Assembly: GCF_012027495.1 (NCBI RefSeq)
Contig: NZ_SNUK01000001.1
Location: 124,001 to 188,000, forward strand
Source: Thermococcus sp. JdF3
GTDB taxonomy: Archaea > Methanobacteriota_B > Thermococci > Thermococcales > Thermococcaceae
Direction of reading: 5' to 3'
DNA: 64,000 bases
Each line of letters opens with the position of its first letter. Within the stretch, counting starts at the first letter, position 1. A program made the position numbers and the translations under genes. Of this stretch, positions 1-64,000 are shown piece after piece. The notes beneath the pieces are model-generated. The model did not search any database. It had not been told where the DNA came from and saw only the letters and a list, made by a program, of their open reading frames with translations.

Positions 1-4776
<4,776 letters not shown>

Positions 4777-4831
4777 TTATCTATCGTTGCCCCTGTTAGG
4801 AGAAGCATCAGCGTAGCCCTATGATGCGCAG

Positions 4832-4843
4832 GGTAAATATACC
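4832..4843 (-). promoter_or_regulatory. TATA box of nrdJ
   Basis: Minus strand reads GGTATATTTACC, a good archaeal TATA element. Transcription would start about 25 nt downstream (near 4810), giving a leader of roughly 55 nt before the AGGGGTG ribosome site. Confidence 0.6.
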
Positions 4844-4872
4844 TTGCCCTTCTTCAGGTTGCCGGGGTGACG

Positions 4873-4890
4873 AATTTTGACTTCAAAATT
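4873..4890. promoter_or_regulatory. Palindrome AATTTTGA-ct-TCAAAATT upstream of nrdJ
   Basis: Perfect 8-bp arms with a 2-nt spacer, about 30 bp upstream of the nrdJ TATA box. The position suits an activator or regulator site. No second copy was noticed in the window. Confidence 0.35.
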
Positions 4891-4923
4891 TGCCCGGAGG
4901 GTGAAGGGATAGAAAAATGGATG

Positions 4924-4940
4924 TCGGATAATTTATCCGA
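4924..4940. promoter_or_regulatory. Palindrome TCGGATAA-t-TTATCCGA, shared with nrdD promoter
   Basis: Perfect 17-bp inverted repeat between the ferritin-like gene stop and the nrdJ promoter. Its core GGATAA-N-TTATCC recurs at 51833-51849 over the predicted start of nrdD transcription. Candidate operator for joint control of the two reductases. Confidence 0.5.
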
Positions 4941-4943
4941 ATG

Positions 4944-5378
4944 TCAAAGGGTTTCGTAGACCAGTTTAAGTCGGTAGGCGTGTTTTAGCTCCTCCCCGGC
5001 CATCATTTTGAATATGTGTTCCAGGGAACCGTCCACGATCTGAGCGAGCTTTGTGTAGAGCTCGTAGGCGTGCTTCTCCCTCACGAGGGCGTCGAGCACC
5101 AGTTCCTCGAGGCTCTCGGGCTTTGCCCTCTCATCACCCAGCATCGGTTCGAGGGACAGGGAGTCGAGGTAGTCTATGACCGCGGTTCCCTTCAAACTGC
5201 CCTCCGCGAGCATTGCCTCGAGGGTTCTCCTGTGCCTCAGCTCCTCCTCGGCCATCAGCTGAAACGTCTCCACCAGATCGGGCCTCTCGAAGGCGGCGAA
5301 GGTCTCACCGAGCTTATGGAGGTTGTAGAGCTCGTTCTCCTGCCAGACCAGCCTCTCAAGAAGTTCCCCGAGTCTCAT
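4944..5378 (-). CDS. Ferritin-like (rubrerythrin-type) diiron protein
   Basis: A 144-residue all-helical protein with two ExxH metal motifs, E46-L-R-H49 and E130-L-K-H133, plus further acidic residues (E14, and E of REKHAY) expected for a four-helix diiron site. It lacks the C-terminal rubredoxin domain of rubrerythrin, so it is the bare ferritin-like fold. Its start overlaps the HAD gene stop by 4 nt (ATGA), so the two are translated together. A role in iron handling or peroxide defence is inferred from the family. The exact substrate cannot be told. Confidence 0.8.
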   Translation of the reverse strand: MRLGELLERLVWQENELYNLHKLGETFAAFERPDLVETFQLMAEEELRHRRTLEAMLAEGSLKGTAVIDYLDSLSLEPMLGDERAKPESLEELVLDALVREKHAYELYTKLAQIVDGSLEHIFKMMAGEELKHAYRLKLVYETL

Positions 5379-6202
5379 TCCGATGCCTCCACGAAGGTCT
5401 TCAGGTAGTCGAGGAGCTCCCTCACGCTCGGAAGGATGATGTTTGGGACTATGCCGGTTTTCTCAATATCTCCCGGTGTGTTTACGCCCGTCAGGACCAT
5501 TACAGCTTTCATGCCGAAGCGTTTGGCGAAGACGATGTCGGTGTCGAGCCTGTCGCCGACCATCCAGATTTCATCAACGTCCCCGAACCCCCTCAGCCTC
5601 TCCCTGGCCGCTTCGAAGGCCGGTTCGTTTGGCTTGCCTATCACCGGCGGCTCCACACCCGTTGAGGCCCTCAACGCGGCTATTATCGCCCCTGCCCCTG
5701 GGTGGATGCCGTCCTCCGCGGGGTACGTGGTGTCGGGGTTGGTGCCTATGAACCCAGCGCCGTTCCTTACCGCCAGCGTGGCGTACTTGAGCTTCTCGTA
5801 GGTCAGCTCCGGGTCGAGCCCTACGACGACGTATTTGACTTCTTTCCATCCGCCACTTCTGGCTTCATCGACACCAATGATCCCCCATTCGAGGCGCTCC
5901 ATCTCCCTGCGCAGCCCTTCCCCGCCGATGACGAAGATTTTTCCTGGTTTAAGGTGTTTTTCCATGTAGAGCCTCGTTGCCAGGCCGGAGGTTACTATCG
6001 CCTCCTCAGGGACGTCTATCCCCATCGAGATGAGCTTCTCCCGGTACATGGAGGGGTCCTTTGTGGAGTTGTTGGTGAGGAGGATGAACGGAACGCCCGT
6101 GTCCTTCAGGAATTCTATCAGCTCCCTGGCACCGTCAACCGGTTTGTTCCCCCTGTAGAGAACGCCGTCCATGTCGAAGATCAGGCTGATTTTTCTCCGC
6201 AT
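5375..6202 (-). CDS. HAD-superfamily hydrolase, NagD-like (HAD-IIA)
   Basis: 275 residues. Motif I is DMDGV at 10-14 (nucleophile D10, acid/base D12). Motif II is LLTNNS, and motif IV is VGDRLDTDI near the C-terminus. The large cap between motifs II and III is typical of the NagD/p-nitrophenyl phosphatase branch, which dephosphorylates sugar or nucleotide phosphates. ATG at 6202. The short gap upstream contains CTTTTAAACC, a possible TATA box on the minus strand. Overlaps the ferritin-like gene downstream. Confidence 0.87.
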   Translation of the reverse strand: MRRKISLIFDMDGVLYRGNKPVDGARELIEFLKDTGVPFILLTNNSTKDPSMYREKLISMGIDVPEEAIVTSGLATRLYMEKHLKPGKIFVIGGEGLRREMERLEWGIIGVDEARSGGWKEVKYVVVGLDPELTYEKLKYATLAVRNGAGFIGTNPDTTYPAEDGIHPGAGAIIAALRASTGVEPPVIGKPNEPAFEAARERLRGFGDVDEIWMVGDRLDTDIVFAKRFGMKAVMVLTGVNTPGDIEKTGIVPNIILPSVRELLDYLKTFVEASE

Positions 6203-6232
6203 GAAAAAAGAATGGAGTGGGGGTTTAAAAGC

Positions 6233-6823
6233 TCACTGCTCCGCGCTTACCGTCAGGTTCACCTTTACCCCGTCCGTCTGGCATTCGTTTCCAACGGTCT
6301 TGGGCAGGGCGAAGCGTATCCTTATCCTCATGGTTTGTCCCGGGGTTAAGGAACCCCTGAAGATTGGGATATTCTTCCCGCTCAGCCCGGCTAGGCTTAC
6401 TCCAGCGGCCTCCTTCACAGTGTGCTCACCGTCTGGCCCCTCGACTGCCACTTCCGTTACAACCAGATTTTTGCTGAGCTCCCCCCTGTCGGGTGTATCG
6501 TCCACGGTCTTCTCCGATGGGGAAAGTTCCCCCGCCTCATAGTCCTGAACGTGGAACGTCAGAGACACCTTCGATACCGGCAGGTCTCCCCTGTTCTTCA
6601 CAGTGAGGACTACGGTTTTTTCATCCCCCGGTTTTATGTCGGAGAACTCAAATGCCTTCACGTCCCTGTAGAACCTTGATCCGTCTTTGCTTATCCCTAT
6701 CGAGAATTCGCCTGTTTCTATGGTTCCCCTGGACGTTACCGCGTCCGTAAAGAGCGCCTTTCCCGCGGTCGTGGCCAGGAGGGCGGCCAGGATCCCTAAA
6801 ATAACGACGACCTTTGGTTTCAT
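6233..6823 (-). CDS. TasA/camelysin-like secreted protein
   Basis: 196 residues. The N-terminal signal segment MKPKVVVILGILAALLATT is followed by ALFTDAVTSRG, resembling the mature start of TasA/CalY-type proteins (normally ...FSDTATSTGN...), then a beta-rich domain with IKPGDEKTVVLTVKNRGDLP. In bacteria this family builds matrix fibres, and related archaeal bundling pili are known. ATG 6823 is preferred because GGTGGTC lies just upstream; a GTG at 6832 would put the start inside that site. A TATA box (TCTTATAAG) lies near 6872. The DUF1616 gene upstream may be co-transcribed. Function inferred. Confidence 0.72.
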   Translation of the reverse strand: MKPKVVVILGILAALLATTAGKALFTDAVTSRGTIETGEFSIGISKDGSRFYRDVKAFEFSDIKPGDEKTVVLTVKNRGDLPVSKVSLTFHVQDYEAGELSPSEKTVDDTPDRGELSKNLVVTEVAVEGPDGEHTVKEAAGVSLAGLSGKNIPIFRGSLTPGQTMRIRIRFALPKTVGNECQTDGVKVNLTVSAEQ

Positions 6824-6917
6824 GCTGACCACCGATAATAGTTATCACTGGATTTTCGATGGAACCGCTTATAAGATTTTCTATTTTGGTGGGGAAAATG
6901 AGAATAATGTAGAGTCG

Positions 6918-7904
6918 TCAACCAACGCGGACGTTCAGTTTTAGGCTCTGGATGGTGCCGTTAACTGCCTCGAGAATCAGGTTCCTTGCGTCCGTATCGG
7001 CGTAGTTTCCGCTTGGCGGCGCTGGGGGAAGCTCTGGGGGTTTATCTTTGAAGAGGAGGAACCAGACCTGCCACTGGCCGGGCTTATCGATGCTGAAGGT
7101 GTAGTTGGTCTCGAACTGGGGCGTCCAGTTGCCTTCGATGTTGACCGGAACATTGGGGAGGGTCACGTTGAACCAGCCGGGCATGGGGTACATCTCGTGG
7201 ATTAGGGTGGTGTTGGTCGTGTTGTCCCAGGTCAGGTTGACCAGCCAGATCTGGACGTAATAGGTCACATTCCTGCCCTCGTGATTCACTATGCCGATTA
7301 TCACTGTTCCGTTCTCTCCGACGAATAGCTCCGTCGGGTAGTCGTCCGCTATACTCCCGGGTCCGAGGATGTAGAACTCTGTGAACGCTTCTCCCGGCTT
7401 GGGATGAGTTATGACGTAGGCGAGGGCTCCGATGGAGGTTATTATGGCGATTATCAGAATAACCGTCAGTGCTTTGTCGAGTTTGCTTGATTCCTCCCAT
7501 TCGAGCTCTTTTTTAACCCTCTCCATGGTTATCCAGGGTATCCAGGGTTCTATCGCGGTCTCCCTGCGGTAGATCGCGGCGAGTGCAAACGCCGTGTTGA
7601 ATGCTGTCAGGCTGACGAGGATGGGGGTGAGCCTTATGCCCCAGGGCGTGTAGTTGAGGGCCAGTCCTATGAGGGGAACGATGGCGATGCTGAGACCGAA
7701 GCTTAGGGCCAGCCTCTCAAGGCTGTCGAGCTCTTTTTTCTCGGGGAATAGTGCGGTTATGAAGACGTAGCCCGGGAAGAACAGAACGAACGCCAGGCCG
7801 AGGGCTTTTCTAACGATGCTGTCCGGAAAGAATGCGATGAGGAAGTCCAGGAACAACGAGAGGGCAATTATTGTGAGCGTGTCCCAGTGTTTTCTCCACT
7901 CCAT
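6918..7904 (-). CDS. DUF1616-type membrane protein
   Basis: About 328 residues. Four hydrophobic helices fill the first 130 residues, then a loop (EWEESSKLDKA), a fifth helix and a large outer beta-domain rich in N-x-S/T sites and aromatic residues. This is the DUF1616 layout found in archaea. ATG 7904 follows GGTGG at the right distance; GTG 7913 is the alternative. It follows two other membrane genes on the same strand. Function unknown; probably an envelope protein, and the outer domain looks heavily N-glycosylated (inference). Confidence 0.75.
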   Translation of the reverse strand: MEWRKHWDTLTIIALSLFLDFLIAFFPDSIVRKALGLAFVLFFPGYVFITALFPEKKELDSLERLALSFGLSIAIVPLIGLALNYTPWGIRLTPILVSLTAFNTAFALAAIYRRETAIEPWIPWITMERVKKELEWEESSKLDKALTVILIIAIITSIGALAYVITHPKPGEAFTEFYILGPGSIADDYPTELFVGENGTVIIGIVNHEGRNVTYYVQIWLVNLTWDNTTNTTLIHEMYPMPGWFNVTLPNVPVNIEGNWTPQFETNYTFSIDKPGQWQVWFLLFKDKPPELPPAPPSGNYADTDARNLILEAVNGTIQSLKLNVRVG

Positions 7905-7942
7905 TTCGTCCACCTGCTGCTTTTATGGTTTCAAGCATCGTG

Positions 7943-8185
7943 TTAGCCCGAGAGCACCTCGTAGACCTTCTTCAGCACTATCAGGGCGAACATGAATATC
8001 AGCAGCTCCACGATTGGTTTTATCTCTCCCTTCTTCTCCCTGCTGAGGAAGAGACCGCCCACCTCGAGCGTCACGAGGAGGCCTATCAGGGTGAGCGTTA
8101 TGAACACGTCCACGGATTTGACCGCGAGGGCGCTGGTCAGGATCCACAGGGAGATGAACAGCACTACCCCGTCCTCTACATCCAT
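7943..8185 (-). CDS. Small membrane protein, unknown
   Basis: 80 residues, mostly two or three hydrophobic segments (VVLFISLWILTSALAV, FITLTLIGLLVTLEV, LLIFMFALIVL) with a charged loop SREKKGE. Starts inside the last codons of the upstream gene (8176-8934), so it is translationally coupled and likely works with it. No family recognised. Confidence 0.7.
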   Translation of the reverse strand: MDVEDGVVLFISLWILTSALAVKSVDVFITLTLIGLLVTLEVGGLFLSREKKGEIKPIVELLIFMFALIVLKKVYEVLSG

Positions 8186-8934
8186 TCTTCGACTCCCCCG
8201 AGCGTTCTGGCTCGCACTTCAATTCCGTACTCTTTCCGTTCGATGCTCTCGGTGACTGTGAGCCTGCCCGTGGCCTTGGCCAGGGAGAGCATTATCGAGG
8301 AGCAGACTGGACAGGCCACCTGGTCGCAGCCCTCTGGACTGCACTGGAACTCCGGTCTGACCACGATCCTGAACCCGCCGTCCACCTCCTCTATGTAGAC
8401 GGTTTTGGCGAGGTTAAGCGCCCTCAGGACAGAGCCCGCGACGCTCTCCACCGTCTCGGCTCCCGTCCCGTCGAGGGGGCCCTCAAAGAAGTCCTCGAAC
8501 TCCCTCACGAGCTCTAGCCCAGTGGGCCTTATTGAGAGACCCATCTCCCGTTCGTTGCTCACGTTCGTGAGGAAAACCGTCTCGCTGTCAAGCTTCCCGA
8601 GGCTGGGTTCGAAGTCCTCGCGCAGGGGAATGAAGGTTCCGCCCTCCGGGAGGTTCTCATAGGGGGGTATGTAGACGGCCTTTCCCTCCAGGCCGAGATC
8701 CTCGACCATCTTGAGGAGGAGCTTTCTGTAGGATTTCATGACCGCCTCGAAGCCCTCCCGGTGGACGTAGCCGGGGCTTTTGAACGTGAAGACCACGGCG
8801 CCGAGGAAGAGGCCCGCCAGCCCGATGTTTATGAGTCCCACATCTCCCCTGATTGCACCGGTGATGGCCGTTGCCCCGCCGATCACCGCGAGGAGGGCGC
8901 TTGCGGCGTTCTTTGCGTTGAGCTCCAGCTCCAT
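8176..8934 (-). CDS. Membrane-anchored conserved protein, unknown
   Basis: 252 residues. Two N-terminal hydrophobic helices (about 9-50) are followed by a soluble domain. A cysteine-rich stretch C-S-P-E-G-C-D-Q-V-A-C-P-V-C near the C-terminus may bind metal or form disulfides. ATG 8934 is chosen because GAGGTGA lies just before it; an upstream start at 8961 has no such site. First gene of the minus-strand envelope run, divergent from the 9001 operon with about 66 bp between starts. Not recognised as a named family. Confidence 0.68.
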   Translation of the reverse strand: MELELNAKNAASALLAVIGGATAITGAIRGDVGLINIGLAGLFLGAVVFTFKSPGYVHREGFEAVMKSYRKLLLKMVEDLGLEGKAVYIPPYENLPEGGTFIPLREDFEPSLGKLDSETVFLTNVSNEREMGLSIRPTGLELVREFEDFFEGPLDGTGAETVESVAGSVLRALNLAKTVYIEEVDGGFRIVVRPEFQCSPEGCDQVACPVCSSIMLSLAKATGRLTVTESIERKEYGIEVRARTLGGVEEWM

Positions 8935-9000
8935 CTGCTCACCTCTTTCATCTCCGGGCAAAAATTTAAAACGTTTACCAATCGACGGTGATTGGGGACA
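8935..9000. promoter_or_regulatory. Divergent promoter region
   Basis: 66 bp separate two divergent starts. A single A/T block AAAATTTAAAA (about 8963-8973) is near-symmetric and may serve as TATA box for both directions. GGTGAT precedes the plus-strand ATG at 9001 and GAGGTGA precedes the minus-strand ATG at 8934. Confidence 0.4.
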
Positions 9001-10836
9001 ATGAGGCGGTTAATAATCCCTGCTGTAATAATCGGTCTGCTTCTTCTAACCTCGCCCCCTGGGCTAGCCCTGGAAAGGCAGGTGTCGGTTGAGGAGTCCC
9101 AACCCAGCGATGGTGGGATTTACGACTTTCTCTCCATCCTGATTGACCTTTCTGAGTCCCTAACCGGCGCGGTTCTCGATGAGAGCAACGCTTCGCTGGG
9201 ATACCTTGAGAGGCTGGGGTTTGCGGTCAACGAGACCTCCCGTGAGGTGCTGCTCTACAGGGAGAGAGGGGTGAGCACGAGGCTCGATGAATACTTTCCC
9301 CCTTTCATTGATCTCTACAGGGGCGTGGACGATATTGTTGAGGGTCAGCTCAAGTTCATGGAATACTTTCCTCAGGTTAAAGAGGGTAACTCAAGCGCCT
9401 ACCTCCCGGCGCTCCATGGTGTTGAGCTTGGAATGGAGGGGGTCTCCCGTGCCAGGGAAGCCCTGGGCGAAATAGCCGGACTCTCCTTCAGAACGTCCTC
9501 CGGCAACGTCACCCTGGACACGTCGGGACTGGCGGGGAACCTGGACGAAGTGGAGCGGCTGTTCGAACGCTATGAGGCCCTTCTCAGAAGGTATCAGCCC
9601 CCGGAGAGCCCGCTCGTTCTCTACGTTTCGGATGATACCCCTCCCATCGGCTCCAACGTCACCGTCTACGGAGTGGTCAGGGGAATGGGCTCGGTCACCC
9701 TCCACATGGTTTCCCCAAGCGGTTCCGAGGACATAGCCGGCGTTCTCGTCAGGGACGGTTCCTTCAGCAGGGCCTACACCCTCGGTGAACTGGGCCTTTA
9801 CAGGGTCTTTGCCACGGGCTACCTCAACGGGAGCCCCGTCCGCTCCAACACCGTCGAGATAAACGTCACCCGCATTCCAACGAGAATAGTGGCCGGCAAC
9901 GGGAGCGCCTACATAGGAAGGCCCTTCCAGGTGACCGCGGTTCTTCAGGATTACCTCGGCAGGCCGATTGCCGGGGAGACGGTCTTTGTGAGGGTTCCCG
10001 GCGGCACAACAACCCTGCGGACCGACCGGCTTGGCTACCTCCGCTTCAACGTCACCAGCGGTGCCGAGGGCGCCGTACACGTTGTCCTGACGTACCCGGG
10101 TTCCGGGCTTTACGGGCCGAGCCGGACGAACGTCTCCGTCCTCTTCACCCGGTATCCCCTCAGGATAACCCTGGGCGGGCCGGAGCGGGTTCGGGTCGGG
10201 CGGAACTTTACAGTTACGGTCAACGTGACTTCCGCTCATCCGGTTCCCGTCAGTATACTCGTCGACAACTCGACCTATGCAGTCGTGAACGCCTCGGCCC
10301 CGTTCAACGTCTCCGTGGTTCTCGATGATGCGGGAATGCACTCCATAGCCGCGGTTTTTTCGGGGGACTCACTCTACGCTCCCTCCCGCTCCAACGTTCT
10401 CTCGGTTGAGGCCGTTCCGGGACCGCCCTATCTGAAGTTTCTCCTGATGGTCGTCGTCATAGCTGGTGCGCTGCTCATCTACCGCAGGCTCTCTGGTGGA
10501 AAGGCCGAGGGGAAGGGCATCACCGACGAGGAGCTGGTGGCCCTTCTCCGTGCGGGCGAGGATGGAGGTAAAAAGCGCGGTAAGAGACTTAACGAGTACT
10601 ACCGGCATGTGTACCTGCGGCTGCTGTCCCGCTACAACCTTCGGAGGAGTACCACACCAAGGGAGCTTCTGACGTTCGTCCGCGGGGAACCCTTCGAGGG
10701 GCATCTCACGTCTGCCACTGACTACCATGAGCGCTACACCTACGCGGGGAGGAGGCTCACCGCCGAGGAGATAGTGGACTTCATCCGCTCCACCGCCAAC
10801 GTCCTCCTTAAGCTATTTGTGGGGGATGAGCTGTGA
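9001..10836 (+). CDS. Secreted multi-Ig-like protein with C-terminal DUF4129-like domain
   Basis: 611 residues. Signal peptide RRLIIPAVIIGLLLL, a helical N-terminal region, then three Ig/transglutaminase-associated beta repeats (from about residue 215 to 470) with many N-x-S/T sites. One transmembrane helix (LKFLLMVVVIAGALLIY) follows, then a cytoplasmic tail with the DUF4129-like pattern YYRHVYLRLL...TPRELLTFV. Start ATG 9001 has GGTGAT upstream; TTG 8992 is possible but weaker. First gene of a five-gene chain linked by 4-nt overlaps. Such genes accompany MoxR/DUF58 systems thought to assemble or mature surface complexes. Confidence 0.72.
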   Translation: MRRLIIPAVIIGLLLLTSPPGLALERQVSVEESQPSDGGIYDFLSILIDLSESLTGAVLDESNASLGYLERLGFAVNETSREVLLYRERGVSTRLDEYFPPFIDLYRGVDDIVEGQLKFMEYFPQVKEGNSSAYLPALHGVELGMEGVSRAREALGEIAGLSFRTSSGNVTLDTSGLAGNLDEVERLFERYEALLRRYQPPESPLVLYVSDDTPPIGSNVTVYGVVRGMGSVTLHMVSPSGSEDIAGVLVRDGSFSRAYTLGELGLYRVFATGYLNGSPVRSNTVEINVTRIPTRIVAGNGSAYIGRPFQVTAVLQDYLGRPIAGETVFVRVPGGTTTLRTDRLGYLRFNVTSGAEGAVHVVLTYPGSGLYGPSRTNVSVLFTRYPLRITLGGPERVRVGRNFTVTVNVTSAHPVPVSILVDNSTYAVVNASAPFNVSVVLDDAGMHSIAAVFSGDSLYAPSRSNVLSVEAVPGPPYLKFLLMVVVIAGALLIYRRLSGGKAEGKGITDEELVALLRAGEDGGKKRGKRLNEYYRHVYLRLLSRYNLRRSTTPRELLTFVRGEPFEGHLTSATDYHERYTYAGRRLTAEEIVDFIRSTANVLLKLFVGDEL

Positions 10837-11855
10837 GGCGGGTAGTTTACGCGGTACTGCTGGTGGTCGGCCTGTTCCTCGTCATCGCCCCCCTCTCGAT
10901 CCCGGTGTTCACCAGTAACACCCCGTTCAGCGTGCTCAACACCGGCTGGGACGGCTGTTCCAGGTTTGGAAAGCTCCTCTACGGTACCGCGGATGGGAAG
11001 ATAGTACCGGTGTTCTCTCCCTTTGATTCCTTCGGGCTGTCCGGCAAAAGGGGAACACTCCTGATCATCGGTCCGGATATGGGATACAGCTCTGCGGAGA
11101 TAGACGAGATACGGGAGTTCCTGAAGAACGGCGGTACGCTCGTGCTGATGGACGACTTCGGGACCGGGAACGAGATACTCTCCGGTCTGGGCCTGAGTGC
11201 CCGCTTTTCGAGCAAGCCCTACCGGGACGTGTTCTACTACAAAAACGAGAACTTTCCGGTTCTGGTAAGGATACTCGACCCGGCCCTAGCTGAGAACGTC
11301 AGCGGCGTTATCCTGAACGTGCCATCCGTTCTCCAGGGCGTTGGGGGTGAGATTTACACGAGCAAGGTGGCGGTAGTGGGGAGCGACTTCTCCCAGTATC
11401 CTGTTATGGCGGAGGTGGATTACGGTGATGGAAGGATAGTTCTTTTCTCGGACCCGAGCGTTTTCATAAACGATATGTACGGGCTGAATGAGAACTTTAT
11501 ACGGAACTTCGCCGACTACGCCTTTTCGGGGCCTGTCTACATCGACGAGGCCCACCATTCCAACTTCAACCTCTACCACAGGGGGTACATCACCGTAAGG
11601 AGGAGCGCGGACAGTGAGACGATTTTCTACGTCTTCCTGTTCGTTGCGCTCATTGCCCTCTTTGTGGAGAGCGGGCTTGCCTGGCTCGTGGCTGAAAAAA
11701 TCCTGGCCCTGGTTTCCCGTGTCCTTCCGTCTGAGGCCGGCGAGCCCGTCGAGGCGGTGGTTCGGCGCCTCGCCGAGAGGGGGTACCGTGAGGATATACT
11801 CTTAAAGATGGTCCGCGAGATTGAGACGGGTAGAAAACTGGGTGGTGGAAAATGA
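10833..11855 (+). CDS. DUF4350-type membrane protein
   Basis: 340 residues starting with GTG that overlaps the previous stop. N-terminal membrane helix (VVYAVLLVVGLFLVIAPL), an outer domain with GTLLIIGPDMGYSSAEIDEIREFL and GGTLVLMDDFGTG (the DUF4350 pattern, like a GATase-type fold), a conserved YIDEAHHSN, and a second helix near residue 270. The cytoplasmic tail has LAERGYREDILLKMV. Membrane partner of the MoxR ATPase encoded next. Role inferred from the conserved cluster. Confidence 0.78.
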   Translation: MRRVVYAVLLVVGLFLVIAPLSIPVFTSNTPFSVLNTGWDGCSRFGKLLYGTADGKIVPVFSPFDSFGLSGKRGTLLIIGPDMGYSSAEIDEIREFLKNGGTLVLMDDFGTGNEILSGLGLSARFSSKPYRDVFYYKNENFPVLVRILDPALAENVSGVILNVPSVLQGVGGEIYTSKVAVVGSDFSQYPVMAEVDYGDGRIVLFSDPSVFINDMYGLNENFIRNFADYAFSGPVYIDEAHHSNFNLYHRGYITVRRSADSETIFYVFLFVALIALFVESGLAWLVAEKILALVSRVLPSEAGEPVEAVVRRLAERGYREDILLKMVREIETGRKLGGGK

Positions 11856-12781
11856 AGGGTACCGACTTCCTTGAGAAGCTTAAGGATGAAATGCACAACG
11901 CCGTTGTCGGCAAGGATGACGTTATAGAGATGCTCGCGATAGCTCTCCTGGCGGAGGGCCACGTCATCCTTGAGGGAATCCCGGGGGTGGCCAAGACCAC
12001 AATAGCCAAGAGCTTTGCCCAGGCCATTGGACTGAAGTTCTCCAGGATTCAGCTTACCCCGGATCTGCTTCCCGCGGATATAATCGGAACCGTCTACTAC
12101 AATCAGAAGACGGGCGAGTTCAAGATAAAGAAGGGCCCCATCTTTGGCAACGTCGTGCTGGCGGACGAGATCAACCGCGCCCAGCCCAAGACCCAGTCCG
12201 CTTTGCTCGAGGCCATGCAGGAGGGGCAGGTTACCATAGAGGGCCGCACACTCAGGCTTCCCCGCCCGTTCCTGGTTATAGCCACGAAAAACCCCCTGGA
12301 GTTCGAGGGTGTCTATACGCTTCCGGAGGCCCAGCTCGATAGGTTCATGATCAGGGTTAAGGTGGGCTATCCCGACAGGGGGGAGGAGCTTGAGATGCTC
12401 CTGAGAAAGGACCGGGGTAAGTTCGTCGAGGTCAGGCAGGTCTTCACGGCCAAGCAGGTTCAGGCCCTCATATTTGAGGTCAGGAAGGTCGGTACAAGCG
12501 AGCCGGTTCTTGAGTACTTATACGAAATAATTTCGCGGACGAGGAGCGACGACAGGCTGCTCATCGGTGCCTCCCCCAGGGCTGGTGAGCATCTCCTCTA
12601 CGCGTCAAAGGCCAGGGCATTCCTCCAGGGCAGGACGTACGTCATACCTGACGATATAAAGGCCGTTGCCGTTAACGTCCTGGCTCACAGGCTCATAGTG
12701 AGGGCCGAGTACGAGCTGGAGGGCCTCAAGCCGGAGACCGTCGTCAGGGAGATACTTGACTCCGTTGAGGTGCCTGTATGA
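11852..12781 (+). CDS. moxR: MoxR-family AAA+ ATPase
   Basis: 309 residues. Walker A GIPGVAKTT (42-50), Walker B VVLADEINRA, sensor 1 ATKNPLEFEG and the MoxR-typical PEAQLDRF. Full family length. MoxR ATPases act as chaperones that load cofactors or assemble complexes together with VWA/DUF58 partners. The DUF58 gene follows with a 4-nt overlap, so the two are made in step. ATG 11852 overlaps the upstream TGA. Confidence 0.93.
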   Translation: MKGTDFLEKLKDEMHNAVVGKDDVIEMLAIALLAEGHVILEGIPGVAKTTIAKSFAQAIGLKFSRIQLTPDLLPADIIGTVYYNQKTGEFKIKKGPIFGNVVLADEINRAQPKTQSALLEAMQEGQVTIEGRTLRLPRPFLVIATKNPLEFEGVYTLPEAQLDRFMIRVKVGYPDRGEELEMLLRKDRGKFVEVRQVFTAKQVQALIFEVRKVGTSEPVLEYLYEIISRTRSDDRLLIGASPRAGEHLLYASKARAFLQGRTYVIPDDIKAVAVNVLAHRLIVRAEYELEGLKPETVVREILDSVEVPV

Positions 12782-14058
12782 AGAGGGAGGACGTGCTCTG
12801 GACGCTCGCGGGACTGGGCTTCGTTCACGGCTACCTCACTTCCAACGTCTTCAGCGCGATGTTCGGGCTGGGGTTAGTTGCGTACATTCTCCACCACGAC
12901 TCTTCGTTCTCCCCCTCGGTGGAGGCCTCCGTTGAGGTTCCCGGGGAGGTGGAGGAGGGGGAGGAGTTCCGGATCAGGCTCCGGCTTAGGAACACCGGGG
13001 GCCCGGTGGGGGTGGAGGTCTTTAACGAGACTCCCCCGGAAGTCGAGTCCCGTCCGGTCTGGCTTTTCCTCGGTCGGGGGGAGTCCAGGGTCGTGGATTA
13101 TCCTGCCCGGGCCTCCATGAAGGGCACCTACCGCGTCTCGACGGTCCTCCGCCTCTACGATCCGAGCGGCATGTACTTCGAGGAGATTCGGCTGGGGGAG
13201 GGGGAGCTGAGGGTCTACCCCTCGGTCGATTCGATCCGCGAGGCCGCGAGGGAGGAGGCCAACATTAGGATCGCCCAGAGGATGAAGAGGGATATCACCT
13301 CTGGTATCGACAGCATGGACATTCACGGCCTCAGGGAGTACTATCCCGGCGACGACCTCAGGAAGATAGACTGGAAGGCCAGCGCCAGGCTGGGCGAGCT
13401 GATAGTTAGGGAGTTCCTCCGCGAAACGGAAAGCCCGGTTTACATAGTTCTCGACGCCACCAGGGGTATGCGGCGGCGCGTGAAGAGGGCCAGGATAGAT
13501 TACGCCACCAGCCTGGTTCTCTACCTCGCCACGCTCCTGGTGATGAAAAACCGCCGCGTCGGCCTGGTGGTGTACTCCGAGGACGGATTCAGACTCGTTC
13601 CCACCTCCGCGGGGAAGGAGCAGGTAAACCGCATTCGGAACGCCCTGGAGTTCAGACCTGCTGGAGGGAGGCCAGGCTTCAGGGCAAGGCTTGGCGAACT
13701 CTCCCCCAGAGGCAGGCGCTTCCTCTCGCGCATCTTTCCCCGCAGGAGGGCGGGCCTGGCGGAGGCTCTCCTGGGCATCAAGGAGCCGGCGCATCTCCTC
13801 TTAGTTACTGACCTCATGAGCGACACGTCCAGGCTCTACAGGCTGATCTCGATGCTGAAGAAAAAGCACACAATAGCCATCCTCTCGCCAAACCCGGTGC
13901 TCTTCCATGCCGGCCCCCTGGATGAGGAAACCCTTAAAATCCTCTACGAAAGGTACCTGGAGAGGGAAGAACTGATCAGGAAGTTCAACTCCCTGGTCCC
14001 CACTGTGGATCTCGGGCCTGAAGACTACGCTAGGGAAGTTGTGAGGGAACTGGGATGA
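12778..14058 (+). CDS. DUF58 / VWA-like partner of MoxR
   Basis: 426 residues. Two N-terminal hydrophobic stretches, a beta-domain, the DUF58 signature YYPGDDLRKIDWKASARLGELIVREF (about 183-208; quoted in part), then a VWA-like domain with YIVLDATRGM in place of a perfect DxSxS MIDAS. Family partner of MoxR ATPases. Overlaps both neighbours by 4 nt. The degenerate MIDAS suggests a structural rather than a classical metal-binding VWA. Confidence 0.88.
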   Translation: MKREDVLWTLAGLGFVHGYLTSNVFSAMFGLGLVAYILHHDSSFSPSVEASVEVPGEVEEGEEFRIRLRLRNTGGPVGVEVFNETPPEVESRPVWLFLGRGESRVVDYPARASMKGTYRVSTVLRLYDPSGMYFEEIRLGEGELRVYPSVDSIREAAREEANIRIAQRMKRDITSGIDSMDIHGLREYYPGDDLRKIDWKASARLGELIVREFLRETESPVYIVLDATRGMRRRVKRARIDYATSLVLYLATLLVMKNRRVGLVVYSEDGFRLVPTSAGKEQVNRIRNALEFRPAGGRPGFRARLGELSPRGRRFLSRIFPRRRAGLAEALLGIKEPAHLLLVTDLMSDTSRLYRLISMLKKKHTIAILSPNPVLFHAGPLDEETLKILYERYLEREELIRKFNSLVPTVDLGPEDYAREVVRELG

Positions 14059-14648
14059 TGTGGCTCTTCGTTGCCCTCCTCGGCGGACTGGCACTGGGCG
14101 CCAGATCGGTTCTCCTGCTGCCCCTGGCCTACCTGGCCTCGTGGAGGCGGCGGGACTGGGGCCTGGCGATCTACTTTGTATTCGGTGTCCTGGTTCTCAA
14201 CGAGGTGAGCATCGGAGACGTCCTCTCCTACGCGGCCGTTAAGGCGGCTTTCTTCCTCATCCTGCCATCCTTCATGGCCCTGCGTGAGATGATGTCAGGG
14301 GTGCACCCTCCCCGCCTCCCGAAGGACTACCGCGAGCTTAGGCCTGCGGTCGCAATTCCCGCCGCCCTGGTTCTCCTGGGGGTGGTGTATGAGCCACTCT
14401 TCATCGCGGGTGTCATCCTGCTCCTGGCACCGGGCACCGGCGTGGAACGCCTCAAATCCTCCTGGCCGCTTCTTGCGGCGATGGCCCTGCCCATCCTGGC
14501 GCTGTTTACTCTCCGGGTCCTGCGTAATGAGCTCTACACCCCGGAGACCCAGGTCGCCCTGCTGGCGGCGTTCTCTATCTTCGCCTTCCTGTGGCGCTGG
14601 AGGGAGAGAAAAAGGGTGGACTTCAGACTCTACGGGGAGTCGATGTGA
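14055..14648 (+). CDS. Polytopic membrane protein, last gene of MoxR operon
   Basis: 197 residues, nearly all hydrophobic, with about six membrane segments (MMWLFVALLGGLALGA, SYAAVKAAFFLILP, AVAIPAALVLLGVVYEPLFIAGVILLLA and others). No named family recognised. Starts inside the DUF58 stop and ends 19 bp inside the convergent epimerase gene, so the two mRNAs overlap at their 3' ends. Presumably anchors or forms part of the complex served by MoxR. Confidence 0.72.
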   Translation: MMWLFVALLGGLALGARSVLLLPLAYLASWRRRDWGLAIYFVFGVLVLNEVSIGDVLSYAAVKAAFFLILPSFMALREMMSGVHPPRLPKDYRELRPAVAIPAALVLLGVVYEPLFIAGVILLLAPGTGVERLKSSWPLLAAMALPILALFTLRVLRNELYTPETQVALLAAFSIFAFLWRWRERKRVDFRLYGESM

Positions 14649-15592
14649 TCGAGGAGCTCCCTCACCGTCCTCTCCACGGATTTGTAGCTGTTCAGCCTGG
14701 GCTTCCACCCGGTTTTCTTCGCCTTCTCTATGCTCAATCTCATGAACTTGACGTCCCCCTTCCAGCCGCGGCCCCCATCGACGCCGCCTGTGAACCTGAA
14801 GGCCGGCTTCAGTCTCATCCCCTCGCTGACTATCTCCGCTATCTCTTTAACTGTAATCCAGTCGTCGTTGCCGAGGTTGTAGAAGTCGACGGTTTTATCG
14901 CTCTCCCTGAAGTGCTCAAAGACGTGGAGCATGCCATCGACCGTATCGCTCACGTGGAGGTAGCTCTTCCTCTGGGTTCCGTCACCGAGTATCTCGAGCT
15001 CATTGGGGTTTCTCCTGAGCTTGTTGATGAAGTCGTAGATGACCCCGTGGTTCGAGCGCTCCCCTATGATGTTGGCGAGGCGGAATATCAGCGCCCTGAA
15101 CCCGAACGTGTGGGCGTAGCCGCTTATCAGGGCTTCAGCCGCGAGCTTCGCCCCGCCGTAGACGCTTATCGGCTCGAGCGGGGCGTAGTCCTCCGGCGTT
15201 GGAATTACAGATGCGTCGCCGTAGACGGTTGAGGACGAGGTGAAAACGAGGTATTTGGCGCTTGAGCCTCTCATCGCGTTGAGCAGGTTGTAGGTTATCA
15301 GTACGTTGGTCTCGTAGAGCAGCTCCGGGCTCTGGGAGCCTATTCTAACCTCCGGGTTCGCCGCAAGGTGGAATACAACATCAACGCCCTCAAGGGCCTT
15401 CTCAACGATTTCCCGGTTTCTCATATCCCCTTCGATGAACTCGAAGCGCTCATGGTTCAGCCACTTCCTTATGTTCTCCAGACTGCCCGCGCTGAGGTCG
15501 TCCAGAACCCTGACCTCCCATCCAAGCTCCATCAGCCTGTCCACCAGGTGCGAGCCTATGAAACCTGCGCCGCCCGTGACTAGAACATTCAT
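14630..15592 (-). CDS. NAD-dependent sugar-nucleotide epimerase (UDP-glucose 4-epimerase type)
   Basis: 320 residues. Rossmann motif TGGAGFIGSH (6-15), catalytic SSS...Y-G-G-AK (SSTVYGD and YGGAKLAAE, i.e. S/T and YxxxK), and GDMRNRE. Extended SDR family acting on nucleotide sugars. ATG 15592 with GGTGATAG just upstream; an upstream in-frame ATG at 15649 lacks a ribosome site. Likely supplies a sugar to the glycan cluster further right. Exact substrate cannot be told from sequence. Confidence 0.88.
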   Translation of the reverse strand: MNVLVTGGAGFIGSHLVDRLMELGWEVRVLDDLSAGSLENIRKWLNHERFEFIEGDMRNREIVEKALEGVDVVFHLAANPEVRIGSQSPELLYETNVLITYNLLNAMRGSSAKYLVFTSSSTVYGDASVIPTPEDYAPLEPISVYGGAKLAAEALISGYAHTFGFRALIFRLANIIGERSNHGVIYDFINKLRRNPNELEILGDGTQRKSYLHVSDTVDGMLHVFEHFRESDKTVDFYNLGNDDWITVKEIAEIVSEGMRLKPAFRFTGGVDGGRGWKGDVKFMRLSIEKAKKTGWKPRLNSYKSVERTVRELLDHIDSP

Positions 15593-15651
15593 GTCTATCA
15601 CCAGACTCATTGATGTGGTTAGGCTCTTAAGCTTTGGGTTAATATGCACGT

Positions 15652-16743
15652 TCAGCGGAGCTTCATAACTGCTCTGGCATATGCGGGGGACACGAACCCG
15701 TAGCCCTCATTTAAGTATCCCCATTCGATGAGGGTTCTCAGCATCTCGTACACAGTCTGTCTGGAAACTCCCGTTCTGTGTGAGGCTTCCCTTATAGAGA
15801 CTCCCCTGGCGTAGAGGGAGAGGGCCTTGAAGAGTGAGGTGTTTTTCTTGGGGAAACGCTCTTTGATAATATCGCGTATTTCCCTCCGCACTTGGGAGAA
15901 AAGACGCCCGTCAATCATGGACAGAATCCTGTCCCGTGGGTACCCCCTGCATCTAAACCTCCCGTAGAATGACAGAACTGCAGGCAGGCCTCCCGAAACC
16001 TCCGCGACATGGGCGACCTCCCGCATTGAAGGGCTGACCCCACATTCCGCCAGCCCCTCGTAGAGGTATCTTCTGCTGAATTCATCGGACCAGGGGGCGA
16101 GGTGAACGTGTCCGAACTCCCTGCCCACAAAATGTGTTCCTTTGGAAATATCCACGCTTCCCCATCCTATCTCCGAGGGATTCAAAAAGTGAAGTACCGC
16201 TTGGGGAGTCGGTCCGGTTACTATCAATCCTGGAAGATGCTTCCGGCTCCCTTTCTCATTTAGAGCGTCCCAGAGAACCCCGGTTAACAGGGCTGTTTCT
16301 CTCCCCAAGACATGAACGTTATCTAGTACAACAACACTCTGCTCCGGGAGCGTCGTCAGGAGCTTCCAGAAAAGAATCTGAGGGGGAAGGGTTTCCTGGG
16401 CTTTGAATGAGGATCGGTTTGTGACATCCAAGCTCTTCCTGAAGAGGAAAAGCTCCATCCGGCGTTTGACTGTCATTGGGGCCTTTCTGTAGGCTGTTTC
16501 CACCAGGCGTTCAAAGTTTCCAGCTGTTTTGACATCAACGTAGAGCGTCACGTACCCTTCAGTTTTTCGCAGGTATTCTGCGACGCTCTTTACCAGCAGG
16601 GTTTTTCCTGTGAACTTTGAGCCTGTGAGCGCAGTCCATGTTTTGCTTTTTATGTTCGCGGCGAGGGTTTCTATTTCTTCATCTCGACCTGCGAGGCAGT
16701 TCAACCTCTGCACTCTGGAAGTTGGGAAATACTTACACCCCAT
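15652..16743 (-). CDS. Archaeal AAA+ ATPase with C-terminal winged helix (second of pair)
   Basis: 363 residues. P-loop LTGSKFTGKT (39-48) departs from consensus with S-K-F. Walker B-like VVVLDNVHVLG has Asp-Asn, not Asp-Glu, so hydrolysis may be weakened. The C-terminal helix-turn-helix SIREASHRTGVSRQTVYEML can bind DNA. Start ATG 16743 shares bases with the previous stop (TAATG) and has GGAGG 8 nt upstream. Paralogue of its neighbour. The family (archaeal ATPase, STAND-like) has roles in defence or stress that are poorly defined. Confidence 0.78.
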   Translation of the reverse strand: MGCKYFPTSRVQRLNCLAGRDEEIETLAANIKSKTWTALTGSKFTGKTLLVKSVAEYLRKTEGYVTLYVDVKTAGNFERLVETAYRKAPMTVKRRMELFLFRKSLDVTNRSSFKAQETLPPQILFWKLLTTLPEQSVVVLDNVHVLGRETALLTGVLWDALNEKGSRKHLPGLIVTGPTPQAVLHFLNPSEIGWGSVDISKGTHFVGREFGHVHLAPWSDEFSRRYLYEGLAECGVSPSMREVAHVAEVSGGLPAVLSFYGRFRCRGYPRDRILSMIDGRLFSQVRREIRDIIKERFPKKNTSLFKALSLYARGVSIREASHRTGVSRQTVYEMLRTLIEWGYLNEGYGFVSPAYARAVMKLR

Positions 16744-17942
16744 TATCCCGTCCTCCATGTCCTTGGGGTTCTTTTATGGGCACCCAGCGATGCCAGCGCC
16801 TCAGCATATGCCAGACACACAAAATCATAGGACCCGCTTGATGGGTCGTGTTCCATGTATCCCCAAAGGTGCATCTCTTCAAGCACAAGCTCTAGGGCCT
16901 TTCTCGTGTTCTCATCCAGACCAACCCGCCGCATAATTTCCTCAAAGGACAATTCTGGGTTTGCCCGCCAGATTTCAGCGTAGGTACTCAGAGCCCTTTC
17001 CATGTCTCGCTCTTGGATTCTCATTTCGTATGACTCCAAGGCCAGGGAGATAATGGAGTGGATTTCCTCGCGTACCCTGCTCTTGGCGTACTTCCTTATT
17101 CTGTCCATGCCATCCTTATGGGTTCCATTTTTCCGTCCGTTGATGTATGCCAGAACAAGGCCGGGAAGGCCCATTGAGTATTCGTAGACCTCGTCAACTT
17201 CAAAATTGGAAACATCGGGGATGTGGGTGCTTTCAAGATACGCCCGAACGGTTTCTTTCGGCCAGGGCCGTACCTCCATCTCTTTGAAATGCGTGGAAAC
17301 GTTATGGCCCCTGATGCCCTCTGTCAGGTTAATCATCGACCCAGTAAGGATTATGGTGGGCAGTTTTCTCTTTGATCCAGCTTCATTTATTGCATCTGAA
17401 AGTGCGTTGAGGAACTGTTGAAGGGAATTTCCAAGGGCCTGCACCTCATCCAGGACTATCACACTTTTTTCCGGGAATTCCTGCAGTGTTTTGATTATGC
17501 CCCTTGTCACCGACTCCAGTGTGCCGAAAGATGCTCCCACCCCTACCTGGGAAACGGTGCCACTGATTCCCTGGAGTTCCTTCAGGCGGATTAATATTTT
17601 CCTGAAAATAGGCAGGGTGTCATGAATGCCTCTGCGCATGGCGTCTATACCTTCGGAACCGGAGGATGCTACACTTATGTACCCTCCACTATACCCATAT
17701 TGAAATTTGAGGTAATCAACAACGGAATGCACTAAGGTGCTCTTACCAACTAGGCGGGGGCCGATTACCACCATCCACTGCTTTTTCCTGATGTGTTTTT
17801 TCAGGTATTCCACTTCACTCATACCATTTAGGTGCTCCTTAGGATCGTTTCTCCCCCCCACCAAACAGCCCAACTCAAGCACCGTATCTCCGACTTCGGG
17901 AATTGGACATCTCTTAAACCGATTATCCGTCAAGCTTTCCAC
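16743..17942 (-). CDS. Archaeal AAA+ ATPase (first of pair)
   Basis: 399 residues. P-loop GPRLVGKST (61-69), Walker B VIVLDEVQALG, sensor ILTGSMINLTEG, and a C-terminal winged-helix region (SFEEIMRRVGLDENTRKALELV). Start is GTG 17942. The TATA box lies only about 29 bp upstream, so the mRNA is predicted to be leaderless or nearly so. A 16-bp palindrome covers the interval between TATA and start. Coupled to the paralogue by TAATG. Function unknown; the regulation resembles toxin-antitoxin and defence loci elsewhere in this window. Confidence 0.78.
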   Translation of the reverse strand: MESLTDNRFKRCPIPEVGDTVLELGCLVGGRNDPKEHLNGMSEVEYLKKHIRKKQWMVVIGPRLVGKSTLVHSVVDYLKFQYGYSGGYISVASSGSEGIDAMRRGIHDTLPIFRKILIRLKELQGISGTVSQVGVGASFGTLESVTRGIIKTLQEFPEKSVIVLDEVQALGNSLQQFLNALSDAINEAGSKRKLPTIILTGSMINLTEGIRGHNVSTHFKEMEVRPWPKETVRAYLESTHIPDVSNFEVDEVYEYSMGLPGLVLAYINGRKNGTHKDGMDRIRKYAKSRVREEIHSIISLALESYEMRIQERDMERALSTYAEIWRANPELSFEEIMRRVGLDENTRKALELVLEEMHLWGYMEHDPSSGSYDFVCLAYAEALASLGAHKRTPRTWRTG

Positions 17943-17944
17943 CT

Positions 17945-17960
17945 ACTTGACATGTCAAGT
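17945..17960. promoter_or_regulatory. Operator palindrome ACTTGACATGTCAAGT at ATPase start
   Basis: Perfect 16-bp palindrome between the TATA box CTTATAAG (17968-17975, minus strand) and the GTG start at 17942, covering the predicted transcription start. Bound protein here would block initiation, the usual archaeal repressor layout. Confidence 0.6.
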
Positions 17961-18281
17961 TAAAACTCTTATAAGGATTCCGTTCCAGTTTGGCTGCTAT
18001 TTTGGTAATAACATCCAAATAATTCGGCAAATAATTCAAATTATGATGGTTTTTTGGGCATATAAATGACATAATTACACATCCGGATTTTTCGGCTGTG
18101 AGAATGTACCATGAAGGATTGTAAGTGCTGTGGAACCTTAATCTCTGCCGTGGTGATGTTCAATCTCATGTCAAAGACCCCGGGCGAGGTTCGCATCTCT
18201 AGAAATAATGCTTTCGAAAATTAAGTCTCCAACGAGAAAGCAACACTATTTTAAAGCCCAAAACAAATACCATATTCTGAA
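17961..18281. other. Intergenic region between ATPase pair and TnpB remnant
   Basis: About 320 bp, AT-rich. Holds the TATA box of the minus-strand ATPases at its left end. A 37-codon open frame from 18111 (with C-K-C-C) has no ribosome site and is not called. The rest may be the decayed left end of the TnpB element. Confidence 0.3.
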
Positions 18282-18659
18282 ATGAAGCGGACAGTAAGGG
18301 TAAAACTCCAGCCTTCAAAAGACCAAGAAAAAGTCCTCATTGAATTAGCTGACACCGGCGCCAAAGTCTGGAATAGGGTAAACTACCTCCGGCGACAACT
18401 CTTCTTCCAAAAACAGCCCGTGGACTTTAACACGACCGAGAAAGCCATTTACGAGACATACAAGCGGGAAATCGGTTCCGCAACTGGATTATTCAGGTGT
18501 CCCGCAACGGGGCTTACCTTTAACGCTGACCCCGTTGGAACCCTCGCCATTCAGGGCAGGGAGGAGGTCAGTGCCTTGAGATCTATAGGAGGGAGGCGTT
18601 TGGAATACGATAACGGTTCATCTTGCCAGATGCCTGAAATTGTGGGGGTGAAACCGTGA
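18282..18659 (+). pseudogene. tnpB: TnpB (IS200/IS605-type) remnant with in-frame internal deletion
   Basis: 125 residues. Residues 1-67 match a TnpB N-terminus (KRTVRVKLQPSKDQEKVL...GAKVWNRVNYLRR), then jump at GSAT/GLFRCPATG to the TnpB C-terminal zinc-ribbon/RuvC end (FRCPATGLTFNADPVG). The central wedge and the first two RuvC acidic residues are gone, so it cannot cut. The frame stayed open across the join. Its last bases overlap the GTG start of the sugar nucleotidyltransferase. No tnpA partner is present. Confidence 0.72.
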
Positions 18660-19651
18660 AAGTCCTCATAATGGCCGGCGGCTACGCCACCAGACTGTGG
18701 CCCATAACCAAGGACAACCCCAAGGCCCTGCTTCCGGTCGGGAACAGGGTCATCCTCGACTACATCCTTGAGAACGTCATGGAGCTTGGGCTGGAAACCT
18801 ACATCTCAACCAACCGCTTCTTCGAGGCCCACTTCAGGCCCTACGCCGGGAGGCACGGGGTGGGCCTCATAGTCGAGGACACCCTCCACGAGGAGGAGAA
18901 GCTCGGCACGATTGGGGCCATGAAGAAGGCCGTGGAGGAGCTCGGTTTAGATGACTACCTCATCATAGCGGGCGACAACCTCTTCTCCTTCTCCCTGACG
19001 GACTTTCTCAGGGCCTACGACGGCAGGACTCTCATAGCGGTCTACGACGTCGGCGATCTCGAACTGGCGAAGCGCTACGGCGTCGTCGTGCTGGAGGGTG
19101 ACAGGGTCATCTCCTTCGAGGAAAAGCCCGCCCAGCCGCGCTCAACGCTCATAAGCACCGGCGTCTACGTGTTCCCGAAGGTCGTTATGGAGCGCATCGA
19201 CGAGTACCTCTCGAACGGCAACCGCGATTCCCCCGGCTACTTCCTTCAGTGGCTCCTTGAGAGGGGCGAACCGATAAAGGCCTACCGCTTCTCCGAGTAC
19301 TGGTACGACATAGGCTCGGCAGACAGCTACCTGGAGGCCCTCAAGACCCTCCTTCGGGAGAGCCACGTCGAGGAGATCCAGATAAGCCCCTACGCCAAGA
19401 TAATCCCGCCGGTCGTCATAAAGAGGGGCGCGAAGATCCTGGGGCGCTCCATAATCGGTCCCTACGCCTACATCGGCGAGGGCTGCACCGTAGAGAACTC
19501 GGACATAAGCGACTCGATAGTCTTCAGGAACACGGTCATCAGGAACTCCACGATATGGCGCTCCATCATCGACGAGAAGTGCGAGATAAGGAACCTCGAG
19601 CTCAGGAAGAGCCTCGTCGGCGGGCACGCGAAGATACAGAGGGGGGAATAA
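18656..19651 (+). CDS. Sugar-1-phosphate nucleotidyltransferase with beta-helix C-terminus
   Basis: 331 residues. Signature MAGGYATRLWPITKDNPKAL (4-23) with the catalytic G-G-x-x-T-R-L...K pattern, GDN for metal binding, then left-handed beta-helix hexapeptides (RSIIGPYAYIGEG...). Makes an activated sugar (dTDP- or UDP-type) for glycan assembly. Start GTG 18656 with GGGGGTGA upstream, overlapping the TnpB remnant stop. Sits just before AglB, which fits a role in N-glycan supply. Nucleotide specificity is not clear. Confidence 0.9.
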   Translation: MKVLIMAGGYATRLWPITKDNPKALLPVGNRVILDYILENVMELGLETYISTNRFFEAHFRPYAGRHGVGLIVEDTLHEEEKLGTIGAMKKAVEELGLDDYLIIAGDNLFSFSLTDFLRAYDGRTLIAVYDVGDLELAKRYGVVVLEGDRVISFEEKPAQPRSTLISTGVYVFPKVVMERIDEYLSNGNRDSPGYFLQWLLERGEPIKAYRFSEYWYDIGSADSYLEALKTLLRESHVEEIQISPYAKIIPPVVIKRGAKILGRSIIGPYAYIGEGCTVENSDISDSIVFRNTVIRNSTIWRSIIDEKCEIRNLELRKSLVGGHAKIQRGE

Positions 19652-19714
19652 GATCCCGCACGTTTCGGGTGGGCTTCTCAGCCTGCATTTGCATTTTTGG
19701 GGTGTTAGAAGAAG

Positions 19715-19877
19715 TGAGGAGTGCCCCGTCGGAAAGGCTGGAGTCAAGTTCCACTCTCTACAGACCTTCGCCATTAAATGCGATCCACGACCCCTCACGA
19801 ATCATGGACGCGTTATCAGTTCCGGTCCGCAGCCGGGTGAAGCTTTCGCTTCAGTCTCCCCCGCGGGACACTCCTCA
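19715..19877 (-). ncRNA. Candidate structured RNA, copy A
   Basis: A ~163-nt minus-strand unit homologous to 41701-41859. Its ends pair: UGAGGAGUGUCCCG at the 5' end with CGGGGCACUCCUCA at the 3' end (14 bp, one wobble). Copy B differs in both strands yet still pairs. Inside are a GAAGC-GAAA-GCUUC hairpin with GNRA loop and a conserved GAGUGGAACUU/GACUCC stem. The stem begins about 25 nt after TTTATATA, where transcription should start. The flanks between the two copies diverge apart from the promoter. No protein frame is shared. Function unknown. Confidence 0.65.
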
Positions 19878-19898
19878 AATACCTATAGGGTCTTTAAC

Positions 19899-19927
19899 TA
19901 TATAAACCTTTGCTTTTAGTTAAAGCA
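19899..19927 (-). promoter_or_regulatory. Promoter and upstream inverted repeat of RNA copy A
   Basis: Minus-strand TATA TTTATATA (19899-19906) and, 5 bp further upstream, the 17-mer TGCTTTTAGTTAAAGCA with TGCTTT/AAAGCA arms (19911-19927). Copy B has the same elements at the same spacing (41881-41909), so this promoter is conserved along with the RNA. Confidence 0.55.
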
Positions 19928-20098
19928 AAATTTTTTTGAAACGATTCGAAATAATTCTGTCCCAGATGGGCCATTTCCCACGCTCAACGGGGTGGGTAAC
20001 TCGTCCGGCGCGTGTGAAAACGATAGCGTTGCGCAACGCTTTTATTACTTTGCGATAGTAGTGAACTGGAGGATAAATTACGTGAGAGGGGAACTTTA
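19928..20098. other. Region upstream of aglB with a perfect palindrome
   Basis: Contains AGCGTTGCGCAACGCT (20025-20040), a perfect 16-bp palindrome followed by TTTATTACTTT. It could be an operator for aglB or a hairpin terminator. GAGGGGA precedes the aglB ATG at 20099. Nothing else recognised. Confidence 0.4.
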
Positions 20099-22480
20099 AT
20101 GGGATGGTGGTCGAGGTCTGAAATGGCATCCTTTCTTTACCGGAAACTCATCGAGCCGAAGTTCGCAGCCCCAATCATAGCCGTTATCGCCCTCGCCCTC
20201 AGGCTCATTCCAATGCGGTTCAGGTACCTCCTCGGCTACGACCCCTACTTCCACCTCGCCTACATCCGGTACGCGCTGGAGAGGGGCGAGTGGGTGAACT
20301 TCATCACCTACGCTGGAGGGCCGTGGGGGTACCAGATTTCCAGGTTCCATCCCTTAGGCCTCTGGATGACGCCCGCCTACTTTTATAAATTCCTCTCCCT
20401 CTTCGGCGTTTCGCTCTACAACGCCTTCAGAATAACGCCGGTCGTGTTCGGCGTCCTCACCGTGCTGTTCACGTACCTCGCCTTGCTGAGGCTCTACGGC
20501 AAAAGGGAGGCCTTTCTTTCAGCGTTCTTCCTGGCGGTGAGCTTCGGCCACGTCTTCCGCTCCATGGCCGGCTATTACAGGGGAGACAACTACATGCTCT
20601 TCCTCTACAGCGCGGCTCTCCTCGGGATGGCCCTGGCGCTCTCCAAGAAATCCCCCTCCTGGAGGTACAAAAGGCTGGCGTTCTACCTCCTTCCCGGGCT
20701 GTTTGCCGGCCTCTCCGCGGCCTTCTGGCAGGCTTACTATCCCATATTTGGTCTTCTCCTGGCCAACGCCGTTATGGTCTCCGCCGGCGCGTTCCTCCTG
20801 GGGAGGGACAGATACATCACGGACGGCATTGTCATGGCCCTCTCATCTGCCCTGGGTGCACTCATGGCTAACTGGCTCGGGGGCAGATTTGGCTACGGGA
20901 TGGTTGCCTACAGCCGGTGGCTCGGGAAGAAGCTGGCGGAAGAGCTTGGAATGCAGTTCGGCTTTATAAAGGATCTCTTCCTGCTCATCTACGTAGAATA
21001 TGCGGTGCCCCTGACCCTTCTGGTGCTGGTGGCCCTCCTTGCATTCTCAAAGTTCGTGAAGGAGAAGAAGGTCAGGGCAGCGATCGTGGCGATAGGTGCC
21101 GCGGTGACGCTGTGGGTTGGAATCAGGTACTACGGTGTGGTAAACGAAGCCCTGCTGAGGCTTTTCCCCGCCAGCCCGATATCCGAGACCCAGAGGACGA
21201 CCTTGGGGGACTGGTGGGAGGCTTACGGCATCGCCGGACTGCTGGTGCCCCTTTTCACCTTCCGCTTCCTCAAACGGCCCAGGATGGGTGACTTCCTCCT
21301 CCTGGGCACCGCGCTCGTCATGATACCGATGGCAGTCGTCTGGACCAGGTTCCTCTTTATCGCATCCCTGGCTGTGGCCCTGATGACTGGTACTGGCCTG
21401 GTGGCCCTCTATGATACGGCGGGTGCTTTGATTGAGAGCCTCGGGGATGAGAATAAACGGAAATGGCTCTCCGCTGCCCTCTCCCTACTCCTGATTGGCG
21501 TCCCCCTGATATCGGCATACCAGGGAACCAGCACAACGCTGAGCGTCCACCCCTTCATGACAGGGGAATGGGAGTCCGCGCTGACTTACCTGGGTGGAAT
21601 CTCCAACCCCAACGACGTCGTCATGACCTGGTGGGACCAGGGCCACTGGGTGACCTACTATTCAATGAGATCCCCTGTTGCACAGGGCGGACCCAGCGGG
21701 TGGGTGGCCAAGTATTACCTGGGACTGGTGAACGAGAAGGGCCTGATGAACCCGGGCGTTGACTACGTCATCGTCTCATACGACACGGTAATGAAGTTCG
21801 GGGCAGTGGTGGAGACGGCTGGAGTTGATCCGGGGAAGTACGCACTGGTTGTCCTCCGCAGGGAGGCCGCGTATGGAAACATCCTGGTCTTCTCGAACGG
21901 GCCGTACTCGCTGATGGCCGCTCCCGGTGAGGTCTGGGACGTCAAGGTGAACCTTGGCGGAAAAATTATTATTCCAAAGAGGGTTTTTGTTGAATCCGGA
22001 GGAAACCTTGGAGAGGTCCCCCTCTCGAGCAGGCCCACAGCCGATGTTTACGCCTACGTAAACATCAACTATGGCTACGCCGTAATAATGAACGGCAATG
22101 CCTTCAACACAACCCTTGCGAAGCTTATGTTCACCAAAGGGTACCCTGCTGACTACGATCAGGTCTATTCCGACGGTGGCATGGTGAAGATCTTCCGCTT
22201 TAAGCACCCAAACGTCGTCGTGACCGTGGGGAACGGTTCGGTAGTCCTCAGGTTCACCAACGCCACCGGAACCGGGATTGGAATCTACGGCTACCTCGGC
22301 AACGGCACTCTGGTCTTCAAGAAGTGGTACGGGGTTAAAGGAAAGGACGAGTTCCTCCTGCCCGATAACCTAAATGGAAGCGTTGTCATCCGCTACACCT
22401 ACGTTCAGAAGAAGACCGTCCTTGACAGGGGAGTTTTCAGGATAGACGATGTTCTTTGTGGGGTGTGCGTGGACCGGTAA
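20099..22480 (+). CDS. aglB: Oligosaccharyltransferase AglB (STT3 family, short type)
   Basis: 793 residues. About 13 membrane helices precede a soluble C-terminal domain. The catalytic first-loop motif YDPYFH and a second acidic loop YYRGDNYM bind the metal and lipid-linked glycan. WWDQGHW (about residue 511) is the WWDxG acceptor-binding motif. Transfers lipid-linked glycans to Asn of secreted proteins. ATG 20099 follows GAGGGGA; ATG 20123 also has a plausible site. Shorter than the large AglB paralogue known in Pyrococcus. Next to sugar-activation and glycan genes. Confidence 0.93.
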   Translation: MGWWSRSEMASFLYRKLIEPKFAAPIIAVIALALRLIPMRFRYLLGYDPYFHLAYIRYALERGEWVNFITYAGGPWGYQISRFHPLGLWMTPAYFYKFLSLFGVSLYNAFRITPVVFGVLTVLFTYLALLRLYGKREAFLSAFFLAVSFGHVFRSMAGYYRGDNYMLFLYSAALLGMALALSKKSPSWRYKRLAFYLLPGLFAGLSAAFWQAYYPIFGLLLANAVMVSAGAFLLGRDRYITDGIVMALSSALGALMANWLGGRFGYGMVAYSRWLGKKLAEELGMQFGFIKDLFLLIYVEYAVPLTLLVLVALLAFSKFVKEKKVRAAIVAIGAAVTLWVGIRYYGVVNEALLRLFPASPISETQRTTLGDWWEAYGIAGLLVPLFTFRFLKRPRMGDFLLLGTALVMIPMAVVWTRFLFIASLAVALMTGTGLVALYDTAGALIESLGDENKRKWLSAALSLLLIGVPLISAYQGTSTTLSVHPFMTGEWESALTYLGGISNPNDVVMTWWDQGHWVTYYSMRSPVAQGGPSGWVAKYYLGLVNEKGLMNPGVDYVIVSYDTVMKFGAVVETAGVDPGKYALVVLRREAAYGNILVFSNGPYSLMAAPGEVWDVKVNLGGKIIIPKRVFVESGGNLGEVPLSSRPTADVYAYVNINYGYAVIMNGNAFNTTLAKLMFTKGYPADYDQVYSDGGMVKIFRFKHPNVVVTVGNGSVVLRFTNATGTGIGIYGYLGNGTLVFKKWYGVKGKDEFLLPDNLNGSVVIRYTYVQKKTVLDRGVFRIDDVLCGVCVDR

Positions 22481-22507
22481 GCGCCCCAATTCCCCTCAGA
22501 TGCGAAA

Positions 22508-22554
22508 TCTTTATATATTCCCGGAGTTGCTTAATTAAATGTCATTAAATATCA
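22508..22554 (+). promoter_or_regulatory. Promoter with tandem operator for RHH regulator
   Basis: TATA box CTTTATATATTC (about 22508-22519) followed by two 10-bp direct repeats TTAAATGTCA and TTAAATATCA (22535-22554) and a partial third, over the predicted transcription start. Helical-turn spacing is typical of ribbon-helix-helix operators, so the gene product probably represses itself. Confidence 0.5.
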
Positions 22555-22575
22555 TTAAAACCGGAGGTGTTCGTG

Positions 22576-22803
22576 ATGGCGGACGAGAAGAAGTACACAA
22601 CCGTTTCTATACCCAAGCCCCTCTACGACAAGATTAAGGCCAGGATAGAAGGTACAGGGTTCACTTCGGTCTCGGACTACGTCACCTACGTCCTCCGCGA
22701 GGTTCTGGCAAGCCTCGAAGAGGAGGAGAAGGAGGAAGTCTTCACAGAGGAGGAGGAAGAGAAGGTCAAGGAGAGGCTTCGCGCCCTCGGCTACCTCGAC
22801 TGA
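22576..22803 (+). CDS. Ribbon-helix-helix (CopG-like) DNA-binding protein
   Basis: 75 residues: MADEKKYTTVSIPKPLYDKI forms the beta strand and first helix, FTSVSDYVTYVLREVL the second, followed by an acidic tail of Glu repeats. ATG 22576 is 6 nt after GGAGGTG; two GTG codons upstream fall within that site. Only 25 bp before sat, so probably the first gene of the PAPS operon and its likely regulator. Confidence 0.8.
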   Translation: MADEKKYTTVSIPKPLYDKIKARIEGTGFTSVSDYVTYVLREVLASLEEEEKEEVFTEEEEEKVKERLRALGYLD

Positions 22804-22828
22804 GGCCTTTCCTTTTTGAGGTGATACC

Positions 22829-23968
22829 ATGGTCTCAAAGCCGCACGGAGGCAAGCTTGTCAGGAGACTCGTTGCCGAGAGAACCCGCGAGAGGATTCTG
22901 AGCGAGCAGCACGAATACCCGCGCGTCCAGATACAGCACGGAAGGGCCATAGATCTTGAGAACATCGCTCACGGCGTTTATTCACCTCTCAAGGGCTTCC
23001 TCACGAGCGACGACTTTGAGAGCGTCCTCGACCACATGCGCCTGAGCGACGACACGCCCTGGACGATCCCGATTGTCCTCGACGTTGGCGAGAGAACCTT
23101 CGACGAGGGCGACGCGGTACTCCTGTATTACGATGACCTGCCGATAGCTAGAATGCACATCGAGGAGATTTACACCTACGACAAGAAAGAGTTTGCCGTC
23201 AAGGTATTCAAGACTGACGACGTCAACCACCCCGGCGTCGCCAGGGTAATGAATATGGGCGACTACCTCGTCGGCGGTGAGATAGAGCTCCTCAACGAGC
23301 TCCCGAACCCCTTCGCCAAGTACACCCTCAGGCCGGTCGAGACGAGGGTTCTCTTCAAGGAGCGCGGATGGAAGACGATAGTGGCTTTCCAGACCAGGAA
23401 CGTGCCGCACCTCGGCCACGAGTACGTCCAGAAGGCGGCACTCACCTTCGTAGACGGCCTCTTCATCAACCCCGTCCTCGGAAGGAAGAAGAAGGGCGAT
23501 TACAGGGATGAAGTCATAATCAAGGCCTATGAGACGCTCTTCGAGCACTACTATCCAAAGAACGCGGCCACTCTCGCGACGGTCCGCTACGAGATGCGCT
23601 ACGCTGGCCCAAGGGAGGCCATCCACCACGCGATAATGAGGAAGAACTTCGGTGCGACCCACTTCATCGTGGGAAGGGACCACGCGGGTGTCGGCGACTA
23701 CTACGGGCCCTACGAGGCCTGGGACATGTTTGACAACTTCCCCGACCTGGGAATAACTCCGATGTTCATCAGGGAGGCCTTCTACTGCAGGAAGTGCGGC
23801 GGAATGGTTAACGCGAAGATATGCCCCCACGACAGGGAGTTCCACGTCCACATAAGCGGAACGAAGCTCAGGAAGATGATAATGGCCGGTGAGCAGCCGC
23901 CGGAGCATATGATGAGGCCGGAGGTCTTCGAGGTCGTGCGGAGCTTCGAGAACCCGTTCGTTGAGTGA
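22829..23968 (+). CDS. sat: Sulfate adenylyltransferase (ATP sulfurylase)
   Basis: 379 residues. QTRNVPHLGHEY holds the catalytic QxRN and HxxH residues, and GRDHAGVGDYY is the second nucleotide loop. A zinc ribbon C-R-K-C...C-P-H near the C-terminus is typical of archaeal enzymes. Makes APS from ATP and sulfate. Full length, ATG 22829 with GAGGTGATACC upstream. With cysC downstream it gives PAPS. No APS or PAPS reductase is visible in the window. Confidence 0.96.
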   Translation: MVSKPHGGKLVRRLVAERTRERILSEQHEYPRVQIQHGRAIDLENIAHGVYSPLKGFLTSDDFESVLDHMRLSDDTPWTIPIVLDVGERTFDEGDAVLLYYDDLPIARMHIEEIYTYDKKEFAVKVFKTDDVNHPGVARVMNMGDYLVGGEIELLNELPNPFAKYTLRPVETRVLFKERGWKTIVAFQTRNVPHLGHEYVQKAALTFVDGLFINPVLGRKKKGDYRDEVIIKAYETLFEHYYPKNAATLATVRYEMRYAGPREAIHHAIMRKNFGATHFIVGRDHAGVGDYYGPYEAWDMFDNFPDLGITPMFIREAFYCRKCGGMVNAKICPHDREFHVHISGTKLRKMIMAGEQPPEHMMRPEVFEVVRSFENPFVE

Positions 23969-23997
23969 CTTTCCATTATTTTTGCGAGGTGAGTTAG

Positions 23998-24933
23998 GTG
24001 AACCTAATCGTCCACCACTGGGACACCGACGGAATAACCTCGGCGGCACTTTTGGTCAAAGCGCTTGACTTAGACGGGTTCACCAACATGACGGCACCGA
24101 TAGGTGAGTTCCGCTTTGATGAAAGGATATGGGGGGCAATAGAAAAAGCCGAGAGGCTCTACGTTTTAGATTTCAACCTCCCGGGCGAGGTTGAGGATGT
24201 TAAGGTTCCGACCCTCTTCATCGACCACCACACCCAGCCGAGGATCAAAAATCCGCTCGTGGAGCAGGTGAACCCATCCCTCGAAGGCGAATACTACCCC
24301 TCATGCTCACTCGTCGTTTCAGAGCGCTTTGGGCTTTTCAACGCATGGACGGCCCTCGGAGCTGTGGGCGACACCGGGGAGAAGGCCTTTGAGCTGGAGA
24401 GGGTCAGAAAGCTTCTGGAAAGGGAGGGACTCTCGCGGGAAGATGCTTTAAGGCTCGTCGAGCTTATTGACTCGAACTACATCGCCATGGAGAGGGAAGC
24501 TGTAGAGGAGGCAGTTAGAGTGCTCCTGAGCCATTCGGTCAGGGAGCTCCTTGAATACGAGCCGTGGGTGAAGAAGGCAGAGGCGATCAGGGAGGCCATC
24601 GAGGGGGCGGTTTCGGGGGTTGACGAGCGGAACGGCTTCGCCATAGCCCGCTTCGAGAGCCCCTTCAACATCATCTCAAAGGTCGCCAGAAAGCTCGTCT
24701 GGAAGATGAACCATAGGGGTGCGGTGGTCATCAACGGGGACTTCCACGGAAAGGCGCAGGTGTACTTCAGAATCTCCGGAAAGGAAGCGGAGAGGATAAA
24801 CATGGCCGAGGTCATAGAACGCGTTAAAGCCCTCGGAGCGAACGCGGGCGGCAAGAGGGAGGTCCTCGGCTGTGTCTGTGAGAGAAATAAAATCGAGGAT
24901 GTGCTCGCGATCATCGAGGAATACCTGAGGTGA
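23998..24933 (+). CDS. DHH/DHHA1 phosphoesterase
   Basis: 311 residues starting with GTG after a GAGGTGAG site. HHWDTDGITSAAL (6-18) is the first metal motif, FIDHH the DHH motif, and GDFHGKAQVYFRIS the DHHA1 domain. Related enzymes cleave oligoribonucleotides or 3'-phosphoadenosine 5'-phosphate (PAP). Placed between sat and cysC, a PAP-clearing role after PAPS-dependent sulfation is the best guess. Not proven by sequence. Confidence 0.85.
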   Translation: MNLIVHHWDTDGITSAALLVKALDLDGFTNMTAPIGEFRFDERIWGAIEKAERLYVLDFNLPGEVEDVKVPTLFIDHHTQPRIKNPLVEQVNPSLEGEYYPSCSLVVSERFGLFNAWTALGAVGDTGEKAFELERVRKLLEREGLSREDALRLVELIDSNYIAMEREAVEEAVRVLLSHSVRELLEYEPWVKKAEAIREAIEGAVSGVDERNGFAIARFESPFNIISKVARKLVWKMNHRGAVVINGDFHGKAQVYFRISGKEAERINMAEVIERVKALGANAGGKREVLGCVCERNKIEDVLAIIEEYLR

Positions 24934-24938
24934 GGAGG

Positions 24939-26369
24939 ATGGAGTTTGAAAGGAAGGTTAAGGAAGGTATGGAGCGTACGGAGAAAGTCCTCGTCATAGG
25001 CCTCGACTCCGCCCCGCCGGAGCTGCTGTTCAACCGCTTCCTTGACGACATGCCCAACGTGAAGAAGCTCCTCGAAAAGTCCGTCTACGGCCCGATGCAG
25101 ACCGGCATTCCGGCGATAACCATTCCCATGTGGATGGTGATGGTTACTGGAAAAACGCCGGGCGAGCTCGGCCTCTACGGCTTCAGGCACAGGACCGGCT
25201 ACAGCTACACCGACTACTGGATAGCCCACAGCAAAAAGGTCAAGGAGCCGACCGTGTGGGATTACCTCGGCGAGAGGGGGAAGAGGTCGATAATCGTTGG
25301 TGTGCCCCCAACATACCCGCCGAAGCCGATCAACGGCCACCTCGTGAGTTGCTTCATAACGCCAGACGCGAGCGTTGATTACACATACCCGAGGGAGCTG
25401 AAGGGCGAGATAGAGCGCCTTGTCGGGGAGTACATCTTCGACGTCCCCTTCAGGAGAGAAGCCAAGGACGAGGTCAAGGAAGGCATCTGGGAGATGACGG
25501 AGAAGCGGTTCGAGGTCATACGCTACCTCATTCAGGAGAAGGAGTGGGACTACTTCCACTTCGTCGAGATTGGCCTTGACAGGCTCCACCACGCCTTCTG
25601 GCGCTACTTCGACCCGAACCACCACCTCTACCCTGGCAAGTGGAACAGGTACGAGAACGTCATTCCAGACTATTACAGGCTGCTGGATAGGGAGATTGGG
25701 GAAACCCTCAAGCTCATAGACCTCGACGAGACGGCCGTGTTCATCGTCTCCGACCACGGAATAAAGGCCATGCACGGCAACTTTGCGGTGAACCAGTGGT
25801 TAGCGCAGGAAGGGCTGCTGAAGGTCAGGAACCCGGAGGTTCTCCACGACGGGAAGGTCAAGCGCTTCGAGAGCCTTGAGGTTGACTGGAAGGAAACCAC
25901 CGCCTGGGGCTGGGGCGGCTACTACTCGCGCGTTTTCCTCAACGTCCTCGGAAGGGAGAAAGCTGGAAAGATACCGCTCTCCAGGTTCGAGAAGGTAAGG
26001 GACGAGGTTGCCGAGCAGATAAAGTCAATACGGGGCCCGAACGGCGAGAAATGGGACACGAAGGTGTTCTACCCTGAGGATATCTATCCGATAGCGAAGG
26101 GAAGCAAGCCGGACATAATGGTCTACTTCGACAACCTCAACTGGCGCGCGGCAGGAACCGTCGGCCACCCGAGCAATTACCTGCCCGAGAACGACACCGG
26201 GCCGGACGATGCCAATCACTCCGAGTTCGGAGTGTTCTCGATGTATCTGCCCGGCTTCGACGAGAGCAAAGCAACGCAGCTGACAATTTATGACTTCGCT
26301 CCAACCATGCTCAGGCTCTTTGGAATAGAGGAGCCTCTCGCCAGTATGCACGGAAGGAGCATTCTCTGA
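24939..26369 (+). CDS. Alkaline-phosphatase-superfamily phosphodiesterase-like protein
   Basis: About 476 residues. VLVIGLDSAPPELL provides the metal-binding Asp; the GIPAITIPMWMVMVTGK segment carries the nucleophile Thr; FIVSDHG and later H residues complete the two-metal site of nucleotide pyrophosphatase/phosphodiesterases. No signal peptide, so cytoplasmic. ATG 24939 lies 5 nt after GAGGTGA; the GTG at 24930 overlaps the DHH stop. Within the PAPS operon it may act on a sulfo- or phospho-nucleotide. Substrate unknown. Confidence 0.85.
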   Translation: MEFERKVKEGMERTEKVLVIGLDSAPPELLFNRFLDDMPNVKKLLEKSVYGPMQTGIPAITIPMWMVMVTGKTPGELGLYGFRHRTGYSYTDYWIAHSKKVKEPTVWDYLGERGKRSIIVGVPPTYPPKPINGHLVSCFITPDASVDYTYPRELKGEIERLVGEYIFDVPFRREAKDEVKEGIWEMTEKRFEVIRYLIQEKEWDYFHFVEIGLDRLHHAFWRYFDPNHHLYPGKWNRYENVIPDYYRLLDREIGETLKLIDLDETAVFIVSDHGIKAMHGNFAVNQWLAQEGLLKVRNPEVLHDGKVKRFESLEVDWKETTAWGWGGYYSRVFLNVLGREKAGKIPLSRFEKVRDEVAEQIKSIRGPNGEKWDTKVFYPEDIYPIAKGSKPDIMVYFDNLNWRAAGTVGHPSNYLPENDTGPDDANHSEFGVFSMYLPGFDESKATQLTIYDFAPTMLRLFGIEEPLASMHGRSIL

Positions 26370-26424
26370 CCTTCAATCTTTCACCTTCACAATTTACAAT
26401 CACCGCTAGAGCGAGGTGGGTGGA

Positions 26425-26970
26425 ATGGACGAGCTGAAGAACCTTGAGAATGGATTTACAATCTGGCTCACGGGGCCGAGCGGTGCTGGAAAGACTACTC
26501 TAGCTGTCAAACTTGCCAAGAAACTCAGAGAAATGGGCTACCGCGTTGAGATACTCGACGGCGACACCATAAGGAAGACCCTCTATCCGGACCTTGGATT
26601 TTCCAAGGAAGCTAGAGAGATGCACAACCGCGTCGTTATCCACATGGCCAAGCTCCTCAGCAGGAACGGGGTTATAGCGATAGTCTCGCTGATTTCACCC
26701 TACAGGGCCGTCAGGGAGTACGCGAGGAAGGAGATTGGGGACTTCATCGAGGTCTACGTCTACGCTCCCCTCGAGGTGAGAATCCAGCGCGACCCGAAGG
26801 GGCTGTACGCTAAAGCCCTCCGGGGCGAGATAAAGGGTCTGACCGGCTACGACGGCGTCTACGAGGAACCTGAGAACCCTGAGGTAAGGGTGGACAGCTC
26901 GAAGATGACGCCGGAGGAGGAGGTCGAGGCGGTCATAGCCAAGGCCAGGGAGCTCGGCTACCTGCCTTAA
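26425..26970 (+). CDS. cysC: Adenylylsulfate (APS) kinase
   Basis: 181 residues. P-loop GPSGAGKTT (17-25), ILDGDTIRKTLYPDLGFS (the APS-binding D-G-D...R segment), and LISPYRAVREYAR. Phosphorylates APS to PAPS. ATG 26425 with GAGGTGGGTGG upstream. Normal family length. Encoded 55 bp after the phosphodiesterase-like gene. Confidence 0.95.
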   Translation: MDELKNLENGFTIWLTGPSGAGKTTLAVKLAKKLREMGYRVEILDGDTIRKTLYPDLGFSKEAREMHNRVVIHMAKLLSRNGVIAIVSLISPYRAVREYARKEIGDFIEVYVYAPLEVRIQRDPKGLYAKALRGEIKGLTGYDGVYEEPENPEVRVDSSKMTPEEEVEAVIAKARELGYLP

Positions 26971-26986
26971 ACTGGAGGTTAAGGCC

Positions 26987-27727
26987 TTGAACCCGCTGAC
27001 CTTCGTTGGACTGGGCTTCCTCGTCGGCTTTCTCGTGGGCCTAACGGGGGTTGGCGGCGGGGCCCTGATGACCCCTTCCCTAATCTTTCTCGGCGTTGAA
27101 CCCCTAACTGCCGTCGGAACCGACCTGCTATACGCCACCGCCACCAGAATCTTCGGCGTCTTCTTCCACGGGAGGAAGGGCAGGATAAGGTACGACATAG
27201 CGCTGAGGCTCTTTGCTGGCAGTGTTCCTGCGGTAGTCCTTGGCGGGATAATCCTCCGCGAGATAGACCGGAACGCCCTCAACGACTATCTTACCCTCCT
27301 CCTCGGGGCGATACTCGTCGTCAGCGCGGTTCTGAGCCTTCTCAAGGGTGAATTCCACGTCCCGGTAAGGCCGAGGTGGACCTACGTTTACCTTCTCGGC
27401 TTCATCGTTGGCCTGACGGTTCAGTTCACCTCCGTTGGTGCTGGCGTCATAGTCAGCTTCACCCTGATGAACGTCGCCAGGCTCGACCCGAAGGAGGTTG
27501 TCGGCGTTACGATAACCTACGGTCTGGCGCTTTCGGCCCTCAGCTTCCTGAATTACGCGGGGATGGGAAGCGTGGACTACAATCTTGCCGCCGCCCTGAT
27601 CGCCGGCACCGTTCCGGGAGTTTATCTCGGTACCCACGTGAACCGGATCGCCGATAGAGAGAAGCTTAAAAGGGCCATAAACGTGATAATCCTGCTGATA
27701 GGACTGTTCACGCTGCTGAGCGAATAA
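26987..27727 (+). CDS. TauE/SafE-family membrane transporter
   Basis: 246 residues, about eight membrane helices, with the repeated glycine-rich signature LTGVGGGALMTPSLIFLG (21-38) and its second-half counterpart QFTSVGAGVIVSF. Start is TTG 26987, supported by GGAGGTTAAGG. Family members move sulfite, sulfonates or sulfate across the membrane. Last gene of the PAPS operon, so sulfate uptake or sulfite export are both reasonable. Confidence 0.88.
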   Translation: MNPLTFVGLGFLVGFLVGLTGVGGGALMTPSLIFLGVEPLTAVGTDLLYATATRIFGVFFHGRKGRIRYDIALRLFAGSVPAVVLGGIILREIDRNALNDYLTLLLGAILVVSAVLSLLKGEFHVPVRPRWTYVYLLGFIVGLTVQFTSVGAGVIVSFTLMNVARLDPKEVVGVTITYGLALSALSFLNYAGMGSVDYNLAAALIAGTVPGVYLGTHVNRIADREKLKRAINVIILLIGLFTLLSE

Positions 27728-27728
27728 A

Positions 27729-28418
27729 TTATCCCGTTTGACTCCTTTCTTTGTTTTTGGTCCCATCTAACTTTTTCTTAAGCTCTCTTATAATTAGTTC
27801 TTTCTCTTTTAGTTCCTTTTGAAGGGTGATAATCTCCCTTTGAAGTTCACTAAGAATCATCCAGCACGTTATCCTGCCCTCGAATAGAATACGCTTCAAT
27901 GGAAAATGCCTGTAGCCACGTCCGGAGAACTTTCCATCGATCTCCCCATGGACATCATCCAGAAACGCTCTCGAAAGAGCAGGCATGTCCGCCTGCCACG
28001 CCTGAAGGGCGTACAGCCTCTCCAATCCCAGCCGGGCCGCTTTGACTTCATCCACGACCTCTGCAGGGATGGGATATGCACTCTTGTTTTTCTCTTTGGC
28101 AAGGTGGTTAAGATAATCCCACCCCTGCTGGTTTATCCGGTAGAGGTACTTGTAACCACATGGGTATGTTTTTCCTTTTTTGTTTTTACAGTCTCTGGAT
28201 ACTTTCCTCCTCCGGAGAAAACCCATTCTGTAGAGTCTTCCAAGATCGTTTGAGATTATCTTTGGGCCCAGTCTTTTGAGGAGCCCAGGATCTTTTCGGC
28301 GTGGGAGCAGAATTGCCTGAAGGTCTGCAGAAACTGTGCGACTGTCAAATTCGTCATCGTGATACAACTCTGCGAGCAACCGCAACAACGTTCGGAAGTC
28401 CAAGAGCACATCGCCCAA
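27729..28418 (-). CDS. Winged-helix protein with C-terminal coiled coil, unknown
   Basis: About 229 residues from TTG 28418. N-terminal HTH-like part (LLRLLAELYHDDEFDSRTVSADL ... ISNDLGRLYRMGFL, quoted in part), a Cys pair C-K-N-K-K-G-K-T-Y-P-C, then a 45-residue coiled coil (ELQREIITLQKELKEKEL). The frame is open to TTG 28562, but a TATA-like GATAAATACC (28451-28460) and GGTGACC just before 28418 favour the shorter form. Convergent with the TauE-like gene, 1 bp apart. Resembles regulators from archaeal accessory regions. Not identified. Confidence 0.55.
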   Translation of the reverse strand: MGDVLLDFRTLLRLLAELYHDDEFDSRTVSADLQAILLPRRKDPGLLKRLGPKIISNDLGRLYRMGFLRRRKVSRDCKNKKGKTYPCGYKYLYRINQQGWDYLNHLAKEKNKSAYPIPAEVVDEVKAARLGLERLYALQAWQADMPALSRAFLDDVHGEIDGKFSGRGYRHFPLKRILFEGRITCWMILSELQREIITLQKELKEKELIIRELKKKLDGTKNKERSQTG

Positions 28419-28493
28419 GTTGGTCACCTGATCAAGTGATGACCTTCTGGGGTATTTATCTCCTTCAGAGGGGTTCAGGGATTCCCCGAGAAG

Positions 28494-28514
28494 TCGCGTG
28501 AAATTTTCACGCGA
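28494..28514. promoter_or_regulatory. Inverted repeat TCGCGTGAAA-T-TTTCACGCGA
   Basis: Perfect 10-bp arms with one central base, plus a half-site TCGCGTG at 28525-28531. It lies upstream of the TATA-like element of the 27729-28418 gene and suits an autoregulatory site. If the longer gene form is real, the repeat would be coding. Confidence 0.45.
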
Positions 28515-28660
28515 AGCATTTTCCTCGCGTGGCAAAAGATCCGATACAGTTGAAACTTGCAAAGGTCAGCTTTGTACATTTGGTCTCTACGCAGGGAACG
28601 CGCGATAAGTCTTCATGAATCAGGCCCCATATGAGATCTCAAAAGATGGAGAGAAACACC

Positions 28661-28960
28661 TTGCTGGTTCTGTTTTGCTGTATCATGTGTATCCTAAGCC
28701 TTATAAAGAAAAACATACAAAGCATACATCATGAGGGCCCCGATACTGAAGGAGAAAATACTGAGGGAGCTGGCAGTCAGGGAATACCTCCGTTAGGGAA
28801 CTTGTTACTAGGTTTGAGGTTAACAGGCCTTATTTTTATTAGAGTTCTCAGATCACTGTAGAGCGATGGGGCAGTAGTCCTTGAGATGGGGAAAGTACGT
28901 GTCCTTAACAAAAGGGCCCTCCTCTATGTGTGGGGGGCAGAAAAGAGGAAGATTTCCAGG
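28661..28960. repeat. Partial duplication of 31690-31990 (promoter and 5' part of AbiEi-like gene)
   Basis: About 300 bp match 31690-31990 with scattered changes. The copy begins inside the flippase-derived stub (TTGCTGG) and ends at GAAAAGAGGAAGAT, just before the 29026 gene promoter. Because it includes the stub junction, it was copied after the 31.6-kb locus had formed. Confidence 0.85.
28731..28960 (+). pseudogene. Truncated copy of AbiEi-like antitoxin gene
   Basis: Starts as MRAPILKEKILRELAV like the intact gene at 31760, but loses bases after GGCAGTCAGGG (frameshift), has a stop in TGTAGAGC where the parent has TGGAGAGC, and lacks the second half. It still has TTATAAAG and CATACA repeats upstream, so it may be transcribed. 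Confidence 0.8.
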
Positions 28961-29025
28961 TCAAGCTCGCAAAACTTGTCTAAAAAACCAAAAGTGTTAT
29001 ATATAATACTTCCTAATTTTTGGAC

Positions 29026-29961
29026 ATGAAAGCCCTATCAAAAATCGAGGTTAGGGTACTTTTGAAACTTAGGGAGGAAAGGAGCATAACCGAGCTGGCC
29101 GGGGAACTGGGCCTGTCAATCTCCCGAACCTCAGCTCTCGTTGCATCCCTCGAAAGAAAGGATCTGATAAAGACTGAAAGAATGGGCAGGCATAAAACAG
29201 TATCGTTAAGCGATGCAAAAGCCGCGGAGCTTTTTAAGATGGTAGTTTTCAAGTTCCACCACATGTGCCTTGAGAACATCCTGACCGGGAAGAATCTCTC
29301 CCTTCTTGCGGTTCTCAAGGACACCCCGTTAAGTGCTTACGAGCTCTGCATAAAGAGCAACCTTTCGAGGAGCACCTTCTACCATGTAACTGGAAGGCTG
29401 TCCAATTACGGCATCATTGGAAAGAAAAATGGGGAGTATTTTCTGATTGAAAGGTATAGGTTGTTCCACGAGTTTGCCAGGGAATTCTATGAGCTGCAGA
29501 ATTCCATCAAAGCGAGGGGGTTCTCCGCTGATTCTGTCGTGGTGTGGAGCGGGGTTGGGGAGTTCATTCTATCAACAGGTGAGTACAGGGGGAAAGACGT
29601 TGGAAACTTTCACCTAACTGGGCTTGAAAGGTTCGGTGATTTTGGAATGGAGCTTATTGGGACCGGGCAGTATCACTACTACTATTCTGAAAATGTAAAG
29701 AAACTTTCTCTGGAAGAGATCGTTGTGCATGCGCTGCTCATTGATTTTAATCCCCGGACGATTCTGTATTCAATCGTCCTTTTGCTAGCGTATAGGGATA
29801 AAATAGATCAGAAAACTCTTTTTAAACTCTGCAGGAAATACGATGTCAGCGTGAGCGGATTGTTGAAATACCTCGAAGGCAAAGAGGTTAACAAATACCC
29901 TTATCCATCCATGGAGGAAGTGAAAGAAATCTTCAAAATGTACTTTGGTGAAAGGAAGTGA
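29026..29961 (+). CDS. Tandem winged-helix regulator / antitoxin-like protein
   Basis: 311 residues. Two HTH units: SITELAGELGLSISRTSALVASL and PLSAYELCIKSNLSRSTFYHV (quoted in part). The C-terminal part has no known motif. TATA TTATATATAA (28999 centre) is 26 bp from ATG 29026 and there is no ribosome site, so translation is probably leaderless. A nucleotidyltransferase gene follows with a GTGA overlap, as in AbiE-like type IV toxin-antitoxin pairs. Likely the antitoxin and repressor of that pair. Confidence 0.75.
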   Translation: MKALSKIEVRVLLKLREERSITELAGELGLSISRTSALVASLERKDLIKTERMGRHKTVSLSDAKAAELFKMVVFKFHHMCLENILTGKNLSLLAVLKDTPLSAYELCIKSNLSRSTFYHVTGRLSNYGIIGKKNGEYFLIERYRLFHEFAREFYELQNSIKARGFSADSVVVWSGVGEFILSTGEYRGKDVGNFHLTGLERFGDFGMELIGTGQYHYYYSENVKKLSLEEIVVHALLIDFNPRTILYSIVLLLAYRDKIDQKTLFKLCRKYDVSVSGLLKYLEGKEVNKYPYPSMEEVKEIFKMYFGERK

Positions 29962-30195
29962 GCGCGGTAACCAGGGAGAGGATAATATCCGAGCTCCATC
30001 TGCTTGAGGAGAAAGCCAGATTGCTGCACATTGAGCCCCTGCAGGTCTACTTGATTGGCGGTGGGAATTAGGGCTTTTACCTTCTGAGAGCGGGGGATAG
30101 GAAGGATTAGAAGGATTAGTTTGATGGAGCCCGAAAGAGTTAAAAAGATTAAGACTATACAAACCATTGGAAGCAGTGACCAATGTCAAAAATTT

Positions 30196-30250
30196 CACCC
30201 GCTCCCCTGTGAAGCCTGTCCGATGATAGGAGGGGGCGGATGAGCGGGTG
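30196..30250. repeat. Inverted repeat CACCCGCTC ... GAGCGGGTG inside the insertion
   Basis: Perfect 9-bp arms (30196-30204 and 30242-30250) around a 37-nt loop, just past the 3' end of the 30267-30791 gene. In that gene's mRNA it would fold as a hairpin in the 3' untranslated part: a terminator, RNA element or element end. Confidence 0.6.
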
Positions 30251-30266
30251 TGTCCTTTGGCTCTTT

Positions 30267-30791
30267 TTAATGTTTTAATCCTCTTCTCCGGAGATTAACG
30301 TAATTATCCGCTACCGTTATCAGAATACTCCTCTGGATGTAATACTCCAGCTCTTTCTCAATTTGCTTCTGTGTTACGACATCTTTTTCTTTTTGTGCCT
30401 TCCATAGCTTTCGTTTTAGCTCCTCTATAGCCGGGGCGATATCTCCTTCCTTTACAATTGAAATCTGCATATCTTCAAATCTATCCACAACCGCTCTCCA
30501 GAGCTTGTCGTCCACCATAATTTCCAGTCCAAAACGGGCATGGTATTCAACATCCTCCCAGAAGTAGTGGTCGATTTTGGTGTGATATTTAATTTCGAGG
30601 TAGTATTTTTCCAGGGCTTTTTCCAGTTTGGGTTTGAATTCGTTTTTTAGGTATTGATTCCGGTTTCTTTTAACTTCCCTGAAATGTCTTATCCCCCTGA
30701 ACTCCCTTACAATTTTGGGTAGATCATCGTAATCTGCTATTACAATTGCAGCTGCTTTGTTGCTTTCATCAATGGCGATTACAACCGGCAT
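30267..30791 (-). CDS. Protein of insertion element, possibly RNase H-like fold
   Basis: 174 residues, not recognised with certainty. It starts PVVIAIDESNKAAAIVIADY, where I-D-E-S after a beta strand resembles the first catalytic strand of RNase H-like proteins (e.g. DUF3800), and ends ITVADNYVNLRRR, where A-D-N could supply the last acidic residue. The middle is helical and rich in Lys/Glu. TATA-like TTATTATAAATT (about 30816-30829) gives a very short leader before ATG 30791. It is the only gene of the 984-bp insertion, so it may mobilise it. Inference only. Confidence 0.6.
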   Translation of the reverse strand: MPVVIAIDESNKAAAIVIADYDDLPKIVREFRGIRHFREVKRNRNQYLKNEFKPKLEKALEKYYLEIKYHTKIDHYFWEDVEYHARFGLEIMVDDKLWRAVVDRFEDMQISIVKEGDIAPAIEELKRKLWKAQKEKDVVTQKQIEKELEYYIQRSILITVADNYVNLRRRGLKH

Positions 30792-31633
30792 ATGTGATCC
30801 ATGGTTAATTGCATGGGAAATTTATAATAATTTCTTCGGAGGCCAGTTGGCTCACGGGGCTCTTTAGGTTGGCATTGCCTTTTAAAAGAGCTCTTATGCC
30901 GCTTCTGCCGTGCTGGCGGTTGTTTTATTTTCAATAATTCTGTGAATGAAGTGTGAGTCCGCTACCCTGTATCCCCAAACAATGCCGGTAATGTTCCCCC
31001 AATAACACGATAAGTTTTTATTTTCCTGGATAGTACTGACGGCGGTGGGAATCTGGCCCTTAGGGGGCTTAAAAGTGCAACAAAGGATATTGACGTTGTG
31101 GTAACAAACGGGGGACAGTACTCTCTTCTGGAGGCTCTCCTGGAAACTCCTGTACCAAAACTTCCAGTCTATTTGAGGCAGTACCGTTCTCAATGGGACT
31201 ACACTCTGGGGATGAGCGCTAGATATATGCACCCCCTACATGAGTTTAACCTTGATGTTTTTGTCAGGAGAGTTCTTAACAGGCTGTACCTGTCTGAGAG
31301 CATGGTTTCAAGGGCTGAGGTTCCCGAAGATTTTGAATCCCACGAGTTCTTTAGAGTTTGTCTTGTTTCAAAAGAGGATATTTTCCTGTTTAAAAGTATA
31401 ACTTCAATGGAACGGGTGAGGGACGTTGAGGATTTGATCGCACTTGTTGAAACCGGGCTGGACTATGGGATAATCATTCAGGAGCTTGAAAACCAGCTTT
31501 CCGGGGATGAGTCCCTTAAGGATTTAATCCCTTTAATGATGCACCGTGTTGGCCTTTTAATGGAGCAGATTGGGACTGTGAAAGGACTCATTCATCTTAG
31601 GGAATATTTGGAGGAAAATATGGGGTGACTCTC

Positions 31634-31702
31634 ATGAGCGAGAGGCGAGCCAGCCCTGTAGAAGAGTGCTAAAGGGACAGGGATAGTTTTTGCTGGGTCT
31701 GT
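31634..31702 (+). pseudogene. Decayed 5' stub of flippase gene
   Basis: ATGAGCGAGAGGCGAGCCAG and following bases align with the first ~68 bp of the intact flippase at 33558 (ATGAGCGAGGCAAGCCAGGC; later GGGACAGGGATAGTTTTTGC against GGGACGGGGATCGTTTTTGC), with indels and stops. GGTGACTCTC precedes it as a relic ribosome site. It directly follows the split nucleotidyltransferase. Confidence 0.75.
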
Positions 31703-31990
31703 TTTGCTGTATCATGTGTATCCTAAGCCTTATAAAGAAAAACATACAAAGCATACATCATGAGGGCCCCGATACTGAAGGAGAAAATACTGAGGGAGCT
31801 GGCAGTTAGGGGGGATACCTCCGTTAGGGAACTTCTGGCCAGGTTTAAGGTTAACAGGCCTTATCTTTACAGAGTTCTCAGGTCACTGGAGAGCGATGGG
31901 GTAATAGTCCTTGAGATGGGGAAAGTACGTGTCCTTGACAAAAGGGCCCTCCTCTATGTGTGGGGGGCAGAAAAGAGGAAGATATTCCGA
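31690..31990. repeat. Source copy of the 28661-28960 duplication
   Basis: Promoter (TTATAAAG, then CATACA-aag-CATACA direct repeats) and the first ~75 codons of the AbiEi-like gene, duplicated 3 kb upstream. Confidence 0.85.
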
Positions 31991-32335
31991 GTCATTAAGG
32001 GGGTGACTTTCAGGGTGAGGCCCAGGGAGGTCAGGGACTTTGTGGTGTTCTCTGGAACGTCAGCGCTTTGGGTTCTGGGAAAAGTTATGGAGCCGAGCTT
32101 TGGGACTGCGTATATTAGAGTGGAGCATTTTGAGAAGTTAAAACAAATTGGACTCAAACGCGAGGGGTATCCAATCAGGTTCTACTCATATGATGAAGGG
32201 GTTTTTAACTATACGGTGAACATACGGGGATACAGGCTGCCGGTGATTGAGCAGGTTATTGCCGATGCCCTTGGGGAGGGGGTGTATACGAGGGTCATTG
32301 AAGACGTGCTGGAGGAGATAGAATGGAAGAGATAG
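31760..32335 (+). CDS. AbiEi-like antitoxin / winged-helix regulator
   Basis: 191 residues. N-terminal winged helix (TSVRELLARFKVNRPYLYRVL), then a domain with VVFSGTSALWVLGKV that resembles AbiEi-type antitoxins (S-x-x-S-A-L-x-x-L). TATA TTATAAAG at 31730-31737 lies ~25 bp from the ATG and there is no ribosome site: leaderless. CATACA direct repeats between TATA and ATG may be its own operator. Overlaps the nucleotidyltransferase gene by 13 bp. Confidence 0.78.
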   Translation: MRAPILKEKILRELAVRGDTSVRELLARFKVNRPYLYRVLRSLESDGVIVLEMGKVRVLDKRALLYVWGAEKRKIFRVIKGVTFRVRPREVRDFVVFSGTSALWVLGKVMEPSFGTAYIRVEHFEKLKQIGLKREGYPIRFYSYDEGVFNYTVNIRGYRLPVIEQVIADALGEGVYTRVIEDVLEEIEWKR

Positions 32336-33081
32336 CGGTGAGAAGCTGGGACAATCCGATAATCAGGGAATCCCATGAGTGGATGCTGAAAGTTGGCAGG
32401 GGCTTGAAGGAAGAGCTTGTACTGGTCGGGGGCTGGGCCACCTATCTTCAAGCCCGGAAACTGGATAGCAGGGCTCTGCCGTCTCTGGATATCGATTTTG
32501 TTGCTTTGAGGGAAAATTTTGGGGCTATTGAAAAACATTTGCTGGCCAATAACTTCGTGCCGGTTAGTTTCAGGTATATCAAATATTATCGCGAGACCCT
32601 GGACGGGGAATTAAGGGAGATAAGCCTTGAAGAGTCCAAAGAGATTCCTCCGTACGAACTTAGAGAACTGTTTCTGGACATTTTGTGGGATGAAAAAGTG
32701 AGCCCGATGAGCTTTGCACATCCCTACGTTAAGGTGCTTTTTGAAAAGGAACTCTATGACGAAATTGGAGATCTTAGAGTAGCCCTTCCTGAGGTCATCC
32801 TGTCAATGAAGTTCCTGATAGAGAAAAACAAGTACAGGGGGCAGAAGCAGATAAAGGATCTGGTTGACATTTACGTGCTGGCCACTGCTCCCGGGGAGCT
32901 GGACTTCGGGATATTTAAACTGCTGTACTCCCATGAAAAATTCAACTTGGATTGGGTGATTCGATATTTCAAGGAGAATGAGGAGTTCCTGGCTTCAGTG
33001 GGGCGGGAACTGGGGATAATATTTGATAGGGAGGAGTTTTTATTCATCATCAACGAGCTGAAAGAGGCCTTGGGGGGATAA
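32323..33081 (+). CDS. AbiEii-like nucleotidyltransferase (toxin partner)
   Basis: 252 residues. LVLVGGWATYLQAR followed by LPSLDIDFV gives the G-G...D-x-D nucleotidyltransferase site. Helical C-terminal half with VILSMKFLIEKNKYRGQKQIKDLVDIYVL (quoted in part), typical of type IV AbiEii toxins, which modify tRNA or other targets. ATG 32323 has GGAGATAG upstream and overlaps the antitoxin gene. Appears intact. Confidence 0.82.
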   Translation: MEEIAVRSWDNPIIRESHEWMLKVGRGLKEELVLVGGWATYLQARKLDSRALPSLDIDFVALRENFGAIEKHLLANNFVPVSFRYIKYYRETLDGELREISLEESKEIPPYELRELFLDILWDEKVSPMSFAHPYVKVLFEKELYDEIGDLRVALPEVILSMKFLIEKNKYRGQKQIKDLVDIYVLATAPGELDFGIFKLLYSHEKFNLDWVIRYFKENEEFLASVGRELGIIFDREEFLFIINELKEALGG

Positions 33082-33084
33082 CCT

Positions 33085-33136
33085 ATGAGTGAGGCAAATC
33101 AAACCCTGTATGTTGCATGGGAAATAGTTATTTTTC
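33085..33136 (+). pseudogene. Second decayed 5' stub of flippase gene
   Basis: ATGAGTGAGGCAAATCAAAC aligns with the flippase start ATGAGCGAGGCAAGCCAGGC (M-S-E-A-x-Q-x-L), then decays. It directly follows the second nucleotidyltransferase gene, as the first stub follows the first one. Confidence 0.65.
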
Positions 33137-33194
33137 TTTCAATAACTGAAAACTTATTAAGATCACACTCCATCAAAATGTTAGGTGAACTGGA

Positions 33195-33530
33195 ACGTTT
33201 AAGATAGTCCGCCTCTGTCTGGAGAGCGGCTTACCCGAGCCCGAGTTTAGGGAGGAAGCTGGAGGTTTCGTTGTCCTTTTGAGGAAGGACATTTATACAA
33301 GGGATTACCTGAGAAAGCTGGGTTTAAATGAAAGGCAGATTAAGGCCGTGCTCTACGTGAAGGAGAATGGGAAGATCGGGAATAAGGAGTATCAGGAGTT
33401 GTTTAATGTTTCGAGACAGACGGCAACAAGGGATCTGAGTGATTTGGTTAGATTGGGAATTTTCAAACGTGTCGAGAAAGGGAAGTATAAGCTAAAGACT
33501 CACCGTGAGTCAAATATGAGTCAATCATGA
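33195..33530 (+). pseudogene. C-terminal fragment of AlbA_2/RecG-like ATP-binding regulator
   Basis: About 110 residues, starting in mid-gene without a start codon: TFKIVRLCLESGLPEPEFRE then the winged helix GNKEYQELFNVSRQTATRDL. These are the end of the Schlafen AlbA_2-type ATPase family, for which 44030-45316 is a full-length (not closely related) example. The part from codon 33279 could be translated as an 83-residue HTH protein, but no ribosome site was found. Confidence 0.7.
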
Positions 33531-33544
33531 GTCAAATGAGTCAA
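33506..33544. repeat. Four direct repeats TGAGTCAA before flippase gene
   Basis: TGAGTCAA at 33506, 33517, 33528 and 33537 (spacing 11, 11 and 9 bp), ending 13 bp before the flippase ATG and overlapping the end of the HTH fragment. Either a regulator site with near-helical phasing or a slippage product. Far too short to be a CRISPR. Confidence 0.55.
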
Positions 33545-33557
33545 AAGGTGAAATCCC

Positions 33558-35087
33558 ATGAGCGAGGCAAGCCAGGCACTGCAGAGGATTGCCAGGGGGA
33601 CGGGGATCGTTTTTGCCGGGACTGTCATTTCAATGTTCTTCGGGTTTTTGAGCAGGGCGGTTATTGCGAGGTACTTTTCCACTGGAGAGTACGGTGTGTT
33701 CAACCTGGCATTGACCGTCCTCAACATCGCCCTTGTGATAGCTATGCTAGGCTTCCAGAACGCTTTACCGAGGGAGGTCGCGTTTTACAGGGAAAAAGAA
33801 CCCTCGAAGGTTAGAGACTTGATTTCAACGGCCCTGGTGATCGTGGCATTGAACAGCGTAATCTGGACGGCCGTCCTCTTCGCCGGCGCGGGGGACATCT
33901 CCCGGCTCTTCGGCGATGAGAGGTTGGCGGGAGCGCTGAGGATAGTGGTCTTTGCCTTACCGTTTTGGGCGCTGACAGGGGTCATTATTTCGGTATCGAG
34001 GGGCTTTGGAAGGGTCAGGGAGCAGGTGTATTTTCAGAATATAATCTATCCACTACTGTTCATGGTCTTCGTTGCGGTCGGGGCATTTTTGAAGTTCCCG
34101 TTTGATTTTGTGTTTGCGGCTTACGTTATCTCATGGGGCCTGACGTTTCTGGCTCTGGTATTTAGTAGTTGGAAGGTTGATCTGCTTAAATTCACGATTT
34201 CATTGAGTTCAAAGCTCGGAAAAGAGCTGGTTAAATTCTCAGTTCCCCTCATGCTAACTGGTATTGCTGGTTTTGTAATGACGTGGACTGATACTTTGAT
34301 GCTTGGTTATTACCTGGGTTCTGATGTTGTTGGTCTGTATAATGGTGCTGCCCCGATTGCCAAGCTTTTGCCGATATTTTTGAATTCTGCGGGGCTGATT
34401 TTTCCACCTTTGGTTACTGTCCTTTATGTTCAAGGAAAGCTTAAAGAAATGGGCAGGGTTTATCAGATACTGACCAAGTGGATATTTTTGGCTACTTTCC
34501 CATTATTTTCCCTGATCTTTTTATTCCCTGAGCCCACTATAAGCCTCTTCTTTGGAGCTAAGTATGTTTCAGCGGCTCCGGCACTTCAGATTCTGGCTTT
34601 GGGTTTTATGTTCCACACGTTTTTGGGGTTAAATGGATGGAGCTTAATTGTCATCGGGGAGAGCAATTTTATAATGTACTCCACATTAATTTCCGCAGTA
34701 ATAAACGTTGTTTTGAACGCGCTCTTAATCCCAAGTTATAATATCGAGGGCGCAGCTATAGCCACTGCTGCCTCATATTTTGTAACAAATGTTTTGAATT
34801 CCCTCAGGCTTTATCAGAGGACTAAAATCCATCCCTTCAGCTGGAACTACGTTAAGCCGCTAGTTATTAGTTTTGTTTTGTTGGGATTGATTCAGAGCCT
34901 GCATTTGAAAGTGCCGAGTATATGGTATGCTATCCCGGTTTTGATTGTTTTTCTTGCAGTGTATATGTTCCTGGTTCTTTTGAGCAGGAGCATTGACAAG
35001 GAAGACGTTGAGCTATTTTTAGCGATAGAAAAGAGGTTGGGGGTTGATTTGAGAGTGATAAAAATAGTATTAAAGAGGTTTGTTTAG
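33558..35087 (+). CDS. Polysaccharide flippase (MOP superfamily, Wzx-like)
   Basis: 509 residues with about 14 membrane helices. It begins IARGTGIVFAGTVISMFFGF, the N-terminal pattern of Wzx/RfbX flippases, which move lipid-linked glycans across the membrane. Start ATG 33558 with AAAAGGTGAAATCCC upstream. Ends 4 bp inside the convergent sulfatase-like gene. Codon use becomes AT-rich in the 3' half. Two stubs of its 5' end lie upstream, marking earlier rearrangements. Would feed AglB. Confidence 0.9.
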   Translation: MSEASQALQRIARGTGIVFAGTVISMFFGFLSRAVIARYFSTGEYGVFNLALTVLNIALVIAMLGFQNALPREVAFYREKEPSKVRDLISTALVIVALNSVIWTAVLFAGAGDISRLFGDERLAGALRIVVFALPFWALTGVIISVSRGFGRVREQVYFQNIIYPLLFMVFVAVGAFLKFPFDFVFAAYVISWGLTFLALVFSSWKVDLLKFTISLSSKLGKELVKFSVPLMLTGIAGFVMTWTDTLMLGYYLGSDVVGLYNGAAPIAKLLPIFLNSAGLIFPPLVTVLYVQGKLKEMGRVYQILTKWIFLATFPLFSLIFLFPEPTISLFFGAKYVSAAPALQILALGFMFHTFLGLNGWSLIVIGESNFIMYSTLISAVINVVLNALLIPSYNIEGAAIATAASYFVTNVLNSLRLYQRTKIHPFSWNYVKPLVISFVLLGLIQSLHLKVPSIWYAIPVLIVFLAVYMFLVLLSRSIDKEDVELFLAIEKRLGVDLRVIKIVLKRFV

Positions 35088-36010
35088 ACCTTGCCCTTGA
35101 GTTTTAGGTTTTTTATTGCTTTTTTTAATCTTAAACTTTCAACGTCTCGTCTTTTTTTTGGTCTCTCTATTATTAGCCAAGGAACTTTTACCAAGGGGTT
35201 AATTCTAATACCTTTAGGATGACCATAGACGTTTATCGGGATTATCCGGTGCAAACGCTCACCAAATGCTTCTCCATGATCGGAGGTTATCACTATTTTC
35301 CCATCAAGTATTTTTACAAGTTTTTCGACATATTTAAGTGCTATCCTAAGGTTTTCACGATAAGCATGTTCAACAATATCTATTGGTAGCCTGCCTTCTG
35401 CAACTAAGTCCCATACAGTTCGGTCCCTCCATTGCATAACCCCATTCAACACAGCCTCTCGATGTTTAGAGAATCCTGTCTCTTCAGGCAATCTCAACGT
35501 CAAATATGGGAAGTGAGGTTGCATGAAATGTATTATAAAACGTTTGGTAGGATATTCTTTGAGAGCAAGTTTCGTGTATTCGTAGACTGTTCTAGGATGA
35601 ACAGTATTCAGGTTATCATCCCAACCGTCTTTCCATACGGGTATTATCTTATAGAATTTCCCTTTAAGCAACATATCAACAAAAGGATTGGCAGTTATAT
35701 ACACAATGTTTTTAAATTTTCCCTCTCCAAAATTGTTTAGTAAAAATTCTGCTGTCATAGAACCTTTGGAAATCCTGTATTCAAGTTTCCCTTGAGTATA
35801 AAGTCTTGTTTTTTTTATTTCTTCTTTGAAGATATCAAAACGACATGCATCAAGAATTATCAAATGATTCCAATATTCCGACATCACAGAGAACCCTTTA
35901 TTCGTTCTATAAACCAACGGGCCTACATGCCATACAAATACATTTTTCCACCAGTGAGGATCTGTGCCATATCTTTTGATTGTTGATAGTTTGCTTAGGT
36001 ACTTCAACAT
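35084..36010 (-). CDS. Sulfatase / alkaline-phosphatase-like protein
   Basis: 308 residues. LIILDACRFDIF carries the Asp and the position of a C-x-R sulfatase-like nucleophile (here A-C-R-F, not the strict C-x-P-x-R). KIVITSDHGEAFGERLH is the conserved S-D-H-G-E metal motif, and FMQPHFPY another metal segment. Such proteins in glycan clusters act as sulfatases or phospho-alcohol transferases. ATG 36010 is 4 nt after GGGGGTG. AT-rich, like its neighbours. Confidence 0.75.
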   Translation of the reverse strand: MLKYLSKLSTIKRYGTDPHWWKNVFVWHVGPLVYRTNKGFSVMSEYWNHLIILDACRFDIFKEEIKKTRLYTQGKLEYRISKGSMTAEFLLNNFGEGKFKNIVYITANPFVDMLLKGKFYKIIPVWKDGWDDNLNTVHPRTVYEYTKLALKEYPTKRFIIHFMQPHFPYLTLRLPEETGFSKHREAVLNGVMQWRDRTVWDLVAEGRLPIDIVEHAYRENLRIALKYVEKLVKILDGKIVITSDHGEAFGERLHRIIPINVYGHPKGIRINPLVKVPWLIIERPKKRRDVESLRLKKAIKNLKLKGKV

Positions 36011-36019
36011 ATACACCCC

Positions 36020-37597
36020 CTACTCATTTATCACGCGGTTCTTTAGCACTATAGTAGATAGTCCATTTGAATATACTACACTATTCAGCTTTGACAGCTG
36101 GTGAAGAATTCTATCTACATCCCATCCAAGATATCTCTCCATTCCGGAAAGATACACTTTTTGCCCAACAGGCAAGATAACATAGTTTGCTTGCTTAATA
36201 GATATATTAATGTTAGGATATAAAAAATAATATATCCCACCATGCTCCCTAACACCGTTGCTCATGATGAAGAATATAGGGGGATAATAATTTTCCACAT
36301 GAACATTCCATTCTTGTGGTGCAACACGAGCTGGGAAAGAGACTAAAAGCAATACGGTAAGGAAAAATACAGAGGATATCCTTGCTATTTTTGTGTCTTT
36401 TTTACTGAAATACCGAGCAACTAGAATTCCAACGATTAAAGACACAGCAAGGGCAGGCCTACCAATAAATTGCCCAAACGAAAATCCAAATACGAGAAGA
36501 AATACGCCAGCAGAGATAAAAAACGAAAATATTAAGATCCAGTAACCAAAAAATTCCCTTTTATATTTTTTCAGGAGATAAATAGCAAACAACAATAAAA
36601 ATGCATTGTACAAAATATTAATTATGGAAGGTATATGAATATTCAGGGGCTTTATTGAGGACGATGTAACAACAGCCCCGCCTTCTGATTTGAATAGATG
36701 GAATATAATTTTGTCTATTTGTTGAAGATATACTAAAGGCATTTTTAGAATATAACTTGGGCCGAATGATGATATAAAAAAGATGCTATATGCAGTTAGT
36801 ATAATGAGGAACACGGCTATCTGTGTTAAAATACGGGGTGCTGATTTAGAGTTGCCAGTGAGAAAAATATTTCTCCCATAGTAAAGTGTAAATGCAATGA
36901 GCAACATTAACATGCTCTCAGGATGTGTCACAACCGTCCCACAATAAACCAAAGAAAACAGTATAAAACCCTTTTCAGGCGAGATACTTGTATTTAGCAT
37001 TATAATTAGTGCCGTTATAAGAAGTATCTGTCCAAAAAGCTGGGGAGAAAAATACTCAAAAGAATAAATAAAACCCTCCGAAAATAATATCAAGAGATAC
37101 ACGCCTACCCACCGTGAGCTTTTCCCCAAAGTGACCAAGAGTAGTAAAAACATGATAGTTAAAAGAACATACAGAAAAGATGCAAGCTCTATTCTTAGTG
37201 GTACCTTAACAAGAACACTAACTATGCCGACTATATATGAAAACCCCGGAAATGCACTATAATCAACGTGCCTTGCTAATTCGAAGTCTCTCCTAAGTAA
37301 AAGTGACGTAAGTTGTAACATTTTTATTACGTCGGGATTATTTGTTATATTTGGATAAAACGAAATAGGAACAGCAAGGAAAATAGACGCTCCAACAACT
37401 CCCGCAAGTGATATGCCTAAGTCTTTGAGAATCAATAGTCCCAGGATAATAACTATGAGTATCAGAAGTGAAGCAATGTAATATGTTTGAAGATGATAGT
37501 ATATTCTGTAGTATTCCCTGAAGAGATACGTCCATACGGTTGTCATGTTAATAAACAGGAGAATTACTATCAATAATTTCCATAAGTCCCTCCTCAT
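36020..37597 (-). CDS. Large polytopic membrane protein of glycan cluster
   Basis: 525 residues with about 13 membrane helices and a short C-terminal outer part (VREHGGIYYFLYPN...). The layout resembles GT-C glycosyltransferases or EpsG/Wzy polymerases, but no signature could be matched. It overlaps the GT4 gene by 50 nt, starting at ATG 37597 with GGAGATGGG upstream; a later ATG (37546) lacks a ribosome site. Strongly AT-rich. Exact role unknown. Confidence 0.7.
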   Translation of the reverse strand: MRRDLWKLLIVILLFINMTTVWTYLFREYYRIYYHLQTYYIASLLILIVIILGLLILKDLGISLAGVVGASIFLAVPISFYPNITNNPDVIKMLQLTSLLLRRDFELARHVDYSAFPGFSYIVGIVSVLVKVPLRIELASFLYVLLTIMFLLLLVTLGKSSRWVGVYLLILFSEGFIYSFEYFSPQLFGQILLITALIIMLNTSISPEKGFILFSLVYCGTVVTHPESMLMLLIAFTLYYGRNIFLTGNSKSAPRILTQIAVFLIILTAYSIFFISSFGPSYILKMPLVYLQQIDKIIFHLFKSEGGAVVTSSSIKPLNIHIPSIINILYNAFLLLFAIYLLKKYKREFFGYWILIFSFFISAGVFLLVFGFSFGQFIGRPALAVSLIVGILVARYFSKKDTKIARISSVFFLTVLLLVSFPARVAPQEWNVHVENYYPPIFFIMSNGVREHGGIYYFLYPNINISIKQANYVILPVGQKVYLSGMERYLGWDVDRILHQLSKLNSVVYSNGLSTIVLKNRVINE

Positions 37598-38702
37598 TAT
37601 TGCCCATCTCCACTATGCTTGTTGTGTGTTTTTTCTTTGCTAGTTTTTTTGCATTGTGTCCGAGTCTTCTTCTTATTTTTGGGTTCTCTATTAGATATTC
37701 AATAGCCTTTATGAACTCTTCGTTTACGTCATCTACTATTATTGCATGTTTACCATTCACCAAATCCAAACCCTCAGCACCCTTCTTAGTCGTCACTATT
37801 GGAAGACCCACACACATATAATCAAGCATCTTAAGCTTAACACCAGCTCCTCTTTTAAGAGGGACAATTGCTATGTCACAGGAAGATAAGAATTCGTGAA
37901 TATTATCAACAAAACCAAGTGAAAGAAAATTATCCTGCCTTAGCTTTGGGGATCCACTCCCGAAAACTACAAATTCACATTGGTATTTTATCTCTCTTGC
38001 TATGTACTCCTTTATAATACTCATGGCCTCCTTATTTGGTAGGTATCTATATGACCCATGAAAAACAATTTTCATGTTTTTGTTATTCTTTTCTCTCTTG
38101 ACGTTTTGGCTATTTGATATTATGATTCTTGGCTGATTGATCTTTATTTTCTCAGGGAGTATTATGTATCGCTCTACAAACCTTTTTTTATCCATTTTTG
38201 AGATTGCGATAATTTTGTCTGCTTTAACAGCAAAAGTCTCAAATAAAGTAACGAAAGGGGATAGTACCCATAAAAATGTCACTTCATGTTCAAATACACT
38301 TTTTTCTGAATATCTGTCTGCTTCAACATTGTGTGCAATATAGATCATCTCAGCGTTTAATATTTTTGAAAGAATATACGTGCTAATTGCTCCGAAGGGA
38401 CCATTTAAGGCTAGTTTTAACTTACGTTTTGCTTGCTTTACTACTCTAGCTAGTCTAAACAAGTAGGGGAAGTTTAGACCAAGCAATAAACTTCCTACAC
38501 CTCCAAATGAAGGAAAGATATGACATAGTACTTTCTTATTGTTATTGTCAGACTGCTGAGAAGGTGTCAAAATTATTATTTTGTTTCCCTGTTTCAGAAA
38601 ATCATCGATTATAAACCTAACATATACTTCTCCACCTTTTTTGGGATTTAAGATGTCCCCTCTAATGGGGCTGATTAGGATAACTGTCTCTGTCTCCTCC
38701 GA
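37548..38702 (-). CDS. Glycosyltransferase family 4 (GT-B)
   Basis: 384 residues. N-terminal domain begins VILISPIRGDILNPKKGGEV. C-terminal domain has VFHGSYRYLPN, SSCDIAIVPLKRGAGVKLKMLDYM (quoted in part; the E of the usual E-x7-E is replaced) and GLPIVTTKKGAEGL. Transfers a sugar from a nucleotide donor. ATG 38702 has GGAGGGTGATAG upstream; the frame extends to 38726. AT-rich. Confidence 0.85.
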   Translation of the reverse strand, partial: SEETETVILISPIRGDILNPKKGGEVYVRFIIDDFLKQGNKIIILTPSQQSDNNNKKVLCHIFPSFGGVGSLLLGLNFPYLFRLARVVKQAKRKLKLALNGPFGAISTYILSKILNAEMIYIAHNVEADRYSEKSVFEHEVTFLWVLSPFVTLFETFAVKADKIIAISKMDKKRFVERYIILPEKIKINQPRIIISNSQNVKREKNNKNMKIVFHGSYRYLPNKEAMSIIKEYIAREIKYQCEFVVFGSGSPKLRQDNFLSLGFVDNIHEFLSSCDIAIVPLKRGAGVKLKMLDYMCVGLPIVTTKKGAEGLDLVNGKHAIIVDDVNEEFIKAIEYLIENPKIRRRLGHNAKKLAKKKHTTSIVEMGNNEEGLMEIIDSNSPVY

Positions 38703-38908
38703 CATACCAGCTATCACCCTCCACATAACCTTCTTCGTAACACATTGTCAAACCGATGATTTTTTGTAGCATAATAGTGTAATTGCGATGAACATTGATA
38801 TTAATCTATCTATATTTATATATTTACTTTGAGCACAGATAAGTTCTTTAATATTCACCATGCAAAAAGAGGCAATAAGAAGATCTAGATTAACCATATT
38901 CATCCCAA

Positions 38909-39940
38909 TTACCTCCAGCTTTCATTAATTATGTGCTCGATAACTGAAATTATTTCATTCTTGATTTCTTTCGCCTGTTCGAACTCTGCATTTCTTCTTT
39001 TATTCCAATTTGAGACAACATACTCAACAATAATTTTAGGATCTCTGGAATGAAGGAGTAGCTTCCTTCCTATTAAGTCTCTATCAATTGCAAGCAACGT
39101 CTTTCCCGGGAAAAAAGAAACTGCAGAGACCCCAAGTAGTGCTGCCTCTCGTGCCATTGTGCCAGAACCCGTTAGTACTGCACGTGAATAATAGGATAAA
39201 TCTAATCCATTTAAGGGCTTAGGGGGGATGTATACGTTATAACCCCTTGCCAGTTGCTTTTCTGCTTTGTTTCTAGGAAGATAAATTATATTAATCCCCT
39301 CCTTATTAAATAATCTAAGTAATTCCGGAACAATTGACTCTTTCTCTAAAACATAGTGGGAGGCTAATGATTCCGGTCTCAAGACTATGTAATCCTCGAA
39401 TGGTATCTTATTCAAGAAATCTGGATCTGGAGTGTAATCTGAAATTGAAACATGTTCTTTGTACCCAGGATAAGTAAGAAGATCCTGCCCAAAGAATTTA
39501 GAGAATTCCTCATAGGCTACTTCCGGAACAAGAACGTACTTGGCAAGTTTTTTTACTTTATTTTCTAATCTCTGAAATGTGCTCTGGGGAGCATTAAGTT
39601 TAACATCATTGTCTAAAATTATGATTGACGTCTTTCTCCGCAAGTATGCGCTAGGAATGGGCATAACATTTTCCATTGTTACAACAGCATCAAATTTCGG
39701 AGCACTCAATGCCAGAAGAGATGTTCTCATTCCAACGGATAACGCTTTTTTGATAGGATTGGAGGAGTCACTTAAAATAGGCTTGGCTTGAAAACCGAGA
39801 GACTGTAGCAATTCTGGAACTTCTCCGCGTCTCCAACAGGTTAATTGTATCGGATAGTTATCCTTAAGCTCCGAAATTATTGGTTTAAAAAATGGTATCT
39901 CCGCGGTATTTGCAATATCTATCCATATTTTGCCCGTCAT
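38909..39940 (-). CDS. DUF354 family, GT-B-like protein
   Basis: 343 residues. KIWIDIANTAEIPFFKPII is the DUF354 N-terminus, and VLTGSGTMAREAALLGVSAV matches the UDP-GlcNAc epimerase/MurG-like C-terminal domain. Probably a glycosyltransferase or sugar-nucleotide enzyme. Its ATG (39940) overlaps the stop of the truncated glycosyltransferase (ATGA). About 206 bp of AT-rich DNA separate its stop from the next gene; nothing is recognised there. Confidence 0.82.
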   Translation of the reverse strand: MTGKIWIDIANTAEIPFFKPIISELKDNYPIQLTCWRRGEVPELLQSLGFQAKPILSDSSNPIKKALSVGMRTSLLALSAPKFDAVVTMENVMPIPSAYLRRKTSIIILDNDVKLNAPQSTFQRLENKVKKLAKYVLVPEVAYEEFSKFFGQDLLTYPGYKEHVSISDYTPDPDFLNKIPFEDYIVLRPESLASHYVLEKESIVPELLRLFNKEGINIIYLPRNKAEKQLARGYNVYIPPKPLNGLDLSYYSRAVLTGSGTMAREAALLGVSAVSFFPGKTLLAIDRDLIGRKLLLHSRDPKIIVEYVVSNWNKRRNAEFEQAKEIKNEIISVIEHIINESWR

Positions 39941-40416
39941 GAAGCAAACCCCCATGTTATTTCAGAGGACTTCAAGTACTTGGTTGAAATATATAGAGTT
40001 GGCATCAGATAGATAGGCACAAAGCGGCTCCGTTTTATGAGCCTGCGCCACTCCACACCGTCGGGATTTATGAGGATTTTCTTTTTAGCCAGCCGTCCAA
40101 GTATTGCAGCCACAGAACTGTCAGGTCCCAAAAAATACATGACTTCAATATCCGTTTCATGTTTTGAGAGCATATATGCTGTGTTAAGAAAATCATTAAT
40201 CGAGGGTATACTTGTGCTCTTGCTCTCAACCGCGGGAGAGTGAACCCTTATTATTCCTTTGTAGTCATCTTCAAAGAACTTACTGTCCTCATGCATTACG
40301 TAGAACTGGAAGTCTCCCCTCAGCCTCATGGTGAGCTCTTCTACAAAGGTCTCTGTTCCGCCATACTTTGATGGGATCCCCCTAAGCCCGATTACTGCAA
40401 TATTGCCTTTGAGCAC
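39937..40416 (-). pseudogene. Truncated DUF1972-type glycosyltransferase
   Basis: 159 residues from GTG 40416 (GGGTGATAAG upstream). Matches only the DUF1972 N-terminal domain of RhaT-like glycosyltransferases (IAVIGLRGIPSKYGGTETFVEEL ... INPDGVEWRR; quoted in part). The catalytic GT-B C-terminal half of about 200 residues is missing; the frame ends shortly after LYISTKYLKSSE. It was probably cut by recombination that brought in the AT-rich block, and the new end now overlaps the DUF354 start. Confidence 0.75.
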
Positions 40417-40438
40417 CTTATCACCCGGGGATAGCTTT

Positions 40439-41371
40439 TCATTGGTTTTTATCGTTTCTGTATGGTGTAATCCGCCTCATGTCTCTCCTCAAACTTGCCA
40501 TACTCTTAAATATGTACCCCGTCACAAACCCGAATATCACCATGTTGATCCCTGTGATGACGAATATCGACGTCAAAGGTGCCAGCAGGTAATGTGTAAC
40601 CCCCCTCTGCCATTCTTCAATCACGTAGAACCCCATGATAAACCCGACCAGCAGTGAGATGAACCCCAGGAGATAGAGGTATTTGCCGGGATTGTACCGT
40701 ATCATGAGCTCGATTATAGTCCTCCCAATTCTCCAGCCGTCCTTTATCGGGTGAAGGTTTGCCTGTCCTTTCCTTTTCCGGTAGCTTATGGGCACCTCTG
40801 CAATCCGAAAGCCTTTGGCAATGGTCTCAACCGTCAGCTCGGTCTCTATCTCAAAGCCGTGTTTCTCCAGCTCCATGCTCTTGTAGAGTTCTTTGGTGAA
40901 TGCCCTGTACCCGGTGAGGAGGTCATGAACTTTCACCCCGTACATGAACCGGAAAAGGGCGTTGAATATCTTGTTGCCTATGAGGTTAAGCTTGGTGAAA
41001 GCCCCGTCCTCGTAATTCTCCAGTCTATTCCCTATGACGTGGTCTGCTATGCCCCTTTCAATGGGCTGAAGAAGTTTCTCAACGTCCTTCGGATCGTAGG
41101 TGCCATCACCATCAATCATGACAATGACGGGAGTATCAATCATCTTAAAAGCTTCAGCAACAGCCTGCCCTTTGCCCTTGCCGCTCTGGAGAACGACGGT
41201 TGCACCCTTCTCTCTGGCTATCTCCCGGGTTCTGTCGGTGCTGTGGCCGTCTATCACAAAAATACTGGTATAACCCAATTCCCTGAACCCATCAATAACT
41301 TCTCCTATTCCATCTTCCTCGTTCTTGGTGGGGATGAGTATTGTAACATCTTTCGGAGAGAGCTTCTTCAT
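40439..41371 (-). CDS. Glycosyltransferase family 2, dolichyl-phosphate sugar synthase type
   Basis: 310 residues. VTILIPTKNEEDGIGEVI, IDGHSTDRT and MIDGDGTYDP (D-x-D-like metal site) form the GT2 fold of DPM1/AglD-like enzymes, followed by two C-terminal membrane helices (YLYLLGFISLLVGFIMGF, IFVITGINMVIFGFVTGY). Charges dolichyl phosphate with a hexose for N-glycan building. ATG 41371 after GGGAGG. First gene of the minus-strand glycan operon. Confidence 0.92.
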   Translation of the reverse strand: MKKLSPKDVTILIPTKNEEDGIGEVIDGFRELGYTSIFVIDGHSTDRTREIAREKGATVVLQSGKGKGQAVAEAFKMIDTPVIVMIDGDGTYDPKDVEKLLQPIERGIADHVIGNRLENYEDGAFTKLNLIGNKIFNALFRFMYGVKVHDLLTGYRAFTKELYKSMELEKHGFEIETELTVETIAKGFRIAEVPISYRKRKGQANLHPIKDGWRIGRTIIELMIRYNPGKYLYLLGFISLLVGFIMGFYVIEEWQRGVTHYLLAPLTSIFVITGINMVIFGFVTGYIFKSMASLRRDMRRITPYRNDKNQ

Positions 41372-41700
41372 TTGATTGCCTCCCAATTAACTGCGGTGCA
41401 GCCCGGAGTGATTTTAGCTTGCGGCGTTTCATGTACTTTGTTCTGTTCTAGGATTGTAGGCCGTTAGGGGTATGCTGTTATAATTGGCAACTCTTTAAAT
41501 CTTAATAAGCTTTTCGCCATAACGAAGTTATGGACATTGAAAATCATTAAAATGGGGCGGTAATCTGCCGGGTACATAACTTTTGGGTGCTCCGGAGGCG
41601 TGAATAATCGTATTGATGGTCCCCGTGAAGCCGTGAGGTGCGGCTGTTCTCGGGTATAATAGCATCTGCCCTTAAATCTGTTCCTCTCACTGGAAGAATG
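41372..41700. other. Intergenic region between GT2 gene and RNA copy B
   Basis: About 330 bp. A minus-strand TATA-like AATTATAAC (near 41477) may serve the GT2 operon with a leader of ~80 nt. CATAAC-gaa-GTTATG (41519-41533) is a small perfect inverted repeat. No gene recognised. Confidence 0.35.
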
Positions 41701-41859
41701 TGAGAAGCACGTGCAGGCGGGCCCGGAGTGAAGTTCCACTCCTCGCAAACCTTTCCTTGCAATCGCGGTCCATGTTCCGTGTGGTCCATGAAACCACTTG
41801 GGTCTGGTTTGTTTCGGGGTAAAGCTTTCGCTTCGGTCTCCCCCGCACAGTGCTCCTCA
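41701..41859 (-). ncRNA. Candidate structured RNA, copy B
   Basis: A ~159-nt minus-strand homologue of 19715-19877. The ends pair as UGAGGAGCAC(U)GUGC with GCACGUGCUUCUCA, in which the distal pairs differ from copy A on both strands. Shared core: GGGGGAGAC, then GAAGC-GAAA-GCUUU, ACCC, and a hairpin GGAGUG-GAACUU-CACUCC. The predicted start is 25 nt from TATATAAA (plus-strand reading). Lies 230 bp before two tRNA genes. No match to SRP, RNase P, C/D or H/ACA RNA was recognised. Confidence 0.65.
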
Positions 41860-41880
41860 AATACTCTTAGTGGTTTGGAC

Positions 41881-41909
41881 TATATAAAGTTATGCTTTTA
41901 TTTAAAGCA
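41881..41909 (-). promoter_or_regulatory. Promoter and upstream inverted repeat of RNA copy B
   Basis: Minus-strand TTTATATA (41881-41888) plus TGCTTTTATTTAAAGCA (41893-41909), same spacing as copy A. One base differs in the 17-mer. Confidence 0.55.
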
Positions 41910-42085
41910 AAATTTTCGGCCAACTGCTTGCAATAACTTCATGAAATTGGGCATCTCGTCCGGTGGGTCATTCATGATGTGGCAGATCCCTTTCATGCGT
42001 GCGGTCCCGACTCTGCCTGCTCCGGAGACGGCCAGCGAACTACCGAAAACTTTTTAAACCCTCGCTCCTCCCTAATCTCGGACAC

Positions 42086-42163
42086 GCCCCGGTGGTGTAG
42101 CCCGGTCAATCATGCGGGACTCTCGATCCCGCGACCCGGGTTCAAATCCCGGCCGGGGCACCA
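42086..42163 (+). tRNA. tRNA-Glu (anticodon CTC)
   Basis: Acceptor GCCCCGG/CCGGGGC, anticodon stem CGGGA/TCCCG with loop CTCTCGA, giving anticodon CTC. T arm CCGGGTTCAAATCCCGG. Discriminator A and encoded CCA. A TATA-like TTTTTAAAC lies upstream near 42050. Confidence 0.95.
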
Positions 42164-42176
42164 GAATCCTTCTCCT

Positions 42177-42254
42177 GGGCCCGTGGCTCAGCCTGGTCAG
42201 AGCGCCCGCCTGATAAGCGGGAGGTCCGGGGTTCGAAGCCCCGCGGGCCCACCA
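42177..42254 (+). tRNA. tRNA-Ile (anticodon GAT)
   Basis: Acceptor GGGCCCG/CGGGCCC, anticodon stem CCCGC/GCGGG with loop CTGATAA (anticodon GAT), T arm CCGGGGTTCGAAGCCCCG, discriminator A and encoded CCA. 13 bp after tRNA-Glu, so co-transcribed. Confidence 0.95.
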
Positions 42255-42939
42255 TAACAGCCCTTGCTTGCGCAAGCGCTGGCGGAAGAACAAGTGCCTT
42301 TTCTAAGGTGCCCATTTTGGAGGGGTTTATCCTCCAGGGTGCCAGTTCTTAGAGTGTTTCACTCTCCAAAGGCGCCCTTCGGGCGCCGAAAAATAAAGGT
42401 GAAACGGATTTAAAGGTCTTGTTTGGCAGTTAAACCCTTATTGGGGTCAAAATTAAAGCTGCACGGCTGATCTTTTGCAAATTTGGGATCTTTGGTCAAG
42501 CTTTGTTAAAGCTTGTTCGCCTGCGCGACGTCGAGGGACGCCAGTCCCGCAGAGTTTGATCAAAGTTCGTGGCTCTTCTTGAAGTGCAATTCTTGGCGTG
42601 GTTTTCTCGCTTCAAAGCCAACGTTTTGGTGGGGAACCCTTTGATTTCATTGAACCCTTGGGGAGAAAAACCAAACCCCGAACACGAGAACGCAAAGAGC
42701 CACCAACTTTGGTGAAACTTTGCACTGCAAAGTTTCAGCGCTGGCGGAAGGGTAAGTGCGTTTTTCAATAACTTCGTTTTTGAGAGGTTTGCGCATTACA
42801 TTTTTCTCCTTCAAGCCTCGCCCTTCAGGGGCGTGGAGGAGGTCAGTTAAGGCGAGAAAAATAACAAGATGGAGGTGCTGGGAAGGCCTTTGTAGTTAGG
42901 GGAAGCAGATAGAAAAGTTTAGGGATAGTGATGCACATA
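42255..42939. repeat. Hairpin-rich region with GCTGGCGGAAG repeats
   Basis: No gene. Inverted repeats include GCTTGCGCAAGC (42266-42277), AGAGTG-ttt-CACTCT, GGCGCCC-ttc-GGGCGCC (42371-42387), CAAGCTTT-gtt-AAAGCTTG and a 12-bp-arm palindrome TGAAACTTTGCA/TGCAAAGTTTCA (42713-42737). The first and last are each followed by GCGCTGGCGGAAG and a related AAGTGC. The motif recurs near 45661-45674 as GTGCTGGCGGAAG. Could be a repeat family or structured RNA. Confidence 0.5.
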
Positions 42940-43667
42940 CTATAAAAGGTCAGTGGAGTTCTCCAAAAAATTTTGCAAAAATGATAGACCATTATTAATG
43001 CTCTCCTCGGTTATGGCACCCCTGCGAACTTTGGTCTTTTTTGATTGGAGGTCTTTGAGGGGATAAATCTCAAAGCCCAGCCTGTCCCTAAAGTCTGTAT
43101 CAAAAGTAAGTATCTTATTTATCCCCATTTTAATCATGAAATACGTAACCCAGGCATCAAAAAGATCAAATTCATTGCTAAATACAATGTTCCTGCCACT
43201 GTTTCCGTATTTTTGAGTTATACTTCTTTTAGTTTCTATTTTAGTTGCCAGGAATTCAAACTCAAAAAGGGAAACACTCAGAGCTATTAAGTAATCCGGA
43301 TCTGTTTTGTTCTCCAGAAAATTAAATATCTCCTGCTTATCTTTTAGGTCATCTTTTCTACTGACGAGGGCCTCTACCTGCAGTGGGTTAAGCAATAGCA
43401 CAAAATTTTTTGGAAACTTTAGACCCAGCTCCAGTATCCTCTCAAAAAAAGTTTTTGCGACTCTCTTTCCGTGTTTCTTTATTAGTTCATTCGTTGTTTC
43501 CCAAAGGGTTGGCCAGCCAATAAAAAGACAACATTATGGGAAGAGATAGGATTATCAAGAAACTCCCTGGATCTTTCATGATACTGGTCTTTTGGGTCAC
43601 AGAGGGAAATTAGAAAGCTCGTGTCCACGTAATACCAATCATTTCTCTGGGCGTGATTAGATCCCAT
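42940..43667 (-). pseudogene. PIN-domain (VapC-like) toxin gene with frameshift
   Basis: ATG 43667 (GGTGAGGGG upstream) starts MGSNHAQRNDWYYVDTSFLI with the first PIN aspartate. The frame fails near 43525 in a T run (GTCTTTTTATT); a one-base shift continues as WETTNELIKKHGKRVAKTFF and on through FSNEFDLFDAWV and LTFDTDF, which supply the remaining acidic residues. Both halves match one ~240-residue PIN nuclease. The second half alone is open to 43401. Either a true pseudogene, a sequencing error in the homopolymer, or slippage. Confidence 0.7.
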
Positions 43668-43694
43668 TAAATCCCCTCACCTTTAGAAACAATG

Positions 43695-43844
43695 CTAAAA
43701 TAGACTAATCCCGTTGTCTTCAAGGTACTTTCTAAACTGTATGCTGCTTATTTTTTGAACTTCTTTTGCTTCTCTGTATATACTGGTATCCCTGAACATC
43801 CCCTTTGCTATTGCCTTTCGAAGGGTCGTATCTTTTTTGTGCAT
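43695..43844 (-). CDS. Small antitoxin-like protein upstream of PIN gene
   Basis: 49 residues, MHKKDTTLRKAIAKGMFRDT..., basic at the start and charged throughout, with a size and position suited to a VapB-like antitoxin. ATG 43844 follows GGTGGGGGG; a TATA-like CTTAAATATTC lies upstream. Not matched to a specific VapB fold. The PIN gene starts 27 bp downstream. Confidence 0.6.
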   Translation of the reverse strand: MHKKDTTLRKAIAKGMFRDTSIYREAKEVQKISSIQFRKYLEDNGISLF

Positions 43845-43953
43845 TCCCCCCACCACAGTTAGTTGGGGTTGAGAATATTTAAGCATTTCTTTCCTGTGCA
43901 CATGGACAAAAATCGAAACAGCATGTCCGAGCTCCTAAAAACATAACTTGCTG

Positions 43954-43997
43954 ACTTAACGGAAATACTTTCCGTTAGGTTTCTGTGCTTAACGAAA
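43954..43997. promoter_or_regulatory. CTTAACG half-sites between antitoxin and AlbA_2 genes
   Basis: ACTTAACGGAAA and TTTCCGTTAGGT form an inverted pair (43954-43980), followed by CTTAACGAAA (43988-43997). These match the operator units at 45322-45400 upstream of the AlbA_2 gene, so the same regulator may control the PIN module. Confidence 0.45.
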
Positions 43998-44029
43998 CCT
44001 CATTAAGGATACTGACGAAAAAGTAGACA

Positions 44030-45316
44030 TTATGCCCTCACGTACCGGGTATTCCTTCCTGAGCCGGTTCTTTTAACCAGGCCCAGCTTCCTGAGCCTGT
44101 CCAATCGCTCCAACACGGCAGGCTTTGAGAGACCCAGTGCATCTCCGAGTTCTGTACTACTTCTTGGCCTGCTCAGCAGTTCAAGGATTATTTTGTCCTT
44201 TTCGTCTAGCAGGGTCTCGGTTCTTTTCTTAAAAACAACTTCAAAGGCGTTTGCCTCGCTTTTGAATTCAACATCCACGAGACCATGCTTCTCGCACTCA
44301 CTTTTAATCATCTTTATCCCATATCCGTATTTCTCAATATAGCCTGAATCGTAAAGAAGTTGGCTCAAAACCGGGTTTCTTGGTACGTGTTCTGGGTCGT
44401 CCAAGTCAACACCCGGCATGAGGCCGCCCGGATTCTTTATCAACAGTTTGTCAGGATAAATGAAAATCCTTACATCACTGGAAACGGCATAGTTCCTGTG
44501 GGCGAAGGCATTGATTATGGCCTCTCTGACGGCCCTGGGTGGGTACTCTGGAACCCGAATCCTTTTGGCTCCGAGTGTGACCTCGAACCACTTAAAGCTT
44601 CTCTCCAGCTCTTCAAAGAGGTCATCAATAACCTTCCAGACTGGTCCACGGAATTCTTTCACCGCCACTGGTTCATCTCCTTCAATATAGATTATTCTCC
44701 CTCTGGCATAGGGCATATCGTCCACGTCCGTAAAAAAGAGTACCCCTGCATTGGTTAGCTTTTTGTCTTTAACTGCCTTGATACTCCTCAAATAGCGCTC
44801 CCAATCTTCCCTAGGTATTTTCCTCCCCCTTGCCTTTTCCATGGCATTGAAGAACCACCATATGTATTCATCTTTTGCCTCATCCAGGGACTTTACTGGC
44901 ACTTCGTCCCAGGTCAGTGCCCCAAGCTCCGCGGAGAGCATAACGATTTCCTGAATCGAGAGGGGCCTTATTGAATTGCCTATTCTTATGTATGCCACAC
45001 CTCCGACCGTGCAGAGGTTTCTTGACTTGGGGACTTTTATAATCAGAAACTCCTTGTCCTCAAGCTTAATTATACTGGTTTCGACATTGACGGGCGGGAT
45101 TATTGAGAGCAGTGCTTGTGAAATCTTCTCCCTGGCTTCTCTTGCGTCACATCCCACCGGTGTCCCGTCCTTTCGAATACCGATAATTATGTACCCTCCG
45201 TCGGCATTTGCTAGGGCACAAATTTCTTTGTGAATATCCTTGGTTGGTTTTTCCTTAAACTCGATTCTCTCACTTTCTCCCTCTGCGATTATCCTAAGGA
45301 ATTCTTCCAGCTTCAT
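44030..45316 (-). CDS. AlbA_2 (Schlafen-type) ATP-binding transcriptional regulator
   Basis: 428 residues. AlbA_2 domain: ESERIEFKEKPTKDIHKEIC and ALANADGGYIIIGIRKDG. Middle RecG-like/HATPase part: PPRAVREAIINAFAHRNY. C-terminal winged helix: SSTELGDALGLSKPAVLERL. ATG 45316 has no ribosome site, and TTTTTAAGATTAA lies ~27 bp upstream, so it is probably leaderless. Two pairs of inverted 10-bp repeats sit over and behind this promoter, suggesting self-control. Family roles include regulation and phage defence. A fragment of the family lies at 33195-33530. Confidence 0.85.
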   Translation of the reverse strand: MKLEEFLRIIAEGESERIEFKEKPTKDIHKEICALANADGGYIIIGIRKDGTPVGCDAREAREKISQALLSIIPPVNVETSIIKLEDKEFLIIKVPKSRNLCTVGGVAYIRIGNSIRPLSIQEIVMLSAELGALTWDEVPVKSLDEAKDEYIWWFFNAMEKARGRKIPREDWERYLRSIKAVKDKKLTNAGVLFFTDVDDMPYARGRIIYIEGDEPVAVKEFRGPVWKVIDDLFEELERSFKWFEVTLGAKRIRVPEYPPRAVREAIINAFAHRNYAVSSDVRIFIYPDKLLIKNPGGLMPGVDLDDPEHVPRNPVLSQLLYDSGYIEKYGYGIKMIKSECEKHGLVDVEFKSEANAFEVVFKKRTETLLDEKDKIILELLSRPRSSTELGDALGLSKPAVLERLDRLRKLGLVKRTGSGRNTRYVRA

Positions 45317-45321
45317 GATTA

Positions 45322-45400
45322 TCGTTAAGTTTAGTTAATCTTAAAAACTTAACGAAAGAGGGATTTTCGTTAAGTTAGCCAGGTTTACGAAACTTAACGA
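45322..45400. promoter_or_regulatory. Operator array: two inverted pairs of TCGTTAAGTT/AACTTAACGA
   Basis: Exact 10-bp units at 45322-45331, 45346-45355, 45367-45376 and 45391-45400, alternating in orientation. Each pair has the same geometry (arms 24 bp apart, 14-bp spacer). The first pair covers the predicted start and TATA box of the AlbA_2 gene. Confidence 0.7.
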
Positions 45401-46001
45401 ATGCGCATCTCTGGAGGCTGTTCTTTTGGTGGTTTCTTTTGTTGTGTTTGTGTATTTTTGCAGCCGTAAATTTTTTGAGGTCTTTGAGTATGATTTTGTT
45501 TTGGGGCCCTTTCCGTTGGGCCTGAAGGCTGATGACCTCCCGTTTGAGGCGGCCGGTGGCCCCAATGTGAACGGGAGTGAGAAGCCAACCGCACCAGTTG
45601 CAACAAATGCAACTGGCAGCGGAAACGGTTATCTCCCATCAACCTTGCCCGGTAACATTTTCAGTGCTGGCGGAAGGTTTGCGCGTGGTTCTGGGGACAC
45701 TGTCCTTCAGAGATTATAAGACAGAAACCAGGTTAATCATCCATAACGGAAAGCTTGAAAACAGAAATGGCGTGTGGTTTGTCCCCCGTGAACTGTTCCT
45801 CCTGATGCTTTGAGCTTTTTTAGTTCTATTTATCCTGTCCGTATGGGAGGAGCCGGTGCTGTTGAGGTTTGGTTAACCCTCGCAACTTTTAATGTACTAT
45901 TTTGGACATCCCCCATAATGGGGTGTGTCCAGACATGTAGTTTGATGTCCAGCCAAAGACGTCAATTGACGAACTGTTCGGGAGAAGAGCGGAGTATTTG
46001 A
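45401..46001. other. Intergenic region with ATPase tail fragment and repeat motif
   Basis: No intact gene. Holds CAGTTGCA-acaaa-TGCAACTG (about 45595-45615), a GTGCTGGCGGAAG motif (about 45661-45674), and from 45740 the left copy of a direct repeat that includes the last 26 codons of the AAA+ ATPase gene. A 97-codon frame (45426-45719) with a hydrophobic start is not supported by a ribosome site. Confidence 0.5.
45740..45923. repeat. Left copy of ~185-bp direct repeat flanking the AAA+ ATPase
   Basis: Matches 47383-47569 with few changes. Contains the ATPase C-terminal codons (NGKLENRNGVWFVPRELFLL) and ~110 bp of 3' flank, ending in the CCCCCATAATGGGG hairpin. Remnant of an earlier gene copy or of an integration event. 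Confidence 0.85.
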
Positions 46002-46060
46002 TCTAGTCCGCTCAAGTCGACTAGACCATAAGGTTTTTATTCTGTTTGAACAGACTAGAC
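46002..46060. promoter_or_regulatory. Operator repeats and promoter of AAA+ ATPase
   Basis: GACTAGAC at 46019-46026 and 46053-46060, with an inverted TCTAGTC at 46002-46008. The TATA-like TTTTTAT (46034-46040) lies between the two direct copies, ~25 bp from the GTG at 46062, so the mRNA may be leaderless and repressed by a protein binding these sites. Confidence 0.5.
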
Positions 46061-46061
46061 T

Positions 46062-47456
46062 GTGGTGAGCACATTGGACGAGAAATTCCTGGAAACCTTT
46101 GTGAGACGCACCGTTGATACCGCCGATAGAACCCTCAAAAAGTACGCTTTTGCTCCTAACGGGAAAAAACGTCCGGAAAGAAAACTCCTCTCAAAACTGT
46201 CTCAAGAGGTTGAGTCTTTTCTTCAGAGTAAAGAAAATCGAGTTATTGTCCTCTACGGTCTCCGCGGTGTCGGGAAGACAACGATGCTGGCTCAGATCTA
46301 CTTTGACCTTTTATCTAGAGTCCCCCGCGAGCGGCTGGTTTACCTCTCCCTGGACAGACTCTATCCCCTCGGCATCGGTCTAAACGACTTCATAATGGCC
46401 TATGAGCGCCTGATCGGCGAGAGGGTGGAAGAGTTCAGTGCGCCTACCTTTCTGTTCATCGACGAGGCCCATTACGATAGGAACTTTGGGACCACTGTGA
46501 AGGCACTTCACGACTCCGCGAACAACCTAATGATCATCGTTACAGGTTCCTCTTCCCTTCCATTGAAGCTCGACCCTGACCTAACACGCCGCGCCAAGAA
46601 GCTCAGAGTGCCACCGCTCACTTTCACTGAGTACCTTCTCCTAAAGAAGGGAGTTCCCATTCCGGAGAAGTTAAGTGATGCCCTGAAAGATGCTTTTCTC
46701 AGCTGTAATTTTACCGGGATCGAAAGCATACTGGGCGACGTTCTCCTGAAGTTCAGCGAGAAGGACGTTGAAGACTACCTCGTTCATGGTTCGCTTCCGG
46801 TCTACCTGAACTCCGAAAACCCCCTGGAGGACGCCTATGAGATTCTCAGGAAAATCATCGAAGTTGACCTCAGGCACGAGGGGCTGGGCGAAACAACCCG
46901 CGAAAAGGCCCTCGGCCTGCTCCTCCTGATGGCCTCCGGGGAGAGCCTGACCTATGACACAATTACCTCAACGCTTGGAATGTCCCGGGATGCCGTGGCC
47001 AAACTCCTGGAGAAGCTTGAAGACCTTGAAGTGATATTCCCCGTCAGGGCCTATGGCTCCATAGGTAAGGTCGCAAGGAAAACTCCCAAATACAAGTTCC
47101 TCGCCTCAATACTCAGGAGCGCGGTTCTCTATGAATTTGGCCTCTTTGAGAGGAACAGTAAGACGCTGGGTATGCTCCTTGAGGACGTGGCGGCGTTCTA
47201 CCTCCATATCCTGGCAAGGGAAAAGCGGCTCCGCCTTCACTACGATGCCCAGAAGGGAGGGGCCGACTTCATCTTGAGTGGGAGGAAAATGGGCATTGTC
47301 GTTGAAGTTGGATGGGGGAAGAAAGGAACTAGGCAGGTTCTAAGAACAATGAAAAAGACCAACATGGACTGTGGTGTGGTCGTCCATAACGGAAAGCTTG
47401 AAAACAGAAATGGCGTGTGGTTTGTCCCCCGCGAACTGTTCCTCCTGATGCTTTGA
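46062..47456 (+). CDS. AAA+ ATPase with DUF4143-like C-terminus
   Basis: 464 residues. P-loop LYGLRGVGKTT (about 63-73), Walker B TFLFIDEAHYD, sensor VTGSSSL, a winged helix (LTYDTITSTLGMSRDAVAKL) and a C-terminal nuclease-like region (LHYDAQKGGADFILSGRKMGIVVEVGWGKKG; quoted in part) with the D...E-x-G-x-K pattern of PD-(D/E)xK folds. GTG start at 46062 (or 46065). Flanked by ~185-bp direct repeats. Common in archaeal accessory regions; function unknown. Confidence 0.85.
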   Translation: MVSTLDEKFLETFVRRTVDTADRTLKKYAFAPNGKKRPERKLLSKLSQEVESFLQSKENRVIVLYGLRGVGKTTMLAQIYFDLLSRVPRERLVYLSLDRLYPLGIGLNDFIMAYERLIGERVEEFSAPTFLFIDEAHYDRNFGTTVKALHDSANNLMIIVTGSSSLPLKLDPDLTRRAKKLRVPPLTFTEYLLLKKGVPIPEKLSDALKDAFLSCNFTGIESILGDVLLKFSEKDVEDYLVHGSLPVYLNSENPLEDAYEILRKIIEVDLRHEGLGETTREKALGLLLLMASGESLTYDTITSTLGMSRDAVAKLLEKLEDLEVIFPVRAYGSIGKVARKTPKYKFLASILRSAVLYEFGLFERNSKTLGMLLEDVAAFYLHILAREKRLRLHYDAQKGGADFILSGRKMGIVVEVGWGKKGTRQVLRTMKKTNMDCGVVVHNGKLENRNGVWFVPRELFLLML

Positions 47457-47569
47457 GCTTTTTCGCAGTTCCCTTTATCCTGTTCGTATGAGAGGAGCCG
47501 GTGCTGTTGAGGTTTGGTTAACCCCTGCAACTCTTAATGTACTATTTTGGACGTCCCCCATAATGGGGG
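47383..47569. repeat. Right copy of ~185-bp direct repeat
   Basis: Covers the last 26 codons of the AAA+ ATPase and ~113 bp beyond. Ends in GTCCCCCA-taa-TGGGGGAC, a strong hairpin that may terminate transcription. Confidence 0.85.
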
Positions 47570-47768
47570 ACCTCTCATTTCTCCGGAGCATTCACTGCTG
47601 AGGTGTCTCCCTAAAGAACAGAGGGACATAAGTTAAACCTCGGGGGGCGAGGGGGCGGAGCCCCCCAGATAATTCAAATACAACCGGGGTGCGGGGTAGA
47701 ACCCCGCATCTCCCCATATCAGATGAGTGGTTATAGAATGTCATGTTCCGAAAATTTTATTAAGAAAA
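47570..47768. other. Intergenic hairpins before AbiE pair
   Basis: GGGGGC-gga-GCCCCC (47651-47665) and TGCGGGGT-aga-ACCCCGCA (about 47690-47708) are strong hairpins, probably terminators or element ends. A TATA-like TTTTATTAAG near 47755 starts the AbiE promoter. No gene seen. Confidence 0.5.
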
Positions 47769-47783
47769 TGACCACATTGGTCA
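47769..47783. promoter_or_regulatory. Operator TGACCA-cat-TGGTCA before abiE pair
   Basis: Perfect 6-bp arms between the TATA element and the leaderless ATG at 47788, placed to block initiation. AbiEi antitoxins are known to repress their own promoters, so AbiEi is the expected ligand. Confidence 0.55.
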
Positions 47784-47787
47784 CTAT

Positions 47788-48579
47788 ATGCAGAAAAATT
47801 ACTACCTTACAAAAACTGAACAGGACATAATGAGGGCGATACGAGGGGCCGATATAGTGAGTGCTGACGAGATTAGAGAACTCTTCCCAGGTCTCAGCCC
47901 GGAAATGGTTAGGAAGGTTCTTTCTAGCCTCTCAAGAAAGGGCTACCTCACGAGGCTGAAGAAGGGCCTCTATCTCGTTAACAAACAGCCAGGAAACCCC
48001 TCAATAAAAAACCCTTGCAGGATAGCCCTAGCCCTGTTCCCTGGATACATAGCCTTCTCTTCCGCCCTGAGGCTTTATGGTTTACTGGAATATGAACCGT
48101 TCACGATATTCGTGGCCACACCGGGAAAATCCGGTGAGAGAACCATTGGAGAGTACACTATCAAGGCCGTTGCCCTGGGAGAAAAGGCCACAGGAATGAC
48201 GCTTAAGGATGGAATCTATACATCCACCGTCGCGAAGACGTTCTTCGACTGCTTCTACAAGCCTGCCCGCTGCGGGTGTTACCCTGAGATAACCAAGGCC
48301 CTCTACGAGGCCGAAAACCTCGACTGGGACGAGTTCTTGAGCTACTTCGAACGCTTCGCCAGCGACTCCCTCTGCCAGAGGACTGGCTACGTCCTGGAGC
48401 TCCTCAAAAACGAGTTGGGGGTCGACCTCCCGGAGAGAGTTCTTAACTATCTAAGGGGCAGGGTCAAAAGCTGGACGAAGCTCGTTCCAACTCTTCCCTC
48501 CCGCGGGAGGAGCATCAAGGAGTGGAAGGTGATAGATAACCTCAGAAAGGAGAAGATACTGGGGTGGGCGTATGGATGA
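47788..48579 (+). CDS. AbiEi-type antitoxin (type IV toxin-antitoxin)
   Basis: 263 residues. Winged helix at the N-terminus (IVSADEIRELFPGLSPEMVRKVLSSL; quoted in part) followed by the AbiEi C-terminal domain with GYIAFSSALRLYGLLEYEP (the S-x-x-S-A-L-x-x-x-G-L motif). ATG 47788 has no ribosome site: predicted leaderless. Overlaps the toxin gene by 8 bp. Full length. Confidence 0.88.
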   Translation: MQKNYYLTKTEQDIMRAIRGADIVSADEIRELFPGLSPEMVRKVLSSLSRKGYLTRLKKGLYLVNKQPGNPSIKNPCRIALALFPGYIAFSSALRLYGLLEYEPFTIFVATPGKSGERTIGEYTIKAVALGEKATGMTLKDGIYTSTVAKTFFDCFYKPARCGCYPEITKALYEAENLDWDEFLSYFERFASDSLCQRTGYVLELLKNELGVDLPERVLNYLRGRVKSWTKLVPTLPSRGRSIKEWKVIDNLRKEKILGWAYG

Positions 48580-49366
48580 GGAGATGCTCAGGTATCTGGC
48601 AGCGAAGACCGGGCTGGGCCTGAACTACATTGCCAAGGAGGAGAGGATTTCACTTCTGCTCACTCGGCTGTGGGAAATCTTCGGCGAGAAGGCGATACTC
48701 AAGGGAGGTACTGCCCTCAACAGGGTGTACCTCACAAAGATTGGAGCGGCAAGGTTTTCTGAGGACATAGACATTGACTATTTCAACGGCGACGTTGGCA
48801 CGGCGGCCGATGAGATAAAGGAGGGCATGGGACTCATCGAAGGGTTTGAGGTTAAGGGGCCGAGAGTCTTACACAGAACATTTAGGTTCGATTGCTACTA
48901 CGTGAACCCCCTTGGCAATAGAGACAGGGTCAAGGTTGAGTTCTACCTCAGCAGGCCGCCCTACGTTGAGGCCAGAGTTGAGCTGGTCAAATCCCCTTTT
49001 GTGAGTGAGTACCCGACCATGTTCAGGGTGTACTCCTTCGAAGACCTGATCGCCAAGAAACTCGCCGCCCTCTACAACCGCACCGAGGGCAAGGACATCT
49101 ACGACTCCTTCCATGCACTCAACATGGAGTTTGAGAGGAAAAGGCTGGAGAATGCTTTGAAGCTCACCCTTGGATTCTACCACATCGATGAGGAGGACTT
49201 CCTGAATGGCCTGATTGAAAAGCTCGATTACGCAAAGAACAATGCCAGATACATCGGCAACTCCACCAACCACTTCATCCCCAGGAGCCTGCGCCCCAAC
49301 TGGGAAGAGATGATAGAAAGCCTGAAGCTCAGAATTGAAGAACTTGGCCGGGTGATCCCTCTGTAG
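48572..49366 (+). CDS. AbiEii-type nucleotidyltransferase toxin
   Basis: 264 residues. ILKGGTALNRVYL and FSEDIDIDYF give the K-G-G-T-A-L...S-E-D-I-D nucleotidyltransferase site of the DUF1814/AbiEii family; YSFEDLIAKKLAALYNR and DIYDSFHAL are further conserved motifs. Acts by transferring nucleotides to its target and is silenced by AbiEi. Coupled to the antitoxin gene. Appears intact. Confidence 0.92.
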   Translation: MDEEMLRYLAAKTGLGLNYIAKEERISLLLTRLWEIFGEKAILKGGTALNRVYLTKIGAARFSEDIDIDYFNGDVGTAADEIKEGMGLIEGFEVKGPRVLHRTFRFDCYYVNPLGNRDRVKVEFYLSRPPYVEARVELVKSPFVSEYPTMFRVYSFEDLIAKKLAALYNRTEGKDIYDSFHALNMEFERKRLENALKLTLGFYHIDEEDFLNGLIEKLDYAKNNARYIGNSTNHFIPRSLRPNWEEMIESLKLRIEELGRVIPL

Positions 49367-49389
49367 TTCACGCCTTTCCCAGAGAAAGG

Positions 49390-49397
49390 TTTATAAG
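49390..49397 (+). promoter_or_regulatory. TATA box of zinc-ribbon/aEF1B operon
   Basis: TTTATAAG, with a predicted start near 49419 and a ~35-nt leader carrying GGAGGTG before GTG 49454. Confidence 0.6.
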
Positions 49398-49453
49398 CCA
49401 ACCCCCGCAATGCCCACCAGTGATTAAAACCACCTTTCTTGGAGGTGTTCGCA

Positions 49454-49633
49454 GTGGAAGCCAAGTTCGAGATACCCGTATGCACATCATGCGGAAAGGA
49501 GATAACCCCCAGGGAGCACGCCACTCACTTCGTCTGCCCGAACTGTGGCGAGGAGATAATCTGGCGCTGCGAAAGCTGCAGGGTCCTCTCAGTCCCCTAC
49601 AAGTGCCCCAAGTGCGGCTGGGAGGGGCCGTGA
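49454..49633 (+). CDS. Small zinc-ribbon protein
   Basis: 59 residues with four C-x-x-C knuckles: C-T-S-C, C-P-N-C, C-E-S-C and C-P-K-C, so two zinc ribbons. Conserved in archaea next to aEF1B and thought to bind RNA. Start GTG 49454 is 6 nt after GGAGGTG; a TTG at 49439 would precede that site. The aEF1B gene follows after 18 bp. Confidence 0.85.
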
Positions 49634-49651
49634 ATTAGGAGGTGAAAAGGA

Positions 49652-49927
49652 ATGAGCGACTTCAACCTCGTTGGCGTTATAAAGGTCATGCCAACCGACC
49701 CGGATGTGAACCTCGACGAACTCGAGGAGAAGCTGAAGGCCGTCATCCCCGAGAAGTTCGGCCTCGCCAAGGTCGAGCGCGAGCCGATCGCCTTCGGTCT
49801 CGTCGCCCTCAAGTTCTACGTCCTCGGAAGGGACGAGGAGGGCTACTCCTACGACGCCGTCGCCGATCTCTTCCGCGAGGTCGAGAACGTCGAGAGCGCG
49901 GAAGTTGAGACCGTCTCGAGGATCTGA
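49652..49927 (+). CDS. Translation elongation factor aEF1B (EF-1 beta)
   Basis: 91 residues, full family length. MSDFNLVGVIKVMPTDPDVN, IAFGLVALKFYVLGRDEEG and the acidic C-terminus match archaeal EF-1 beta, the GDP/GTP exchange factor for aEF1A. ATG 49652 after AGGAGGTGA. Second gene of the operon. Confidence 0.96.
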   Translation: MSDFNLVGVIKVMPTDPDVNLDELEEKLKAVIPEKFGLAKVEREPIAFGLVALKFYVLGRDEEGYSYDAVADLFREVENVESAEVETVSRI

Positions 49928-50019
49928 ATCCTCACATCTTTTCTCTATACTGTTATCACCCTTGAATGCGGTTTTTAGAAGAAACGCAAAACCACAATAT
50001 TTTTAGTTTTTCAGCCGAA

Positions 50020-50313
50020 ATGTGTTTGAGGGGAATCGTCTTAACTGACCATGCAAAGGAGAGACTTGGAGAAAGGGAGATTGACATTGAAGAAGTGGAG
50101 GCCATCGTAAATTCACCAAAGAGGCAGTTCTATGACCTGCGCTCGGGTCATTTTGTTGCGATTGGCCCGAGAAACGTCCCCAGCCACTGGCTGATAGTAG
50201 CCTACGATAAAAGAGACGATACTACTGAAGTGATAACCGTCATAGACACCAGCAAAAGCCTCGGCAAAATCATTGAGCGAAGATTATCATCCCGGAGGTG
50301 GGTGGAGTTATGA
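50020..50313 (+). CDS. DUF4258 protein
   Basis: 97 residues. LTDHAKERLGEREIDIEEVE is the DUF4258 signature, and HFVAIGPRNVPSHWLIVAYD its core. No ribosome site precedes ATG 50020, and a TATA-like CACAATATTTTTAG lies ~25 bp upstream, so leaderless is likely; an earlier ATG at 49966 has no promoter support. Overlaps a DUF2283 gene by 4 nt, the usual DUF4258-DUF2283 pairing, which looks like a toxin-antitoxin module. Confidence 0.8.
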   Translation: MCLRGIVLTDHAKERLGEREIDIEEVEAIVNSPKRQFYDLRSGHFVAIGPRNVPSHWLIVAYDKRDDTTEVITVIDTSKSLGKIIERRLSSRRWVEL

Positions 50314-50534
50314 AAGTTAGGTATGACCCAAAGGCCGACATCCTCTACATCCTCATTCGGGAGGGCCCTGTGGCAGACACCGACGAGGTTGACGACGATG
50401 TGTGGTTTGAGTACGATGAGGAAGGAAACGTCGTTGGGATTGAAATATGGAACGCCGGCGAAAACGTTATCAGAAAGAGCCTTCTGGAGATAGAGCGCTA
50501 TACAAAAGGGCTGAAGGGGGAAATAAAGGCTTAA
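50310..50534 (+). CDS. DUF2283 protein
   Basis: 74 residues. MKVRYDPKADILYILIREGP and VGIEIWNAG are the DUF2283 signature. ATG 50310 overlaps the DUF4258 stop (ATGA), with GGAGGTGGGTGG upstream. Predicted antitoxin-like partner. Convergent with the TPR gene, 3' ends overlapping by 4 bp. Confidence 0.85.
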   Translation: MKVRYDPKADILYILIREGPVADTDEVDDDVWFEYDEEGNVVGIEIWNAGENVIRKSLLEIERYTKGLKGEIKA

Positions 50535-51556
50535 AGCCCCAGACCCAGACTCAGCTTCGGCCTCTTCCACTCGTCCAGGACAGAGCGAAGCTCCTCGTTC
50601 TCGACCTTTGAGTAAAGCTCATCGAAGCGCTCCTTCGCACCGTCCTCTCCGGCCTTCCAGCGCGCCAGCTCGGCGATTGCCCTAAAGAAGTAAGCCGTAT
50701 CGTCCTCGAAGAGCTCCGCAAAGGACTCCATGTTCTCCGCGACAACGCCGTAGGAGCCCTCGTTGAAGAGCCCCTCGATGAAATCCGTCAGCGTGTCGAA
50801 GACGAGGCCAAAAATCTCGTCGCTCACGTTTATGGCCTTGACGAGGGCGTCCCGTATGGCTCTGAAAGCCCTGCCGTACTCCTCCCTTCCGGCTAATATC
50901 TCAGCCTCGACCAGCCTGGCGTTTATCTCTATCTCGTCCTCCCTCGGGTTCCGGAGAACCTCGTTTATCAGTGCCTCCGCCGCGTCGTAGTCCCCGAGCT
51001 CGTACCTGAAGTGCGCCAGGTCGAGGAGGCTTATCATGTGGTTCTTCTCGTCCCGTATCCCCTCGAAGATCCCCCTCGCGCGCTCCATGAGCTCGATGGC
51101 CTTCTCGGTCTCGCCTATCTCGTCGTAGTTCACCGCCAGGTTCGCCAGCGTGAGCGCTATCTCCCTCTCGTTCTTCAGAACCTCCTCCTCGAGTTTGAGG
51201 AGCTCCTCGTAGGTCTCTATCGCCTTCTCCGGCATGCCGAAGTGCTCGTAGGCGTCCGCCAGGTAGTAGAGCGCGGTGGCGTACTCCTCGGGGTCATCCC
51301 TTTTCCTCTCGGCCACCCTCCTGTAGAGCTCGATTCCGGCCTCAGCGTCGTCGAGGTGCGCGTAAACGTGCGCAATCTCATGGAGCAGGTCGTAGGGGTC
51401 CTCGCACTCGATCACGGCTTCCCCGAGCCTCTTGAGCTCCCCTCTGAGGGTCTCTTCGTCCTCTATGGAGTCAATGTAATCGTCAAATAGCTCCAGGAGC
51501 CTCTCACAGTCCTTCGCAGTTAGGGCATTCTCCCATTCGGCCTTGATGTCGCCCAT
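50531..51556 (-). CDS. Tetratricopeptide-repeat protein
   Basis: 341 residues, acidic and all-helical, with tandem TPR units (e.g. AGIELYRRVAERKRDDPEEY, EKAIETYEELLKLEEEVLKN, EKAIELMERARGIFEGIRDE). A scaffold for protein binding; partners unknown. ATG 51556 has GGTGATGTG upstream. Divergent from nrdD. Confidence 0.85.
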   Translation of the reverse strand: MGDIKAEWENALTAKDCERLLELFDDYIDSIEDEETLRGELKRLGEAVIECEDPYDLLHEIAHVYAHLDDAEAGIELYRRVAERKRDDPEEYATALYYLADAYEHFGMPEKAIETYEELLKLEEEVLKNEREIALTLANLAVNYDEIGETEKAIELMERARGIFEGIRDEKNHMISLLDLAHFRYELGDYDAAEALINEVLRNPREDEIEINARLVEAEILAGREEYGRAFRAIRDALVKAINVSDEIFGLVFDTLTDFIEGLFNEGSYGVVAENMESFAELFEDDTAYFFRAIAELARWKAGEDGAKERFDELYSKVENEELRSVLDEWKRPKLSLGLGL

Positions 51557-51858
51557 TTTCACATCACCTGGTTTCGGTTCGCCGAACGGGTTAAAAAGCT
51601 ATGGTCGCCAGAAAATGTGTTTTATAGTCAAATATTGATTTAGCATTTTGTATGGATGACAATTATTTGTCGATACTTGTTTCAGTGGCTTCCTGTGTTG
51701 TCAGTTTGCCTGTCTAACCATCAATGGATGTCTGCCCAGCCTGTCATTTGGTACTAAAGCACAGGAAGATTTTGCAGAACTGACTATGGGTTCAAGGGGA
51801 AGTGTTATATCCTGCGTTTGTTTCCCCTGTTACTGGATAAATTATCCAGGTGACCGAC
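51557..51858. promoter_or_regulatory. nrdD promoter region with palindrome CTGGATAA-A-TTATCCAG
   Basis: TATA TTATAT at 51805-51810 and a perfect inverted repeat at 51833-51849 over the predicted start site and beside the GGTGACC ribosome site. The core GGATAA-N-TTATCC equals that at 4924-4940 near nrdJ. The left part of the region serves the divergent TPR gene; GTTCG-c-CGAAC lies near 51577. Nothing else recognised. Confidence 0.6.
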
Positions 51859-53703
51859 ATGGAGACCGTGAAGAAGGATGTAATCCACGAGTACGCGGGC
51901 TGGGGCAGTCTGGACGTTCTGGAGAATGCCAACCGCTATCCCGGTCCAACGGGCTTCTTCGCCTACGTGATGGAAGAAGCGCTCAAAGAGCACCTCTCGC
52001 TCATCCCAACGGGGGGCAGGGAGGCCCACTTCAGCGGCGATATCTACATCCACAAGCTTCCCTACAGTCTCTACATTCCCTACTGCACCGGCCACAGCAC
52101 GGCCAGACTGCTTGAGAAGGGCCTCAAAACGCCGACGATCATCTCGAGGCCGGCCAAACACTTCGACACCTACGTCGACCACATAGCCAACTACCTCATA
52201 ACCATGCAGCACTACTTCAGCGGCGCTCAGGCCCTCTCAAGCGTCGAGTGGTACGCGGGGCCGTTCGTGAGGAAAGAGGGCCTCGACAGGAGGAAGATAC
52301 GGCAGAACATCCAGCGCTTGGTTTACAACCTCAACTACCCGAGCAGGGTGGGTATGCAGACTCCTTTTACCAACTTCACCGTGACGCTGGACGCGCCGAA
52401 GAAGATGCTCGAAGGCGACCACGCGATTTACGATGGCAAAAAGCTTGATCCGCTCGGAGAGTACGAGAGAGAAGCCAAGGAGTTCTTCATAGCCCTGACT
52501 GAGGTGCTTAGAGAGGGTGACGCGATAGGTCAGCCCTTCACGTTTCCTATCCCCACCCTGATGGTCACAGCTAAAATGCTCTGGGACGATCCGGAGGTCT
52601 TCGAGGCCGTCTTTACAACAGCCGCAAAGCGCGGGAGCTTCTACTGGCTCAACACCAACGTTGTGGACCCGGACGCAAGCTTCTCGATGTGCTGCAGGCT
52701 TGTAATAGATAAAAACGAAATGAAAGAGGTTTTTGGCTTTAATACGGGTGATACAAAAGAGCAATGGCTGAATGAAGTTGAGAGACAGCGCTTCGGTGGG
52801 CTCTGGGCGATGCCCGACGTCACTGGTTCAGTGAACGTCACGACGGTCAACCTTCCGAGGCTTGCACTCAAAGCCAATGGCGACGACGATAGGTTCTGGG
52901 AGGAGTACGGGAGGATCCTCGAAACCGTGAAAACGACCACCGACTGGTTCCGTGAGCGCTACGTGAGGCTGATAACGAACTACCGCCAGATGTATCAGAT
53001 GATCCACCTCTACCTCGAGGAGTTCCCGAGCAGTCACTTCAACACAATAGGGATTCTTGGTTTGCCGGAGGCGGCTGCAATCTACCTCAACGAACCTGAA
53101 CTCTGGACTGAAGGAACGAGGAAGGACTGGCTCAAAGCTGCGGAGCTGATGAAGGATATGGTCGAGTTCGCAACCGGGAAAGCGAGGGAGTGGATGAAAG
53201 AAAGTGGGACGCCGTGGAACGTTGAGGAAGTTCCGGGAGAGAGCGCTGCGGCAAAGCTTGCCATAAAGGACCTCAGGGAGTTCCCGGAGCTTGAGGAATA
53301 CCTCAGCGACCCCGAGAATCCAATTTACTCAACCAGCATAGCGCCCTACTACGGCCCGCTTGAGCTGGGTGACAGGATACGCATAGAGGAAAAGGTTCAG
53401 AGGAGCTTCACCGGCGGGGTTATGATGCACATCTTCCTCGGGGAGGAGCCGGACCCGGAGGCACTGGTAAAGCTCACGAAAAGGCTCATGAGGACAGACC
53501 TCGTCTACTGGAGCTACACGCCGGCTGTGACGGTCTGCAACGAGTGCGGCCACTCAACTACGGGCCTTCACACCCACTGCCCGCGCTGCGGAAGCGAGAA
53601 CGTCGAGATATGGAGCAGGATTATAGGCTACTACCGCCCGCTCAAAAACTGGAACCCCTTCAGGAAGAGGGAGTTCTGGACGAGGAGGCACTACACCTCC
53701 TGA
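51859..53703 (+). CDS. nrdD: Anaerobic ribonucleoside-triphosphate reductase (class III)
   Basis: 614 residues. Glycyl-radical motif RIIGYYRPL near the C-terminus (Gly about 590), preceded by a zinc site C-N-E-C...C-P-R-C. The substrate-site cysteine in FSMCCRL and PFTFPIPT are typical of NrdD. Oxygen-sensitive, B12-independent counterpart of NrdJ. ATG 51859 sits after GGTGACC; GTG 51850 overlaps it. The activase gene follows 28 bp later. No N-terminal ATP cone of the usual length is seen. Confidence 0.95.
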   Translation: METVKKDVIHEYAGWGSLDVLENANRYPGPTGFFAYVMEEALKEHLSLIPTGGREAHFSGDIYIHKLPYSLYIPYCTGHSTARLLEKGLKTPTIISRPAKHFDTYVDHIANYLITMQHYFSGAQALSSVEWYAGPFVRKEGLDRRKIRQNIQRLVYNLNYPSRVGMQTPFTNFTVTLDAPKKMLEGDHAIYDGKKLDPLGEYEREAKEFFIALTEVLREGDAIGQPFTFPIPTLMVTAKMLWDDPEVFEAVFTTAAKRGSFYWLNTNVVDPDASFSMCCRLVIDKNEMKEVFGFNTGDTKEQWLNEVERQRFGGLWAMPDVTGSVNVTTVNLPRLALKANGDDDRFWEEYGRILETVKTTTDWFRERYVRLITNYRQMYQMIHLYLEEFPSSHFNTIGILGLPEAAAIYLNEPELWTEGTRKDWLKAAELMKDMVEFATGKAREWMKESGTPWNVEEVPGESAAAKLAIKDLREFPELEEYLSDPENPIYSTSIAPYYGPLELGDRIRIEEKVQRSFTGGVMMHIFLGEEPDPEALVKLTKRLMRTDLVYWSYTPAVTVCNECGHSTTGLHTHCPRCGSENVEIWSRIIGYYRPLKNWNPFRKREFWTRRHYTS

Positions 53704-53731
53704 CGTCTTCTTTTCTCCTGGGGGTGATTCG

Positions 53732-54445
53732 ATGCTCACAGGTGGCTGGAAAGCCGTCAGCATGGTGGATGTCCGCGGAAAGGTCACCTTTACGCTCTGG
53801 CTGTGCGGCTGTAACTTGAAATGCCCCTTCTGCCACAACTGGCGGATAGCTGAGGGAAAAGGCTGCTTCGAGCTGGAACGGGGGGCAATGCTTGAGGAGC
53901 TTGAGGTGAACTCCTTCCTCGTCGATTACTTCCACGTCACCGGTGGCGAGCCGCTGATGCAGTGGGCCGAGCTTTCATCGCTGTTAGCCGGTGTGAATGC
54001 CCTCGACGTTCCCGTCAGCCTCAACACCAACCTAACCCTCGTCGGGCCGCTCAAAAAACTCCTTAATGCCGGGCTCGTTGATCACATCGCGACCGACCTG
54101 AAGGCACCCCCGGCTGTTCTCTATGGCCTTCCCGGAGAAGCCAGCGAACGGCTCTGGAGGCTGTTCCTGAGGGGACTTGAGCTGGTATCCGACTACGGTC
54201 TTCCCCTTGAACTTCGCATTCCCGTTCCCAAGGGCTTTGACGTATGGCCATGGGTCGAGGAAGGGCTGGAACACATCGACACGGAGTTTTACGTCGTCCT
54301 TAATCCCCTTGCTGGAAAACCGCTGACGAATCCTCGCGACGAAACGTGGTGCTCTGCCCACTGCTGGCCGGAAGACGAAGTCAGAAAACTTGGAGAGAGG
54401 CTTGATGGGCTTGGTATTGAATTTCACGTAAACAGGTGGGATTAA
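53732..54445 (+). CDS. nrdG: Anaerobic RNR activating protein, radical SAM
   Basis: 237 residues. CNLKCPFC (27-34) is the CxxxCxxC cluster motif, and FHVTGGEPLMQ the SAM-binding GGEP. Generates the glycyl radical on NrdD. ATG 53732 with GGGGGTGATTCG upstream. Longer than bacterial NrdG, as is usual for this archaeal subtype. Confidence 0.93.
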   Translation: MLTGGWKAVSMVDVRGKVTFTLWLCGCNLKCPFCHNWRIAEGKGCFELERGAMLEELEVNSFLVDYFHVTGGEPLMQWAELSSLLAGVNALDVPVSLNTNLTLVGPLKKLLNAGLVDHIATDLKAPPAVLYGLPGEASERLWRLFLRGLELVSDYGLPLELRIPVPKGFDVWPWVEEGLEHIDTEFYVVLNPLAGKPLTNPRDETWCSAHCWPEDEVRKLGERLDGLGIEFHVNRWD

Positions 54446-54578
54446 TTCTTTTCGTTTTGGTGTTATCAAAAACCATAAGTTGGGAACCTGCTGTTTTAAA
54501 AAGTGTTAAAAATCCGCAATATCTTTCCGGCTTTGTATTACTAAATTGAGAATTAGTAGCACAATGGCGGTGAGCACA

Positions 54579-55706
54579 ATGAAATCCCGCGGAAAGACAT
54601 TCACCCTGTTTTTGGTCGGCGTCTTGCTCCTCGCCGTCGTGGCGAGCGGATGTATAGGCGGCGGAACTACTACGACTACCACCACGTCCTCCTCCAGCCC
54701 AACGGAGACGGCTTCGTTCCCAACAACCACCACTGCCGCCCCCAAGTACCCGATAACCGTCACGGACTTCGCGGGGAGGACCGTCACCATAGATAAGCCG
54801 CCCGAGAGGGTGATAGTGCTCTCCGGCTACTGGGCGGAGATACTCTGCGTCCTCGGCGTCCAGGACAGGATAGTCGGCATAGGCAAGTACGTCCCCTACG
54901 ACCCCTACCTCCCGGATGATGTGAAGAACAGGACCGTTGTTGGCAGCAACTTCAAGGGCCTCAACTGGGAGACCGTCGTCGGTTTGAATCCAGACCTCAT
55001 AATAATCGACTGGTACGGCGGCAAGTACGCCGACGCCGAGACGATACAGAAGGCGGAAGAGCTCGGCATACCCGTCATAGCGCTCACTGCTAAGACCATC
55101 GAGGATAACGTGGAGGTTGTCGAGCTCCTTGGAAAGGTCTTTGATAAAGAAGAGAAGGCCGGTGAGCTGGCCGGATGGATGGAGGAGAAGCTCAGCGCCG
55201 TGAAGGAAACCGCCGCCCAGATTCCAGAGAGCGAGAGGAAGAACGCCCTCCTCATAAGTGCCCCCAAGGACATCGCGGGCCCGGTCACTGTCTACGCCAA
55301 CGGAAGCGCGTGGGCTAGCATGGTGGAGCTCGTCGGTGCCCACAACTTAGCTTTCGACATGACCTTCAATACCCAGTGGCCCAAGCTCGACCTCGAGAAG
55401 ATAATCGCCTACTGGGGCAACGACACGGACGTTTTAATCGTGACGTCATTCAGCCAGGACAGGCTTGAGGACGCCGTGAACGGCATTAAAAATGACTCAA
55501 GGTGGCAGGAAATCAAGGCCGTGAGGGAGGGACACGTCTACGGCATCCTCGCAGGTTCAAAGGGCTACCTCGACTGGGGCCCGAGGATAATAGTCGGCCT
55601 CTACCAGATGGCCAACATAGTCTACCCCGACCGCTACCAGAGCTGGGAGTCGGTCAGGGACGAGCTGATTGAGAAGTTCTACAGCCCGTTCTACCAGGGT
55701 GAGTGA
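54579..55706 (+). CDS. ABC transporter substrate-binding lipoprotein (BtuF/FepB type)
   Basis: 375 residues. Signal peptide TFTLFLVGVLLLAVVASGC with a lipobox-like ASGC, a Thr/Ser-rich linker, then a periplasmic-binding-protein fold (VTDFAGRTVTIDKPPERVIV and later DIAGPVTVYANG). Binds a metal chelate: corrinoid, haem or siderophore. ATG 54579 follows GGTGAGCAC. First gene of an operon with permease, ATPase, CobN and chelatase AAA protein, which favours a corrinoid or other tetrapyrrole. Confidence 0.9.
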   Translation: MKSRGKTFTLFLVGVLLLAVVASGCIGGGTTTTTTTSSSSPTETASFPTTTTAAPKYPITVTDFAGRTVTIDKPPERVIVLSGYWAEILCVLGVQDRIVGIGKYVPYDPYLPDDVKNRTVVGSNFKGLNWETVVGLNPDLIIIDWYGGKYADAETIQKAEELGIPVIALTAKTIEDNVEVVELLGKVFDKEEKAGELAGWMEEKLSAVKETAAQIPESERKNALLISAPKDIAGPVTVYANGSAWASMVELVGAHNLAFDMTFNTQWPKLDLEKIIAYWGNDTDVLIVTSFSQDRLEDAVNGIKNDSRWQEIKAVREGHVYGILAGSKGYLDWGPRIIVGLYQMANIVYPDRYQSWESVRDELIEKFYSPFYQGE

Positions 55707-55708
55707 GC

Positions 55709-56755
55709 ATGAGGAAGGCCCTCCACCTTTCCTTTTTGTTCTCCCCGGTTCTTGCCCTCATCGTAAGCCTGTGTATAGGGACCTATCCAATTCCTCCCTC
55801 CGCCGTCGTGAGCATGGTGCTCCTTAAAGGGGCTCAGATCATCTCCGAAGTTTTGAAAACTTTAACCCTCGGGAAGGTATCCTTCTCCGTCACGATTCCC
55901 TACCCGAGCGTTTACCAGACCATACTCTTTGAGATACGCCTCCCCCGCGTCCTGATGGCCATGCTCGTCGGCTCGGCCCTTGCCATTTCGGGCGCCGTCC
56001 TGCAGGCCATATTCAGGAACCCCCTCGTCAACAGCTACATCCTTGGCATCTCTTCCGGGGCCGCCTTCGGCGCGGCTTTGGCTATAGGCCTCTCCGTTGG
56101 CGTGGGGGTGACTCCTTCAGCGTTCGCCTTCGCGCTCCTCGCGGTCTTCATAACGACCTCTCTGGCGAGGGTCGGCGGGAGGATAACCCCGGTCTCGCTC
56201 GTACTCGCTGGAATCATAGTCAACGCCTTCTTTTCAGCTTTAACGTCCCTCCTCAAGTTCCTCATGGAGCACGACAAGCTGGCGAGCATCGTCTACTGGC
56301 TCATGGGGAGCTTCGCCAACTCGGACTGGGGCTCGGTCAGGGTGGCCTTCCCGGTGATCCTCGTCGGCTGTTTCCTGATATATTCAATGCGCTGGCAGCT
56401 GAACGTGCTCTCCTTCGGTGAGGAGGCTAAAATCGTGGGTGTCGAGACCGAGAAGCTGAAGTTCGTCTTCATAGTCGTCGTCTCCATGATAACGGCCGTC
56501 TCCATAGCCTTCTGCGGTATAATCGGGTGGGTCGGGCTGATGATACCGCACATAGTCAGGATGGCCTTCGGTCCGGACCATAAGACCCTAATACCCCTGA
56601 CGATAACCCTCGGGGCTTCATTCATGGCCTTAGCCGATACGCTCGCGAGGTCTGTGGCGACCTACGAGATACCGATCGGTATAATAACGACCCTCCTTGG
56701 AATTCCCTTCTTCGCTTACCTGCTCAGAAAAACGGGCGGTGGATGGGATGCTTGA
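55709..56755 (+). CDS. ABC transporter permease (BtuC/FecCD type)
   Basis: 348 residues, about 10 membrane helices. RLPRVLMAMLVGSALAISGA and GIIGWVGLMIPHIVRMAFGP are FecCD/BtuC hallmarks. ATG 55709 lies just after the lipoprotein stop, within GGTGAGTGAGC. Membrane part of the importer. Confidence 0.93.
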   Translation: MRKALHLSFLFSPVLALIVSLCIGTYPIPPSAVVSMVLLKGAQIISEVLKTLTLGKVSFSVTIPYPSVYQTILFEIRLPRVLMAMLVGSALAISGAVLQAIFRNPLVNSYILGISSGAAFGAALAIGLSVGVGVTPSAFAFALLAVFITTSLARVGGRITPVSLVLAGIIVNAFFSALTSLLKFLMEHDKLASIVYWLMGSFANSDWGSVRVAFPVILVGCFLIYSMRWQLNVLSFGEEAKIVGVETEKLKFVFIVVVSMITAVSIAFCGIIGWVGLMIPHIVRMAFGPDHKTLIPLTITLGASFMALADTLARSVATYEIPIGIITTLLGIPFFAYLLRKTGGGWDA

Positions 56756-57521
56756 GGTCAGAGGCCTGTCGTTCAGCTACGGCGATTTCAGCATCGAAGG
56801 GGTCACCCTCGAGGTGAAGGAAGGGGAAGTCGTGACGCTCCTCGGCCCCAACGGGAGCGGGAAGACCACCATACTGAAGGCAATCTACGGGCTGCTGAAG
56901 CCAAAGGAAAGGTGCGTCTTCATTGACGGGCGGGACTTCCATGAACTGCCCATCAGGGAGAGGGCCAAGTTGGCCGGCTACGTCCCCCAGTCCCACACGC
57001 CGCCCTTCCCCTACACGGTTCTGGACGTGGTCGTCACAGGTTTGGCTTCCCAGCTCGGTCCCTTTGAGAGCCCGAGAAAAGAGCACTATGAGAAGGCCCT
57101 CGAAAAGCTCAGGCTCCTCGGACTCGAGCGCTTTAAGGATAAACCTTACACCCAGCTGAGCGGCGGACAGATGCAGCTGATTCTGATAGCGAGGGCCCTC
57201 GTCCAGGAGCCGAGGTTTCTGCTCCTCGACGAGCCAACGGCTCACCTTGACTTCAAGAACCAGGTCAAAGTCCTCGGGATAGTCAAGAGGCTCGCGCGGG
57301 AGGAGGGCATCTCGGCCATTATGACGCTCCACGACCCCAATTTGGCCTCCCTCTACTCCGACAGGATAGCCCTCGTCAAGGAGGGCAAGATCAGGGCCGT
57401 CGGGAGGCCGCATGAAGTCCTGCGGGAGGAGATGCTCCGCGATGTCTACGGCGTCCCCGTGTGCGTCCTTGAGTTCGACGGCTTCAGGCTCATACTCCCC
57501 AGAACGGAGGTGATTCAATGA
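56748..57521 (+). CDS. ABC transporter ATPase (BtuD/FepC type)
   Basis: 257 residues. Walker A GPNGSGKT (33-40), signature LSGGQMQL, Walker B FLLLDEPTAHLD, and switch His in MTLHDPN. ATG 56748 overlaps the permease end. Drives uptake of the chelate bound by the lipoprotein. Confidence 0.95.
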   Translation: MLEVRGLSFSYGDFSIEGVTLEVKEGEVVTLLGPNGSGKTTILKAIYGLLKPKERCVFIDGRDFHELPIRERAKLAGYVPQSHTPPFPYTVLDVVVTGLASQLGPFESPRKEHYEKALEKLRLLGLERFKDKPYTQLSGGQMQLILIARALVQEPRFLLLDEPTAHLDFKNQVKVLGIVKRLAREEGISAIMTLHDPNLASLYSDRIALVKEGKIRAVGRPHEVLREEMLRDVYGVPVCVLEFDGFRLILPRTEVIQ

Positions 57522-60500
57522 TATGCTTCATCTTAGGATACGGCGCGAGGCCCCTGCCCCTGCTAAGGGAGATACTTGAGGAGGAGAGAATAGATGGGCT
57601 CGTGCTCACTGACCAGAACTGCGAGAGAGAGCTGGATAAAGTAGAAAAGTCGGATGTAATCTTCATCTACGCCCACGAGCTTCCTGAAATAGTGGAGGAG
57701 ACGATTAAAGAAAGCAAGGCTAAAGTCATCGCCTGCGCCGGCCTGGAAAGCCTGACTACCGTCCCGGAGGAGGTTCTGATCAAGGCCAAGACCTACTACG
57801 TCCTCGGAGGCGAAAAGAACCTGAGAAACCTGGTCAGGTTCCTTGCGGGCCTCGCTGGAGCGGAGATTGATTACGAAGATCCCCAGGAGGTGCCGATGCA
57901 CGGCATCTACCACCCTGAACTGGGCCTTTTTGAAAGCCTGGACGAATACCTGAAAGCCTACGGGAAGGAGCCCCTCATTGGAGTTCTCTTCTGGAGGAGC
58001 ACCTGGCTCTACAAGGACTTCAGACCAATTGGAGAGCTCATCAGGGCCCTTGAGGAGGAAGGCTTTGGGGTAATCCCGGTCTTCACCTACGGAAAAGACT
58101 CAAGGACGGGGCTTGGAAGGGAGAAGAGCGAGGCCGTTGAGGAGTTCTTCATGAAGGGTGGGAAGCCGATTGTAGAAGCTTTGGTGAGCTTAATCTCCTT
58201 CGGCACGGTCGAGCTGAAGAACCTGCAAAGGCTCAACGTCCCGGTTTTTGCTCCGATAAGGTCCTACTACCAGTCCGTCGAGGATTGGAAGAAAAGCGAG
58301 AAGGGCGTTGACTACATGACTCAGGTCTATGGGGTGATAATTCCGGAAGTTGTGGGTGCAATTGAGCCGATTTTCATAGCCGGAACCAGAAACATTGAGG
58401 GCTACAAGGAGGGCGAGCCCTATGAAGAGCACATGAGGTACCTGGCCAGAAGGGTGAAGAAGTGGGTCGAGCTCAGGAAGAAGCCCAGGGATGAAGTTAG
58501 GATAGCAATCGTTCTGATAAACCCGCCGTGCAAAGGACTTGAGGCGAACGTCGCCGTTGGCCTCGGCCTGGATGTTCCCGAGAGCATCGTCAGACTTCTG
58601 CACAGACTCAAAGAAGAAGGCTACTGCGTTGGCGAAGACCTGCCGGAGAACGGTGAAGAGCTGATAAAGCTGATCCTGGAGAGAAAGGCGATAAGCGAGT
58701 TCAGGTGGACGAGCGTTGAGGAGATCGTCAAGAGCGGAGGGGCGATTGACTTCGTGGATCTGGAGGAGTACCTTGAGTGGTTCAACGAGCTGCCAGAGGA
58801 CTTGAGGGAAAGAATCGTCTGGGACTGGGGAAGACCTGAGGATGTCTTGGCTGGAAAAGTTGACAAAGCGCTGGTCGGTATGGTTCACGACGGGAAGTTC
58901 GTCGTCCCGGGGATAAGGTTCGGGAACGTCTTCATAACCCCCCAGCCCAAGTTCGGCTGTGCCGGGGCCAGGTGCGATGGAAAGGTGTGCAGAATTTTGC
59001 ATGATCCAAGGATAGTTCCACCGCACCAGTGGTGGGCCGTTTACAGGTGGATAACCAGGAAATTCAAGGCTGATGTAATGATTCACTTCGGAACCCACGG
59101 CTACCTTGAATTCAGGCCCGGAAAAGGCGTCGGGCTCTCCCCTTCATGCGTTCCTGAAGCTTCTTTGGACGACGTTCCTCACCTCTACGTTTACGCTGTC
59201 TCCAATCCAATGGAGGGCGTTATTGCCAAGAGGAGAAGCTACGCAGCGCTTGTAGACCACATCTATCCACCGATGGGGATGGCGGAGGTTCTGGATGATT
59301 TAGATTCTCTCCTAACCCAGTATACAAAGGCTAAGAACTTGGGAGACGAGGCAAGGAGAAGGAAGATTTACGAACAGATTCTTGAGAAGGCCACGGAAAA
59401 CAGGGTGAGAATAGCGAACCCTGAAAATGAAGAGCAGACAATAGAGGAAATCCACCGCTACGTTGAGCTGATGAGGGGCTCCCAGATAAACCTCGGCCTT
59501 CACGTCTTTGGATACCCACCGAACGAACCCGAAAGATTGGCAGAATACGTTGCCACTGCAATGGCCTATGATTCCTACGCCGCTCCTTCGATTAGAAGAG
59601 TCATAGCTGGGGCAGTGGGCCTGGACTACGATGAGATGAAAAAGAACCCCTTGGGAACTACAAACGGGTTCACGAACAGGGAGCTTCTGGAGATTTTCCA
59701 CAGGATAGCGGTCAAGAGCCTGGAGCGTTTGCTTAAGGGAGAAAGCTTTGAAGTCGTTGGGGAAGAAATTGAGAAGTTTGGATTTAAAGTCACGGAGAAA
59801 GAAAAGCTTGAAGAAACGTTTAGAAAAGCTCTTGACGTTGCAGAGAAAATAATTGAGTGTAAAAAGGAGCACGAGGGATTCTTGAAGGGACTGAGTGGAG
59901 AATACGTTGAACCCGGCCCCTCGGGCGCGATAACGAGGGGGAAGTTCGAAATTCTGCCAACGGGAAGGAACTCCTATGCAGTTGATCCAGGGACTCTGCC
60001 AACCAAAGCGGCGTGGCAGATAGGAGTCGAAACCGCGGAGAAACTCCTGGAGGAATACATGAAAAAGCACGGAAAATACCCGGAAAGCGTCGGGCAGGTT
60101 CTCTGGAGCATAGACGGCTATAAGGCGGATGGAGAGCAGATAGCCCAGATTCTGTACCTGATTGGAGTCAGGCCGGTTTGGAAGGGGGACGTGGTTGCCG
60201 GGCTTGAAGTCATACCTTTAGAAGAGCTCGGAAGGCCGAGGATTGACGTCCTGGTAAGGATAAGTGGAATCGTGAGGGACACGCTGCCGAACTATATCTA
60301 CCTGATTGACGGGGCCATAGAGAAGGCCGTTACGCTGGATGAGCCCTTGGAGATGAACTATGTCAAAAAGCACTACGTTGAGCATATCAAAAAGCTCATT
60401 GAGCTCGGAAAGAGCTTTGAGGAAGCGCAGAGGTTCGCAAGGTTTAGGGTTTTCTCGGCCCCGCCAGGTGCCTACGGGGCTGGAGTGAATTTAGCGGTTG

Positions 60501-61276
60501 AATCATCGGGCTGGAGGAGTGACGAGGATTTGGCCAAGGTGTGGATTCAGTGGAGCGGCTACGCCTACGGAAAGGGTACCTTTGGCGTTGAAGCATATGA
60601 CTCGCTGGTTCTGAGCCTAAAAGAGGTGGACGTAATCAACAGGAACCACATAAGCGATGAGCACGACCCGACTAACTGCTGCTGCTATTTTGCCCATCAC
60701 GGAGGATTCAAGGCCGCAGTTGATGCCCTGGCCGGCAAGGACGCTGAAGTGGTTCAGACGGACACGAGGGACATAAGCGATACCAAAATCGTTGAGGTGA
60801 AAGTTGAGCTTGAAAGGGTCGTCAGGGCAAAGCTCCTCAACGAGCGCTGGATTGAGGAGATGAAGAAGCACGGCTACCGGGGGGCGAGCGAGTTCTCCAA
60901 GAAGATCAACCACCTATACGGCTGGGAGGCAACAACGAAGCTCGTTGAAGACTGGGTTTTTGACGAGATAGCAAGGAAATACGTTCTGGATGAAGAGATG
61001 AGGAGATGGTTCGAGGAGCACAACCCCTACGCCATCGAGGAGATTGCGAGAAGGCTGATTGAAGCCTATGAGCGCGGCCTGTGGGAGACGAGCGATGAGC
61101 TCATTGAAAGGCTCATGGAGGTTTATTCGGAAATTGAGGGAATCCTGGAGGAAAGCCTTGGTGAAGGGGAAGTCCAGGGCGGGACGATTGAAATTTACAC
61201 GGCTGAAGACGACGAACACTGGAGTGAAAACATGAGGGAGGTGGAGGGAATATGGAGCCTCGTGAAAAACGATTAG
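57518..61276 (+). CDS. cobN: Cobaltochelatase subunit CobN
   Basis: 1252 residues, full CobN/BchH length. Motifs [16 protein letters not shown] and [17 protein letters not shown]. Large subunit that binds the tetrapyrrole and metal and is driven by an AAA/VWA partner, which is the next gene (25-bp overlap). Starts 4 nt inside the ABC ATPase gene. Could insert Co into an imported corrin precursor or act on another tetrapyrrole. No corrin-ring synthesis genes are in this window. Confidence 0.94.
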
Positions 61277-63177
61277 TCTTCCCGTTCTCTGCAATAGTCG
61301 GGCAGGAAAAGGCCAAGCTGGCGTTGCTGGCCGTGGCCGTTAATCCGCTGATCGGTGGTGTCTTGCTTAAAGGAGATAAGGGAACGGGAAAATCGACCCT
61401 GGTTAGGGCATTAGCTAACGTTTTGCCCGAGATTGAAGTTGTGGCAGATTGCCCCTTCAACTGCAATCCGAGGAATCCTTTGGAGATGTGCGACAGCTGT
61501 TATGAGAGATATGAAAATGGGGAAGAGTTGCCCATAGCAAAGAGGAAGATGCGCGTTGTGGACCTGCCCTTAAGTGTTACGATAGACAGGCTCGTTGGAA
61601 CCGTTGATGTGGAGCGCTTTTTGAAGGAGGGCAAAAAAGCTCTGCAGCCGGGAATACTCGCGGAAGCAAACAGAGGGGTCCTTTACATCGATGAAGTCAA
61701 CCTCCTGGACGACTACATAGCCGATTCACTCTTAGATGCTGCAGCAATGGGATGGAACACGATAGAGAGGGAAGGGATCTCTTTCAGGCATCCGGCGAGG
61801 TTCATCCTGGTTGGAAGCATGAACCCTGAGGAAGGCGAGCTCAGACCGCAGATCCTCGACAGGTTCGGTTTATGCGTTGAAGTCTCAGCACCGATGAACC
61901 TGGAGGAGAGGATAGAGATAGTCAAGCGCGTTGAGGAGTTCCATGAAGACCCCACAAGCTTCTACAAAAAGTATGAGATCGAAGAGAAGAAGCTCACGGA
62001 GAGGATCGTTAAGGCAAGGGAGATTCTGCCGAAGGTCGAGATAAGCGACGATTTGCTGAAGCTTTTGGCTGAAACGGTCGTTAACCTGGGAATCAAAACC
62101 AACAGAGCTGAGATAGCCACGATAAAGACGGCCAAGGCAATAGCCGCCCTGAACGGAAGGAGAAGGGTCTCACTGGAAGAACTGGAAAAAGCTATGGAAC
62201 TGGCTCTACCGCACCGCCTGAGGGACAGGCCGTTCCAAAAGCCACCTCAGATGCAGCCCCCAAAGCCTAAGGACGACAGCAAGCAGGATCACGACCACAA
62301 ACACGAGCATAAGCATGAGCACAAGAAGGAAGAAAAAAATGAAAGGATGAACCAGGGGTCTCGAAGTCAGGGGATTGGAAATTTAGAGCAAAATTTTCGC
62401 TCAAGCGAAGCTAAAATCCCAAGGATAGAGAGCAAAAACTTTGATGGAGGCGGATTCACAGGATACCGCTCCTCGAGGGACGTCAGCGTTACAGTGGTAA
62501 ACTTCCCCAAAGGCATTCCAGTTTCGTACATTCCACCTGTCAACGGCAGGATTAAGGACGTTGATTTCTACAACTCCCTGGTTTGGGCAGTTTTAAATGG
62601 CAAAAGGCCCCCAATAAAGCTCGATTTAAACGATATCCGCGTTAGGGTCAGGAAGGCAAAGGCACCAACGCTCTGGGTTCTGCTCCTGGATTCGAGCGGA
62701 AGCATGGCCGTGCAGAAGAGGATAAGCATCGCGAAGGGGATAGCTGAGAAGCTGGTTGAGAACGGCTACATCAAAAAGTCAAAGATGGCCCTGATCGTTG
62801 CGAAAGGTAACCAGGCGGAGATATTCGTTCCACCCACCAAGAACTACTGGGAAGTGCTTGAGAAGATAGAGAACGTTCCGACTGGAGGGAGGACGCCTTT
62901 AAGCTCCGCCCTCTACAATCTTCTGCTTTTGGCGAACAGGGAGAGGATGAAGGACCGGTCGGTCAAGGTGAGGGCCTTTCTAATAACCGACGGAAAGGCG
63001 AACGTACCGCTCTTTGGAAAGAGGATTAAGGAGGAAATAGTAGAGCTGGCCAGGGCGCTGAAAAAGAGGGATATTGAGCTCACGGTTTATGACACGAGAG
63101 GAAGGGGGATAAACCCGGGCCTGTCCCACGTTCCAATTCTGGAGCGGGTTGCTGGGGCGAAGGTGCACAAAGTTTAG
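61252..63177 (+). CDS. Chelatase AAA+/VWA fusion (BchI-BchD/CobS-T-like)
   Basis: 641 residues. N-terminal AAA+ of the BchI type: Walker [10 protein letters not shown] (41-49), Walker [13 protein letters not shown], and a Cys-rich insert C-P-F-N-C...C-D-S-C. Middle linker rich in His, Lys and Glu ([14 protein letters not shown]), a likely metal-binding stretch. C-terminal VWA domain with MIDAS DSSGSM (about residue 480). It joins motor and integrin-like parts that are separate genes in many bacteria. ATG 61252 after GGAGGTGGAGGG, overlapping cobN. Confidence 0.93.
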
Positions 63178-63413
63178 CCCTCTGAATCGTTCTGTGGCTG
63201 GAAGAACGGCTGCACGGATGTATGATGGGAGGCTGGGCCGTCGGAGGCTTTGGATTTCTGAAACCCTTGTCCATTACGTACCGTGCAGCTCTGAGGTGAT
63301 GCCAAGAAACCGAAAACTTTATAAATAATCCAAAGGAACGATAAAGCGGAAGCACAAATTGTAACTAAAACCTTTCACCCCTTAAAAACAAAAGCGGGCG
63401 GAGGTGAGGGGAG
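63178..63413. other. Region between chelatase and thermosome genes; inverted repeat and TATA box
   Basis: GCTGCACGG (63209-63217) and CCGTGCAGC (63281-63289) are perfect 9-bp arms around 63 nt, so an 81-nt hairpin-like RNA is possible. TTTATAAATA at 63318-63327 is the thermosome TATA box, with a ~65-nt leader. GGAGGTGAGGGG precedes ATG 63414. Confidence 0.5.
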
Positions 63414-64000
63414 ATGGCCCAGCTCGCTGGACAGCCGGTTGTTATTCTGCCTGAGGGGACTCAGAGGTACGTTGGTAGGGACGCTCAGAGGCTGAACATT
63501 CTGGCCGCCAGGATTATTGCTGAAACCGTTAGGACCACCCTCGGCCCGAAGGGTATGGACAAGATGCTCGTCGACAGTCTCGGAGACATCGTCATCACCA
63601 ACGACGGTGCCACCATCCTCGACGAGATGGACATCCAGCACCCGGCTGCCAAGATGATGGTTGAGGTTGCCAAGACCCAGGACAAGGAGGCCGGTGATGG
63701 TACCACCACCGCCGTTGTCATCGCTGGCGAGCTTCTCAGGAAGGCCGAGGAGCTCCTCGACCAGAACATCCACCCGAGCATAATCATCAAGGGTTACGCC
63801 CTGGCCGCCGAGAAGGCCCAGGAGATACTCGACAACATGGCCAGGGAGATCGACGTTGAGGACGCCGAGACCCTCAAGAAGGCCGCGGTCACCTCTATCA
63901 CCGGTAAGGCCGCCGAGGAGGAGCGCGAGTACCTCGCCGAGATAGCCGTTGACGCCGTCAGGCAGGTTGCCGAGAAGGTCGACGGCACCTACAAGGTCGA
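63414..64000 (+). CDS. Thermosome (group II chaperonin) subunit, 3' end cut by window
   Basis: First 195 codons. [40 protein letters not shown] and [20 protein letters not shown] are chaperonin signatures; GDGTT is the catalytic nucleotide loop. Folds proteins in an ATP-driven double ring. Strong upstream TATA box and ribosome site, as expected for an abundant heat-induced protein. Frame is open to the right edge. Confidence 0.97.

Follow-up and report, generated by a model that had tools for sequence, protein, structure and literature searches.

The window, by which we mean the whole 64-kb stretch of DNA analysed here, carries on its reverse strand a gene of 428 codons (44030..45316, the AlbA_2 gene) whose product combines a Schlafen AlbA_2 domain (residues 14-119), a GHKL-type HATPase_c_4 domain (280-362) and a C-terminal winged HTH (wHTH, 370-425). 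The first two domains scored 76.8 bits (SLFN_AlbA_2, cut-off 25.3) and 69.1 bits (HATPase_c_4, cut-off 26) against the curated Pfam cut-offs, and the wHTH is covered by HTH_5, HTH_24 and HTH_AsnC-type matches at 370-415. The Schlafen-type acidic motif E-x4-E-F-K is present, with E14 and E19-F20-K21 invariant across 18 relatives, and we take E14 and E19 to be the counterparts of E209 and E214 of SLFN11; in the sequence alignment, the candidate column for the third Schlafen acidic residue holds Asp or Asn in most relatives and a lysine (K49) in the window protein and in that of genome G004. An AlphaFold model of the protein (mean pLDDT 84.7, pTM 0.61) gave 3LMM as its best Foldseek match (1.4e-24), followed by Schlafen N-domains, and phmmer matched the protein to 3LMM at 5.6e-9. 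No transposase (Y1/HUH or other) or recombinase domain was detected in it by the Pfam search. A scan of wider genome contigs returned just one weak match, from Lokiarchaeota, the matches in plasmids and phages were all below 60% identity with no Thermococcaceae record prominent among them, and those in viral contigs did not exceed 38%. On the same strand, beyond the 3' end of the gene, an antitoxin-like ORF of 49 amino acids and a PIN-type ORF occupy 42870..43946; the reading frame of the latter (42937-43667) is broken by a frameshift in the window, neither ORF matched a Pfam family at E 0.001, and "PIN" is the label of the original prediction.

An exact search of the window for TCGTTAAGTT returned exactly four copies, at 45322, 45346 (reverse strand), 45367 and 45391 (reverse strand), and none elsewhere, which bears out the earlier claim of four exact arms with a 24-bp spacing in each pair. 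The arms form two inverted 34-bp operators over the AlbA_2 promoter, the promoter-proximal operator B (45322..45355, reverse strand) and the distal operator A (45367..45400, reverse strand), with arms 24 bp apart from start to start within each pair and an offset of 45 bp between pairs. The pairs had been described as identical, which holds for the arms but not for the whole pairs, because the 14-bp cores of the two operators differ. Each operator also has an inner third half-site (CGTAAA in operator A) that had been overlooked, and operator B includes the T-run of a presumed TATA box, the TATA-like TTTTTAAG (45340..45347, reverse strand), located 31 bp upstream of the ATG, a distance consistent with a near-leaderless start of the AlbA_2 gene. 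The region contains two elements of the form CGTWAA-N20-TTWACG; when the surrounding 1 kb was shuffled 2000 times with dinucleotides preserved, just one shuffle contained even one such element, which rules out a chance origin.

The conservation of the array was analysed in 94 genomes at the level of the Thermococcaceae, the family of the window. A close AlbA_2 homologue, 57-76% identical, is present in 22 of them, and the motif, for which the original prediction had proposed a search near homologues, forms an array immediately before the start codon in all 22. Its geometry is fixed, with six half-sites CGTWAA before the ATG in every close homologue and the inner half-sites 10 bp from the outer ones wherever the pattern is exact; the two operators are offset by approximately 45 bp in the window, G001, G004 and G008, and by 36 bp in the majority of the remaining genomes. 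A T-run is found 30-31 bp before the ATG and fits the TATA box of a nearly leaderless transcript, with the putative operator covering BRE and TATA. In all 22 homologues, the array is a conserved candidate operator overlapping the predicted promoter of its own gene. With the array sequence model, in which a strong copy has an E below 1e-6, strong arrays were detected in 41 of the 94 genomes, that is, in all 22 with the gene and in 19 without it, and this family-wide distribution rules out a species-specific repeat. The window's own genome has two arrays and the others have at most three strong ones.

A degenerate second array (43947..44011) lies immediately past the stop codon of AlbA_2. The CTTAACG sites reported near the PIN module are indeed present, at 43955 and 43988, with an inverted CCGTTAG between them at 43971, and together they make up this array. 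It aligns to the upstream array with a score of 27.1, against 15.5 at the next-ranking site in the window, and none of 2000 shuffles reached 27.1; the best alignment is inverted, to the reverse strand, and since the arrays are nearly palindromic we leave its orientation unassigned. Whereas the window copy is degenerate, a direct-orientation copy of the array is located 3' of the gene in 14 of the 22 genomes. This copy starts a few bases past the stop codon in 12 genomes and likewise in G001, although there the gene occupies another chromosomal site, and in G084 it is found 5.4 kb away with other genes in between; no clear downstream copy was seen in the seven gene-bearing genomes G004, G005, G007, G010, G011, G083 and G093. 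The direct downstream copies score 34-70, compared with at most 16 in shuffles, and the two copies flanking the gene are about 72-81 bp long. Within one genome they are 72-99% identical, usually closer to each other than to the copies of other lineages. An assembly artefact is ruled out by their presence in the complete genomes G014, G030, G032 and G034 (one or two contigs each). Among about 258 other ORFs of at least 200 amino acids from the same loci, taken as a control, comparable flanking repeats were found only at the window's own ATPase gene, two further high scorers being AlbA_2 genes that had escaped the filter.

The two copies differ in what they preserve. In counts that ignore phylogeny, the T-run is retained in 21 of 22 upstream but only 4 of 14 downstream copies (p 4e-5), and the upstream copy is therefore taken as the promoter. 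Mismatches over the 24 core bases, counted in the same way, average 0.32 in upstream copies, 0.29 in downstream copies and 1.60 in solo arrays (upstream below solo, p 0.004), the solo arrays having been found by a model that favours intact ones. The half-sites thus counted appear best preserved, on both sides, where the AlbA_2 gene is present.

The location of the gene in its relatives gives a further view of these repeats. Twelve AlbA_2 genes lie between convergent genes for rpS8e and a NOG1-like GTPase (names assigned from sequence), and this junction is found in three allelic states: empty, with a solo array, or with an array, the gene and a second array. The solo state occurs in the window's own genome (G000, C4:189594-189661) and in G019, G025, G037, G044, G048, G054, G056, G059, G067, G071, G053, G064 and G066; its presence in the complete genomes G019, G025 and G071 argues against a collapsed assembly. 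When both flanks are aligned, the gene allele of G016 differs from the solo alleles of G000 and G044 by exactly the gene and one array, and in relatives the unit measures about 1.36 kb. Genomes with the gene and genomes with a solo array do not separate on the NOG1 tree: eight changes of state occur, at least five of them forced by well-supported branches, and G016, which has the gene, is sister to G000, which has the solo array. The AlbA_2 genes at this junction fall into three separate lineages. In whole-sequence identities, the only measure used for this comparison, AlbA_2 and NOG1 are 94.2% and 83.5% identical between G016 and G042, and 95.6% and 86.2% between G030 and G032, whereas the G050-G055 pair shows the opposite ratio (84.7% and 93.1%). 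Since distant hosts have AlbA_2 genes that are closer than their NOG1 genes, the gene would have arrived horizontally at one site, and the data indicate its movement between species into the rpS8e/NOG1 junction. AlbA_2 fragments beside arrays, covering residues 1-49 in G075 and 385-426 in G082 (L223, L231), represent decay.

The surroundings of the gene in the window also contain repeats. An AAA_14/DUF4143 ATPase gene (46062-47456) is flanked by a direct repeat of about 190 bp (45737-45923 and 47380-47568), the left copy of which is the detached tail of the ATPase gene with its 3' flank; a related segment also occurs beside the PIN module of G042. Palindromic CTAGTC/GACTAG motifs directly before the ATPase start codon (46001-46061) are apparently the ATPase's own operator, and an AbiEi/AbiEii-type pair (47788-49366) lies beside the ATPase in an island that adjoins an aEF-1beta-like gene. 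Several arrays in other genomes adjoin ATPase ORFs (G001, G032, G068, G053 and G004), and at the rpS8e/NOG1 junction of G053 an array is accompanied by an ATPase gene in the place that AlbA_2 takes in others (L225 3060-4448). The array is nevertheless not a marker of AAA ATPases: at the junction, an ATPase is absent from two of the three lineages of the gene, and no direct repeats were found when the flanks of four array-adjacent ATPases were tested. G044 and G070, which have no close AlbA_2 gene, each have one operator, its arms identical in sequence to those of the window, about 60-70 bp past the stop codon of the ATPase (L036, L037 1501-1532).

A distant AlbA_2 subfamily, 30-33% identical and present in G008, G070, G071, G073, G083, G084 and G023, is likewise flanked by direct repeats, which suggests that AlbA_2 genes of Thermococcaceae are generally flanked by repeats. 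The repeats of this second subfamily contain different iterons (e.g. TGAGTCAA) together with the 5' end and first codons of a flippase-like gene (L032, L033, L026, L027, L243, L255), and its units are stacked in G023 and G073.

Taken together, the comparison establishes, at the level of sequence, the geometry of the putative operators, their direct duplication around the gene, the three allelic states and the apparent horizontal movement. In light of these data, we consider it rather probable that the AlbA_2 gene is an autoregulated Schlafen-domain single-gene cassette whose ends are its operator arrays and in which recombination leaves solo scars. The protein would bind the CGTWAA half-sites through its wHTH and repress its own gene by occupying BRE and TATA. 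The gene would be deleted when the direct arrays recombine, in a homologous or protein-assisted reaction that leaves one array on its own, and the same reaction run backwards at such a solo array could insert the gene. The predicted self-control is supported indirectly, because an array covers the promoter of every close homologue, the protein ends in a wHTH and arrays beside the gene have decayed less than solo ones. The 72-bp repeats alone may be sufficient for host recombination, and we favour the host over the AlbA_2 protein as the recombining agent. For the sites next to the PIN module, the better reading is that they form the putative 3' boundary array of the cassette.

A possible but doubtful alternative is that the protein is an ordinary autorepressor whose downstream array serves as a second operator, for example as a DNA-loop partner, while presence and absence of the gene result from ordinary homologous exchange by way of the flanking genes, the direct repeats making accidental deletions frequent. 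The downstream half-sites, which are as intact as the upstream ones though the T-run is lost, and the lack of an encoded recombinase would both be expected, but between distant hosts AlbA_2 is far more alike than the adjacent 3' end of NOG1, so exchange must stop short in that flank, and the arrangement recurs at unrelated sites in G001 and G084. We find it unlikely that AlbA_2/GHKL/wHTH proteins themselves pair the arrays at both ends of the gene and drive excision and insertion without a classical recombinase, although the second subfamily, with its direct repeats of different iterons, fits a general rule. It appears improbable that the gene merely inserted into sites of the host that occur independently of AlbA_2, such as a terminator, a boundary element or the operator of another regulator: of the 41 genomes in which strong arrays were detected, 19 have only solo arrays, but arrays accompany the gene in all 22 genomes that bear it, even at unrelated sites, the solo arrays are more decayed, the upstream copy is positioned as a promoter, and many relatives lack an array at the junction.

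The original prediction had joined both genes in one defence circuit, with the AlbA_2 protein controlling itself and the PIN/antitoxin cassette; of this, the predicted self-control has indirect support, whereas control of the PIN module is not supported. Relatives of the 49-aa antitoxin-like ORF occur within the genus only in G038 and G042, whose PIN modules have an intact frame and neither an AlbA_2 gene nor an array nearby, the AlbA_2 gene that G042 does possess being unlinked, and their homology to the window starts at 43939-43946, just outside the degenerate array. Half-sites do lie between the two genes, and toxin-antitoxin-like (AbiE) and ATPase genes are close by, but the intact relatives, the frameshift in the window and the homology boundary lead us to reject a shared circuit as very improbable, and the PIN module is, on this comparison, a cassette apparently separate from the AlbA_2 unit.

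The putative DNA target of the protein, CGTWAA with six copies per array, can be read directly from the comparative data, which makes binding and autoregulation testable. If the arrays are also the ends of the cassette, hyperthermophilic archaea would harbour a class of very small mobile units that use a single sequence as promoter switch and recombination boundary alike and whose solo scars record past occupation.

In domain order (SLFN_AlbA_2, HATPase_c_4, wHTH) and in fold (3LMM), the window protein is the same as COG2865-type proteins, which occur widely among bacteria and archaea as prokaryotic relatives of Schlafen antiviral nucleases. In the literature searched we found no role for these proteins, no description of an operator, autoregulation or mobility for their family, and none of a Schlafen-type single-gene unit bounded by its own operator arrays with solo scars. 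The term 'Schlafen' does not occur in the archaeal dark-matter paper (PMC4158269). As in Pyrococcus LrpA, an autoregulated archaeal wHTH repressor to which the AlbA_2 wHTH is related by sequence, the operator lies over the promoter, but here Schlafen AlbA_2 and GHKL domains precede the wHTH in one fused protein and the operator is duplicated at the 3' end of the gene. The REP/RAYT system, or "REPtron", consists of REP-associated transposases with palindromic repeats present in more than 100 copies per genome (PMC2817692). The AlbA_2 unit shares with it a single gene between palindromic repeats and gene-less repeats elsewhere, but its protein has no Y1/HUH transposase domain, its repeats take the form of direct arrays, about 1-3 per genome instead of more than 100, and the repeat doubles as the promoter of the gene. 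Solo LTRs offer another likeness, as a solo repeat is found where relatives have repeat-gene-repeat, as recombination between direct repeats predicts, although the AlbA_2 cassette has no reverse transcriptase or integrase and its repeat is only about 72-81 bp long. Integron gene cassettes are similar in layout, being single-gene units gained and lost at a fixed site marked by a recombination-prone array, but the AlbA_2 array is also located at the promoter. Unlike an insertion sequence or DDE transposon, whose transposase goes together with terminal inverted repeats and a short target duplication, the unit has no transposase domain and its ends are direct copies of about 72-81 bp. Thus, the operator of a wHTH autoregulator is of a known kind, and the layout of the cassette resembles REP/RAYT and solo LTRs but departs from both in the features that define them.
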